From an uncultured Pelagibacteraceae bacterium (lineage in GTDB: Bacteria > Pseudomonadota > Alphaproteobacteria > Pelagibacterales > Pelagibacteraceae), in contig CABXSF010000006.1 in NCBI GenBank assembly GCA_902514805.1, forward strand, positions 1 to 43,283: DNA of 43,283 nt, given 5' to 3'. Made by a program: the position numbers and the translations under genes. The notes below the pieces were generated by a model that saw only the letters and a list, made by a program, of their open reading frames with translations, was not told where the DNA came from and ran no database searches. This document shows, piece by piece, positions 1-43,283 of the stretch. Each line of letters begins with the position of its first letter. The stretch's first letter is position 1.

Positions 1-2240
1 ACTAAATAGTTTAATTGAGATTTATTATTAGATTTTTCTAAGGAAAGAGTTGCCCCGTCATATTCTTTTTTCTTGTTGAAAACAGCAACATCAAATTCAT
101 TATTCATAAATTTATATTTTGATAACTTAAGTTCTGAACCATCCTTGACAGCAACCCCAAGTTTTGAATTTTGAAAATTTAAATTTGTTATTTCACCCTT
201 AGAATTTTCACCAAAGCTCAATCCTTTATCTTTTATATTGGAACCTTTTATAAAATTTCCCACAACTATTGCTCCTGAAATGTCTAAACAATCATTATCA
301 ATATTATTGCAATAAATATTGTTGAACTTTAGCTTACCAAAATCAATATCAATAGCATCTGATTTTATATTTTTTACTATTAAGTTAGTAATATTGCTGT
401 TCGATGAAATGATATTTATTGCATCTTCGCTATTAGATAAAACAATTTCTGTATCCTTAATTTCTACATTAGAGTTAATGATATTGATCCCAGCATATAA
501 AATTTTATCTTTGTCTTTTGGGTATGACAAATTTTTCAAAATAACGTTACTTAGTCTAAAATCATTTCCTGATAAAATTAGAGATCCAATGTTTTTATTG
601 CTATAGATTGTAATTGGTTGGGTTTTTGTACCATTAAAAAAAATTGAGCCCTCTGAAAAAATCGAAACATCTTTATCAAAAAAAATTTTGACACCTGGCT
701 GTATAATTAAATTTTTATTTTCTGCTAAGTAAAGATTTTCATCAATAATAAGGTCACTTTGTAAAATATAATTATTTTCTAAACTCTTAATTTCTTTTTT
801 ACTAAGTAAATCTTTTACTTTAAATACACCTTGGCTGTGTGGTTTATTTTTAGCAAATTTTTTTTCAATTTCTATTAATCTTGTTCTAATATAATCTGAC
901 CTTTCAAATAAGTAGTTTTGATTAAAAATATAAAGACCTAAACCTTTATAAAGACCCCTATCCTTTTTTGATGTTTCACTTAAGAATTGATCATTATAAA
1001 AATCTATTTTGTGTTTATTTATCTCATAAAAATCTTCTATCAAATCCAAAGATGAAATTTCTCTTAACTTTTGAAGATATAGATCTTTAAATTTATCATT
1101 TTCTAAAAATCTTAGGTACCATTCTCTTTCATCACAAATATAACTACAATTTTTATTTTTTGGGTCCAAAAAATCCAAAATTAGAAAATCTTGAAATAAA
1201 TTTGGACTATAATGGCCATCAAAGCCTATAGGCTCAAATTTTGCTAACACCGGATTGTAATAAAGTTTTACACTTTTAGGTATTGAACCATGAAAATTTC
1301 CAGTCAAATCAATTATTGCAAAATAAGTTGCCCATTTTTCTAAATCAAATATTTGTTCAATATTTTCTTTTTCATTTTTAATATTCTCTAATTTTTCATA
1401 TGCACTTTTAATAAGTTCAGAATAATTTGATTGCCAATAATTTTGAGAATACAAATCATATTCAACTTTTGGATAAGTAAAGCTTTTTGTCTCCTCTAAA
1501 CCAAAAATAGGTCCGTTTCTCTTTTTATTTCTTTCAATAAGTTCCTTGGAAAAACCTTCCTCAACAGCATAAATACCTTGTTTATTGTCATTAAGCGACA
1601 GATTAATAAAAAAATATTTTAGAGCAATCAAATCGTTTCTCTCAATAAATTTATGAAAAATATATTCATATATATAATTTCTTGTTATTGGTTTTTGGAC
1701 AGAAAATTCTTCAAGTCCCCAAATTCTCTCATCTCCTCTAATATCAATTCTATAGGAAGTTTGATTTTTATCATACCAATGTAAAACCCTGTCCCCTTTT
1801 ACTCTAAGTTTTATTTTAAAATCTTTTTGATTATGATTTAATGATGCTCTAGAAAATTTCGGAACTTCTGTATATAAACCGTCAAGTTTATTCGTTCTTT
1901 GTAATTCCAAATTATAAAGATTTTCCTGATTTATCTTGAGAGTTACATTTTCTAAATCATTTTTAAAAAAAATATATTTCAGGGATTTTAAATTATAATA
2001 AATATAGTCGTCTATTTCAAAAAAACTGAAGCCTAGATATTTATCGATAATAATCTTGTCAATTTTTTTAAAAACTTCCACTGGCCTATATCTTTCATAC
2101 ATGCCACTATTAAAATAGTGAAATACTAAAACTACGAATATAAGTAAACAAATGGAACCTAGAATTTGAATTAATCTATTTAAAAATCTAAGAATTAAAT
2201 TTAAAAAGGGAATTTGATTTAATTTGTTTTTAATAATCAC
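1..2240 (-). CDS. CotH-like kinase-fold protein fused to a C-terminal beta-helix (3' end outside window)
   Basis: I translated this frame by hand; it is open from a GTG at 2240 to the window edge, about 746 residues, and the C-terminus is missing. An in-frame stop lies four codons upstream (TAA at 2252-2250). The first ATG lies downstream of the N-terminal hydrophobic segment (roughly residues 15-44), so the GTG, 18 bases after the DUF4956 stop, is the best start. Residues about 120-450 look like a CotH spore-coat kinase domain: a KVKGD...HW...SYRIDIRGD stretch, then ITRNYIYEY, a Gly-Ile-Tyr-Ala-Val-Glu-Glu element, and FDGHY where family members often have a WD-D metal site. From about residue 500, short repeats rich in Asn, Ile and Ser (such as SNVEIKDTEI) look like a right-handed parallel beta-helix. 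CotH and DUF4956 proteins are known neighbours, often with a VTC polyphosphate polymerase. Substrate unknown; probably membrane-anchored with the bulk outside the cytoplasm. Confidence 0.75.
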   Translation of the reverse strand, partial: MIIKNKLNQIPFLNLILRFLNRLIQILGSICLLIFVVLVFHYFNSGMYERYRPVEVFKKIDKIIIDKYLGFSFFEIDDYIYYNLKSLKYIFFKNDLENVTLKINQENLYNLELQRTNKLDGLYTEVPKFSRASLNHNQKDFKIKLRVKGDRVLHWYDKNQTSYRIDIRGDERIWGLEEFSVQKPITRNYIYEYIFHKFIERNDLIALKYFFINLSLNDNKQGIYAVEEGFSKELIERNKKRNGPIFGLEETKSFTYPKVEYDLYSQNYWQSNYSELIKSAYEKLENIKNEKENIEQIFDLEKWATYFAIIDLTGNFHGSIPKSVKLYYNPVLAKFEPIGFDGHYSPNLFQDFLILDFLDPKNKNCSYICDEREWYLRFLENDKFKDLYLQKLREISSLDLIEDFYEINKHKIDFYNDQFLSETSKKDRGLYKGLGLYIFNQNYLFERSDYIRTRLIEIEKKFAKNKPHSQGVFKVKDLLSKKEIKSLENNYILQSDLIIDENLYLAENKNLIIQPGVKIFFDKDVSIFSEGSIFFNGTKTQPITIYSNKNIGSLILSGNDFRLSNVILKNLSYPKDKDKILYAGINIINSNVEIKDTEIVLSNSEDAINIISSNSNITNLIVKNIKSDAIDIDFGKLKFNNIYCNNIDNDCLDISGAIVVGNFIKGSNIKDKGLSFGENSKGEITNLNFQNSKLGVAVKDGSELKLSKYKFMNNEFDVAVFNKKKEYDGATLSLEKSNNKSQLNYL

Positions 2241-2258
2241 TTTATTTGGTTAAGTGGT

Positions 2259-2972
2259 TTATTCAAAAGCTCCTGATTTTGAATAAATTGATATGTTTAC
2301 ATTTTCATTACTTATTTTTGAAATATTTTTTAATATTTTCTCTACATTCTCGCTGTCAGATTCGTACCAAAAAACATAATTACTTGACGTTTTTTCAATG
2401 TTTGCTGACTTTAATTTCAAGTATTTAAAATTTGATTTTAATTGATTAATAATTTCATCAATACTTTTTTTGTCATTATTTAAAACATTTACACTTAAAA
2501 TATTAGAATCAGAAATCAAATTGCCATTATTAACTTTTTTGCTTTTATATATATTTCTTATAAATAAAAAAGTAAGAATAATTATAGTAGCTATAATTGA
2601 TAATGAAAATTGATTAGCTCCATTTGCTAAACCAATTGCAATAATAAAAAATAGATAAACCAATTCCTCAGGTTCTTTTATTGCTGCTCTAAACCTTACT
2701 ATCGACAATGCACCTACTAATCCTAGGGATAGGGCTAGTGAAAATTTAATTACTGTAATTACTAATGTGGTTATTATCGCTAACGGAATAAAAGTATCAG
2801 AAAAATAATCTTTATCATTAAGAGCTCTTCCAACTTTTATATAAGTAAGCTTTACAATATAAGCTAAAACAAGCGACAACAGAATTGCTATAAAGAAATT
2901 ACCAAAATCAATTTGGATATTTGAATTTAAGAAAAAGTTTTCTAAGGTTTTATCTAATAATTGGTTATCCAT
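2259..2972 (-). CDS. DUF4956 family membrane protein
   Basis: This 237-residue protein has an N-terminal hydrophobic segment (about residues 23-46), two or three more between residues 60 and 137, and a soluble C-terminal half. The stretch around residues 80-102, with GLVGALSIVRFRAAIKEPEE, is the conserved core I associate with DUF4956 proteins. The function of the family is not established. It often lies beside CotH-like proteins and VTC-domain polyphosphate polymerases, and the downstream gene here is CotH-like, which supports the call. The two genes are 18 bases apart and probably co-transcribed. A spacer of 41 bases separates it from mnmA upstream, so it may share that transcript. No VTC gene is visible, but the window ends inside the next gene. 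Confidence 0.8.
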   Translation of the reverse strand: MDNQLLDKTLENFFLNSNIQIDFGNFFIAILLSLVLAYIVKLTYIKVGRALNDKDYFSDTFIPLAIITTLVITVIKFSLALSLGLVGALSIVRFRAAIKEPEELVYLFFIIAIGLANGANQFSLSIIATIIILTFLFIRNIYKSKKVNNGNLISDSNILSVNVLNNDKKSIDEIINQLKSNFKYLKLKSANIEKTSSNYVFWYESDSENVEKILKNISKISNENVNISIYSKSGAFE

Positions 2973-3013
2973 AAGTTAATAATAAACTAAAATTGCCAAT
3001 AATCAAAGAAAGA

Positions 3014-4129
3014 TCAATTCCTTATCCATCCACCGCCTAAGACTTTATAACCATTTTTATTTTTTTGATAAAAAACACATGCTTGACCTGGAGATACACC
3101 ATATTCGTCCTCCATTAAATTTACCTTGGCTTTTGAACCTAATAACTCGACTTTTGAGGGAATTAACTTTCCTGTTGATCTTATCTTCACATAAATTTTT
3201 TCATTTAATTCGTTATTTTCACATAAAATATTTAGTGCATCTAAATTAATAATTCTTTTTGCTAAGTATTTTTTTGGCCCAACAATTATTTCATTATTCT
3301 TTGGATCAATTTCTATGACATACAGTGGATCCTTATCAGAAACCTTAATGCCTCTTCTTTGTCCGATAGTAAAATTTACTATGCCATTATGGACCCCAAT
3401 TACCTTTCCCTCAATGTTTTTTATATTTCCTTTTACAAATGCCTTGGGTTCAAATTTTTTAATTACAGATGAATAGTCTCCATTAGGAACAAAACAAATA
3501 TCCTGACTATCTGGTTTATTTGCTACATTTAAATGAAGTTTTTTTGCTATATCTCTTGTCTCATCTTTTAGCAAGTTTCCCAAAGGAAACCTTAAAAAGT
3601 TTAACTGATCCCTCTTTGTATTAAAAAGAAAATAGCTTTGATCCCTATTATGATCCTGTGCACGATACATTTCATTTTTTTTTCCATTAAATATCGATCT
3701 TACATAATGACCAGTTATCAAGGCATCTGCTTTTAAATCTTTAGCCTCCATAAAAAGATCTTTAAATTTTACTGTTTGATTACACTGAACACATGGTATT
3801 GGAGTTTCACCTTTTAAGTAACTCTCTACAAAATTATCAATTACACCCTCTTTGAATTTATTTTGATAATATAATATTTTATGATCAATATCTAATTTAT
3901 GTGCAACCCTTTTTGCATCTAATATATCTTGACCAGCGCAACATTGTTTCGATTGGGAGACTTGTTTGGTATCATCATAAAGTTTAAGTGTAACACCAAT
4001 TACTTTGTAACCTTCTTTTTTCATCAATCCAGCCACTGTTGAAGAGTCTACTCCTCCTGACATTGCAACCACTACGACTGTATCTTTTGTCTTTTTTTCA
4101 ATTCCTATTGAGTTTAAATTGTTTTTCAT
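3014..4129 (-). CDS. mnmA: tRNA-specific 2-thiouridylase MnmA
   Basis: MnmA inserts sulfur at C2 of the wobble uridine in tRNAs for Lys, Glu and Gln. It adenylates the base and then transfers persulfide sulfur received from the cysteine desulfurase relay. The 371-residue length is normal. The PP-loop SGGVDSS lies at residues 24-30. The catalytic cysteine is Cys116 in PCVQCN and the persulfide cysteine is Cys212 in SQDICF. The GHYVR motif at 140-144 and the C-terminal GGGWI are also typical. An extra Cys pair (Cys63-Cys64, KQCCAGQD) is seen in many alphaproteobacterial members. It is divergent from the DUF3553-cysQ genes, with only about 43 bases between the starts. Confidence 0.96.
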
Positions 4130-4172
4130 AAACTTTAAAATTATACTATTTTTATTTAAAAAACTAAATTAA

Positions 4173-4337
4173 ATGATTTTTGATTATGAACCAGGTGACA
4201 AAGTGATTAATCCTAAAAATAAGGATTGGGGCGTTGGCCAAATTCAATCAATTATAAAAGGGAAAGTTACTGTAAATTTTGAAAATGTTGGTAAAAAAGT
4301 AATCAACGCTAATTTAATTGAACTGATAAAGATTTGA
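4173..4337 (+). CDS. DUF3553 small protein
   Basis: A 54-residue ORF starting at ATG 4173 and ending TGA 4337, only 6 bases before cysQ. The sequence (FDYEPGDKVINPKNKDWGVG near the start, then VTVNFENVGKKVINANLIEL) matches the small alphaproteobacterial DUF3553 family, which has a PGD-V-NP-DWG-GQ-Q pattern and looks like a single SH3-like beta-barrel. The first residues pack tightly against the divergent mnmA promoter region. The role is unknown. Its proximity to cysQ suggests co-transcription. The family pattern makes it convincing despite its size. Confidence 0.85.
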   Translation: MIFDYEPGDKVINPKNKDWGVGQIQSIIKGKVTVNFENVGKKVINANLIELIKI

Positions 4338-4343
4338 TAAAGA

Positions 4344-5126
4344 ATGGATTTAGAAAATAAAAAAAAAATCGTGTTTGATTTAATCGGCACTTTCCAAACC
4401 GCTAGTAAATTGTCTTTATCATTAAGAGAGAAAGGTCTTAAAGAAACCATTAAAGAAGATAATACCCCAGTTACAAACGGCGATCTTGAGGTTAACAAGT
4501 TATTGATAGATAAGATTAGTAAATTGACACCAAACACTCCTATAGTCTCTGAAGAGACTTCTGAAAATAAAGATTTAGAAAACCTCTCAACTTTTTGGCT
4601 TATCGATCCAATAGATGGCACTTATGATTATATCAATAATAAAGATGAATTTACTTTAAACGCTGCCCTCATTATTAATAAAGTTCCTGAAATAGGTATT
4701 ATAAGTGCTCCAGCGAAAAATAGATTATTTTACACGTACGGGGATGGGAATTCATTTGAGATAATTAATGATAAAGCTCAGTTATTAAACTCTAAAATAA
4801 ATAACAAAGATCAGGAAAATATTAAGGCTGTGAGTTATTCAGATAAACTTAAAAATGAAATTAAAGATATTCATGACAAATTTAAAGTAGTTAGTTATAC
4901 AAAAATGAAAAGTTCTCTCAAATTTTGTGTTATTGCAGCAGGTGAATTTGATGTTTATGTGGCTGAGCCAAGGGCATCTGAATGGGACATAGCAGCAGGA
5001 GATGCAATTTTAAGTAATTCTGGTGGCTCCATTACAGACATGAATGGAGAAAAAATTTGCTATGGAAAAAAAGATTTTAAAAATCCTGGTATAATTTTGA
5101 AAAGTGCAAGATTAAATAATGGATGA
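4344..5126 (+). CDS. cysQ: CysQ-type 3'(2'),5'-bisphosphate nucleotidase (inositol monophosphatase superfamily)
   Basis: This 260-residue enzyme belongs to the Li+-sensitive, Mg2+-dependent phosphatase superfamily. Metal ligands are visible: Glu70-Glu71 in VSEET, Asp88 and Asp91 in the signature DPIDGT (88-93), and Asp215 in WDIAAGD. CysQ members usually hydrolyse 3'-phosphoadenosine 5'-phosphate (PAP) to AMP, or inositol phosphates; the sequence alone does not separate these. PAP arises from sulfotransferase reactions and from acyl-carrier-protein phosphopantetheinylation, so PAP removal is useful even without sulfate assimilation. It follows DUF3553 by 6 bases, and the next small gene overlaps its end by 8 bases. 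Confidence 0.9.
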   Translation: MDLENKKKIVFDLIGTFQTASKLSLSLREKGLKETIKEDNTPVTNGDLEVNKLLIDKISKLTPNTPIVSEETSENKDLENLSTFWLIDPIDGTYDYINNKDEFTLNAALIINKVPEIGIISAPAKNRLFYTYGDGNSFEIINDKAQLLNSKINNKDQENIKAVSYSDKLKNEIKDIHDKFKVVSYTKMKSSLKFCVIAAGEFDVYVAEPRASEWDIAAGDAILSNSGGSITDMNGEKICYGKKDFKNPGIILKSARLNNG

Positions 5127-5268
5127 ACAGTTAAGAATTATATTAATTATTATAGTATCAGTTTCTATTTTTGGTTTGATTGTTTTTGTATTAGTAAAAA
5201 ACTACATAAAATCCAAGGTAGATTATTATTTAAATAAAAAAAATGAGAAGACTACAAAAGACGAATAA
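5119..5268 (+). CDS. small single-pass membrane protein
   Basis: A 49-residue ORF starting at ATG 5119, inside the last codons of cysQ (8-base overlap), and ending TAA 5266-5268. After a charged MDEQLR start, residues 7-27 form one continuous hydrophobic helix. The rest is a Lys-rich tail ending NEKTTKDE. Its 3' end overlaps the convergent recX stop by 17 bases. The overlap with cysQ suggests translational coupling, and the clean hydrophobic-then-basic architecture argues that it is real. I do not recognise a family and assign no function. Confidence 0.55.
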   Translation: MDEQLRIILIIIVSVSIFGLIVFVLVKNYIKSKVDYYLNKKNEKTTKDE

Positions 5269-5815
5269 TTTTCTCGTATTCATCTTTTGATAAATCCATA
5301 ATTCTTTTTGAAGTTTCGAAACCAAACCCGTTTCTTGCTAATATTCCGATATCTTTTTTAAAAAAAATAGGCCTATTATCTTCTGACCTATGAGGCCCGA
5401 TTTTTTTCTTTTTACAGAGTTTTATTGCAGAAAAAAAGTCTTGATCATCATTATTTTCTTTTATTTTATCTAGCGTTTCTTTAACAAATTTGTCTTTAAT
5501 TCCTTTGGACATTAGGTAGCTTCTAATTTTGTTAATTGAACTACCTCTTTGAATCAAATTTTTTGCTTTGCTCTCAGAATAAAATTGATCATTTATAAAC
5601 TTAGATTGCTCTAAATCTGACAATACAATATCTATTAGGTTTTGATAATTGCCCTTTTTCATGTTTGTGGAACCAGACTTTAAATATTTCTTCAGTAAAT
5701 ATGTTCTTAATTGCTGTTTAGAGGGAGCATATTTTTCAATGTATTTTAGGGAAAAATCTCGTATCTCAGATACAGTAAATTCTAAACTTTTTTTTTTATT
5801 TTTTAAGGGAATCAT
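5252..5815 (-). CDS. recX: regulatory protein RecX
   Basis: RecX caps RecA filaments and inhibits RecA recombinase and coprotease activity. The 187-residue sequence shows the three-helix tandem repeats of the family: LRTYLLKKYLKSG..., then FINDQFYSESKAKNLIQRG, SINKIRSYLMSKGI, and a third copy near the C-terminus (IGILARNGFGFETSKRIMDL). It is not next to recA here; the family is often unlinked in alphaproteobacteria. It is divergent from the ABA4-like gene, with 28 bases between the starts. Confidence 0.85.
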   Translation of the reverse strand: MIPLKNKKKSLEFTVSEIRDFSLKYIEKYAPSKQQLRTYLLKKYLKSGSTNMKKGNYQNLIDIVLSDLEQSKFINDQFYSESKAKNLIQRGSSINKIRSYLMSKGIKDKFVKETLDKIKENNDDQDFFSAIKLCKKKKIGPHRSEDNRPIFFKKDIGILARNGFGFETSKRIMDLSKDEYEKIIRLL

Positions 5816-5843
5816 TATAATTTTTATTATATTATAACCTCAA

Positions 5844-6317
5844 ATGATTGAACAAATTAATAATTTTTTCACAATTGAAATGATCTATCTTTGGTTGAAT
5901 TTAGGTGTTCTACCTTTTTGGATTATTCTATTTTTTTTTCCTCACTCATTTATGAGTAAATATTTAGTTAGATCAATTTTTCCCTTTATGGTCTTCTCCT
6001 TCGTTTACGTTTATCTGTTATACTATTTTTTTATATCAGATTTCAATTTTCAGAATAATTTTACACTTTATTTAAGCCTTGAAAATTTATCAGATCTTTT
6101 TTCAGAAAATGGTTTTTTAATAATGTTTTGGTGTCATTTTTTAGCAGTAAACTTATTTTGTGGAGCGTGGATTGTATCTGATAGTATAAAGCTCTCAATT
6201 TCAAAATTTTTAATTTTTTTTCCTTTACTGGTTACCTATTTAATAGGTCCTTTAGGATTATTTATTTATTGGTTAATCAGGATTTTTTTTGCAAGAAGAA
6301 TGTCGTTGTATGAATAA
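5844..6317 (+). CDS. ABA4-like (DUF4281) integral membrane protein
   Basis: A 157-residue protein with about four transmembrane helices (residues about 14-32, 41-65, 92-113, 122-148). The segments MFWCHFLAVNLFCGAWIVSDS and YLIGPLGLFIYWLIR match the conserved core of the ABA4-like family, named after the plant protein needed for neoxanthin formation. In bacteria the function is not established. Links to carotenoids are only by homology, and no carotenoid genes occur in this window. Its end overlaps the start of the next gene by 8 bases, so the two are likely translationally coupled. Confidence 0.75.
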   Translation: MIEQINNFFTIEMIYLWLNLGVLPFWIILFFFPHSFMSKYLVRSIFPFMVFSFVYVYLLYYFFISDFNFQNNFTLYLSLENLSDLFSENGFLIMFWCHFLAVNLFCGAWIVSDSIKLSISKFLIFFPLLVTYLIGPLGLFIYWLIRIFFARRMSLYE

Positions 6318-6894
6318 ATCTATTCAATTTTATTACGATTTTTCAAGCCCTTATACTTATATAGCACATAAAAAAATTAGAGAAATTCAAAAAAAAAATA
6401 CAGTAAAATTTATTTACTGTCCTATGCTTTTAGGGGGATTACATAAGCTAGCTGGAATTACAGCCAATGCCTTTATAAAAAACAAAAATGAGTTTATGAG
6501 ACGAGACTGCGAAATGGTTTCAAAAAAACTCAAAATTGATTTCAAGTTTAATGATTATTTTCCAATAAGCTCTCTTAATTTAATGAGAGGATCATTAGTT
6601 ACAAGTAAAGAAATATTAGATAAGTATATCGATTGTTTTTTTGATGCATATTGGAAAGACAATATAAATCTCTCTGATGATGAAACTTTTAAGGAAAAAC
6701 TGAAAGATCTTCAAATAGACATAGATACTTTTTTAAAAGATATCAGTAATAAAGAGACAAAAGAAAAATTGATCAAACTAACAAAAGATGCTTATGATAG
6801 AAAAATCTTTGGAGCACCAACATTTATTTATAATGATAAAATATTTTGGGGTCAGGACAGATTAAATTACGCTATAGAGGAATTTTCTAAATAA
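6310..6894 (+). CDS. DsbA-fold / 2-hydroxychromene-2-carboxylate isomerase family protein
   Basis: The frame opens at 6289, but ATG 6310, beginning MNKSIQFYYDFSSPY, is the natural start for this thioredoxin-like (kappa GST/DsbA) family and overlaps the ABA4-like stop by 8 bases. It gives 194 residues, the usual family length. The SSPYTYIA motif near residues 11-18 places Ser where DsbA has its CxxC, as in HCCA isomerases and kappa-class GSTs that use glutathione. The C-terminal GAPTFIYNDKIFWGQDRL element is the conserved cis-Pro and substrate loop. The natural substrate is unknown. It converges with the rhodanese gene, overlapping by 8 bases. Confidence 0.85.
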   Translation: MNKSIQFYYDFSSPYTYIAHKKIREIQKKNTVKFIYCPMLLGGLHKLAGITANAFIKNKNEFMRRDCEMVSKKLKIDFKFNDYFPISSLNLMRGSLVTSKEILDKYIDCFFDAYWKDNINLSDDETFKEKLKDLQIDIDTFLKDISNKETKEKLIKLTKDAYDRKIFGAPTFIYNDKIFWGQDRLNYAIEEFSK

Positions 6895-7270
6895 TTTCAA
6901 ATTCACCATCTTTAATAGCGCCGAAACCTCCATCAACATGTGATACATTTTTAAAACCCATATCTTGGAGTGATTTCGCAGCTAAAGCAGATCTTAATCC
7001 ACCTGCACAGAAAAGAACTATTTCTTTAGATGGATCAATTTTTCCTTGTTTATAATATGCACTATTTGGATCAATCCAAAATTCAAGCATACCTCTCGGT
7101 ATATGCAATGATCCTTCTACTCTTCCCTCTTTTTCAAGCTCTCTTACATCCCTTATATCAATCAAATTGCAACTACCATCTTTATGCAATTTTGAAGCCT
7201 CTGTGTGAGAAATCGTTTTGATTTCTTTCAATGCATCATTTACAAGTTCTTTGGATGATTTAATTGTCAT
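6887..7270 (-). CDS. rhodanese-domain sulfurtransferase
   Basis: A single rhodanese domain of 127 residues. The N-terminal element NLIDIRDVRELEKEG (about 35-49) and the HIPRG turn (56-60) precede the active-site loop FCAGGLRS, whose nucleophile is Cys88. Such stand-alone rhodaneses carry persulfide sulfur, but the in vivo donor and acceptor are not known. It is transcribed away from the glycosyltransferase gene with 28 bases between the starts. There is no signal peptide, so it is probably cytoplasmic. Confidence 0.88.
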   Translation of the reverse strand: MTIKSSKELVNDALKEIKTISHTEASKLHKDGSCNLIDIRDVRELEKEGRVEGSLHIPRGMLEFWIDPNSAYYKQGKIDPSKEIVLFCAGGLRSALAAKSLQDMGFKNVSHVDGGFGAIKDGEFEII

Positions 7271-7298
7271 AATTATATATATTGTAATATCAGATTAA

Positions 7299-8294
7299 AT
7301 GAAAAAAAACATCTTTAAAAAATTATTCATAAAGTTTTCTAAATTGTTAGGTTTTGAAATTATTGATCAGAGTGAATTTAATTCTCCTACTTTGAACAAG
7401 AAATTAAATGAAAAACTCTCGAATATAAAAAAGTCGATAGTATTACCTTTGGGTGAAGTTAAATTAACTAGAAAAATTCAAAGTTTAAGCATTATTTTTA
7501 GAACAAATACTAATATTGAAATTTGGGATCAAAATAAAAAAAGAGTATTTGAGAAACCTAAAATTGAGTATGCTTTAAGATGTTTAAATTCTGTAATTAA
7601 ATCGATTAAAAAAACTAAGGAACTTAAGCCAGATACTTTAATAAAATTTAAAGTTATTGATGACAATTCAAGTGATGAAAATCTCAAAAAATTGAAAGAC
7701 TTGATAAACACACATAACGTAGACTGTGAAATTATTCATCACGATAATAGCGAACATAAAGAAAAAATAGCAGCTGAAAATAATCAAGAAACATTCGGAA
7801 ATCTCTCAAGTTTATTAAAATGCTTCGAAATTGCAAAAAAAGACCAATCAGATCTCATATATTTTGTAGAGGATGATTATCTCCATTATGAGAATTCATT
7901 GGTTGATATGTTGAATACTTATGAAAGAGTAAGCTCTCAACATAAAGATGAAATTATAATTTGTCCAAGCGATTATCCTTTTAATTATATGAATAATGAA
8001 AAAACAAACATATTAATTGGAAGTCAACAACATTGGCGAACGATCACAAAAATGCTTTGCACATTTGTGATTTCAAAAAAAATGTTTCAAAAACATATAG
8101 ATAATTTTGAAAAAACTTGTGAGAAAAGACACGAACCTTTCGAAAAATATTTAAATAAAATTTTAGAGGTGGAAATTGGTATTTCACCTATAAAATCATT
8201 AGCAATACATATGACTAACATTAATTCAAGTTACGGTTTATCACCATTTATAGACATAAAAAAACTTTGGGAAGAAAATAGAATTAGCCAATGA
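7299..8294 (+). CDS. GT-A fold (family 2-like) glycosyltransferase
   Basis: A 331-residue protein with the two hallmarks of a GT-A enzyme. An early nucleotide-binding Asp pair sits in KVIDDNSSD (about 118-126), and a DxD-like metal site sits in YFVEDDYLHY (about 188-197). Between them lies a charged helix typical of these enzymes. The first 90 residues are an unusual Lys-rich N-terminal region without a clear domain. Sugar donor and acceptor cannot be told from sequence. The last four bases overlap the peroxiredoxin start (ATGA), so the two are co-translated even though no functional link is obvious. Confidence 0.7.
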   Translation: MKKNIFKKLFIKFSKLLGFEIIDQSEFNSPTLNKKLNEKLSNIKKSIVLPLGEVKLTRKIQSLSIIFRTNTNIEIWDQNKKRVFEKPKIEYALRCLNSVIKSIKKTKELKPDTLIKFKVIDDNSSDENLKKLKDLINTHNVDCEIIHHDNSEHKEKIAAENNQETFGNLSSLLKCFEIAKKDQSDLIYFVEDDYLHYENSLVDMLNTYERVSSQHKDEIIICPSDYPFNYMNNEKTNILIGSQQHWRTITKMLCTFVISKKMFQKHIDNFEKTCEKRHEPFEKYLNKILEVEIGISPIKSLAIHMTNINSSYGLSPFIDIKKLWEENRISQ

Positions 8295-8740
8295 CCGTGA
8301 AGGCTCCAAATTTTAAGTTAATAAGTACCTCTGATGAGGTTGTAGAATTGAACAAAATTAAATCAAAACTTATTGTTTTATATTTTTACCCAAAAGATGA
8401 TACCCCAGGGTGTACTTTAGAAACAAAAGATTTTAATAGTCTAATAAGTAAATTTTCAAAAAGTAATTGCAATGTGTACGGAATATCAAAAGATAGTTTG
8501 GAAAGTCACAAAAAATTTAAAAAAAAATATAAAATTAAATTTGATTTACTTTCTGATGAAAAAAAAATTGCAATTAAGGCGTATAAAGTTTGGGGAAAGA
8601 AGCAATTTATGGGTAAAGAATTTATGGGATTAATAAGAAGTAGTTTCTTGATTAAAGACAAAAAAATTATTAAAGAATGGAGATCTGTCCGTGTGAAAAA
8701 CCATGCTCAAGAAATTTTGAATTATATTCTAAATAGATAA
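8291..8740 (+). CDS. bcp: BCP/PrxQ-type peroxiredoxin
   Basis: This is a 149-residue thiol peroxidase that reduces hydrogen peroxide and organic peroxides. The peroxidatic cysteine is Cys41 in the signature PKDDTPGCTLE. In most Escherichia-type BCPs a resolving cysteine lies five residues later; here that position is Lys46, and the only other cysteine is Cys60. The enzyme is therefore either 1-Cys or resolves through Cys60 or a partner protein. It begins within the end of the glycosyltransferase gene (4-base overlap) and ends at a strong bidirectional terminator. Confidence 0.92.
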   Translation: MTVKAPNFKLISTSDEVVELNKIKSKLIVLYFYPKDDTPGCTLETKDFNSLISKFSKSNCNVYGISKDSLESHKKFKKKYKIKFDLLSDEKKIAIKAYKVWGKKQFMGKEFMGLIRSSFLIKDKKIIKEWRSVRVKNHAQEILNYILNR

Positions 8741-8741
8741 A

Positions 8742-8771
8742 AAAAGGCCTCCTATTTCTAGGAGGCCTTTT
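8742..8771. terminator. bidirectional rho-independent terminator
   Basis: A 9-base-pair perfect stem (ggcctccta at 8746-8754 and taggaggcc at 8759-8767) with a TTTC loop is flanked by an A-run on the left and a T-run on the right. It can therefore end both the peroxiredoxin transcript (plus) and the amtB transcript (minus). It lies exactly between the two convergent genes. Confidence 0.92.
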
Positions 8772-8798
8772 AATCGTCTAACCAAGAGGGAGAGATGA

Positions 8799-10100
8799 TT
8801 AATCTCTTATTGCGTAACCTATTACGCCAGTTTCAATGACGTCGGTTCCTTTGAGTTCAGCTTCTTTACTTAATCTTATACCAACTGTAGCTTTCATAGC
8901 GCCCCATACTGCAAGGGCAACTATAAATACAAAAACATTGATTGAGATTACGCCTAAAAACTGAGCACCAAAATTTGTGTCAGGATTTGTTAATGGAACT
9001 GCTAATGTACCCCAAATACCTGCGAACAAGTGTGCTGGGATAGCACCAACAACATCGTCTATTTTAAGAGCGAATAGTAACTTAGTTCCATAAACTACAA
9101 TTACACCTCCTACAGCACCAATTAAAATTGCTGCAAATGGTGATGGCATTAATGGTTCTGCAGTTATAGCAACTAGACCACCAATACATCCGTTTAACAT
9201 TTGAATTACGTCTGTTTTACCAAATCCTAATCTTGTAACTGTAGCAGCAGCCATTACTCCGCCTGCACCAGCTAAAAATGTATTCATAAAGATTGTTGAT
9301 ACAGCAATTGCATCATCAGCTGTTCCCATTGCTAATTGCGAACCACCATTAAATCCAAACCAACCTAACCATAAAATAAATACCCCAACTGTTATTAAAG
9401 GTATTGATGAAGCTGCAAAAGGTTTCATTGGAGCAGGCGAACCAGATTTAGTAAATCTTCCTAATCTTGGACCTAATAATAAAGCTCCAGCTAATGCTGC
9501 TGCACCACCTGTTGAGTGGACTAATGTTGAACCAGCAAAGTCAGAGAAACCTGCGGAAGCTAGCCAGCCACCACCCCATTGCCAACCCATAACGATTGGA
9601 TAGATAATTCCTGCTAAGATTGCTGCAAATAAAAAGAAAGGCCATAGTTTGATCCTTTCAGCTAATGTTCCTGAAACAATCGAAACTGTTGTTGCGCAAA
9701 ATACCATTTGGAAATACCAATCTGATCCGTCCGAATAACCAGTGTCTACTTTACTAGCATCCGACCATGGTAAAAAACTCCCAATATATCCACCCTCTGG
9801 TATTCCATACGCTAAATTATATCCAAAAAGCCAGAACATCATTCCAGCTATTGAAAATAATCCAATGTTTTTTGCACAAATTACAGATACACTTTTAGAT
9901 GTTACACTTCCTGCCTCTAACATTGCAAATCCTGCGGCCATAAACATGACCAAAAATCCACAAACTAGAAAAAGGAAAGTATTAAAAATGAATCCTACTT
10001 CTGCTGAAACAGTTGAGTCCGCATAACCAGTACTTGTCATGCTTAGCAAGAAAAATAAGCTTACTAAAGGACCAACTAATTTCCTTAAATGTTTTTTCAT
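8799..10100 (-). CDS. amtB: ammonium transporter Amt
   Basis: This membrane channel takes up ammonium and has about 11-12 hydrophobic segments. The 433-residue protein starts with a cleavable-looking leader ending near STGYAD, as in other Amt proteins. The pore twin histidines are visible as His195 (LVHSTGGAAALAGALLLGP) and His357 (IPAHLFAGIWG). The conserved NGGSQLA and FLAGAGG elements are also present. A good ribosome binding site (AAGGGAG) precedes the ATG. No glnK/glnB PII gene lies beside it, unlike the usual glnK-amtB pair. That matches reports that Pelagibacter responds to nitrogen limitation without PII. It probably has its own promoter downstream of the HU terminator. Confidence 0.97.
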   Translation of the reverse strand: MKKHLRKLVGPLVSLFFLLSMTSTGYADSTVSAEVGFIFNTFLFLVCGFLVMFMAAGFAMLEAGSVTSKSVSVICAKNIGLFSIAGMMFWLFGYNLAYGIPEGGYIGSFLPWSDASKVDTGYSDGSDWYFQMVFCATTVSIVSGTLAERIKLWPFFLFAAILAGIIYPIVMGWQWGGGWLASAGFSDFAGSTLVHSTGGAAALAGALLLGPRLGRFTKSGSPAPMKPFAASSIPLITVGVFILWLGWFGFNGGSQLAMGTADDAIAVSTIFMNTFLAGAGGVMAAATVTRLGFGKTDVIQMLNGCIGGLVAITAEPLMPSPFAAILIGAVGGVIVVYGTKLLFALKIDDVVGAIPAHLFAGIWGTLAVPLTNPDTNFGAQFLGVISINVFVFIVALAVWGAMKATVGIRLSKEAELKGTDVIETGVIGYAIRD

Positions 10101-10174
10101 AAATTTTCTCCCTTGTTAAAAAGAACACATTATAAATTAGGGTAATAAAAACTAATGTTTATTGGATAATATAG

Positions 10175-10193
10175 ATATGCATATTTTGCATAT
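10175..10193. promoter_or_regulatory. short inverted repeat upstream of amtB, candidate operator
   Basis: Two 7-base arms, atatgca and tgcatat, are separated by five bases, about 75 bases before the amtB start and just after the HU terminator. The TGCA-N5-TGCA layout is shorter than the enteric NtrC site. A regulator of the NtrX type is only a guess, and A+T-rich DNA makes such palindromes fairly likely by chance. Confidence 0.3.
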
Positions 10194-10196
10194 AGA

Positions 10197-10234
10197 AACA
10201 GCCTTTATTAACTTTTATATTAATAAAGGCTGTT
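10197..10234 (-). terminator. stem-loop terminator of the HU gene
   Basis: A perfect 14-base-pair stem (aacagcctttatta at 10197-10210 and taataaaggctgtt at 10221-10234) with a 10-base loop lies 13 bases past the HU stop. On the minus strand it is followed by only a weak T-rich stretch. It probably insulates the abundant HU transcript from amtB. Confidence 0.7.
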
Positions 10235-10246
10235 CAGAGGAAATAT

Positions 10247-10522
10247 TTATTTATTGAATATTTCTTTAAGCGCTTTTGCAGGTAAAAACTTAACTTTTTG
10301 AGATGCAGCAATTTGGATTTGTTCTCCAGTCCTTGGATTTCGTCCAATTCTAGCTTTTCTCTTAGCAACTTTGTATGTTCCAAAACCAGCTATTTTTACT
10401 GAGTCATCATTTTTCAACGCATCTAATATCGTATTTGTGATGGTATCAAAAGTTCTCTCAGCATCAGCTTTACTTTGGTTTAAAGAGCCTGCTAATTTAG
10501 CGACTAATTGTTTTTTGTTCAT
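10247..10522 (-). CDS. hup: HU family DNA-binding protein
   Basis: HU is a small, abundant, dimeric nucleoid protein that bends DNA non-specifically. The 91-residue sequence has the N-terminal helical dimer core (MNKKQLVAKLAGSL...) and the beta-arm signature GFGTYKVAKRKARIGRNPRTGE, with the intercalating Pro in RNPRTG. A GGAG ribosome binding site lies just upstream of the ATG. The 152-base spacer toward rseP is long for this genome, which fits a separate strong promoter for HU. Confidence 0.96.
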   Translation of the reverse strand: MNKKQLVAKLAGSLNQSKADAERTFDTITNTILDALKNDDSVKIAGFGTYKVAKRKARIGRNPRTGEQIQIAASQKVKFLPAKALKEIFNK

Positions 10523-10674
10523 TTTAGCTCCGGTTTTAAAGGTTAATTAACATAGTTTACAAAATGCCTTTAAAATCAAGCTTTTTTTTAGTGTTTAATT
10601 TGGTTTTTAACACAAGATATTGTGTATAAATTAACCTTGTATTTGCTAGTTTTTTTGATGCTCATTATAATATA

Positions 10675-11784
10675 TTAAAAAAGGCCTAAATCTCTTAGGT
10701 CATTCATAGTTGCAAAAAACATTAAAAATAGGAGCAAAAACATTCCGATTCGAAAAAAACCCTCCTGTGTTTTTTGGCTTAACGGCTTACCTAAAATTTT
10801 TTCAAAACCATAAAACATTAAATGACCTCCATCCAATAATGGTATTGGGAATAAATTAATTAAACCTAAACTTATAGATATATAAGCCATCATGCTTAGG
10901 AATGGTAATAGTCCAAACTCAGCAACTTGGCCTGAAATTTTTGCTATTCTAATAGGGCCACCTAATTGAGAACTATCTCCTGAACCAGCAATTATAGATC
11001 CCAAGTACTTTAACGTTGAAGTGGTGACATAATATACCTCAGAAACTGAATAATAAATGGCTTTTGCTGGACCCAGCTTTTGATGATTAATTGTATTTTG
11101 ATATGGAATAATTTTTATTCCAACTGTTCTTTTTTTAATTTTATTACCAAGATTATCCTCTCCATCTAAGGTCTGAGGTTTTACTTTTATTAAAATCTCT
11201 TTATCATACCTTGAGACTTTAAAGTTAATAAATTCTGATGTGGACATTGTTATGAATTTTGAAACATCCAAAATGCTTTTTACTTCGTTTTTATCAATTG
11301 ATAGAATTACATCGTTTTTCTCTAGTCCAGCAACATAAGCAGGACTTTCTTTATTTACTTCACTTATCATTGGTGGGGTAAAGTCTTTACCAACAAAAAC
11401 GTTAATCATGAAAAATATAAGTATTGCTAACAAAAAGTTAGCTATTGGACCTGCAGCAACTATTATAGCTCTTTGATAAAGAGGTTTTAAAACAAATAGT
11501 TTTTGCCTTTCTTTTTCATCATGTTTTTTAATCAATTCCTCTTGGTCGGCTTGTGAAAAAACATTTCTATCACCAAAAAATTTTACGTAGCCGCCTAATG
11601 GAATCCAGCATATCTTCCATCTTGTACCTGAGCTATCGTTCCAACCAAATATTTCCTTTCCAAATCCAATTGAAAAATCAGTAACCTTAACACCATATTT
11701 TTTGGCAAAATAATAATGTCCATATTCATGAATAAAAACAACAACAAGAATAAGAATCAAAAATGGTAATATAAAATTGAGCAT
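10675..11784 (-). CDS. rseP: RseP-type site-2 membrane zinc protease
   Basis: RseP cleaves transmembrane anti-sigma factors and remnant signal peptides within the inner membrane. The zinc motif HEYGH lies at residues 19-23 in the first helix, and the third ligand is Asp318 in NLFPIPLLDGGH. One PDZ domain spans about residues 137-205, whereas the E. coli enzyme (about 450 residues) has two. At 369 residues this is the compact alphaproteobacterial form. It is not flanked by dxr and bamA, the common arrangement. Instead it starts 19 bases after the thiV stop, with no terminator between, so it may be part of the thiamin-controlled transcript. Confidence 0.93.
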   Translation of the reverse strand: MLNFILPFLILILVVVFIHEYGHYYFAKKYGVKVTDFSIGFGKEIFGWNDSSGTRWKICWIPLGGYVKFFGDRNVFSQADQEELIKKHDEKERQKLFVLKPLYQRAIIVAAGPIANFLLAILIFFMINVFVGKDFTPPMISEVNKESPAYVAGLEKNDVILSIDKNEVKSILDVSKFITMSTSEFINFKVSRYDKEILIKVKPQTLDGEDNLGNKIKKRTVGIKIIPYQNTINHQKLGPAKAIYYSVSEVYYVTTSTLKYLGSIIAGSGDSSQLGGPIRIAKISGQVAEFGLLPFLSMMAYISISLGLINLFPIPLLDGGHLMFYGFEKILGKPLSQKTQEGFFRIGMFLLLFLMFFATMNDLRDLGLF

Positions 11785-11803
11785 TGGACTTATAATACTG
11801 ATT

Positions 11804-13240
11804 TTACTTTATTTTCCAAGATATCATTGGTCCTAGTGTTGCGGCAATAAATGACCAAAAAAGTAAATTTTGAACTAAAAACGATGGAAAAAATTCAGTA
11901 GGTGCTATAATTCCAACTAATAAACTTTTTGAAAAGTCTGGTGTTGGAAATAATAAAAATCCCAAAATCAAACCTAAAACAATTGAAATATACGCCGTAT
12001 TTTCATTAATTTTTTTATCGTAAAAACTATAAAAAACTGTGAGTACAAAAGCACAACAAAATAAATCGGCTAATAAAAATAAATACAAAATATCATATCC
12101 TTTAGATGCAACTATAAAAGAAATAAAAGATAAAAATAGGATAATATATTTAGATAAATTTAAGTAATTTATCTTTTTATTAAATTTGAATGTTGCTTTA
12201 CCGTCAACTACTATTAGACTTGATATTGCATTTACCAAAGTATCAACAGTAGAAATTGTTAAAGCTAAACCTAATACAATTACTAATAGTGATAACAATT
12301 CTTTTTGTTCTTTGAGCAATAACATAAAAAATCCAAGATCAGGCCTAGTAGTTGGATCTAATGAAAAGGCGACCATTCCCGCAAAACCCATATAAAAAAC
12401 TACAGGTATAATTATAAAGAAAGATATAATTAGTCCTTTTCTTAAAGTTTCAAAGTTTTTTGCTGCATATACTCTTTGCCAATTACCTTGATGAAATAGA
12501 TTGGTTGCAGCAACTGCGATAAAAAAGGTCAGACCTGCGGTATAACTAGGGATATATGAAGAACTTAAAAGTTGAGGATTTTTTTTATTTATAAATTCAA
12601 ATGAAAATTCAGATCCAATAAAAGTTTTTATGTAAACTAATGAAATTAATAAAAGGGCTCCAATGACGATCATTTGAATATTATCAGTAAATATAGAGGC
12701 TCTTAAACCTCCATATAAAGTATAAGCAAGTGTAGATAATAAGACAATTAAAGCTGTTATCCAAAGCTTTGTACCTGAAATGTAGTTTATTAAAACAGCG
12801 ACTGCTGTTACCTCAGCACACAAAAAAATGAACATATAAAAAATTGTCATCAATAAAATAAGTTTGAATAAGCTTTTTCCAAACTTCTTACGCATAAATT
12901 CAATTAAAGAAGAACCTTTAGGAAATTCTTTTCTTATTTTTTTTCCAAGATAAATTAAAAAAAACATTGGAAAGGCTGTCCCAAGTGAATATCCAATAAC
13001 AGCTCCTATTCCTCCCCAAGTAGCTGCCGAAACTGGACCAAATAAAATCCACGCACCTAGCGCTGAAGCTGTTAAGCTTGTTGTTAAAGAAAATAATCCA
13101 ATATTTCTGTTTGCAGTTAAATAATTATTAAGGCCTTGATGTTTTTTTGAATTATATAGGCCCAAAAAAACAAACATTAGGCTTATTGCAATAACAAGCG
13201 TAAGTGAAGAAGTTTGAGTTAAAAAATAAGTTTTATCCAA
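11804..13240 (-). CDS. thiV: sodium:solute symporter ThiV, likely thiamin-precursor (HMP) importer
   Basis: A 478-residue sodium:solute symporter (SSS family) with about 13 membrane segments. The first (residues about 12-30) is followed by the loop region NNYLTANRNIG and the helix-1 stretch SLTASALGAWILFGP. The frame begins with TTG at 13240 because no ATG is available. An AAGGGA ribosome binding site sits six bases upstream and forms the 3' end of a TPP riboswitch. In SAR11, a TPP-riboswitch-controlled SSS transporter was named ThiV and proposed to import the thiamin pyrimidine precursor HMP. The symbol rests on family plus riboswitch, and the substrate is inferred. rseP follows 19 bases downstream. 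Confidence 0.88.
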   Translation of the reverse strand: MDKTYFLTQTSSLTLVIAISLMFVFLGLYNSKKHQGLNNYLTANRNIGLFSLTTSLTASALGAWILFGPVSAATWGGIGAVIGYSLGTAFPMFFLIYLGKKIRKEFPKGSSLIEFMRKKFGKSLFKLILLMTIFYMFIFLCAEVTAVAVLINYISGTKLWITALIVLLSTLAYTLYGGLRASIFTDNIQMIVIGALLLISLVYIKTFIGSEFSFEFINKKNPQLLSSSYIPSYTAGLTFFIAVAATNLFHQGNWQRVYAAKNFETLRKGLIISFFIIIPVVFYMGFAGMVAFSLDPTTRPDLGFFMLLLKEQKELLSLLVIVLGLALTISTVDTLVNAISSLIVVDGKATFKFNKKINYLNLSKYIILFLSFISFIVASKGYDILYLFLLADLFCCAFVLTVFYSFYDKKINENTAYISIVLGLILGFLLFPTPDFSKSLLVGIIAPTEFFPSFLVQNLLFWSFIAATLGPMISWKIK

Positions 13241-13245
13241 TGTTT

Positions 13246-13307
13246 TCCCTTTCTGAATTACCGGACAGGTTCTATGGGTATAATCTCAGTCTTTAAAGAC
13301 ACCCCAT
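13246..13307 (-). promoter_or_regulatory. TPP riboswitch (THI element) controlling thiV
   Basis: Read on the minus strand, the conserved THI blocks occur in order: GGGG at 13305-13302, CTGAGA at 13289-13284, ACCC at 13279-13276, GAACCTG at 13272-13266, TCCGG with TAAT at 13265-13257, and AAGGGA ending at 13246. A small hairpin (gtcttt and aaagac) closes one arm. The final AAGGGA is also the ribosome binding site for the TTG start at 13240. Ligand binding should therefore hide the ribosome binding site directly, without a separate expression platform. Confidence 0.93.
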
Positions 13308-13313
13308 TTTTTA

Positions 13314-13319
13314 ATTATA
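13314..13319 (-). promoter_or_regulatory. -10 box of the thiV promoter
   Basis: A perfect TATAAT on the minus strand ends about eight bases before the first GGGG of the riboswitch, so transcription would begin at the aptamer itself. I see no convincing -35 element. Confidence 0.5.
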
Positions 13320-13354
13320 GTTGAAAAATAAAATTTCGCTAGGTAAAATAAGTA

Positions 13355-13795
13355 ATGCCAACATATACTGTTATTACATCAAACCTTGAATTAAATGAGA
13401 GTAAAAAAAAGTCAATCGCAGAGGGTATAACAAAAATTCACAGCGAAACTACTGGAGCAAATACATATTTTGCACAAGTCATTTTTAATGAAACTAACAA
13501 GAATAGTCATTTTATGGGGGGCAAAGTTATTAAGGATGAACAAATTTATCTTAATGGCCAAATAAGAGCAGGACGTTCTAAAGAGGTCAAAGACGATCTT
13601 ATTGATCAATTAAAAAAGTTATTAGCTAAAGAGACCAAACTAGATCAATCAAATGTTTGGGTTTATATTGTTGATTTAGAACCATCCCAAATGGTTGAAT
13701 ACGGAGAGGTGCTTCCTGTATCAGGTCAAGAAAAGATATGGTTCGAAAATCTACCAGATAAACTGAAGAAAAAATTAAAATCTTTAGAAAGTTAG
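13355..13795 (+). CDS. tautomerase superfamily protein with cis-CaaD/Cg10062 active site
   Basis: A 146-residue tautomerase-fold enzyme, about the length of cis-3-chloroacrylic acid dehalogenase (149). Numbering from Pro1 after Met removal, all six residues known to be essential in cis-CaaD occur at the same positions: Pro1, His28, Arg70, Arg73, Tyr103 and Glu114. Motifs are MPTYTV, TKIHSE, GQIRAGRS, WVYIVD and QMVEYGEVLP. The same six residues are also present in Cg10062, a homologue that hydrates and decarboxylates propiolate. The physiological substrate in this organism is unknown; hydration of a small unsaturated acid is plausible. It is divergent from thiV and converges with the iron ABC gene one base away. 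Confidence 0.85.
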   Translation: MPTYTVITSNLELNESKKKSIAEGITKIHSETTGANTYFAQVIFNETNKNSHFMGGKVIKDEQIYLNGQIRAGRSKEVKDDLIDQLKKLLAKETKLDQSNVWVYIVDLEPSQMVEYGEVLPVSGQEKIWFENLPDKLKKKLKSLES

Positions 13796-13796
13796 T

Positions 13797-14846
13797 TTAA
13801 AAACAAACTAAATGCTCAATATGAATTGGTCTTTTTATTCCGAACTTTTCGTTTATCTCATGTTGATGAACATGATGAGAATGTACAAAAACAGGTAAAA
13901 TAAAATTTTTGTCAGTTTTTAAGGAGTAAATAAAATTTGTACCTCTAAATTTTTTATCAACTACATCAAATTTTAAATTACTTTTATCGTCATGGTGTAA
14001 ATCTTCCGGTTGTAATAACAATTTAACTGTAGATCCAATTTCGAAAGGTTTTGAAAAGTTTCCAGTAATAGTTCCTAGCTCCTCGTTTTCTAAACTTTTA
14101 GGACTTGTAACTTTTGCCGGTACCAAAACTCCCCTATTCAAAAATTTTACCACCTCAATTGAGTTGGGTATATGATAAACATTGTAAGGAGTATCAAATT
14201 GTTTTAATTTTTGATCTAATAATATTCCACACGTGTCCGCTAAATAAAAAGCTTCATACGAGTCGTGAGTAACAATAATAGTTGTAATCTTTAAATCTTT
14301 AATAATTTTTTTAAGTTTAGTTTGAATTTCTTCCTTAAAATTTTGATCAATATTAGACAATGGTTCATCTAATAAAAGCAAATTAGGTTCAGCACATAGA
14401 GATCTTGCTAATGATGCTCTTTGAGCTTCACCTGCACTTATTTGGTGAGGGTATTTATCTAATACATGATCAATATTTAAAAACTTTGTAATTTCTTCAA
14501 CATTGATTTTTTTGGGACCTGATTTTGGTATTCCTAAAATTATATTTTTATAAATTGAATGATGTGGAAAAAGACTATTTTCTTGAAATGATAAAGCAAT
14601 TTTTCTTTTTTCTGGTTCCAAATGTTCACTTGTTGATGAGATAATTTTATCCTTTAAAATAATTTCGCCACTTTCCAATTTTTCTAATCCAGCAATCGTT
14701 CTAAGTATTGTGGTTTTGCCTATTCCTGATGGTCCTAATAAACAAACAATGTCTCCTTCATTTTTAATCTCAATTGATAAATTCTTTATCTTGTCTTTAC
14801 CACCAGCTTTAAAAGTTGCGTTTTTAATTTCAAAAAAATTATTCAT
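13797..14846 (-). CDS. fbpC: iron(III) ABC importer, ATP-binding subunit
   Basis: This 349-residue ATPase powers the permease encoded just upstream. Walker A is GPSGIGKTT (38-46), the Q-loop glutamine is near Gln88, Walker B is LLLLDEPLS (156-164), and the switch histidine is in VTHD (about 192-195). The signature loop is ISAGEAQR instead of LSGGQQQR, which is common in this subfamily. The C-terminal 100 residues form a regulatory TOBE-like domain (RGVLVPAKV... LLLQPEDL). It overlaps the fbpB stop by 8 bases and ends two bases from the convergent tautomerase. Confidence 0.93.
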   Translation of the reverse strand: MNNFFEIKNATFKAGGKDKIKNLSIEIKNEGDIVCLLGPSGIGKTTILRTIAGLEKLESGEIILKDKIISSTSEHLEPEKRKIALSFQENSLFPHHSIYKNIILGIPKSGPKKINVEEITKFLNIDHVLDKYPHQISAGEAQRASLARSLCAEPNLLLLDEPLSNIDQNFKEEIQTKLKKIIKDLKITTIIVTHDSYEAFYLADTCGILLDQKLKQFDTPYNVYHIPNSIEVVKFLNRGVLVPAKVTSPKSLENEELGTITGNFSKPFEIGSTVKLLLQPEDLHHDDKSNLKFDVVDKKFRGTNFIYSLKTDKNFILPVFVHSHHVHQHEINEKFGIKRPIHIEHLVCF

Positions 14847-16461
14847 CGTTATCTCTTAAGATATATTTTGAACTAAGTAAAATAAAGAAACTTGCAATTA
14901 AAATCAAAAATAAAGATGGTGCAGCAGCTGCCTCTAAAAGGTCCTCTGATGCGTAAATATATGCGGTTGTTGCAAAAGTCTCAAAATTAAAAGGTCTTAA
15001 TATTAAAGTGATTGGAAGTTCTCTTATTATTTCTAATGAAATTAAAATCCCAACAAACAAAATTGAATTTTTAAGATACGGAACATGTATTTTTGCAAAG
15101 GTTTTTAGTTTTGAGTAACCCAGTAAATAAGCATTTTCATCAACAGAAATATTAATTTTCTCGTATCCCGATTTTATTCCATTACATGCTAGCGAATAAA
15201 ACCTAATAAAGTAAACAATAATTAGTCCTAAAATAGAACCAAAAAAAATTTTCTTTACTGATGTAAAACCCATCGCTTTTATAATGCTGTTATCAAGCCA
15301 TGCTATAAAAGTAATAAATGCGACTGCTAAAATTACACCAGGTATCGCATAGCCCGAAATTGATAAAGTTGTTAAGCTATTTAAAAACTTGCTCTTTGAA
15401 ACTCTATTTCCATAATTTGAAACAAAAGACAAGATTATCAAAACAAAAAACGATAAAAAGACCAAATATAGGGTATTCCACAAAAGCTGATAAATTTTTA
15501 GTTCAAATAAATTATCCGTAAACTTTAATGTCCAGTAAAACATCTGGCTTAATGGGAATAAAAAACTCATGAAAAAAATCACAAAACAGCAGGTAAATGC
15601 TAGTATTGCTGAGCCTCCCGAAAGGTCCTGTTTTTCCTTCCTCTTAAAACCACCCTTCATGTTGGAATGGTATTTAGCTTTTTTTCTGGAAAGATTTTCT
15701 AAGAAAAAAAGGGCAAAAATAAATAATAATAAAAAAAATGAAATTTGATTTGCGAAAGCAAGATCATCAAAAGTTATCCATGAATTGTAAATGCCTGTTG
15801 TAAGAGTATTTATCGAAAAAAATTCAACAGCGCCAAACTCTGCCAAAGTCTCCATCGCGACCAATGATAAACCTGCGATAATTGCCGGTCTGGCTGAAGG
15901 CAAAATTATTCTTAGAAAAACTTTAAATTTTGAAAAACCTAAGTTTCTTCCTAAGTCTATAAGATTTTGTGACTGATATAAAAAAGAAGCCCTTGTTAAA
16001 ATATAAACATAGGCGAACAAAGAAAAAGATATTGAAAGTATTGCTCCAACCATTCCGTCAAATTTTGGTATATGACTGTTGTAATTAGCATCTCCAAAAA
16101 TATTTTTTAATATTGTGTAGGCAGTTCCGTAGTTTTCAAAAAAAGCTGTTAAAGAATATGCATAGATATATGGCGGAACAGCAAAGGATAATATTAAAGT
16201 CCATTTGAAAAAATTACTTCCAGGAAAATTGTAAAATGAAACTAAATAAGCAGAGCCAGTACCCATTAAAAAAGTAAAAATTAAAACACCTATTAACAGA
16301 GCTACAGAGTTAAATATATACTCTAATAAAAAAGTATCTTTTAATATTTTGTAGTAATTACTTGTTTCTTCAAAAAAACTCACTGAAACAGTTAAGATGG
16401 GTATAATTACAATAAATGAAATTACGAACGAACTAAGAGACCAAACATTAAATTTATTCAT
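14839..16461 (-). CDS. fbpB: iron(III) ABC importer, two-domain permease
   Basis: A 540-residue inner-membrane protein with about 12 helices made of two homologous permease halves (about residues 1-265 and 285-535), the usual FbpB layout. Each half carries an EAA-type loop: RNLGFSKFKVFLRIILPSARPA in the first and AYLLGYSKLKTFAKIHVPYLK in the second. These contact the ATPase. It moves ferric iron from the periplasmic binding protein into the cytoplasm. A GGCGGA ribosome binding site lies just upstream of the ATG. A 29-base gap with a stem-loop further upstream separates it from the small Cys-rich gene. Confidence 0.93.
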   Translation of the reverse strand: MNKFNVWSLSSFVISFIVIIPILTVSVSFFEETSNYYKILKDTFLLEYIFNSVALLIGVLIFTFLMGTGSAYLVSFYNFPGSNFFKWTLILSFAVPPYIYAYSLTAFFENYGTAYTILKNIFGDANYNSHIPKFDGMVGAILSISFSLFAYVYILTRASFLYQSQNLIDLGRNLGFSKFKVFLRIILPSARPAIIAGLSLVAMETLAEFGAVEFFSINTLTTGIYNSWITFDDLAFANQISFFLLLFIFALFFLENLSRKKAKYHSNMKGGFKRKEKQDLSGGSAILAFTCCFVIFFMSFLFPLSQMFYWTLKFTDNLFELKIYQLLWNTLYLVFLSFFVLIILSFVSNYGNRVSKSKFLNSLTTLSISGYAIPGVILAVAFITFIAWLDNSIIKAMGFTSVKKIFFGSILGLIIVYFIRFYSLACNGIKSGYEKINISVDENAYLLGYSKLKTFAKIHVPYLKNSILFVGILISLEIIRELPITLILRPFNFETFATTAYIYASEDLLEAAAAPSLFLILIASFFILLSSKYILRDNDE

Positions 16462-16490
16462 ATTATAATCCGCCTTATAATCATGAAAAT

Positions 16491-16532
16491 AAATATGCCC
16501 GTAAAAAGGAGATCTTAATTACGAGCATATTT
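16491..16532 (-). promoter_or_regulatory. stem-loop between the binding-protein and permease genes
   Basis: Arms at 16491-16504 and 16519-16532 pair over 14 positions with one mismatch. On the minus-strand RNA this becomes a U-G wobble, so the structure is intact in the fbp transcript but imperfect on the other strand. Such hairpins often stabilise or partially terminate the message after the binding-protein gene, so that it is made in excess over the permease. Confidence 0.6.
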
Positions 16533-16544
16533 TCAAGAAATTAT

Positions 16545-16715
16545 CTAAAAATTGAAAACATTTAGGATGTGCGGAACCTCCTGTTCATTGATATCAGATA
16601 AATTTCTTTTATTTATTCTTTGATTGATCTTTTTACACTCTGAGACACACGGAGAGCATCCCTCAGAAGATTTATTTAAATCAATTTCAGAAATAAATTC
16701 TTTTTTATTTTTCAT
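16545..16715 (-). CDS. small Cys-rich protein within the iron-transport operon
   Basis: A 56-residue ORF found by eye. Its ATG is one base after the fbpA stop and it is preceded by a GGTTGGAAA ribosome-binding-like stretch, so translation is probably coupled to fbpA. It carries three closely spaced cysteines in SEGCSPCVSECKK (Cys20, Cys23, Cys27) and is otherwise polar, with no membrane segment or signal peptide. The tail PHILNVFNF ends at TAG 16545. I know no named family. The Cys cluster and the position suggest metal binding or a redox role in iron handling, but this is inference. Confidence 0.6.
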   Translation of the reverse strand: MKNKKEFISEIDLNKSSEGCSPCVSECKKINQRINKRNLSDINEQEVPHILNVFNF

Positions 16716-16716
16716 A

Positions 16717-17742
16717 TTATTTCCAACCAGCGGTTGTCATTACTTCTAATGCATCAGCTTGTTTAGCACCATAACTAGAAACTTTTGTTTTTAGATCTTG
16801 TTTAAAATCTAAACCAATATTGTTAACTACTAATGGATTTGCTGAAACACCACCAATCATTGGGAATTCAAATGTATTATTAACAAAGTGTTCTTGGGAT
16901 TCTGGTGTTAATAAAAATTCCACAAGTTTGATTGCGTTATCTTTGTTTGGAGCACCTTTAACTAAAGCAGCGCAGCTTATGTTCATGTGCGTTCCTCTAT
17001 CATTTTGATTAGGGAAAAACGCTTTAACTTTTTTCGCTGCTGCTTGTTGTTCAGCACCTTTTTTTCCAGATAACATCAAAGCCAAATAATAAGTGTTTGC
17101 TACAGCGATATCTGCTTCACCTGCTGCAACTGCCATTATTTGTGCTCTGTCATTTCCTTTTGGTGATCTAGCCATGTTAGACACAACCCCTTTAGCCCAT
17201 TCAGCTGTTGATGCTTTTCCATTGTTTTTAACCAATGAAGCTACTAAAGATTTGTTGTAAATGTTATTTGATGCCCTTATTACTAATCTACCTTTCCATT
17301 TCGGATCAGCCAAACTTTCATAAGTTAAACCAGCCAGCTCTGCACCACTTACTCTCTCTGGAGCGTAATAAACTATTCTCGCTCTTTTAGCGATACCAGT
17401 CCAGTGCGAAGTTCTGAAGTTTGAAGGCACTGCCGCTTTAATTGCTGCAGAAGTTAAACCACCTTGAGTCATTCCTTTTGCCTTAAACACTCCACATCTT
17501 CCAGCATCAGCGGTAATATAAAGATCTGCAGAAGAATCTGCTCCCTCTTCAATCATTCTTTTTTCTAAAGCCCCCGCTTTGCCGTTGATTAAATTTACTT
17601 TGATACCAGTTTTTGCCGTAAACTTATCGTAAAGCTCGGCATCTGCTTTGTAGTGTCTTGCATTAAAAACATTAACTTCCGCAGCAATTGTAAAACCAGC
17701 GATTAAAGTAAATAGTATTGTAATTATACTTACCTTTTTCAT
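16717..17742 (-). CDS. fbpA: periplasmic iron(III)-binding protein (FbpA/FutA type)
   Basis: This substrate-binding protein captures ferric iron in the periplasm and delivers it to FbpB. The frame is open from a GTG at 17763, but the true start is ATG 17742 (MKKVSIITILF): the ribosome binding site GGAGGAAGG lies inside the longer frame, and a signal peptide ending near FTIAAE begins there. It is then 341 residues. Family features are NARHYKAD near the mature N-terminus, as in FutA (RHY), and the paired iron-ligand tyrosines in ANTYYLALM. Two Fur-type palindromes directly upstream fit iron-repressed expression. Confidence 0.94.
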   Translation of the reverse strand: MKKVSIITILFTLIAGFTIAAEVNVFNARHYKADAELYDKFTAKTGIKVNLINGKAGALEKRMIEEGADSSADLYITADAGRCGVFKAKGMTQGGLTSAAIKAAVPSNFRTSHWTGIAKRARIVYYAPERVSGAELAGLTYESLADPKWKGRLVIRASNNIYNKSLVASLVKNNGKASTAEWAKGVVSNMARSPKGNDRAQIMAVAAGEADIAVANTYYLALMLSGKKGAEQQAAAKKVKAFFPNQNDRGTHMNISCAALVKGAPNKDNAIKLVEFLLTPESQEHFVNNTFEFPMIGGVSANPLVVNNIGLDFKQDLKTKVSSYGAKQADALEVMTTAGWK

Positions 17743-17770
17743 TGTTATTTCCTTCCTCCGCACTATTGAT

Positions 17771-17805
17771 AATGAGAATTATTCTCATTGATAATGATTA
17801 TCAAT
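17771..17805. promoter_or_regulatory. two overlapping Fur-type operator palindromes
   Basis: There are two perfect 19-base palindromes: aatgagaattattctcatt at 17771-17789 and attgataatgattatcaat at 17787-17805. They overlap by three bases, and their centres are 16 bases apart. The second contains TGATAAT-G-ATTATCA, the exact 7-1-7 core of the Fur box. The first has the same architecture with TGAGAAT arms. They lie about 30-60 bases upstream of the fbpA start, where a bound repressor would block transcription. Fur itself is not encoded in the window. Confidence 0.85.
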
Positions 17806-17836
17806 CTCATATAATGACGCAGGGGTCAAGGAAATA

Positions 17837-18730
17837 TTAAAATTTCCACTCTGATATTTTGCTGTATAGAAAGTTCCTAAAAGCTTGAACTCTAGCCACA
17901 TTTTTTAAAGATTGAGGATACACAAAATGTGCTTCTGTTATAGGTCCTTCAACTTTTGGAAGTATTTTTACAATATTTGGTTGGTTAATCGTAATATAAT
18001 CTGGCAAAGCGGCTAAACCTACGCCACTTTGAACTGCTAAAAGTAAGCCATAAACACTATTTACTCTCATAGCTGTTTTTCTTTTTTTGGCTCCCTCTTT
18101 TAAACCAAGTTTAAGTGCCCAATCTGGATTAAATACGGGTGAAGGAGCACCTCTTCCAAAAGAAATAAATTTATGATTATTTAAATCATTTACAGTTTTT
18201 GGATATCCATTTTTTTCAAGATATTTTGGTGAACCGTAAATATGATAATTAATATCAATTAGTTTTTTCTGAATATAATTTAATTGCTTTGGTCTACGCA
18301 TAAAAATCCCTATATCGGCTTGTCTAGTACTCAAATCTAATTCCTTATCGTCAAAAATTAGTTCAACTTCTATCTCTGGATTTAACTGCATAAATTCTTG
18401 AATTCTTGGAGTTAACCAAGTTGTGCCAAAACTTACAACTGTAGTTACAGTAAGTTTTCCTGATGGTTTATTTTTTTTGTCTCCAAGTGAAGTTTCTACC
18501 TCTTTTAATTTACTTATAACTTCATGCGCTGTTTTAAAAACATATTCACCATTTTCTGTTAAAGTTAAACCTCTAGCGTGTCTTTCAAATAATTTTACTT
18601 TTAAATCTTCTTCTAATGACTGAATTTGACGACTTATGGCGGATTGACTTAGGTTAAGATTGACTGTAGCGCTGGTAAAACTTCCAGCTTCCGCAACTGC
18701 ATGGAAAATTTTAAGTTTATCCCAATCCAT
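17837..18730 (-). CDS. LysR-family transcriptional regulator
   Basis: A 297-residue LysR-type regulator. An N-terminal winged helix-turn-helix spans about residues 3-62 (FHAVAEAGSFTSATVNLNLSQSAISRQIQSLE). The effector-binding domain begins near residue 90 (GKLTVTTVVSFGTTWL). The start codon overlaps the acuI stop by one base (TAATG), so it is translated with acuI. LysR proteins usually act on neighbouring genes. A natural guess is that it controls acuI or the folE-acuI-lysR unit in response to an acrylate-related metabolite, but the sequence does not show the effector. It does not look like the regulator of fbpA, which has Fur-type sites. Confidence 0.93.
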   Translation of the reverse strand: MDWDKLKIFHAVAEAGSFTSATVNLNLSQSAISRQIQSLEEDLKVKLFERHARGLTLTENGEYVFKTAHEVISKLKEVETSLGDKKNKPSGKLTVTTVVSFGTTWLTPRIQEFMQLNPEIEVELIFDDKELDLSTRQADIGIFMRRPKQLNYIQKKLIDINYHIYGSPKYLEKNGYPKTVNDLNNHKFISFGRGAPSPVFNPDWALKLGLKEGAKKRKTAMRVNSVYGLLLAVQSGVGLAALPDYITINQPNIVKILPKVEGPITEAHFVYPQSLKNVARVQAFRNFLYSKISEWKF

Positions 18731-19731
18731 TATTTATTAAGATTTATTATATATCTCCCCGAAGTTTTGCCTTCAAGCATCTTTGGATATTCTTCCAAAA
18801 GTTGATTTAAATCTATTTCTTTGATTGATTTATCCAGCAAGTCGAAATCAACAAGCTTGTGCATTTCACCCCATAAAAAGTTTCTTCTTTTTATTGATAC
18901 ACTCACAGAGTCTATGCCCCAAAGTTTTACACCTCTAATGATAAAAGGCATTACGGTAGTATTTAATTTTATACTCGAAGCATTACCACAAGCAGCAACG
19001 ATACCATTAGGTTTAATATGAGTAAGAATATTTGCCAAAATATTTCCTCCAACTGTATCAACTGCTCCGTCATATAATCCTTTATCTAAAGGTCTTGCCT
19101 CTTTATCTAAATCACCCGATTTTATAATATTTTTTGCACCTAATGATTTCAAATATTCTTCATTTGGTTTTGTTGTTGCCGCAGTAACATTGCAACCAAG
19201 TTTACTTAGAATCATTATTGCTATACTTCCAACCCCTCCGGAGGCACCAGTTACAATTACGTCATTTACTTTTTCACCTAATAGCAAAACTTCTCTTGTC
19301 TGTTTTGTTGTGAAAGCACATTGGATTGCGGTTAAGCCTGCTGTCCCTAGCATCATTGCTTGCCGAGAAGTAATTTCTTTTGGTTTTTTTACTAAAAAGT
19401 TCGCGTCTACTTTAGCGTATTGAGAATAACCGCCGTAAAATATTTCACCTACTCTCCAGCCGGTTTGAATAATTTCGTCACCCTCTTTGAATTTATCGCT
19501 TTTACTTTCAACAACTGTCCCTGCAAAGTCTATTCCTGGAATATGAGGAAATTCTTTGACTAATCTTGCACCATTTTTAAGTATTAAAGCATCTTTAAAA
19601 TTCAAAGTTGAATAATCTACTTTTACTAACACATCTCCGTGTTTTAAAAAAGATTTGTCAATTTTTTTTATTTCTCTTGTAAACTTTTCACCTTCTTGGT
19701 TTATAACCAACGCATTAAAATTATCAGACAT
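18730..19731 (-). CDS. acuI: AcuI-type acryloyl-CoA reductase (YhdH/YhfP family)
   Basis: A 333-residue zinc-free medium-chain reductase. The N-terminal half has DYSTLNFKDALILK and HIPGIDFAGTVVES. The Rossmann NADPH site is VTGASGGVGSIAIMIL (about 160-175), followed by GCNVTAATTKPNEEYLKSLGA. The DTVGGNIL and GACG-like (AACGNA) elements are typical of YhdH/AcuI. AcuI reduces acryloyl-CoA to propionyl-CoA. In marine bacteria this detoxifies acrylate from DMSP cleavage and serves 3-hydroxypropionate use. No DMSP lyase or demethylase gene was found in this window. It sits between folE and lysR on one transcript. Confidence 0.88.
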   Translation of the reverse strand: MSDNFNALVINQEGEKFTREIKKIDKSFLKHGDVLVKVDYSTLNFKDALILKNGARLVKEFPHIPGIDFAGTVVESKSDKFKEGDEIIQTGWRVGEIFYGGYSQYAKVDANFLVKKPKEITSRQAMMLGTAGLTAIQCAFTTKQTREVLLLGEKVNDVIVTGASGGVGSIAIMILSKLGCNVTAATTKPNEEYLKSLGAKNIIKSGDLDKEARPLDKGLYDGAVDTVGGNILANILTHIKPNGIVAACGNASSIKLNTTVMPFIIRGVKLWGIDSVSVSIKRRNFLWGEMHKLVDFDLLDKSIKEIDLNQLLEEYPKMLEGKTSGRYIINLNK

Positions 19732-19746
19732 TTTTATTAGTAAATA

Positions 19747-20352
19747 TTATTTCGCGATGAATCGCAAATATCTATTTTGATAGCTCAAGTCATCTTTAAA
19801 CTGACCTAAGTAAAAATTTGTAACCGTAGTTGCTTGTTCTTTTTTTATTCCCCTCATCGTCATACAATGGTGGGTTGAATCTATTGTTACCGCAACTCCC
19901 TTTGCGTCTAAACTTTCCATTAAAGTTTTAGCAATTTGCACTGTTAACCTTTCTTGAGTTTGTAATCTCTTTGAAAAAACTTCAACAACTCTAGCTATCT
20001 TACTTAAACCAACTACCCTTTGATTTGGAATGTAGGCTACATGAGCTTTGCCAATGATTGGAGCCATATGATGTTCACAATGACTTTGTATAGATATATT
20101 TTTTTGAACGACCATGTCGCTGTAACCTTCTACGTCTCCAAAAGTTTTTGCTAAAATAGAACCTGGGTCTTCAGTATACCCTTTAAAATACTCCTTAAAT
20201 GCTTTTACCACCCTTTTAGGAGTTTCTAACAGACCCTCTCTATTTGGATCTTCACCCATCCACTCCAAAATTGTTTTTATGGCCTCTTCAGCCTCTTTAT
20301 CACTTATTTTTGAGATAGGTTGTAACTTTTGAATATCTTTAACTATTTTCAT
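19747..20352 (-). CDS. folE: GTP cyclohydrolase I
   Basis: FolE makes 7,8-dihydroneopterin triphosphate from GTP, the first step of tetrahydrofolate synthesis. The 201-residue protein has the zinc site in QSHCEHHMAPIIG and HHCMTMRGI and the signature VVGLSKIARVVEVFSKRLQTQERLT. The zinc cysteines are retained, so this is the Zn-dependent FolE1. Its location with C1 enzymes elsewhere in the window fits the heavy use of folate in this organism. acuI follows 15 bases downstream, so the two are likely co-transcribed. Confidence 0.97.
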   Translation of the reverse strand: MKIVKDIQKLQPISKISDKEAEEAIKTILEWMGEDPNREGLLETPKRVVKAFKEYFKGYTEDPGSILAKTFGDVEGYSDMVVQKNISIQSHCEHHMAPIIGKAHVAYIPNQRVVGLSKIARVVEVFSKRLQTQERLTVQIAKTLMESLDAKGVAVTIDSTHHCMTMRGIKKEQATTVTNFYLGQFKDDLSYQNRYLRFIAK

Positions 20353-20372
20353 TAAGCACTTATACCTATTTA

Positions 20373-20400
20373 TTAAGTTTTTTAAAATATTTATTATACT
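20373..20400 (+). promoter_or_regulatory. candidate promoter for hisI
   Basis: TTAAGT at 20373-20378 and TATACT at 20395-20400 are separated by 16 bases in the 77-base gap between the divergent folE and hisI starts. The match to sigma-70 elements is moderate, and A+T-rich spacers give many such matches. Confidence 0.35.
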
Positions 20401-20429
20401 ATTTAATATGCTAAATAATTGAGAAATAT

Positions 20430-20897
20430 ATGTTTAAAAAAAGAGAAAGTGTCACAGAGATTGAGGAAGGAAGTTTGCTGTCTCCTAAGTTTGATAACGA
20501 TGGTTTAATTCCGGTCGTGACTACTTGTATAAATACCAAAGAAATTTTAATGCATGGTTATATGAATGTAGAGGCATTCAAAAAAACAATCGAAACAAAA
20601 GAAGCTCACTATTGGAGCAGATCAAGAAAGCAAGTTTGGCATAAAGGAAAAACAAGCGGTTTTATTCAAAAAGTAAAAGAAATAAGAATTGATGATGACC
20701 AAGACTCGGTTTGGCTAAGTGTTGATATTGGAAATGGCTCAAGTTGTCATGTAGGATACAGATCTTGTTTTTATAGATCCATACCTCTAGGAAAAATTGA
20801 AAATGCAAGAGAAATCAAAATGAAGTTTGAAGAGAAAGAAAAAAAATTTGACCCTGAAAAAGTTTACAAAAATCAACCTAATCCTACAAAAATTTAA
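20430..20897 (+). CDS. hisI: phosphoribosyl-AMP cyclohydrolase
   Basis: HisI opens the adenine ring of PR-AMP in histidine biosynthesis. Family motifs are visible: MHGYMNVEAFKKTIETKEAHYWSRSRKQVWHKG, then the metal-binding acidic cluster in RIDDDQDSVWLS, and the zinc cysteines in SCHVGYRSCFYR. At 155 residues it is the single-domain form without the HisE pyrophosphohydrolase. It is separated from the other histidine genes, as is common. The first base of the next ATG is the last base of its stop (TAATG). Confidence 0.95.
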   Translation: MFKKRESVTEIEEGSLLSPKFDNDGLIPVVTTCINTKEILMHGYMNVEAFKKTIETKEAHYWSRSRKQVWHKGKTSGFIQKVKEIRIDDDQDSVWLSVDIGNGSSCHVGYRSCFYRSIPLGKIENAREIKMKFEEKEKKFDPEKVYKNQPNPTKI

Positions 20898-21535
20898 TGA
20901 CTAATTTTGTTAATGATGAGCTAGAAGTTTTAAGACCTTTCGGTCCAACTATTGCTAAAGTAAAAATGCCTCAAGATTTAATTGATAAACTTAACGAGTA
21001 TACTGAAAGCGTATTAAAAGACCAAAATAAACAAGATAAGTTGAATTATGGTAATAAACTTGCTGGTAATGTGAAGCAAGAATTTATTATTGAAAAAGAT
21101 ATTATGGAAAAAATTGGATGGGGAAAGTTTTTAGCTGAAGGAGTTAGTGAGTGGGTATTTAAAACAAATAATAGGAAAATTACAAAATTTAATATAATTA
21201 ATAGTTGGATTGTAAGACAATTTCAAAATGAATACAATCCATCTCATTGGCATGGAGGTCATGTATCGGGTGTGGGATATTTAAAAGTTCCAAAAACTTT
21301 AGGTGAAACAAGTCAAAATAATAAGACAATGAATCACAATGGTAAGCTTGAAATGGTCCATGGGTCAAAAGCATTTTTATGTAAACCGACTTTTAGAGTG
21401 ACACCTCGAGTAGGAGATTTTTATTTTTTTCCACATTATCTAATGCATGCAGTTTATCCTTTTTCTCAATGTGATGATGAAAGACGATCAGTCTCATTTA
21501 ATGCAACTGTAGATCAATCGTTATTCAATGAATAA
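20897..21535 (+). CDS. putative 2-oxoglutarate/Fe(II)-dependent oxygenase
   Basis: A 212-residue protein with a double-stranded beta-helix pattern. NPSHWHGGHVSGVGYLKVP resembles the first metal-binding strand of the TIGR02466-like 2OG oxygenases found in marine bacteria and cyanophages. PRVGDFYFFPHYLMHAVYPF holds the distal histidine, and ERRSVSFNA holds the 2OG-binding arginine. The first motif reads His-Trp-His where classical members have His-x-Asp, which is a known variation but leaves the metal ligands uncertain. Substrate unknown. It overlaps both neighbours, hisI by one base and DUF2237 by eight. Confidence 0.72.
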   Translation: MTNFVNDELEVLRPFGPTIAKVKMPQDLIDKLNEYTESVLKDQNKQDKLNYGNKLAGNVKQEFIIEKDIMEKIGWGKFLAEGVSEWVFKTNNRKITKFNIINSWIVRQFQNEYNPSHWHGGHVSGVGYLKVPKTLGETSQNNKTMNHNGKLEMVHGSKAFLCKPTFRVTPRVGDFYFFPHYLMHAVYPFSQCDDERRSVSFNATVDQSLFNE

Positions 21536-21902
21536 AAATCAAAAAAATGTTTTAGGCGGAGATTTAGAACTGTGCTCATCTAATCCTTTGACAGGTTGGT
21601 ATAGAGACGGTTGTTGTAATACAGATGAAAATGACAACGGACTACATACAGTTTGTGCAAAGGTAAATAGTGACTTTCTTGAGTGGTGTAAGTCTGCCGG
21701 GAATGATTTAGTTACACCTCATCCTGAATTTGGTTTTCCAGGTTTAAAAGATGGGGATAACTGGTGTGTATGTGCTAGTTGGTTTGCAAAAGCTTTAGAA
21801 GCTGGAAAAGAGTGCAAAATATATTTGAAAAAAACAAACGAAAAAACTTTAAAAATTATACCCTTAGAAATTTTAAAGAAACACGCAATAGATTTATCTT
21901 AA
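21528..21902 (+). CDS. DUF2237 family protein
   Basis: This 124-residue protein has the conserved DUF2237 blocks: NVLGGDLELCSSNPLTGWYRDGCC, HTVCAKV, FGFPGLKDGDNWCVCASWF. It has seven cysteines, several in conserved positions (DGCC, WCVCA), which suggests metal or disulfide chemistry, but no activity has been established for the family. The start lies within the end of the oxygenase gene (8-base overlap), so the two are translationally coupled. It converges head-on with the ETF-QO gene with no gap. Confidence 0.85.
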   Translation: MNKNQKNVLGGDLELCSSNPLTGWYRDGCCNTDENDNGLHTVCAKVNSDFLEWCKSAGNDLVTPHPEFGFPGLKDGDNWCVCASWFAKALEAGKECKIYLKKTNEKTLKIIPLEILKKHAIDLS

Positions 21903-23522
21903 TTACATATTCCCATATCTTGGTCCACCACTTCCCTCTGGCGTTACCCAAGTTATGTTCTGAGAAGGTTCTTTAATATCGCAAGTTTTACAATGAATGC
22001 AGTTTTGAGAATTTATTACAAATTTAGGTACTTCATTTTCAACTTGCACTTCGTATACACCAGCAGGACAATATCTTTGTGCAGGCTCATCAAATCTGTC
22101 TAAGGTATACCTTATTGGTAAGTCTTTATCTTTCAATTTTAAATGGACTGGTTGATTATCTGTATGATTGGTCCCTGTTAGATAAACTGAACTTGTTTTA
22201 TCGAATGTAATTATATTATCAGGTTTTGGATAATCTATCACTGGCATTTCATTTGCGGGTTTTAAAGTTTCGTGATCTGCGTGTTTATGTTTAAGTGTGA
22301 ATGGTAATTTCCCTCTGAATATTATTTGATCTATACCTGTGAAAATAATCCCCAAGATTAATCCCCAACTAAAACTTGGTTTTACATTTCTTGCTTCAAA
22401 TAATTCTTTATGTGCCCAACTTTTTTGGAATTTTTCCTCATAAATAGAAAGATCTTTTGAATCATTAAGATGCTCAATTATAGTTTCAGCTGCAACTATT
22501 CCACTTTTCATTGCAGTATGAGAACCTTTTATTTTTGGCATATTTAGTGTACCTGCATCACATCCGATTAAAAGGGCACCAGGCATAAACATTTTAGGTA
22601 AACTTTGAAAACCTCCTTCAATTAAAGCTCTAGCCCCATAAGATATTCTTTTTCCTCCATCTAACATTTTTTTGATAGCCGGGTGAGTTTTAAATCTTTG
22701 AAATTCATCAAAAGGTGACAAGTGAGGATTTTTATAATCTAAACCTATAACATACCCTATATAAAGCTCTTTATTTTCGGCATGATATACAAAGCTTCCT
22801 CCATAAGTATTTTTATCTAATGGCCAACCAGCTGTATGCATTACTAAACCCTCCTGATGGTTTTTTTCATCTATCTTCCAGATTTCTTTAAAACCAATTC
22901 CATATTGTTGAGGGTCCTTTCCGTTATCTAAGTCAAACTTTTTAATTAATTGTTTTCCTAAATGACCTCTGCAACCCTCTGCAAATACTGTAACTTTCGC
23001 ATGCAGTTCCATTCCAGGCTCATAACCATCTTTTTTATTTCCTTCTTTATCTAAACCCATGTCTTGAGTTATAACACCCTTAACTGATCCATCCTCTTTA
23101 TATAAAATTTCTGAAGCTGGGAAACCTGGAAAAATCTCTACACCTAATGCTTCCGCTTGTTCGGCAAGCCATCTACATAAATTGGCAAGACTAATTATAT
23201 AATTCTTATGGTTTTGCTGGACTTTTGGTAGTAACCAAGTCGGCCAGCTAAATGAATTTTTCTTTCCTAAAAAAAGAAATTTTTCTTTTGTTACTTTAGT
23301 CTTAATTGGTGCATTGAGATCTTTCCAATTAGGAACTAATTCATCTAATGCTCTAGTCTCAAAAACATTCCCAGACAAAATATGTGAACCAATTTCTGCA
23401 CCTTTTTCTAATACACACACGTTAACGTCAGCATTTAATTGCTTTAGTTTAATAGCTGTAGCAAGACCTGATGGTCCTCCACCGACAATAACAACATCAT
23501 ATTCCATAACTTCTCTAGTCAT
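21903..23522 (-). CDS. etfD: electron transfer flavoprotein-ubiquinone oxidoreductase
   Basis: ETF-QO passes electrons from reduced ETF to the quinone pool at the membrane. The 539-residue protein has the N-terminal FAD dinucleotide motif VVIVGGGPSGLATAIKL (about 10-26). It also has a typical GCDAGTLNMPKIKGSHTAMKSG segment, and a C-terminal 4Fe-4S site formed by Cys in YCPAGVYEV and the three in NCIHCKTCDIK. The frame begins MTREVMEYD, and the second Met is an equally good start. It is the last gene of the DMGDH-etfB-etfA unit, three bases after the etfA stop. Confidence 0.96.
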   Translation of the reverse strand: MTREVMEYDVVIVGGGPSGLATAIKLKQLNADVNVCVLEKGAEIGSHILSGNVFETRALDELVPNWKDLNAPIKTKVTKEKFLFLGKKNSFSWPTWLLPKVQQNHKNYIISLANLCRWLAEQAEALGVEIFPGFPASEILYKEDGSVKGVITQDMGLDKEGNKKDGYEPGMELHAKVTVFAEGCRGHLGKQLIKKFDLDNGKDPQQYGIGFKEIWKIDEKNHQEGLVMHTAGWPLDKNTYGGSFVYHAENKELYIGYVIGLDYKNPHLSPFDEFQRFKTHPAIKKMLDGGKRISYGARALIEGGFQSLPKMFMPGALLIGCDAGTLNMPKIKGSHTAMKSGIVAAETIIEHLNDSKDLSIYEEKFQKSWAHKELFEARNVKPSFSWGLILGIIFTGIDQIIFRGKLPFTLKHKHADHETLKPANEMPVIDYPKPDNIITFDKTSSVYLTGTNHTDNQPVHLKLKDKDLPIRYTLDRFDEPAQRYCPAGVYEVQVENEVPKFVINSQNCIHCKTCDIKEPSQNITWVTPEGSGGPRYGNM

Positions 23523-23525
23523 GAA

Positions 23526-24479
23526 TTATTTTTGAATAGTGTTAAGTTTATTTAATTCTTCTAAAAATTGCGGAAGAGCTTCAAACAAATCTGCCTCAAG
23601 CCCATAATCTGCTATGCTAAATATTGGTGCTTCACCATCTTTATTTATCGCAACAATAATTTTGCTCTCTTTCATTCCAGCTAAATGTTGAATGGCTCCA
23701 GAAATACCAACTGCTATGTACAAATCAGGCACAACAACTTTTCCTGTTTGCCCTACTTGATGATCGTTTGTAATATATCCTGCATCTACAGCTGCTCTTG
23801 ATGCTCCAATGGCTGCATTCAACTTATCCGCAATTGCTGAAATTAATTTAAAATTATCTGAATTTTGCATTCCTCTACCACCTGAAATTACAATTCTTGC
23901 AGTACCTAACTCAGGTCTATCCGATTTTATTTCCTCTCTTTTCACAAACTTTGAATTTTTAAAAGCTTCACCTGGTTCCGATTTCACAATTTCTGCAGAA
24001 CCTCCGGTAGCTAGTGCAGGCTCAAAAGAAGTTGGTCTTATAGTGACACACTTCTTTTTGTCGTTACTTTTTACTGTTGCAAAAGCGTTTCCTGCGTAAA
24101 TTGGACGTAAAAAGGTATCGGCTGAAATAACTTTAATGACATCACTCACCTGAGATGTATCTAAAAGAGCTGCTATCCTAGGCATTAAATTTTTTCCAAA
24201 TGTGTTTGCTGAGCAAACTATATGTGAATATGTGTCTACATGCTTAATTATTGCTGCAGTATAATTTTCTGCAATAAAGTTTTCATAAATTTCGTTATCG
24301 ACATGGATAACTTTTTTTACTTTTGGTATTTCAGACGCAGATTTAGCAACACTCTCTGATTTATTACCTAAAACTAAGATATGGAGGTCTTCATCTATTT
24401 TGCAAGCAGCTGATACTGCATTGTAAGTGAAGGGTCTTAATTCTTTATTGTTATGTTCTGCAATTAATAAAACTGACAT
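23526..24479 (-). CDS. etfA: electron transfer flavoprotein alpha subunit
   Basis: ETF alpha holds the FAD. The 317-residue protein has the C-terminal FAD domain: VISGGRGMQNSDNF, AAIGASRAAVDAGYI, DHQVGQTGKVVVPDLYIAVGISGAIQHLAGM, and an acidic end with ADYGLEADLFEALP. Together with EtfB it accepts electrons from the dimethylglycine dehydrogenase encoded upstream and donates to ETF-QO encoded downstream. Its ATG directly abuts the etfB stop, indicating tight co-translation. Confidence 0.96.
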   Translation of the reverse strand: MSVLLIAEHNNKELRPFTYNAVSAACKIDEDLHILVLGNKSESVAKSASEIPKVKKVIHVDNEIYENFIAENYTAAIIKHVDTYSHIVCSANTFGKNLMPRIAALLDTSQVSDVIKVISADTFLRPIYAGNAFATVKSNDKKKCVTIRPTSFEPALATGGSAEIVKSEPGEAFKNSKFVKREEIKSDRPELGTARIVISGGRGMQNSDNFKLISAIADKLNAAIGASRAAVDAGYITNDHQVGQTGKVVVPDLYIAVGISGAIQHLAGMKESKIIVAINKDGEAPIFSIADYGLEADLFEALPQFLEELNKLNTIQK

Positions 24480-25229
24480 TTAAATTACTTTAGCCTCATT
24501 TTTTAATTTTTGAACCAATTCTGATACATTTGCGACTTTAATTCCAGCTTTTCTTTTTGGTGGTTCTTCTACCTTAATTTGCTCGATTCTCGCTTTGGTA
24601 TCAACCCCTAAATCTGAAGCATTTATCTGCTCTAGTGGTTTTTTCTTTGCTTTCATTATATTGGGTAATGAAGCATATCTGGGCTCATTTAATCTGAGAT
24701 CGCAGGTAACAATTGCGGGTATGTTTACTTCAATTGTTTCTAATCCTTCATCAACCTCTCGAGTAACTTCAAGCGATGAATCTTTAACATTAATTTTGGA
24801 TGCAAATGTCGCTTGTGGCCAACCAAGTAAAGCTGCCAACATTTGACCTGTTTGGTTACAATCATCATCTATTGCTTGTTTGCCCATAAAAACTAAATCA
24901 GGTTTTTCTTTATCTACTATCTTTTGCAAGATTTTTGAAACGGCCAAAGGCTCAACTACACCTTCAACTTTTACATGTATTCCTCTGTCAGCACCAACCG
25001 CAAGTGCCTTCCTCACAGTTTCTTGAGCTTTTTCCTCACCAATAGTTATCGCTACAATTTCTTTTGCTTTTCCAGACTCTTTAATTTTTACTGCTTCTTC
25101 AACAGCGTTATCGTCAGGAGGATTAGTAGACATTTTGACATTATCTGTAACTACTCCCGTTCCATCTTCTTTTACTCTTACTTGAACGTTGTAATCTATA
25201 ACTCTTTTTACTGCTACTAAGATTTTCAT
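24480..25229 (-). CDS. etfB: electron transfer flavoprotein beta subunit
   Basis: ETF beta is 249 residues here and carries the AMP site. Typical segments are [44 protein letters not shown], and the recognition loop region [40 protein letters not shown] matches the ETF beta signature. Its start overlaps the DMGDH stop by one base (TAATG) and its stop abuts etfA. This placement strongly suggests that this ETF serves dimethylglycine or sarcosine oxidation, perhaps alongside acyl-CoA dehydrogenases encoded elsewhere. Confidence 0.96.
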
Positions 25230-27661
25230 TATGCTCTCAACAATTCATTTTTTGGATCATAAGGACTTTCTTCAAGAATAGTTGCCTCATGCGTTTTTCC
25301 CAATATGTCAATTTTAAGTTTCTGACCTACGTTTGCTAATTCTGGTTTAACCATTCCAAGTGCTATAGATTTTCCTAATCTAAAACCAAAATCTCCACCA
25401 GTGGCTCTTCCAATACAAGTACCATTTTCATAAATTGGATTATTTCCCAACACATCAGCATCAGTAATATTATGAACTTCTAGTGTCACTAATTTATTAC
25501 TAAATCCTTTTTCTCTCCATTTGTTTAATGCATCTAAGCCAATAAAATTTCCTTTATTTGGATGTATAAATCTATCTAAACCACTTTCGTATGGAGAATA
25601 TTCTATAGATAATTCTGTTCCAACTAGTTTATACGATTTCTCAACTCTTAAACTATTCATTGCTCTTATACCATAAGGTTTTAGATTTAAATCTTTACCA
25701 GCATCCATTAATTTATCAAAAATATGATTTTGATATTCAATTGGATGATGTAATTCCCAACCTAATTCTCCAACAAAGTTTACTCTCATTGCGTTCACAG
25801 GAGCATAACCCACGTCAACGTTTTTAGCACTTAGCCATTTAAAATTTTCATTTGAAAAATCATCTTTTGATACTCTTGTCATTAATTCTCTTGCTTTTGG
25901 TCCAGAAACAACCAACACACCCATGCTATTAGTTAAATTTTCGAATTGAACAGATCCATCACTAGGCATCCATCTTAATATCCAATCATGATCAAGTCTT
26001 TGAAATACACCTGCAGACACTAAATAAAAACTATCTTCAGACTCTCTCATTATTGTAAATTCCGAATGAACACCACCTTTGGTATTTAAGGCGTGACACA
26101 AATTTATCCTTCCAACTTTTTTTGGAAGTTTGTTTGCAACGAGTTTATCCAAAAACTCCTCTGCGTTTGGTCCTTTAATTCTACATTTAGCAAATGCACT
26201 CATGTCTAACAAACCTACGTTTTCTCTTACATTTTTGCATTCTTTCTCAATAGCTTGAAACCATTTTGATCTTCTAAATGACCAGTGATCTTTTTGCTCC
26301 ATTCCATCAGTAGCAAAAAAGTTTGGTCTTTCCCAACCAAATTTTTGACCAAAAACTGCTCCAAGTTTTTCCATTCTGTCATAACATGGGGCTGTTCTTA
26401 GTGGTCTTGCCGCTGGTCTTTCTTCATCCGGGAAATGAGTTATAAAAACGTGGCTGTATGCCTCTTCATTTTTTTCTTTAAGATAAGCTTTCGAACAATA
26501 ATCTCCATATCTTCTTGGTTCAACACCAAGCATATCAATTGTTGGTTCACCATCTACGATCCATTCTGCTAATTGCCAACCAGCACCACCAGCTGCAGTT
26601 ATTCCAAAACTATGACCTTCGTTTATCCAAAAGTTTTTTAGTCCCCATGCTGGTCCTACAATCGGATTTCCATCTGGAGTATAACAAATTGCACCATTAT
26701 AAACTTTTTTCACTCCTACCTCCCCAAAGGCTGGCACTCTATGTATTGCACCTTCTATATGTGGAGCGAGTCTATCTAAATCTTCTTGAAATAATTCATA
26801 TTCAGAATCTTTTGAAGGTCCATCAACATAACATGCGGGAGCTCCGTCTTCATAAGGGCCTAATATTAAACCTCCAGCTTCTTCTCTCATATACCAACGG
26901 CTATCACTATCTCTTAAAACTCCCATTTCAGGTAAACCCTCTTTTTTTCTTTTTTGAATTTCAGGGTGTGGTTCTGTAACAATATATTGATGTTCTACAG
27001 GAATAACAGGGATGTCTAGACCAACCATTTTTCCAGTTTGTCTAGCAAAATTTCCTGAGCAAGAAATTATATGTTCACATTCAATAGTACCTTTATCAGT
27101 TTCTACTACCCATCCATCTTTAGTTTGTTTCATACCAACAACTGTGGTGTTTCTATAAATCTCCGCACCTCTATTTCTTGCACCAGTGGCCAAAGCTTGT
27201 GTTAAATCAGCAGGTTGAATATATCCATCCTCAGGATGTTGAATTGCTCCAACTAAATCAGATGTATTACATAATGGCCAAATTTCTTTTACTTGATCAG
27301 GCGTCAAAAACTTAACATCAACACCAATTGTTTGTGCAACTCCTGCATATTGAAAGTACTCATCCATTCTATCTTTATTATTTGCAAGTCTAATATTTGA
27401 AACAACACTGAAGCCTACGTTCTTACCTGTTTCTTCCTCTAATTTTTTATATAAATTGACTGCATATTTGTGGAGTTGTCCAACGGAATAACTCATATTA
27501 AAAAGTGGTAATAAACCTGCAGCGTGCCAAGTTGATCCAGACGTAAGTTCTTTTCTTTCAACTAAAACAACGTCTGACCAGCCTTTTTTAGCGAGATGAT
27601 AAAGGGCACTAACCCCTACAACACCTCCACCAACTATAACGACCTTTGCTTTAGATTTCAT
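25229..27661 (-). CDS. dmgdh: dimethylglycine/sarcosine dehydrogenase-type flavoprotein with GcvT domain
   Basis: An 810-residue two-part enzyme. The N-terminal FAD oxidoreductase (about 1-375) has [17 protein letters not shown] and [10 protein letters not shown]; His46 there matches the histidine that covalently links FAD in dimethylglycine and sarcosine dehydrogenases. After a linker, the GcvT-like folate domain (about 430-800) has [18 protein letters not shown] and [12 protein letters not shown]. It would remove a methyl group from an N-methylglycine, capture formaldehyde as methylene-THF, and pass electrons to the ETF encoded next. Family members act on dimethylglycine, sarcosine or related amines, so the exact substrate is not certain. 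It leads an operon with etfB, etfA and ETF-QO. Confidence 0.9.
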
Positions 27662-27707
27662 TATTAGATTTCTACAAGATTTTTAAAACGAACGAAACAA
27701 AATTCTA

Positions 27708-27911
27708 TTAATCGTCGTCTGGTTCTCTCCAATCTAATTGGAACAACAAATAAGCTGCGACACTCACGCTAATAATGCCTACAATAATTCCACAGTTAAG
27801 ACCAATCTCCTGGCCAAAATAATACCAAGTTATCTGGGTGCTCAAAATAGGTGGAACACAAAGTATGAGCATAAGAATTAGAATACGATTTTCATATTTC
27901 GGTTTTTTCAT
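27708..27911 (-). CDS. small two-helix membrane protein
   Basis: A 67-residue protein with hydrophobic segments at about residues 9-27 and 36-57, a short basic N-terminus and a strongly acidic C-terminus (DWREPDDD). I do not recognise a family. It starts three bases after the stop of the secreted protein gene upstream and ends 46 bases before DMGDH, so it could be co-transcribed into the DMGDH unit. No function can be assigned. Confidence 0.6.
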   Translation of the reverse strand: MKKPKYENRILILMLILCVPPILSTQITWYYFGQEIGLNCGIIVGIISVSVAAYLLFQLDWREPDDD

Positions 27912-27914
27912 AAT

Positions 27915-28376
27915 CTAAATTGATGCTCCAAGAGAAACTGGATTAGAAACTGCAGTAGTCAACCAGCAATTGTTAAGTGATCCTTGACCGTCATATCTTT
28001 CTACTTGCCACTTAAATTCATAGTAAAAATTATCTGATCCCAAGATAATTACATCATAAATTGCGATCTTCTTGTTGTTGTAGATCTCTTCAATTTTATG
28101 ATCTTTGTGATTTAACAAAATTGAATATATTTCATTTTTTAACATTTTTTTGAATTTATTTAATGGACCAGTATTAATTTTGTTTTCTGGGTGAGCGAAT
28201 TCCCATGTTTGTTCAATACCAAAATCTTTATCTGGTTTATCATTATTCTTTAAACTGATCAGTTGAATTTCAACCACATTATAAGGTTCAATTTTTGTGT
28301 TAGGCTTAATAATATCAGAATAGACACTCACTACATGAAGATTAAATAATAAAAAAAAAAATAAAAGTTTGTTCAT
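27915..28376 (-). CDS. secreted hypothetical protein, DUF4864-like
   Basis: A 153-residue protein with a clear signal peptide (MNKLLFFFLLFNLHVVSVYS, cleavage near residue 20). The mature part begins with an IEPYNVVEIQLISLKNNDKPDKDFGIEQTWEFAHPEN stretch, which matches the pattern I associate with DUF4864 (a small alpha+beta domain of unknown role). It ends with FKWQVERYDGQGSLNNCWLTTAV. It is probably periplasmic. The assignment to DUF4864 is from memory of the pattern and is moderate. It starts divergently from the thioesterase gene with 48 bases between. Confidence 0.6.
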   Translation of the reverse strand: MNKLLFFFLLFNLHVVSVYSDIIKPNTKIEPYNVVEIQLISLKNNDKPDKDFGIEQTWEFAHPENKINTGPLNKFKKMLKNEIYSILLNHKDHKIEEIYNNKKIAIYDVIILGSDNFYYEFKWQVERYDGQGSLNNCWLTTAVSNPVSLGASI

Positions 28377-28424
28377 AATAGAACTTTAATTTTACAATAT
28401 TATAATATAAATTTTACAAATAAA

Positions 28425-28895
28425 ATGTCGCTTTATCTAAATTCTAAGAAAATAATCAAAGAATGGACTGATTATAATGGTCATTTGAACGTGGCTTATT
28501 ATGTCTTAATTTTTGATTTGTTTGGTGCTGAAGTGTTAATGGACAAATTTAAAATGGGTGAGGAATCGGCTAAGAAAACAAAAAAAAGCACCATGGTGGT
28601 TGAATCTCATATTACTTACAACCAGGAAGTAAAAGAAGGTGACGAGGTAGATGTGAATTTACTATATTTTGATCACGACAAAAAAAGATTACAATATAAG
28701 CTTGAAATGATTCATAAAGAAAAAAAATTTTTAGCATCTACTATAGAAATTTTATCTCTTTACGTTGATTTAGATCAAAGAAAAGTTTCAGAATTTGAGA
28801 ATGAAAAAATAATAATCATGAAAGAATTCATTAAAAGTAATTCACAAAAATTTAAAAGTGATAATTTGATCTTTTCTAATAAATTAAAAAAATAA
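28425..28895 (+). CDS. hot-dog fold acyl-CoA thioesterase, betainyl-CoA thioesterase-like
   Basis: This 156-residue 4-hydroxybenzoyl-CoA thioesterase-type protein opens with EWTDYNGHLNVAYYVLIFD, the helix-capping motif with a catalytic-type Asp-Tyr-Asn-Gly-His. The same pattern occurs in the betainyl-CoA thioesterases of carnitine degradation operons, whose product is glycine betaine. That would fit the nearby dimethylglycine pathway, but carnitine dehydrogenase and the cleavage enzyme are not in the window, so a generic acyl-CoA thioesterase is equally possible. It converges with the reductase gene with no gap. Confidence 0.75.
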   Translation: MSLYLNSKKIIKEWTDYNGHLNVAYYVLIFDLFGAEVLMDKFKMGEESAKKTKKSTMVVESHITYNQEVKEGDEVDVNLLYFDHDKKRLQYKLEMIHKEKKFLASTIEILSLYVDLDQRKVSEFENEKIIIMKEFIKSNSQKFKSDNLIFSNKLKK

Positions 28896-29465
28896 TTATA
28901 TTTGTGAAGCTGTACGTTTAACTTCTTCTAAAAATTTTTCTCTTTTTTTATTTGATACAAATGGAACTGCAAAGAATCTTTTATAAACAACGTCTGTTAT
29001 TCCACAAATATTGAAAACTCCCCTTCTTAATCTTTTTGTTGGCATATTTAAAAAGAATGTTCTTATTGCAAATTGAGGTGATCCATAAGTGCAAAATACT
29101 ACTGCCTTTTTTCCTTTTAAATTTCCAATAGGATATCCATAATTTCCAAATAGTTTTTTAAAACTAAAAGCCCATGGTGGAGAAAGAACTTTATCAATCC
29201 ATCCTTCAACCATCGCTGGCATTCTGAAATTCCATATAGGAGCAACAAGAACAATTACATCACTTTTCTCAATTCTTTTTCTGTGGTCCAAAACAGTGCT
29301 ATCTGGTTTCTCTCCAGCAAAAATAGGATTAAATTTTTCTTTATAAAGATCAACACAATCAACTCTGTTCCCTTTATCTTCTGAAGATTTTATAAAAGTG
29401 TCCCTTATCGCTGCATTAAATGATTTATCGTTGTAATGTCCGTATATTAAAAAAATTTGTTTCAT
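28896..29465 (-). CDS. flavodoxin-fold NAD(P)H:quinone oxidoreductase
   Basis: A 189-residue FMN/FAD-dependent reductase of the NQO/MdaB/KefF group. The phosphate loop region is IYGHYNDKSFNAAIRD. The central segment VLVAPIWNFRMPAMVEGWIDKVLSPPWAF is the hallmark of the family and contacts flavin and quinone. Likely roles are two-electron quinone reduction or oxidative-stress defence. Its start overlaps the msrA stop by four bases, making it the last gene of a seven-gene run. Confidence 0.85.
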   Translation of the reverse strand: MKQIFLIYGHYNDKSFNAAIRDTFIKSSEDKGNRVDCVDLYKEKFNPIFAGEKPDSTVLDHRKRIEKSDVIVLVAPIWNFRMPAMVEGWIDKVLSPPWAFSFKKLFGNYGYPIGNLKGKKAVVFCTYGSPQFAIRTFFLNMPTKRLRRGVFNICGITDVVYKRFFAVPFVSNKKREKFLEEVKRTASQI

Positions 29466-30040
29466 TGTTTCCAGATATTTTCTAACCTACTGTCTCTACC
29501 ACACCCTTTTTTATAAAGTAAGTAATTTATAAAATTTGTTTGGTAATAATTTTGGTGATAATTCTCTGCTGGATAAAATTTTTCAAATTTTTTAACAAAA
29601 GTAACAACTTTATTATTAAAATCATTTTCTATAGCTTCAATACTTTTTTCTATTAGTTTCTTTTGCTTATCATTCATATAAAATGCAGCAGATTTGTAAC
29701 TATAACCTTTGTCACAAAATTGACCTGCCGCATCAAAAGGATCGATATTTTTCCAAAAAATATTTAACAGTTTCTCAAAACTGATCCTCTTTGTATCATA
29801 AGTTATTTCAACTACTTCAATATGACCGGTATCACCATAAGTCACTTCTTTGTAAGTTGGATTAGGTTTTGTTCCACCTGAGTAACCAGAAACAACATTG
29901 GTAACACCTTCTACCTTATCAAAAGACTCTTCCATACACCAAAAACATCCACCACCAAAGTAAGTTTTATTTAATTCTTGTGAATATGATTGATTATTAC
30001 CAAAAAAAATAAAAATAAAAACGACAATAAATTTAAGCAT
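29462..30040 (-). CDS. msrA: peptide methionine sulfoxide reductase A, exported
   Basis: MsrA reduces the S-form of methionine sulfoxide in proteins. The active site GGGCFWCMEESFD is intact, with the catalytic Cys in GCFW. Downstream, EVTYGDTGHIEVVEITYD and AENYHQNYY complete the family pattern. The protein begins with a hydrophobic leader (MLKFIVVFIFIFFGNNQSYS), so this copy probably acts in the periplasm. A Cys in KKGCGRD near the C-terminus may be the resolving residue. It follows the CoA-binding gene by 15 bases and overlaps the quinone reductase start by four. Confidence 0.95.
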   Translation of the reverse strand: MLKFIVVFIFIFFGNNQSYSQELNKTYFGGGCFWCMEESFDKVEGVTNVVSGYSGGTKPNPTYKEVTYGDTGHIEVVEITYDTKRISFEKLLNIFWKNIDPFDAAGQFCDKGYSYKSAAFYMNDKQKKLIEKSIEAIENDFNNKVVTFVKKFEKFYPAENYHQNYYQTNFINYLLYKKGCGRDSRLENIWKQ

Positions 30041-30055
30041 TTAATTTAAAAGTGT

Positions 30056-30520
30056 TTAGCTTTTTAAAGCTGGAAAAACAGGGTTAACTTTTTTAAATAT
30101 GTTTTGATAATCCTGTTTAATACAACGATTTGATATATATTTCATTTTTGCATCTAAGGCTATTTTTTCCGCTGCGTCATTTTTAATTCCGTATTGAAGC
30201 CATAAAACTTTCGCATTTATTTTAACAGCCCCATTTGCTAAATCAGGAGTTTCATTTGAAGGTCTAAAAATATTAACAATATCTATTGGAATTTCTATAT
30301 CCTCTAATTTTGAGAAAACTTTTTCACCATGGATAATTTCACCTACTGCAAAAGGATTTACTGGAATTACCCTATAACCAAATTCCTGCATGTATTTCAT
30401 TACAATGGTTGATGGTTTTCTTTTTAAGTTTTTTGGATCCTCTTTTTTTTTAAGAGAGCTTACACCTACCATGGCTATAGTTTTGGAGTTTTTTAAAATT
30501 TCCTCAATTTCTTTTGTCAT
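30056..30520 (-). CDS. CoA-binding domain protein (YccU-like)
   Basis: A 154-residue single-domain Rossmann protein. The N-terminal KTIAMVGVSSLKKKEDPKNLKRKPS and the following FGYRVIPVNPFAVGEIIHGEKVFSKLEDI match the CoA-binding domain seen at the start of succinyl-CoA synthetase alpha and in YccU-like proteins. The later IDIVNIFRPSNETPD and LWLQYGI are also typical. The family has no defined biochemical role. It overlaps the crotonase-like gene by four bases. Confidence 0.88.
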   Translation of the reverse strand: MTKEIEEILKNSKTIAMVGVSSLKKKEDPKNLKRKPSTIVMKYMQEFGYRVIPVNPFAVGEIIHGEKVFSKLEDIEIPIDIVNIFRPSNETPDLANGAVKINAKVLWLQYGIKNDAAEKIALDAKMKYISNRCIKQDYQNIFKKVNPVFPALKS

Positions 30521-31290
30521 TTATTTTTCCAATTAGGTTTTCTTTTTTCTAGGAATGCTGAAATTCCCTCTCTTGCATCCATTGACATCATGTTTAGTGT
30601 CATCATTTTACTTGTGTAGGCGTAAGCTTTTTTAAGAGGCATTTCTAATTGTTTATAGAATGCTTTCTTTCCAATTTTAATTGATAAATTTGATTTTGCT
30701 GAAATTGTTTTTGCAACTTCTAATACTTTTGAATTCAGTTTATTTTTTGCAAAACAATCATTTATCAAACCAATATCTTTTGCATATTTTGCATTTATAG
30801 GTTCGCCTGTTAACAACATTTTCATCATTCTTTTTTTTCCTATTTTTCTACTTACTGCTACCATTGGTGTACTACAAAACAAACCTATATTTACTCCTGG
30901 GGTAGCAAACTTTGCATCTATTGATGCATAAGCTAAGTCGCAACTTGCAGCGAGTTGACATCCTGCTGCAAATGCAGAACCATGAACTTTAGCAATTACG
31001 GGTTTTCTTCCTTCAACAATATTAAGCATTAATTTTGAGCAAAGATTAAATAATTTTAAGTATTTGGATCTTACTTTTAAATTTTTTACCTCTTTAAGAT
31101 TGTGACCTGCGCTGAAACCTTTGCCATTTCCACTTAAAATTATTACTCGAGTTTTATTATCACTTTCTAATCTTCTAAAAACATCTATTAAAATATTTAA
31201 TGTTTTGAAAGATAGTGAATTATAAGTTTTAGGCTCGTCAATTATTACATTTTTAATTCCAAAACCATTATCTTTTACAACAACTGTCAT
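30517..31290 (-). CDS. crotonase-superfamily protein, ECHDC3-like
   Basis: A 257-residue crotonase-fold protein with the oxyanion-hole elements GFSAGHNLKE and KVHGSAFAAGCQLAASCD. The two glutamates that catalyse hydration in classical enoyl-CoA hydratases are both replaced, by Gln112 (GCQLA) and Gly132 (ATPGVNIG). FCSTPMVAVSR and KMLLTGEPINA match the ECHDC3 branch, whose members carry the same replacements. Plain enoyl-CoA hydratase activity is therefore doubtful, and some other acyl-CoA reaction or binding is more likely. It overlaps the CoA-binding gene by four bases. Confidence 0.88.
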   Translation of the reverse strand: MTVVVKDNGFGIKNVIIDEPKTYNSLSFKTLNILIDVFRRLESDNKTRVIILSGNGKGFSAGHNLKEVKNLKVRSKYLKLFNLCSKLMLNIVEGRKPVIAKVHGSAFAAGCQLAASCDLAYASIDAKFATPGVNIGLFCSTPMVAVSRKIGKKRMMKMLLTGEPINAKYAKDIGLINDCFAKNKLNSKVLEVAKTISAKSNLSIKIGKKAFYKQLEMPLKKAYAYTSKMMTLNMMSMDAREGISAFLEKRKPNWKNK

Positions 31291-31291
31291 T

Positions 31292-31663
31292 TTATTTTAG
31301 CTCTCCATCTTCTCGCATTTTTGCTCTAATTTTAGTTGCTGATATTTTTTGTGTCTCCTCGTCTAATTTTATCTCTTCAATTTTATAGCCCACTCCTCTA
31401 CCATAACATATGTTTGTAACATTAGGGACAAGCATTATTCTAAACCTACCCTCATATTTCGGATTTAATCTTTCTTCAATTTTTTGTTTAACTGTTTCAA
31501 AGTCAAAAGGATTGTCATCTACACCTTGCACATCTCGTATTTGTATACAAACTTGACCAGTTTTCTTAACTATTTCTTCAAACAATTTATAATGTCCATC
31601 ATGAAAAGGCTGCCACCTTCCTAACATTTGCGCTGTTGGTTTTTTATTATCCCACTTATACAT
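31292..31663 (-). CDS. small nucleotidylyltransferase (HxGH family)
   Basis: A 123-residue member of the cytidylyl/adenylyltransferase superfamily. The nucleotide motif is GRWQPFHDGH with His21 and His24 of HxGH, and the C-terminal ISATKIRAKM matches the ISSTxIR motif that binds the triphosphate. The length is near that of glycerol-3-phosphate cytidylyltransferase, and the metabolite it activates is unknown. It overlaps the kinase gene by eight bases, so kinase and nucleotidylyltransferase are probably consecutive steps: phosphorylate, then nucleotidylate. Confidence 0.82.
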   Translation of the reverse strand: MYKWDNKKPTAQMLGRWQPFHDGHYKLFEEIVKKTGQVCIQIRDVQGVDDNPFDFETVKQKIEERLNPKYEGRFRIMLVPNVTNICYGRGVGYKIEEIKLDEETQKISATKIRAKMREDGELK

Positions 31664-32078
31664 TTTTAATTAAATCTGTAAAAATTTTCTCAGACCATTC
31701 TTTAGCATTTTGTGATGTAACATGAAAATTAAATTTCTCAGGTTTTACAAACATTTTATTTGTGTCATCAAATCTTCCTGATTTAATTGTATCAACCCAA
31801 ACTATATAGTCTGCAGGAAACAATTTACGTGCCCCTGGAGTAGGACATATAAAGTCAGCAATAACATTGTTGCCTTCATTCTTTAATTTAAGAGCAAAAT
31901 CTGACATTCTTTTTGCTTGCCTCTTTCTCCCTTCCTCAGAAAAATCCCAATCATTAGCTTCTTTTCTAACTTCGTCAGCATTAAGTCTCTTTGCTTCAAT
32001 TTTTTTAGCAAGCGCGTCTGCAAGAGTTGTTTTGCCAGCACCAGGTAAACCCATTATTAAAATTATTTTTAAATTCAT
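31656..32078 (-). CDS. small P-loop kinase, APS-kinase-like
   Basis: A 140-residue P-loop protein with Walker A GLPGAGKTT (10-18), followed by LADALAKKIEAKRLNADEVR as in CysC adenylylsulfate kinases. It then diverges, with FICPTPGARKLFPADYIVWVDT and an end reading KFNFHVTSQNAKEWSEKI. No ATP sulfurylase or sulfate-reduction gene is nearby, and SAR11 bacteria are reported to lack assimilatory sulfate reduction. The true substrate is therefore probably not APS. It lies between a methyltransferase (5 bases) and the nucleotidylyltransferase (8-base overlap). Confidence 0.75.
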   Translation of the reverse strand: MNLKIILIMGLPGAGKTTLADALAKKIEAKRLNADEVRKEANDWDFSEEGRKRQAKRMSDFALKLKNEGNNVIADFICPTPGARKLFPADYIVWVDTIKSGRFDDTNKMFVKPEKFNFHVTSQNAKEWSEKIFTDLIKNV

Positions 32079-32083
32079 GTTAA

Positions 32084-32713
32084 TTATTTTGTAACTTTAT
32101 ATATTCCAAGCCAAGCATTCACATCTTTACTGGATAAATAATTTGACTTAAAAAAATCAATCTTCTCCCATTTATTTTTAGCTACCAAATTATCAATTTT
32201 TTTATCAAAACCATAATCCTTATAAACACCAACATTAATTGTAAAACAAATTAAACCATTTTTTTTTGTAACTCTTATAAATTCATCTAAAGCATCAGGT
32301 TTCACATGGCCAAATGTAAATGTTCCAACGCAAAACACTGAGTCAAATTTATCATTTTCGAATATCAATTTTTTGTTTAAATCGATCCTTTCTAATGATT
32401 TGTAAAGACCTTGTGGTACTAAATCTAATAATTTTTGTGATATGTCAGCACCATAAAAATTCTGGTAACCAATTTTTTTAAGCTCCACTGCAACTAAACC
32501 AGTTCCACAGCCAGCATCAAATATTTCAATATTCTTGCTTTTTTGATATTTGTTGAATGTTTCGGAAGTTTCTTTCGGCCCAGTATAATTCCAGGCTTCC
32601 ATATCTTTATCATACTTATTATTAAGTGCCCACTCATCGTAGTAAGCGGCTACATCCTCAACTTTCTTTAAAGTATGCAAAGGGACTTTATTTCCAATGT
32701 CTTTTTGGGCCAT
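32084..32713 (-). CDS. class I SAM-dependent methyltransferase (METTL27-like)
   Basis: A 209-residue methyltransferase with the SAM-binding glycine motif IFDAGCGTGLVA (about 64-75), the acidic strand-2 residue in GADISQ, and post-motif LIFENDKFDSVFCVGTFTFGHVKPDAL. The N-terminal VEDVAAYYDEWA and WNYTGP segments match the WBSCR27/METTL27-like group. Substrate unknown. It heads the minus-strand run and is followed by the kinase and nucleotidylyltransferase, so it may methylate the same small molecule or glycan precursor. Confidence 0.85.
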   Translation of the reverse strand: MAQKDIGNKVPLHTLKKVEDVAAYYDEWALNNKYDKDMEAWNYTGPKETSETFNKYQKSKNIEIFDAGCGTGLVAVELKKIGYQNFYGADISQKLLDLVPQGLYKSLERIDLNKKLIFENDKFDSVFCVGTFTFGHVKPDALDEFIRVTKKNGLICFTINVGVYKDYGFDKKIDNLVAKNKWEKIDFFKSNYLSSKDVNAWLGIYKVTK

Positions 32714-32789
32714 ATTTAAATTAATAAAATTATTTTTGTTAGTTATATTTTATAGACACACAAATTAAAAATAGATAATAATTCGATAA

Positions 32790-33518
32790 ATGAATTTTTC
32801 TATAGAAATTGGGCCTAAAACAGACCTGTCAACTCTGCCGGAACTAAAAGATGTATATATAACAATGTTGCCAGGCGGAGATTTTAAAGAGACAGCATAT
32901 CAAGCAGTCCAACTAGTCAAAAAAGGCTTCAACCCTATCCCTCATTTTCCTGCTAGATCAATGGAGAATGAACACCAGTTAAAAGAGTATGTAAGCATCT
33001 GTAAAGATGGAGGGGTAAAGCAAGCTTTAATTATTGGAGGGGGTCGTGATCCAGCTGGTAAATTTGAGAGCTCGTTTCAACTTTTAGAGACTGGTTATTT
33101 TGAGAAGATGAAGATAGGAATTGCTGGACATCCCGAGGGGAGTCCTGATATATCCGATTCAGATTTGGAAAAAGCTATGAAAGATAAAAAGCCCTATGCT
33201 GATTATATAGTAACTCAATGGTTACTTGATCCTCAGCCAATCATAGATTTTATTTCTAAACAGACAGTACCAGTGCATGTTGGAATTACTGGGCCTCTTA
33301 AGATATCAAGCTTAATTAAATTTGCTAATATAGTGGGTGCAAAAAATTCCATAAATTTTCTTAAATCTAATTTTAGTAAGGCTTTAGATTTATTGAAACC
33401 TAAAGACCCAAATGATTTAATTGATAAATTAAAAGATCATACAGAACACTTTCATATTTATACATTTGGAGGACTTAAGGAAACAAACAAATGGTTAAAG
33501 GATAATAACTATGCCTAA
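32790..33518 (+). CDS. metF: MetF-like methylenetetrahydrofolate reductase
   Basis: A 242-residue TIM-barrel protein, shorter than classical MetF (about 290). It has the conserved folate/FAD patterns: FNPIPHFPARSM, ALIIGGGRDPAGKFESS, IGIAGHPEGSP, YIVTQWLLDPQPIIDF and VPVHVGITGPL. Classical MetF makes 5-methyl-THF. In O-demethylation clusters such as Sphingobium ligM-metF, the MetF works in the opposite direction, oxidising 5-methyl-THF to methylene-THF. Its stop overlaps the start of the GcvT-like demethylase by 8 bases, which argues for the oxidative role. It is divergent from the methyltransferase gene with 76 bases between. Confidence 0.85.
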   Translation: MNFSIEIGPKTDLSTLPELKDVYITMLPGGDFKETAYQAVQLVKKGFNPIPHFPARSMENEHQLKEYVSICKDGGVKQALIIGGGRDPAGKFESSFQLLETGYFEKMKIGIAGHPEGSPDISDSDLEKAMKDKKPYADYIVTQWLLDPQPIIDFISKQTVPVHVGITGPLKISSLIKFANIVGAKNSINFLKSNFSKALDLLKPKDPNDLIDKLKDHTEHFHIYTFGGLKETNKWLKDNNYA

Positions 33519-34968
33519 AAAAAAGAAAAAAAAGAAAGTAAGTTCGAAAAAAAGAAAATCAAAAAAAATAGCCAAAGTAAAATCAAATAAAGTCAGTAAG
33601 CCAATTTCAAAAGGCAGAATAATTGAAAAAATTGATTATTCAAAAGTTTCTCACTCTACTGCTGTTGATCAATCAGATAGACATGTTCCTTACAATTTAA
33701 GACAAAGTGGTCCAACTCAAGTTGAAATGTTAATTTCAACACGAGTAAGAAAATCTCCTTACTGGCATTTATCTATGAAAGCTGGATGTTGGAGAGCAAC
33801 TGTTTACAATAGAATTTATCATCCACGTGGTTATGTAAGACCTGAAAAAGGTGGAGCAATGGGCGAATATGAAGCTATTAAAAAACACGTAACAATGTGG
33901 AACGTAGCAGTTGAAAGACAAATAAGAGTAAAGGGTCCAGATGCTGAAAAATTTACTGACTATGTTATTACGAGAGATGCATCAAAAATTTCTCCGATGC
34001 GTGCTAGATATGTAATTTTATGTAATTACAAAGGTGGTGTCTTAAATGATCCTATATTATTAAGAATATCTGAAGATGAATTTTGGTTTAGTTTATCGGA
34101 TAGTGATATTGGTCTTTATCTACAGGGTGTTAACGCTGACAAAAGATTTAATGTAGAAATAGATGAAATTGATGCATGTCCAGTACAAATTCAAGGTCCT
34201 AAATCAAAGGCGTTAATGAATGATTTAATTGGAAATCAAGTTGATTTAGACAATATGCCTTTTTATGGATTAGCTGAAGCAAAAGTTGGTGGAAGAAGTT
34301 GTGTTATTTCACAATCAGGTTTTTCAGGTGAAGCTGGATATGAAATTTATTTAAGAAATGCAACTTTATATGCAGAGGATATGTGGAATGCAGTTTTAAA
34401 AGCTGGAAAAAAACACAATCTTATGGTTATCGCTCCTGCTCACCACAGAAGAATACAAGCAGGTATTTTATCTTGGGGTCAAGACATGGATAACGAGCAT
34501 AATCCATTTCAATGTAACTTAGGTTATCAAGTTTCATTATCTGGAAAAGGTGTTTGGGAGAAACAAGGAGACTATGTTGGTAAAGAAGCCTTGGAAAAAA
34601 TGAAAAGCGAGATATCTTCTGGAGGAAAACCTTACAAACTTCAACTAGTAGGAATGGAACTGGGAGGAAAACCAATTGAAGAATATGCACCAGATTTTTG
34701 GTTAATCTCAGAAGACGGAAAAAATCCAGTAGGATTTGTTACATCTCCTTGGTACCATCCTGAAAAAAGAACTAATATCGCAATGGGGTACGTGCCTTTC
34801 GATGGAAATTTGAATAAAAATGGATTTCCAATTGGTAAAGTTGGTAGAAAATTTAAAATTCATCTTCCAAAGAAATATTGTGAAAAAGGAAATGAACCAG
34901 TTAATGCTGTGATCGTAGATATACCTTTCACAGAGTCGTACAATCCTAATACAAGAGAAGCTAAATAA
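33511..34968 (+). CDS. GcvT/DmdA/LigM-like THF-dependent demethylase with poly-lysine N-terminus
   Basis: A 485-residue member of the GcvT superfamily. Conserved folate-domain elements are VEMLISTRVRKSPYWH (near residue 71), RQIRVKGPDAEKFTDYVITRD, PMRARYVILCNYKGGVLNDPI, QSGFSGEAGYEIY, and a C-terminal barrel with MGYVPF. Length and sequence are closer to LigM-type O-demethylases (about 470) than to DmdA (about 369). The first 37 residues are almost all Lys, Ser, Arg and Val (MPKKKKKKKVSSKK...). The start at ATG 33511 has a good AAGGA site and overlaps metF by 8 bases. It probably moves a methyl group onto THF; the substrate is unknown. Confidence 0.82.
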   Translation: MPKKKKKKKVSSKKRKSKKIAKVKSNKVSKPISKGRIIEKIDYSKVSHSTAVDQSDRHVPYNLRQSGPTQVEMLISTRVRKSPYWHLSMKAGCWRATVYNRIYHPRGYVRPEKGGAMGEYEAIKKHVTMWNVAVERQIRVKGPDAEKFTDYVITRDASKISPMRARYVILCNYKGGVLNDPILLRISEDEFWFSLSDSDIGLYLQGVNADKRFNVEIDEIDACPVQIQGPKSKALMNDLIGNQVDLDNMPFYGLAEAKVGGRSCVISQSGFSGEAGYEIYLRNATLYAEDMWNAVLKAGKKHNLMVIAPAHHRRIQAGILSWGQDMDNEHNPFQCNLGYQVSLSGKGVWEKQGDYVGKEALEKMKSEISSGGKPYKLQLVGMELGGKPIEEYAPDFWLISEDGKNPVGFVTSPWYHPEKRTNIAMGYVPFDGNLNKNGFPIGKVGRKFKIHLPKKYCEKGNEPVNAVIVDIPFTESYNPNTREAK

Positions 34969-34973
34969 ATTAT

Positions 34974-34999
34974 AAAAAGGGGGTAATCCCCCCTTTTTT
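34974..34999 (+). terminator. rho-independent terminator of the metF-demethylase unit
   Basis: A G5/C6 stem (34979-34983 and 34988-34993) with a short TAAT loop follows an A-run and is followed by six T. It lies six bases past the demethylase stop. Confidence 0.92.
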
Positions 35000-35017
35000 C
35001 TGATTTAGACTCATTAA

Positions 35018-35122
35018 ATGTCAAAATACTTTTTATTAATAACATGTATTATTATAGGTATAATTTTAATCATTTTTCCTTTATTAATTTCCTATTATGC
35101 TCAAAAAAAAAATAGAAAATAA
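35018..35122 (+). CDS. very small single-pass membrane protein
   Basis: A 34-residue ORF (ATG 35018, TAA 35120-35122) whose stop is immediately followed by the ATG of the YIP1-like gene. Residues 4-27 are a continuous hydrophobic helix, and the tail is basic (AQKKNRK). The precise TAA-ATG junction suggests a coupled accessory subunit of the next membrane protein. There is no recognised family, and at this length a chance ORF cannot be excluded. Confidence 0.45.
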   Translation: MSKYFLLITCIIIGIILIIFPLLISYYAQKKNRK

Positions 35123-35668
35123 ATGTTTGGATTTTTTTTAGAATTAATTTTCAGATCAATAAAACTTGACAAAAAACTTTATAGAGAAGTTAAGACATAT
35201 TCGGAAGTTTCAATTTATTTCGCTGCAATTATAATGATACTAGATGGGGTTGCAGGAGCGATTGCTACTAATAATTTTTACAAAACTTCACTAAGTCTTT
35301 CTGCATTAACTGCTATCTTAACTTGGTTTTTTTGGGCAGTTTTGATATTTACAATCGGTTCCAAAATTTTTCCTGATAAAGATACTAAAGTCACCTTTAA
35401 AAAAATTTTAATTGCAGTAGGTATTGCTCATGCCCCAGGATTACTTAGATTTATAGCATTGACACCTGACTTAGTAATGCCAATAATTTTTTTAACTCAA
35501 TTTTGGATATTTGCCTCATTAATAATTTCAACTAAAGAGGTATTAAATTTTAAATCAAATTTTAAAGCTTTTGGAATAGTTTTTTTATCATTTTTAATAT
35601 TAGCAATTTTATCTGTTTCTTTTGTGATGAGTAGATTAAATAGTTTACCTATCAGTAATATAACTTAA
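35123..35668 (+). CDS. YIP1-family integral membrane protein
   Basis: A 181-residue protein with about five hydrophobic helices. The N-terminal amphipathic stretch KLDKKLYREVKTYSEVSIYFAAIIMILDGVAGAI and the later KKILIAVGIAHAPGLLRFIALTP match bacterial YIP1-family proteins. The function is not known in bacteria. It follows a 34-residue membrane peptide with no gap. Its stop overlaps the stop of the opposing zinc-ribbon-like ORF by three bases. Confidence 0.75.
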   Translation: MFGFFLELIFRSIKLDKKLYREVKTYSEVSIYFAAIIMILDGVAGAIATNNFYKTSLSLSALTAILTWFFWAVLIFTIGSKIFPDKDTKVTFKKILIAVGIAHAPGLLRFIALTPDLVMPIIFLTQFWIFASLIISTKEVLNFKSNFKAFGIVFLSFLILAILSVSFVMSRLNSLPISNIT

Positions 35669-35814
35669 ATAGGAAATATAGTTTTAGAGATTTTACAGGA
35701 GGCGCAAATTTTATATCCAAACATCAATAAATTTTGTGAAACACTTTCATCCTCAGACCCACATTCCTCACAAAAATCATCAAGGTATTCCACATTATTT
35801 TTGTTCTCAATCAT
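35665..35814 (-). CDS. small zinc-ribbon-like protein
   Basis: A 49-residue ORF on the minus strand (ATG 35814, TAA ending at 35665), convergent with and just overlapping the YIP1-like gene. Two CxxC knuckles (FCEECGS, Cys15 and Cys18; ICASCKI, Cys37 and Cys40) are spaced as in a zinc ribbon, and the loop between them is acidic. A GAGG or similar ribosome binding site is not obvious. The paired knuckles are unlikely by chance in such A+T-rich sequence, so I consider it a probable gene of unknown role. Confidence 0.55.
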   Translation of the reverse strand: MIENKNNVEYLDDFCEECGSEDESVSQNLLMFGYKICASCKISKTIFPI

Positions 35815-35838
35815 TAATAGTTTTGTAAGTTGTCAATT

Positions 35839-35866
35839 TTGAAATTCATAAGTTTAGTTATATAAT
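35839..35866 (+). promoter_or_regulatory. sigma-70-type promoter for purEK
   Basis: TTGAAA at 35839-35844 and TATAAT at 35861-35866 are 16 bases apart and lie 32 bases upstream of the purE start, in the 83-base gap after the zinc-ribbon ORF. This is one of the best consensus matches in the window. Confidence 0.65.
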
Positions 35867-35897
35867 ACTTATTATATATCTGATAATAAATACGTAA

Positions 35898-36386
35898 ATG
35901 AAATTTAAAAAGTATCATAAAATAGCGATAGTTATGGGTAGTCAATCGGATTACTCAACTATGAAGGATTGTGTCAAAATCTTAAAGAGTTTAAAAATTA
36001 GTTTTGATGTAAAAATTGTATCAGCGCACAGAACACCACAAAGACTTTATGAGTTTGCGAAAAAATCAGAGACTAGTTATTCAGTTATAATTGCTGGCGC
36101 TGGCGGATCTGCCCATTTGCCTGGCATGATTGCTTCTTTAACGACTGTCCCAGTTATTGGGGTTCCAGTTGAAAGTAAAAAATTAAAAGGTCTTGATAGT
36201 TTATTATCAATAGTTCAAATGCCAAAAGGTATCCCTGTTGGAACTGTTGCAATAGGAAAAGATGGTGCAATAAATGCTGCACTATATGCTGCGTCTATTC
36301 TTGGGATAACTGAGAAAAAAATAAAAAAATCCTTGATTAAATTAAGAATTAAACGAACAAAATCAGTGAAAAAAAAACCAAAATAA
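35898..36386 (+). CDS. purE: N5-carboxyaminoimidazole ribonucleotide mutase
   Basis: PurE converts N5-CAIR to CAIR in purine synthesis. The 162-residue class I enzyme shows [16 protein letters not shown], the active-site [28 protein letters not shown] and the loop [27 protein letters not shown]. The C-terminal 20 residues form a Lys-rich tail ([13 protein letters not shown]). It precedes purK by three bases, the usual operon. Confidence 0.97.
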
Positions 36387-36389
36387 CTA

Positions 36390-37445
36390 ATGAAGAAAAC
36401 TAATCTTGGTATTTTGGGTGGCGGTCAATTAGGTTGTATGCTTTGTATGGCAGCAAAAAAATTGGATGTCTATACAATTGTATGGAGCGATGACCCAATG
36501 TCTCCCGCAAAAGAATTTTCTGATGAATTTATTTTGTCAAGTTATAACAATGAAGAAAAAATTAATTATTTCACTAAAAAAGTAGACAAAATTACTTTCG
36601 AATTTGAGAATATCCCTTTTGATATTTTGGATAAACTTAATTCGATAAAAGAAGTTTTACCAAGACCTCAAATAAATAAGATAATTCAAAACCGAATTTT
36701 AGAGAAGAATTTTGTAAATGATCAAAATATAAAAACTACACAATACAAAAAGATTAATAATAAAGATGATTTAACATCAAATGGCGATCTTTTACCTGCG
36801 ATGTTGAAAACAGCTACTCTTGGTTATGATGGAAAGGGACAATTTAAATTAAATAATCTTGAGGATTGTGAGAATATTAGCCTTTCTAAAAATAGCGACT
36901 ATATATTAGAAAAAATGGTTAGTTTAAAAAAAGAAATCTCTGTAATAGTCACAAGATTTAAAAAAAATGAATACGAAATTTATGAACCATTTGAAAATAA
37001 ACATGAAGACCAAATATTAAAAGTCTCAAAAATTCCAGCTAGTATAAGTAAAGAACATTTTTCTCAATCTGTTAAATATGCAAAAAAAATTAGTGAAAAG
37101 TTGGATTATGTAGGAACTTTATGTGTCGAATTTTTTATAGATGATAAAGATAATTTGTTAGTAAATGAGATCGCACCCAGAGTACATAATTCCGGTCACA
37201 TGACAATCAACTCACACAATATCAGTCAATTCGAAAACCATATTCGTGCAGTTTGTGGTCTCAAAAAGGTAAAAACATTAAAACTTTACAATGCGAAAAT
37301 GACAAATATTCTAGGTAATGAAATAACTAAATATAAAGGAAAAAAATTTCGAGACAACGAATTTTTTTTCGATTATTTAAAAAAGGAAATTAAAGAAAAA
37401 AGAAAAATGGGACATTTTACAGAAATCAATAAGATCAATGATTAA
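36390..37445 (+). CDS. purK: N5-carboxyaminoimidazole ribonucleotide synthase
   Basis: PurK makes N5-CAIR from AIR, bicarbonate and ATP for PurE. The 351-residue ATP-grasp protein has the N-terminal LGILGGGQLGCMLCMAAKKL, the ATP-grasp segment KTATLGYDGKGQFKL, and EIAPRVHNSGHMTINS at the metal-binding end. It lies three bases after purE and overlaps the start of the following MBL-fold gene by 8 bases, so that gene belongs to the same transcript. Confidence 0.97.
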   Translation: MKKTNLGILGGGQLGCMLCMAAKKLDVYTIVWSDDPMSPAKEFSDEFILSSYNNEEKINYFTKKVDKITFEFENIPFDILDKLNSIKEVLPRPQINKIIQNRILEKNFVNDQNIKTTQYKKINNKDDLTSNGDLLPAMLKTATLGYDGKGQFKLNNLEDCENISLSKNSDYILEKMVSLKKEISVIVTRFKKNEYEIYEPFENKHEDQILKVSKIPASISKEHFSQSVKYAKKISEKLDYVGTLCVEFFIDDKDNLLVNEIAPRVHNSGHMTINSHNISQFENHIRAVCGLKKVKTLKLYNAKMTNILGNEITKYKGKKFRDNEFFFDYLKKEIKEKRKMGHFTEINKIND

Positions 37446-38478
37446 GAAACTTATTGTTTTAGTTTTCTTTTTTTCTATTTTTTTAAATTTAAATTCTATG
37501 GATAATAAACCGTATCATCATTTGCCCGATAATACCTTTAGAAACCCAGAGGGATCTCCTGAGAGGGATGATAAAATTAAGTGGTCTTACTCTACTTTTA
37601 ACAAAGAGAAAAAAAAATTAGACATGACAGTTCCAGAAGGTCATGTTTTAGAAAAAGAGGATGTTTTAAAAAATTTAGCCACAAAACAAAATGGTGATTA
37701 TATTGGCTGGATTGGCCATGCTACATTTTTGATAAAACTTGGAAAAACAACTATTATAACAGATCCAGTTTTCTCAAAAAATGCAGGACCATTAATTTTT
37801 GGACCTAAAAGATATGTTGAACCAGCTTTAAACTTAAATGAAATTCCAAAAATTGATTTATTTTTACTAACACATAATCATTATGATCATCAAGATATGG
37901 GTACAATTAGAAAATTTCCCTACAAAGATGCAAATGTAATTGTTCCCCTTAAGCTTGGAAAATATTTTACCAAAAACAGTTTCAAAAATGTAAATGAACT
38001 TGATTGGTACCAAACTATTGAAAAAAATGATTTAAAGATAACTATGCTGCCTGCAGTTCATTGGTCAAAAAGAAGTTTAACAGATACTAATAAAACTCTT
38101 TGGGGAAGTTATTTGATTGAATATAAAGGAAAAAAAATTTTATTTGCATGCGACACAGGTTATGGAGAAATTTACAAAGATTTAGGAAAAAAGTTCGGAC
38201 CTATTGATCTCACTATTGTTAACATTGGTGCCTATAATTTTAAACCTATGTTTGATAGGTCTATTTACCATACAAACCCTGAAGAAGCATTGCAGATAGC
38301 TAAAGATTTGAACAGTAAAAAAGTTATAGGAATGCATTGGGGAACCTTTGTGTTATCATTAGAACCTATAATGGAGCCTCCAAAAAGATTTTTAGAAAAT
38401 GCAAAAAAATATGGATTTAAAAATGATGATGCTATTATTTTTAAGATCGGTGAATTCAAAAGTTTAGATGATATTTAA
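37438..38478 (+). CDS. exported MBL-fold metallohydrolase (NAPE-PLD/UlaG-like)
   Basis: A 346-residue beta-lactamase-fold hydrolase. The N-terminal hydrophobic stretch (MIKKLIVLVFFFSIFLNLNS) looks like a signal peptide. Metal motifs are GHATFLIKLGKTTIITDPVF, THNHYDHQD (HxHxDH), PAVHWSKRS and FACDTGYG, followed by GMHWGTF near the C-terminus. This order matches the NAPE-phospholipase D-like group, so a phospholipid or lactone substrate is possible. The start overlaps purK by 8 bases. The signal peptide implies periplasmic or membrane-surface action. Confidence 0.88.
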   Translation: MIKKLIVLVFFFSIFLNLNSMDNKPYHHLPDNTFRNPEGSPERDDKIKWSYSTFNKEKKKLDMTVPEGHVLEKEDVLKNLATKQNGDYIGWIGHATFLIKLGKTTIITDPVFSKNAGPLIFGPKRYVEPALNLNEIPKIDLFLLTHNHYDHQDMGTIRKFPYKDANVIVPLKLGKYFTKNSFKNVNELDWYQTIEKNDLKITMLPAVHWSKRSLTDTNKTLWGSYLIEYKGKKILFACDTGYGEIYKDLGKKFGPIDLTIVNIGAYNFKPMFDRSIYHTNPEEALQIAKDLNSKKVIGMHWGTFVLSLEPIMEPPKRFLENAKKYGFKNDDAIIFKIGEFKSLDDI

Positions 38479-38487
38479 TAGGTATGG

Positions 38488-38946
38488 ATGAAAACAGTTG
38501 AAAATAATTTTGATGATATAAAAGTAAATGAACTTTTAAAAAAACACTTTATCGAATTAAGATCCGTCTCTCCAGCTGGTAGTACTCATGTCCTCGATAT
38601 AGACGGACTCAAAGATAACACAATTAAATTTTTGAGTATTTGGGATAAAGAAGACCTCATTGGATGTGGGGCAATAAAGATCCTATCTCAAAATCATGGT
38701 GAGTTCAAATCTATAAGAGTGCATGATAAATTTAGAAAAAAAGGATATGGTAAAAAAATTATCTCAATTTTAATATCAGAATCTAAGGATATTGGTTTAA
38801 AAAATATTTTTATTGAAACTGGATCAGGTAAATTTTTTGAGCCTGCAAGAAAATTATTTAAATCTTGCGGGTTTGAGAAGTGTGAACCATTTGGACATTA
38901 TAAGAATGATCTAAATTCTTGTTATATGAAAATAAAAGTTAGATAA
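38488..38946 (+). CDS. GNAT-family N-acetyltransferase
   Basis: A 152-residue acetyltransferase. Motif A, the acetyl-CoA pyrophosphate loop, is HDKFRKKGYGKKIISIL, preceded by EFKSIRVH on the central strand. The C-terminal FFEPARKLFKSCGFEKCEPFGHY is typical of small GNATs such as the YafP/PhnO-like proteins. Substrate unknown. It follows the MBL-fold gene by 9 bases, in the same orientation, and abuts the convergent lipoprotein gene. Confidence 0.9.
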   Translation: MKTVENNFDDIKVNELLKKHFIELRSVSPAGSTHVLDIDGLKDNTIKFLSIWDKEDLIGCGAIKILSQNHGEFKSIRVHDKFRKKGYGKKIISILISESKDIGLKNIFIETGSGKFFEPARKLFKSCGFEKCEPFGHYKNDLNSCYMKIKVR

Positions 38947-39156
38947 TTAGTTTTTAAATCTTTTTTTAATGTGGTCTGCAGGATATTCCCCGGTAGCCTT
39001 TTTAACTGACTCATTTACAGAATATGAAAGTGCAGATTGAGCTATGTTTCCAGAGGTACCTAATGTAACTGTTGGACCAATTAACGAGGCTGTAGACTGG
39101 TAACAACCAGTAAGTACTACAAACATTACAATTAAAATTAATGATTTTTTAAACAC
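38947..39156 (-). CDS. small lipoprotein
   Basis: A 69-residue protein whose leader ends in the lipobox LTGC (Cys18), so the mature form is about 52 residues anchored to a membrane by lipid. The mature part (YQSTASLIGPTVTLGTSGNIAQSALSYSVNESVKKATGEYP...) is Ser/Thr/Gly-rich and ends in a basic KKRFKN tail. I do not recognise a family. Upstream lies a 111-base spacer with no other gene visible. Confidence 0.75.
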   Translation of the reverse strand: MFKKSLILIVMFVVLTGCYQSTASLIGPTVTLGTSGNIAQSALSYSVNESVKKATGEYPADHIKKRFKN

Positions 39157-39267
39157 TTCATTTTCTACAATTTATGAAAATTTTTACAACAAATAAAAAT
39201 TTGAATTGGTGATCAATTTGAGGACCAAAATAAATTTTAATTACAAACAGTGGTTGAAAAAAATTAG

Positions 39268-40377
39268 TTATTTTTTTTCTATTACGAATAATTCGTTTTT
39301 AAAGTGTAATCCTTTAAATTTATTAACAATGTTTTGTACAACTTTTTGATAATTTTTGTGTTTTTCCGCTTTCATTATTTGTTCGTCCGAAATTTGATTA
39401 ACATAAACTGCAGCATTCCATGCAGAAAATATTAATGATGTAGCTATTCCACCACTAATTTCGTTAGGTAGTGCTCTTAAAACATAACTAATTTTTTTTA
39501 CTTTATGGAATTTTAAAGTTTTTAAAAAGGGTTTATCTGATTTTGACTTAATATATTTTTCAATAGATGAATACAAATATGGAAATGGATCTTCTTTAGG
39601 CCAAATCTTTTTAATTATTTTATTTGCTGGATCTCCACCACAAGCATGTACCACAACAAGCTTCCCCTTTTTTGCTAAGGATTTTATCATAGGTTCAATT
39701 ACGTATTTTACCTTCTTTTCAGCAGTAACTCTTGATCTATAAGGTTGAGAAGCAATAATTAAATCATAATCTGTCTTTCCATTGTTTTTATTAGGTATAA
39801 CATCCTTAAGAACAAATTCTTGGTCTTTTCTATAGATTACAATTACAGATGGTTCTTTGTAAGTTGATGTACCTGTTTTTGGATTAGTTTCAACTTGCCA
39901 TTTTTTAGCTAGAAATTCTTGATTAAGCTTTCTTAATTGATTTGAAAAATCTAAAGAGGAGTTTCCTTTTAGCTTTACAACTTTCCAATTCATTTTTTTT
40001 TGTTTTTTAAGATTTTTTGATTTTAAAGACGTCGACTCTACATAATTTAAATTAGAAATGACAAAAACAGTATTTTTATGCTCAGCAAATCTGTCAGGTA
40101 ATTTTTCTAAACCTAATCTTACATCTTCCATGCTTATTTCTTTTGTTGAAACGAGCAGAGGTATATTTGGCATTTTTTGATGACATTGTCTCATCACATT
40201 CATTAGTAAAGATCCATCTCCCATTCCAGCATCAAAAATTTTTAAAGCAGGGTTTTTAGGTTTCAAATTCTGTACAATTGGTTTTAAAGCATCGGCAATT
40301 TTATTTTTTTCATTAGTTGTGGTTACAAAAAGAAGATATTTTTGTCTATTATCAAAAAACCTGAAATTTTTTTTCAT
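39268..40377 (-). CDS. SAM-dependent methyltransferase-like protein
   Basis: A 369-residue protein with a SAM-binding-like motif KIFDAGMGDGSLLMNVMRQ near residues 46-64 and an internal SQPYR (about residue 206) in the place of a catalytic NPPY-like loop. A Gly-rich KGKLVVVHACGGDP stretch near residue 230 looks like the strand-5 region. Methyltransfer is likely but not certain, and the substrate is unknown. It is divergent from fhs with 95 bases between the starts. Confidence 0.55.
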   Translation of the reverse strand: MKKNFRFFDNRQKYLLFVTTTNEKNKIADALKPIVQNLKPKNPALKIFDAGMGDGSLLMNVMRQCHQKMPNIPLLVSTKEISMEDVRLGLEKLPDRFAEHKNTVFVISNLNYVESTSLKSKNLKKQKKMNWKVVKLKGNSSLDFSNQLRKLNQEFLAKKWQVETNPKTGTSTYKEPSVIVIYRKDQEFVLKDVIPNKNNGKTDYDLIIASQPYRSRVTAEKKVKYVIEPMIKSLAKKGKLVVVHACGGDPANKIIKKIWPKEDPFPYLYSSIEKYIKSKSDKPFLKTLKFHKVKKISYVLRALPNEISGGIATSLIFSAWNAAVYVNQISDEQIMKAEKHKNYQKVVQNIVNKFKGLHFKNELFVIEKK

Positions 40378-40472
40378 GCTTCAAGATATGTATTTAATAA
40401 TTAAATGTCCATTGTAATTTATTTCTTTTAAAGTGAACAAATAAAGTATAAACACCCTAAAAAACGACTTAA

Positions 40473-42161
40473 ATGAAAAAATTTAAATCTGACATTGAAA
40501 TAGCTAGAAATAGTAAACTTAAACCAATTTCAAAGATTTTAAAAAAAATAAATGTACCTGATAATCCAACTGCTTTTAGCCCTATGGGGAGACATATAGC
40601 AAAAATAAATTTTGAATTTTTAAATAAACTTAAAAAGAAAAAAGATGGTTATCTTATACTAGTAACAGCTATTACTCCAACACCGGCAGGAGAAGGTAAA
40701 ACAACTACCTCTGTTGGTCTAAATGATGGTTTAAATAAAATTGGAAAAAAATCTATTGTTTGCCTTAGAGAACCCAGTCTTGGTCCTTCGTTTGGTATGA
40801 AAGGAGGAGCAGCCGGTGGCGGGTATGCTCAAGTTGTTCCTATGGAACAGATAAATCTTCATTTCACTGGAGATTTTCATGCGATTACATCAGCACATAA
40901 TTTGTTATCTGCAATGATTGACAATCATATTTACTGGGGAAACAAACTTAATATTGATGAAAAAAAAATAGTTTGGAAAAGAGTGATGGATATGAACGAT
41001 CGTGCTTTAAGATTTATTGACATTAATACCAGTGGAGTTGCAAAAGATTTTAAAAGAGTAGATGGTTTTGATATTACTGTAGCTTCTGAAGTCATGGCCA
41101 TTTTTTGTTTGGCTAAAGATTTGAATGATTTAGAAAAAAAAATTGGAAACATAACTATCGCTTATAATAAAGAAGGTCAGCCAATTTTTGCAAAAGATTT
41201 GAATGCCCACGGTCCAATGACTGTTCTTTTAAAAGAAGCAATAAGACCCAATGTTACCCAAAGCTTAGAACATAACCCAGCTATTATTCATGGAGGTCCA
41301 TTCGCTAATATTGCTCATGGATGTAATTCTGTTATTGCCACAACGGCAGCTCTAAAGCTATCAGACTTCGTTGTTACTGAAGCAGGATTTGGTGCAGACC
41401 TTGGTGCTGAAAAATTTTTAGATATCAAATGTAGGAAGGCAGGATTAAAACCTAGCTGTGTTGTAATTGTTGCAACTATTAGAGCATTAAAGATGCACGG
41501 AGGTGTGGAAAAAGAAAATCTTAAAAAAGAAGACACAGCCTCTTTGAAAAAAGGTTTAATTAATTTAGAAAGACATATCTTAAACATTAAAAAATTTGGT
41601 CTAGAGCCAATTGTAGCAATTAATCATTTTGCTTTAGATACAAAAAAGGAAATAGATGTTGTTCTCAATTTTTGTAAAGATATGAAAGTTCAGGTAAGTG
41701 AATGTAAACATTGGGCAATGGGTGGCAAAGGCACAACTGATCTGGCTAGAAAAGTTGTCAAAATATGTAAAGGCTCAAAGAAAAGTAATTTTAAATTTTT
41801 GTACCAAGATAGTTTAAATCTTTGGGATAAAATTGAAAAAATTGTTAAGGAAATTTATAGAGGCGATAGAGTTATTGCAAATGAAGAGATAAAAGAAAAA
41901 CTTAAAGTTTTTGAGAGTAATGGCTACAAAAATTTACCTGTTTGTATAGCTAAAACCCAATATAGTTTTTCAACTGATCCAAAGTTAAAAGGAGCTCCGT
42001 CGAATCATGAAATTCCAATAAGAGAAGTGAGATTATCATCAGGAGCTGAGTTTATTGTGGTTGTTTGTGGATCAATAATGACTATGCCTGGTCTACCCAA
42101 AGTTCCTGCTGCAAATAATATTAAACTAAATAAAAAAGGTGATGTTGAGGGACTATTTTAG
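40473..42161 (+). CDS. fhs: formate-tetrahydrofolate ligase
   Basis: Fhs interconverts formate plus THF plus ATP with 10-formyl-THF. The 562-residue protein has the P-loop-like [16 protein letters not shown], the [18 protein letters not shown] active-site stretch, and [14 protein letters not shown]. In this organism it would connect the C1 units from DMGDH and the MetF-GcvT-like pair to formate release with ATP gain, or supply formyl groups for purines (purEK lies close by). Its stop is one base from the convergent gpsA stop. In Sphingobium a formate-THF ligase (ligH) is linked to ligM and metF, a parallel to this window. Confidence 0.97.
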
Positions 42162-42162
42162 T

Positions 42163-43179
42163 TCACCAATTAATACTTAACTTTTTATTATTACAGATGG
42201 TCTCAAGTATGTTGAACATTAAAGGAAATTCATTTTTTTTAAGTTCCTTTAAAAGAATTGGACCAATTTCAAGTGCTAACTGTGCACCTTCAACGGTAAT
42301 ATCTTTCATAAATTTTTCTTTAGCTTCTTTATATAAAGTTCCTTGTCCTAAATGTTTCCCCATTTGACTATTTCTCCCACCTATTGCACTTACATATAAA
42401 TCTCCCAAACCAGCAAGTCCATAAACTGTTGTTTCATTACCGCCAAAGTATTTAACAAATTTTACCATCTCGGAAATTGAGCGGTGAATTAATGATGCTG
42501 AGGTATTCAAAAAGTATTTTGATTTTATACTTTCAGGTGCGCTTGGGTTGCTTAAACCTTCTGAAGCTCCAATTAACATAGAATAGATATTTTTAATTGC
42601 ACCACAAAATTCTACTCCTTTTACATCTTCTGATGTCTCTGTCGAATAATATTCAGTTGTTATTATTTTCTGTATTAATTTTGCTGTATCTTTGTTTTCA
42701 CTAGCAATTACTGTGCCCGTCCTCATCTTATTTGCTAATCCAGCTGCAAGACAAGGTCCTTTTATTGCTGATACAACTACATCATCAAAACCATTTTTTT
42801 TAAGTTCATTTTTAATCTTATAAGAAATGGTTGTTAATTTTCCTGCCTCGATACTCAAACCCTTAGTTAATAAAACTATATTAAGTTTTTTATTTCCCAT
42901 CTGAGAAATTTGGTCAATAAACCAATCAACTCCTAAAGAACTTACAGCACATACAATTAAATCAGCATCTGAATAATCCTTAATTTTTTCAAATTTTTCA
43001 AGTTTGAGTTTTTTGGGCAAAGCTACTTTCAATACAGGATGAGCTGATTTTGAAATTTCATCAATTAAATTATTTTCTAAATGTGTACCGATTAAGGTAA
43101 CATCATTGCCATTTTCAATACAAGGGATTGTGAAAGCCGAGCCCATTGCACCAGCGCCAATTATAATAATTTTAGACAT
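42163..43179 (-). CDS. gpsA: glycerol-3-phosphate dehydrogenase, GpsA-like
   Basis: A 338-residue NAD(P)-dependent dehydrogenase that makes sn-glycerol 3-phosphate from dihydroxyacetone phosphate for phospholipids. The N-terminal IIIGAGAMGSAFTIPC binds the cofactor. LLTKGLSIEAG, KGPCLAAGLANKM, KGVEFCGAIKNIYSMLIGASEGL with the catalytic Lys, and GLAGLGDLYVSAIGGRNSQMGKHLG complete the family pattern. It diverges somewhat from standard GpsA (KGPC in place of SGPS), so a related 2-hydroxyacid-type substrate is possible. Confidence 0.88.
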   Translation of the reverse strand: MSKIIIIGAGAMGSAFTIPCIENGNDVTLIGTHLENNLIDEISKSAHPVLKVALPKKLKLEKFEKIKDYSDADLIVCAVSSLGVDWFIDQISQMGNKKLNIVLLTKGLSIEAGKLTTISYKIKNELKKNGFDDVVVSAIKGPCLAAGLANKMRTGTVIASENKDTAKLIQKIITTEYYSTETSEDVKGVEFCGAIKNIYSMLIGASEGLSNPSAPESIKSKYFLNTSASLIHRSISEMVKFVKYFGGNETTVYGLAGLGDLYVSAIGGRNSQMGKHLGQGTLYKEAKEKFMKDITVEGAQLALEIGPILLKELKKNEFPLMFNILETICNNKKLSINW

Positions 43180-43249
43180 CTATGATAATCTCTATGCACT
43201 AATTATTTGATTTAGTCCAGCCTAAGAGTTACCTTATAATTTCATACTA

Positions 43250-43283
43250 TTTAAACAAATGCAGAAAAACCTGTACCTGAATC
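43250..43283 (-). CDS. possible 3' end of an upstream minus-strand gene
   Basis: Reading the minus strand from the window edge, an open frame of ten codons (D-S-G-T-G-F-S-A-F-V) ends at TAA 43252-43250, 70 bases upstream of gpsA. This is too short to identify and could be chance. It is listed only because no other signal explains this edge. Confidence 0.25.

Follow-up and report, generated by a model that had tools for sequence, protein, structure and literature searches.

A Paired GcvT-Family and MetF Gene in SAR11 Bacteria as a Candidate Cobalamin-Free Entry Step of Glycine Betaine Catabolism

Gene Organization of the Window

The window, i.e., the whole stretch of 43,283 nucleotides that was analyzed, carried a pair of overlapping genes on the plus strand. 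The upstream gene (32790..33518) encoded a short MetF of 242 aa from the MTHFR family, which was assigned by its match to PDB entry 7xg9, its N-terminal Glu and its pairing with the second gene. The downstream gene (33511..34968) encoded a 485-aa protein of the GcvT/DmdA superfamily, for which a function as glycine betaine:THF methyltransferase is proposed on the basis of PF01571, NF009133 and the tree described below. As originally predicted, the two reading frames shared 8 bp (33511..33518, plus strand), and this overlap was kept in relatives. A putative intrinsic terminator, identified by eye as a G-run/C-run hairpin followed by a T-run, was located 3′ of the pair (34975..34999, plus strand).

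The GcvT-family protein matched PF01571 with 142 bits in the Pfam profile search. The window MetF scored 22.5 bits against the Pfam MTHFR model, just below the cut-off of 24, and 27.5 bits against TIGR00677, far below the cut-off of that model. Its match to 7xg9, which is entitled 'methylenetetrahydrofolate reductase' and which we take to be the SYK-6 enzyme, reached an E value of 6.5e-32. Judged from its sequence, membership in the MTHFR family is clear.

A DMGDH-type FAD enzyme with a GCV_T domain (25229..27661, minus strand; DAO, FAO_M, GCV_T and GCV_T_C) was encoded on the opposite strand, with 5.1 kb between its near end and the start of MetF. It was followed by the genes for electron transfer flavoprotein beta (etfB, 24480..25229; PF01012), electron transfer flavoprotein alpha (etfA, 23526..24479; PF01012 and PF00766) and the ETF-ubiquinone oxidoreductase (ETF-QO, 21903..23522; PF05187 and PF21162), all on the minus strand. 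A formate-THF ligase had been predicted about 5.5 kb downstream of the pair, and fhs was indeed located at 40473..42161 on the plus strand (PF01268, 867 bits; NF010030, 878.7 bits, cut-off 652). No GbcA-like Rieske oxygenase was found within the window.

The pair corresponds to SAR11_1264/SAR11_1265, described by Sun et al. 2011 (PMC3160333). In the accessible text, that pair is accompanied by the DMGDH SAR11_1253 and the fhs SAR11_1285 in matching order, and the position of the window DMGDH fits SAR11_1253. The substrate was called unknown in that text, and the second demethylation of DMSP (MMPA) was given as a guess (PMC3160333).

Occurrence and Conservation of the Pair

The gene for the GcvT-family protein was present at ≥75% identity in 52 of 61 SAR11 genomes (the source genome and 60 relatives), and one more contained a fragment. 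It was not found in eight of the 61, most of which were incomplete. The class sample contained 288 genomes besides the source genome, and 11 of these, including one congener, carried the gene with 64–84% identity. Four genomes outside the class had the gene in the phylum sample of 397, and a fifth had a distant relative. Haloarchaeal plasmids (16 records) contained the gene at 49–57% identity. The match in viral DNA lay at the edge of one 4-kb viral contig, which was taken for host DNA and hence not for viral carriage.

The SAR11 locus sample consisted of 80 loci, all of them from single cells and MAGs with names, which ranked best among at least 589. MetF was located directly 5′ of the GcvT-family gene in all of these 80 loci, and the 8-bp overlap was found in 79 of them, with the remaining one counted as −41. 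Given these counts, neither the pairing nor the overlap is a matter of chance.

The lysine-rich N-terminal extension of the window protein (residues 1–43; 33511..33639, plus strand) was delimited by comparison of SAR11 loci. Its length varied among the closest SAR11 relatives compared, and in some other SAR11 loci the protein started just 5′ of the conserved core without a lysine-rich head. The poly-lysine head pointed out in the original prediction is thus present in the window protein, but it was rejected as a functional feature because it is variable or missing in SAR11 relatives.

Family Placement and Conserved Residues

The source genome (902 kb, 70% complete) had eight GCV_T matches, seven of which were above the cut-off. 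A better GCV_T match occurred in a 411-aa frame elsewhere in the genome, and a separate DmdA at C5 shared 32% identity with the window protein. Among the NCBIfam models, the DmdA model NF009133 was the best for the window protein, with 243.5 bits against a cut-off of 410. The scores for the GcvT models NF001567 and TIGR00528 were 155.3 bits (cut-off 300) and 132.9 bits (cut-off 235.85), and those for the LigM and DesA models were 34.0 bits (cut-off 580) and 48.4 bits (cut-off 800), each below the respective cut-off. The closest solved relative was also DmdA (PDB 3tfh).

The tree comprised 64 rows, and the deep joins in it are unsure because the tool warned about long branches. The proteins from SAR11, other Proteobacteria and haloarchaea came together in one clade with a support of 100/100, and its next neighbor was the 53% relative from genome G016 (locus L051; 100/99). 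The DmdA and DmdA-like rows formed a clade of their own (98/96) without the window protein, and the split of the window clade from DmdA had starred support. The GcvT, DMGDH and SoxA domains constituted a third clade (100/92). In the phylogeny with LigM, DmdA and GcvT that had been suggested with the original prediction, the protein therefore grouped neither within DmdA nor within true GcvT, in agreement with the profile scores. The haloarchaeal rows were nested among the proteobacterial ones (91/95, not starred), which suggests that the gene may have moved between the two domains.

The tree had one LigM-like row, L222, which scored under the LigM cut-off and contained one in-frame stop; it was remote from the other rows and had a long branch. 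An aryl O-demethylase of the LigM/DesA kind that acts on methoxy-aromatics would belong to the same superfamily as the window protein and would follow the coupling logic of LigM and S6MTHFR in Sphingobium SYK-6, in which a GcvT-derived demethylase is combined with a reverse-running MTHFR (PMC12585457); the window MetF is also related to the solved MTHFR 7xg9. However, the SYK-6 substrate is aromatic, the window protein was weakly similar to LigM (34 bits) and DesA (48 bits) compared with DmdA (243 bits), L222 stood apart in the tree, and no neighbor scanned had an aromatic-ring enzyme as its best model. A LigM/DesA relationship was rejected on the HMM scores and the tree, so that the predicted likeness to LigM holds at the superfamily level alone, and an aryl O-demethylase is hardly credible here.

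The N-terminal motif VDQSDRxVPxNLRQSG was conserved in the target proteins and absent in the DmdA rows. N179-D180-P181, common to the window protein and DmdA, aligned with D95-D96 of the Thermotoga T-protein, of which D96 is presumably catalytic. Phe271, invariant in alignment A1, occupied the position mapped here to the DMSP-specific Trp of DmdA, which is W171 in the alignment contained in the accessible text of PMC7487153. This marker was not clean, for the annotated DmdA L165 had Tyr and the 53% relative L051 had Trp. DmdA (PDB 3tfh; NF009133) resembles the window protein in its GcvT-derived, FAD-free fold, the N-D-P motif and many further positions, and the product of the window enzyme would also be 5-methyl-THF. 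The window protein differs from DmdA in its separate clade (100/100 versus 98/96), the 32% identity to the DmdA of its own genome, Phe271 in place of the DMSP-specific Trp, the extra N-terminal motif and the other neighbors.

Gene Neighborhoods in Other Lineages

Thirty target loci, the window included, were compared with 22 control loci of DmdA or DmdA-like paralogs, and some target stretches were longer than the controls. A DMGDH-type gene was found in nine of the 12 alphaproteobacterial stretches, the window included, and in a tenth carrier (G184) it was about 9 kb off by coordinates, which gave 10 of 12 within about 10 kb. The DMGDH-type gene of L042 and L043 was divergent, with 40% identity to a haloarchaeal query. 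MetF was near five of these 12 loci, SoxA near five and fhs near two. Of the four loci from elsewhere in the phylum, three had MetF, three had fhs and three had a DMGDH-type gene (31%), and the distant relative (L156) had MetF on one side and a DMGDH-type gene on the other. Neither MetF, fhs nor a DMGDH-type gene was found in the stretch of the 53% relative L051. In total, fhs was near the gene in eight of the 30 target loci, the window included.

From the 16 haloarchaeal plasmid records, 13 loci were examined and 12 were scored. MetF was found in 10 of the scored loci, a DMGDH-type gene in nine, IlvA in seven, GlyA in four and fhs in three, and FolD was also found in a subset; none of the first five was found in L151 and L163. 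The unscored locus, L226, contained MetF and two FAD oxidoreductases. Across all groups, the DMGDH neighbor was absent in the stretches L044, L045, L046, L051, L148, L151, L152 and L163. BCCT transporters were encoded in the haloarchaeal loci L148 and L149 and, by annotation, also in L162 and L226, and a GbcA-like Rieske oxygenase (132 bits) was present in the Haloarcula locus L150, and L164 contained a gene with a similar annotation. It has been noted earlier that haloarchaea have genes resembling dimethylglycine oxidase close to BCCT transporters, and the accessible text of the same paper reports two haloarchaea without betaine use (PMC3102087), which may count against a role in betaine catabolism.

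In the 22 control loci, MetF was found in none, a partial DMGDH-type match in one and a SoxA-like match in one. DmdB/C/D-family matches, for which L165 supplied the queries, occurred in 11 of the 22 control loci with up to 50% identity (L165 apart), and in six of the 30 target loci, all of them weak (23–32% identity). These counts bear on the guess of Sun et al. 2011, according to which the enzyme would carry out the second demethylation of the DMSP pathway, from MMPA to mercaptopropionate. DmdA is the closest solved relative, and the metagenome abundance of SAR11_1265 is given as similar to that of dmdA in the accessible text (PMC3160333). However, the DmdB/C/D-family matches were rarer and weaker near the target than near the controls, and the homologs sit in haloarchaeal betaine-type islands. 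MMPA is moreover a thioether, and thioethers donate a methyl group less readily than onium compounds do. A role in MMPA demethylation is very improbable.

Variants of the SAR11 Locus

Of the 80 best-ranking SAR11 loci, out of at least 589, 12 had an OpuAC binding protein and a ProW-type permease directly 5′ of MetF on the same strand, and 13 had such a transporter anywhere in the stretch. The binding protein matched PF04069 ('glycine betaine transport system') with an E value of 6e-44, and the ProW and BHMT models matched SAR11 neighbors below their own cut-offs. In the same best 80 loci, a BHMT-like homocysteine methyltransferase was near seven, a DMGDH/SARDH-type gene (801 aa) near seven, the DMGDH type of the window near 23, fhs near 31 and SoxA near two. 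Many loci ended short, and 43 of these best 80 had at least 9 kb on both sides. At least one of the transporter, BHMT, SARDH, DMGDH and SoxA was found near 20 of these 43 loci, and none of them was found near the other 23. The genomic association with DMGDH and betaine uptake that would be looked for in a glycine betaine demethylase was found in part of the loci.

A Rieske oxygenase was near 29 of the best 80 SAR11 loci (of at least 589). GbcA was its best model with 123 bits, against a cut-off of 670, and the aromatic dioxygenase models ranked after GbcA, all below cut-off. In its carriers, this GbcA-like oxygenase might carry out the first demethylation or have a different betaine as its substrate, and it is the main confounder of the glycine betaine reading.

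Distribution of the Gene and MTTB

A sample of 289 alphaproteobacterial genomes was surveyed for four genes, namely DMGDH, MTTB, MetF and the gene under study. DMGDH was scored as a match to that of the window at E 1e-200 or better, and MTTB was scored as PF06253, the family of MtgB but broader than MtgB. DMGDH was present in 58 genomes, MTTB in 61 and the gene under study in 12, two of which (G030 and G259) were below the DMGDH threshold. Among the 58 DMGDH genomes, MTTB was found in 45 of the 48 without the gene versus one of the 10 with it (p 2e-7); collapsed by family, the values were 27 of 29 versus one of eight (p 2.6e-5), with ancestry not fully corrected in either comparison. The sole co-carrier among the 58, G247, had a weaker MTTB match (8.6e-78). 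Three DMGDH genomes had neither the gene nor MTTB, and one of them, G016, has the 53% relative. In at least 19 genomes, no more than 12 kb separated the start of MTTB from DMGDH. On the basis of this proximity and the near-exclusive distribution, the gene and MTTB seem to serve, as alternatives, a single step ahead of DMGDH, at which the gene would stand in for MTTB.

The B12-dependent MtgBCD acts on glycine betaine in Ruegeria (Mausz et al. 2025, PMC12478193). MtgBCD (MtgB in PF06253) is similar to the proposed system in that glycine betaine is converted to dimethylglycine with the methyl group passed to THF, and in that MTTB genes are found beside DMGDH. It differs in that its proteins are unrelated to the window protein, that cobalamin and reactivation are needed according to the accessible text (PMC12478193), and that MTTB is nearly exclusive of the gene under study among DMGDH-bearing genomes.

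In the accessible text of the same paper, SAR11, described as lacking MetH, MetE and MtgBCDE, is the only group proposed to use BHMT, and this role is stated as not experimentally validated (PMC12478193). If SAR11 demethylated glycine betaine by BHMT only, the pair would be accessory. In favor of this reading, the BHMT of SAR11 bears a closer resemblance to the human enzyme, and MtgC is missing in SAR11 (PMC12478193); BHMT (SAR11_1173) would also take the first methyl group of glycine betaine. However, its acceptor is homocysteine, and it is under riboswitch control: a SAM-V riboswitch precedes bhmT, the mRNA of which was up 34-fold in sulfur-limited growth (PMC5069961, Table 1, as accessible). 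This would fit a role in methionine supply rather than in bulk catabolism. Furthermore, the distribution of the gene and MTTB would be left unexplained. Demethylation by BHMT only is given little credence.

Another onium compound, such as proline betaine, carnitine or a sulfonium such as DMSP, might also be the substrate, with the DMGDH/Sox linkage reflecting islands for methylated osmolytes. The window protein belongs to the DmdA superfamily, and OpuA and BCCT transporters carry several osmolytes. M24 and creatininase-family genes were found near some loci and, together with the Rieske oxygenase, they hint at mixed substrates. Against such a substrate, the recurrent partner DMGDH acts on the compound that glycine betaine directly yields when it is demethylated, and the distribution is near-exclusive with MTTB. 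With regard to DMSP, the DmdA-specific Trp position is Phe, and DmdA proper is encoded separately in the same genome. A different onium substrate is therefore regarded as unlikely.

Direction of the MetF Reaction

The short MetF family was present in 52 of the 289 alphaproteobacterial genomes. The gene or MTTB was found in 48 of these 52 genomes versus 24 of the 237 without short MetF, which supports that short MetF tracks the genes for demethylases that produce methyl-THF. MetH or MetE above the curated cut-off was found in none of the 61 SAR11 genomes. Partial MetH-type matches, mostly to the N-terminal homocysteine methyltransferase part, occurred in 49 of the 61 genomes and partial MetE-type matches in 24. 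Core-MetE-type proteins of about 351 aa were found chiefly in the sister family f227, which was the only place with strong matches, and such proteins could still make methionine from some donor. Since no methyl-THF-using methionine synthase was evident in SAR11, the window MetF most plausibly runs in the oxidizing direction, as has been reported for S6MTHFR of SYK-6 (PMC12585457). MetF as an enzyme of methionine synthesis only, named in the original prediction as an outcome that would speak against it, is disfavored by the same absence of MetH and MetE above cut-off. No canonical MetF was found by PF02219 elsewhere in the source genome, which is 70% complete, in a search that missed the window MetF too. 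The N-terminal Glu (E6) was aligned in all 11 MetF proteins compared, and in the mapping made here it is plausibly the counterpart of the key Glu of flavin-free MTHFR, which is Glu9 in hMfr in the accessible text of PMC11094777.

Proposed Function of the Pair

The pair is probably a B12-free glycine betaine:THF methyltransferase together with a methyl-THF oxidase, and glycine betaine would enter catabolism through it. The gene identities, the conserved coupling, the phylogeny, the linkage and the distribution complementary to MTTB were observed directly, and the substrate, the MetF direction and the chemistry are inferred from them. As a DmdA-type, FAD-free T-protein, the GcvT-family enzyme would pass a single methyl group of glycine betaine on to THF and yield dimethylglycine and 5-methyl-THF. 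MetF would oxidize the latter to 5,10-methylene-THF, from which FolD, Fhs and formate dehydrogenase could produce formate, CO2 and energy. Dimethylglycine would be converted to glycine by DMGDH, whose own ETF and ETF-QO are likewise encoded in the window, and then by sarcosine oxidase or dehydrogenase. The predicted methyl transfer to THF, followed by oxidation through MetF and with fhs in the same C1 pathway, is supported by the occurrence of short MetF (48 of 52) and of fhs (8 of 30), and the parallel to LigM and aromatic substrates was dropped. The locus had also been predicted to serve an unrecognized one-carbon source; in the present reading, the source would be a known compound, glycine betaine, and the enzyme would be the unrecognized part, and the pair itself was published in 2011 (PMC3160333). 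The genes have been noted before, and the role in glycine betaine use proposed for them is new.

With moderate confidence, we infer that a cobalamin-free and O2-independent enzyme with a fold derived from the T-protein/DmdA type replaces MtgBCD in SAR11, several other Alphaproteobacteria and, after transfer between domains, haloarchaea, and that it is the main entry of glycine betaine in SAR11, where BHMT would serve methionine only. SAR11 bacteria are among the most numerous in the ocean, and glycine betaine is a common salt-protectant. If the proposal is true, the B12-free THF route of SAR11 frees glycine betaine oxidation from methionine demand, and the marker genes for glycine betaine flux in ocean surveys change. 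Moreover, archaeal and bacterial genes annotated as 'aminomethyltransferase' would gain a testable substrate.

In a literature search that covered few subscription journals, neither an assay of SAR11_1265 nor a member of this family that methylates THF from glycine betaine came up. Homarine was considered as a substrate, and the search gave nothing on it that bears on the gene. Protein values of 1.29–1.46 are listed for SAR11_1264/1265 in a plain text in which the columns are hard to assign, and the mRNAs of both genes were at 0.10–0.20 of the control in stationary phase (PMC5069961, as accessible).

Electron transfer and oxidative genes associated with the pair

The DMGDH-type dehydrogenase gene, predicted to serve the next step of the proposed glycine betaine pathway, lies with etfB, etfA and ETF-QO in a single tight run on the reverse strand (21903-27661), and the electron route of this run is the same as that of mitochondrial dimethylglycine dehydrogenase. 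A GbcA-like Rieske oxygenase, 391 aa long in SAR11, was located close to the metF and GcvT-like pair in 29 of the 80 SAR11 loci compared (the best 80 of at least 589; for example locus L116, 1866-3038). An oxygenase of this type was also encoded in a Haloarcula locus (L150, 20028-21164). This oxygenase may act as a second betaine demethylase.

Two window proteins had no Pfam match, one of 369 aa (39268-40377, reverse strand) and the other of 181 aa (35123-35668, forward strand). Homologs or same-length counterparts of the latter followed the GcvT-like gene at loci L040, L116, L113, L120 and L068.

Divergent and DmdA-like relatives

The haloarchaeal proteins of loci L151 and L163 formed a divergent subclade, sharing 49-50% identity with the GcvT-like protein of the window; no betaine neighbours were found in the locus stretches scanned, and sulfur-handling genes were close by at both. 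The genes of L166, L208, L211 and L212 constituted a DmdA-like clade separate from DmdA, and were accompanied by a dmdB-like CoA ligase, with OsmC and enoyl-CoA hydratase also present at L166. This clade perhaps represents another sulfonium demethylase. In the sister SAR11 family, a homocysteine S-methyltransferase-type gene adjoined a DmdA-like gene (35%), for example on contigs G706:C5 and G709:C3. Finally, the GcvT-like gene of the pair (84%) was situated at the edge of one 4-kb 'viral' contig (L225), which is perhaps host DNA.
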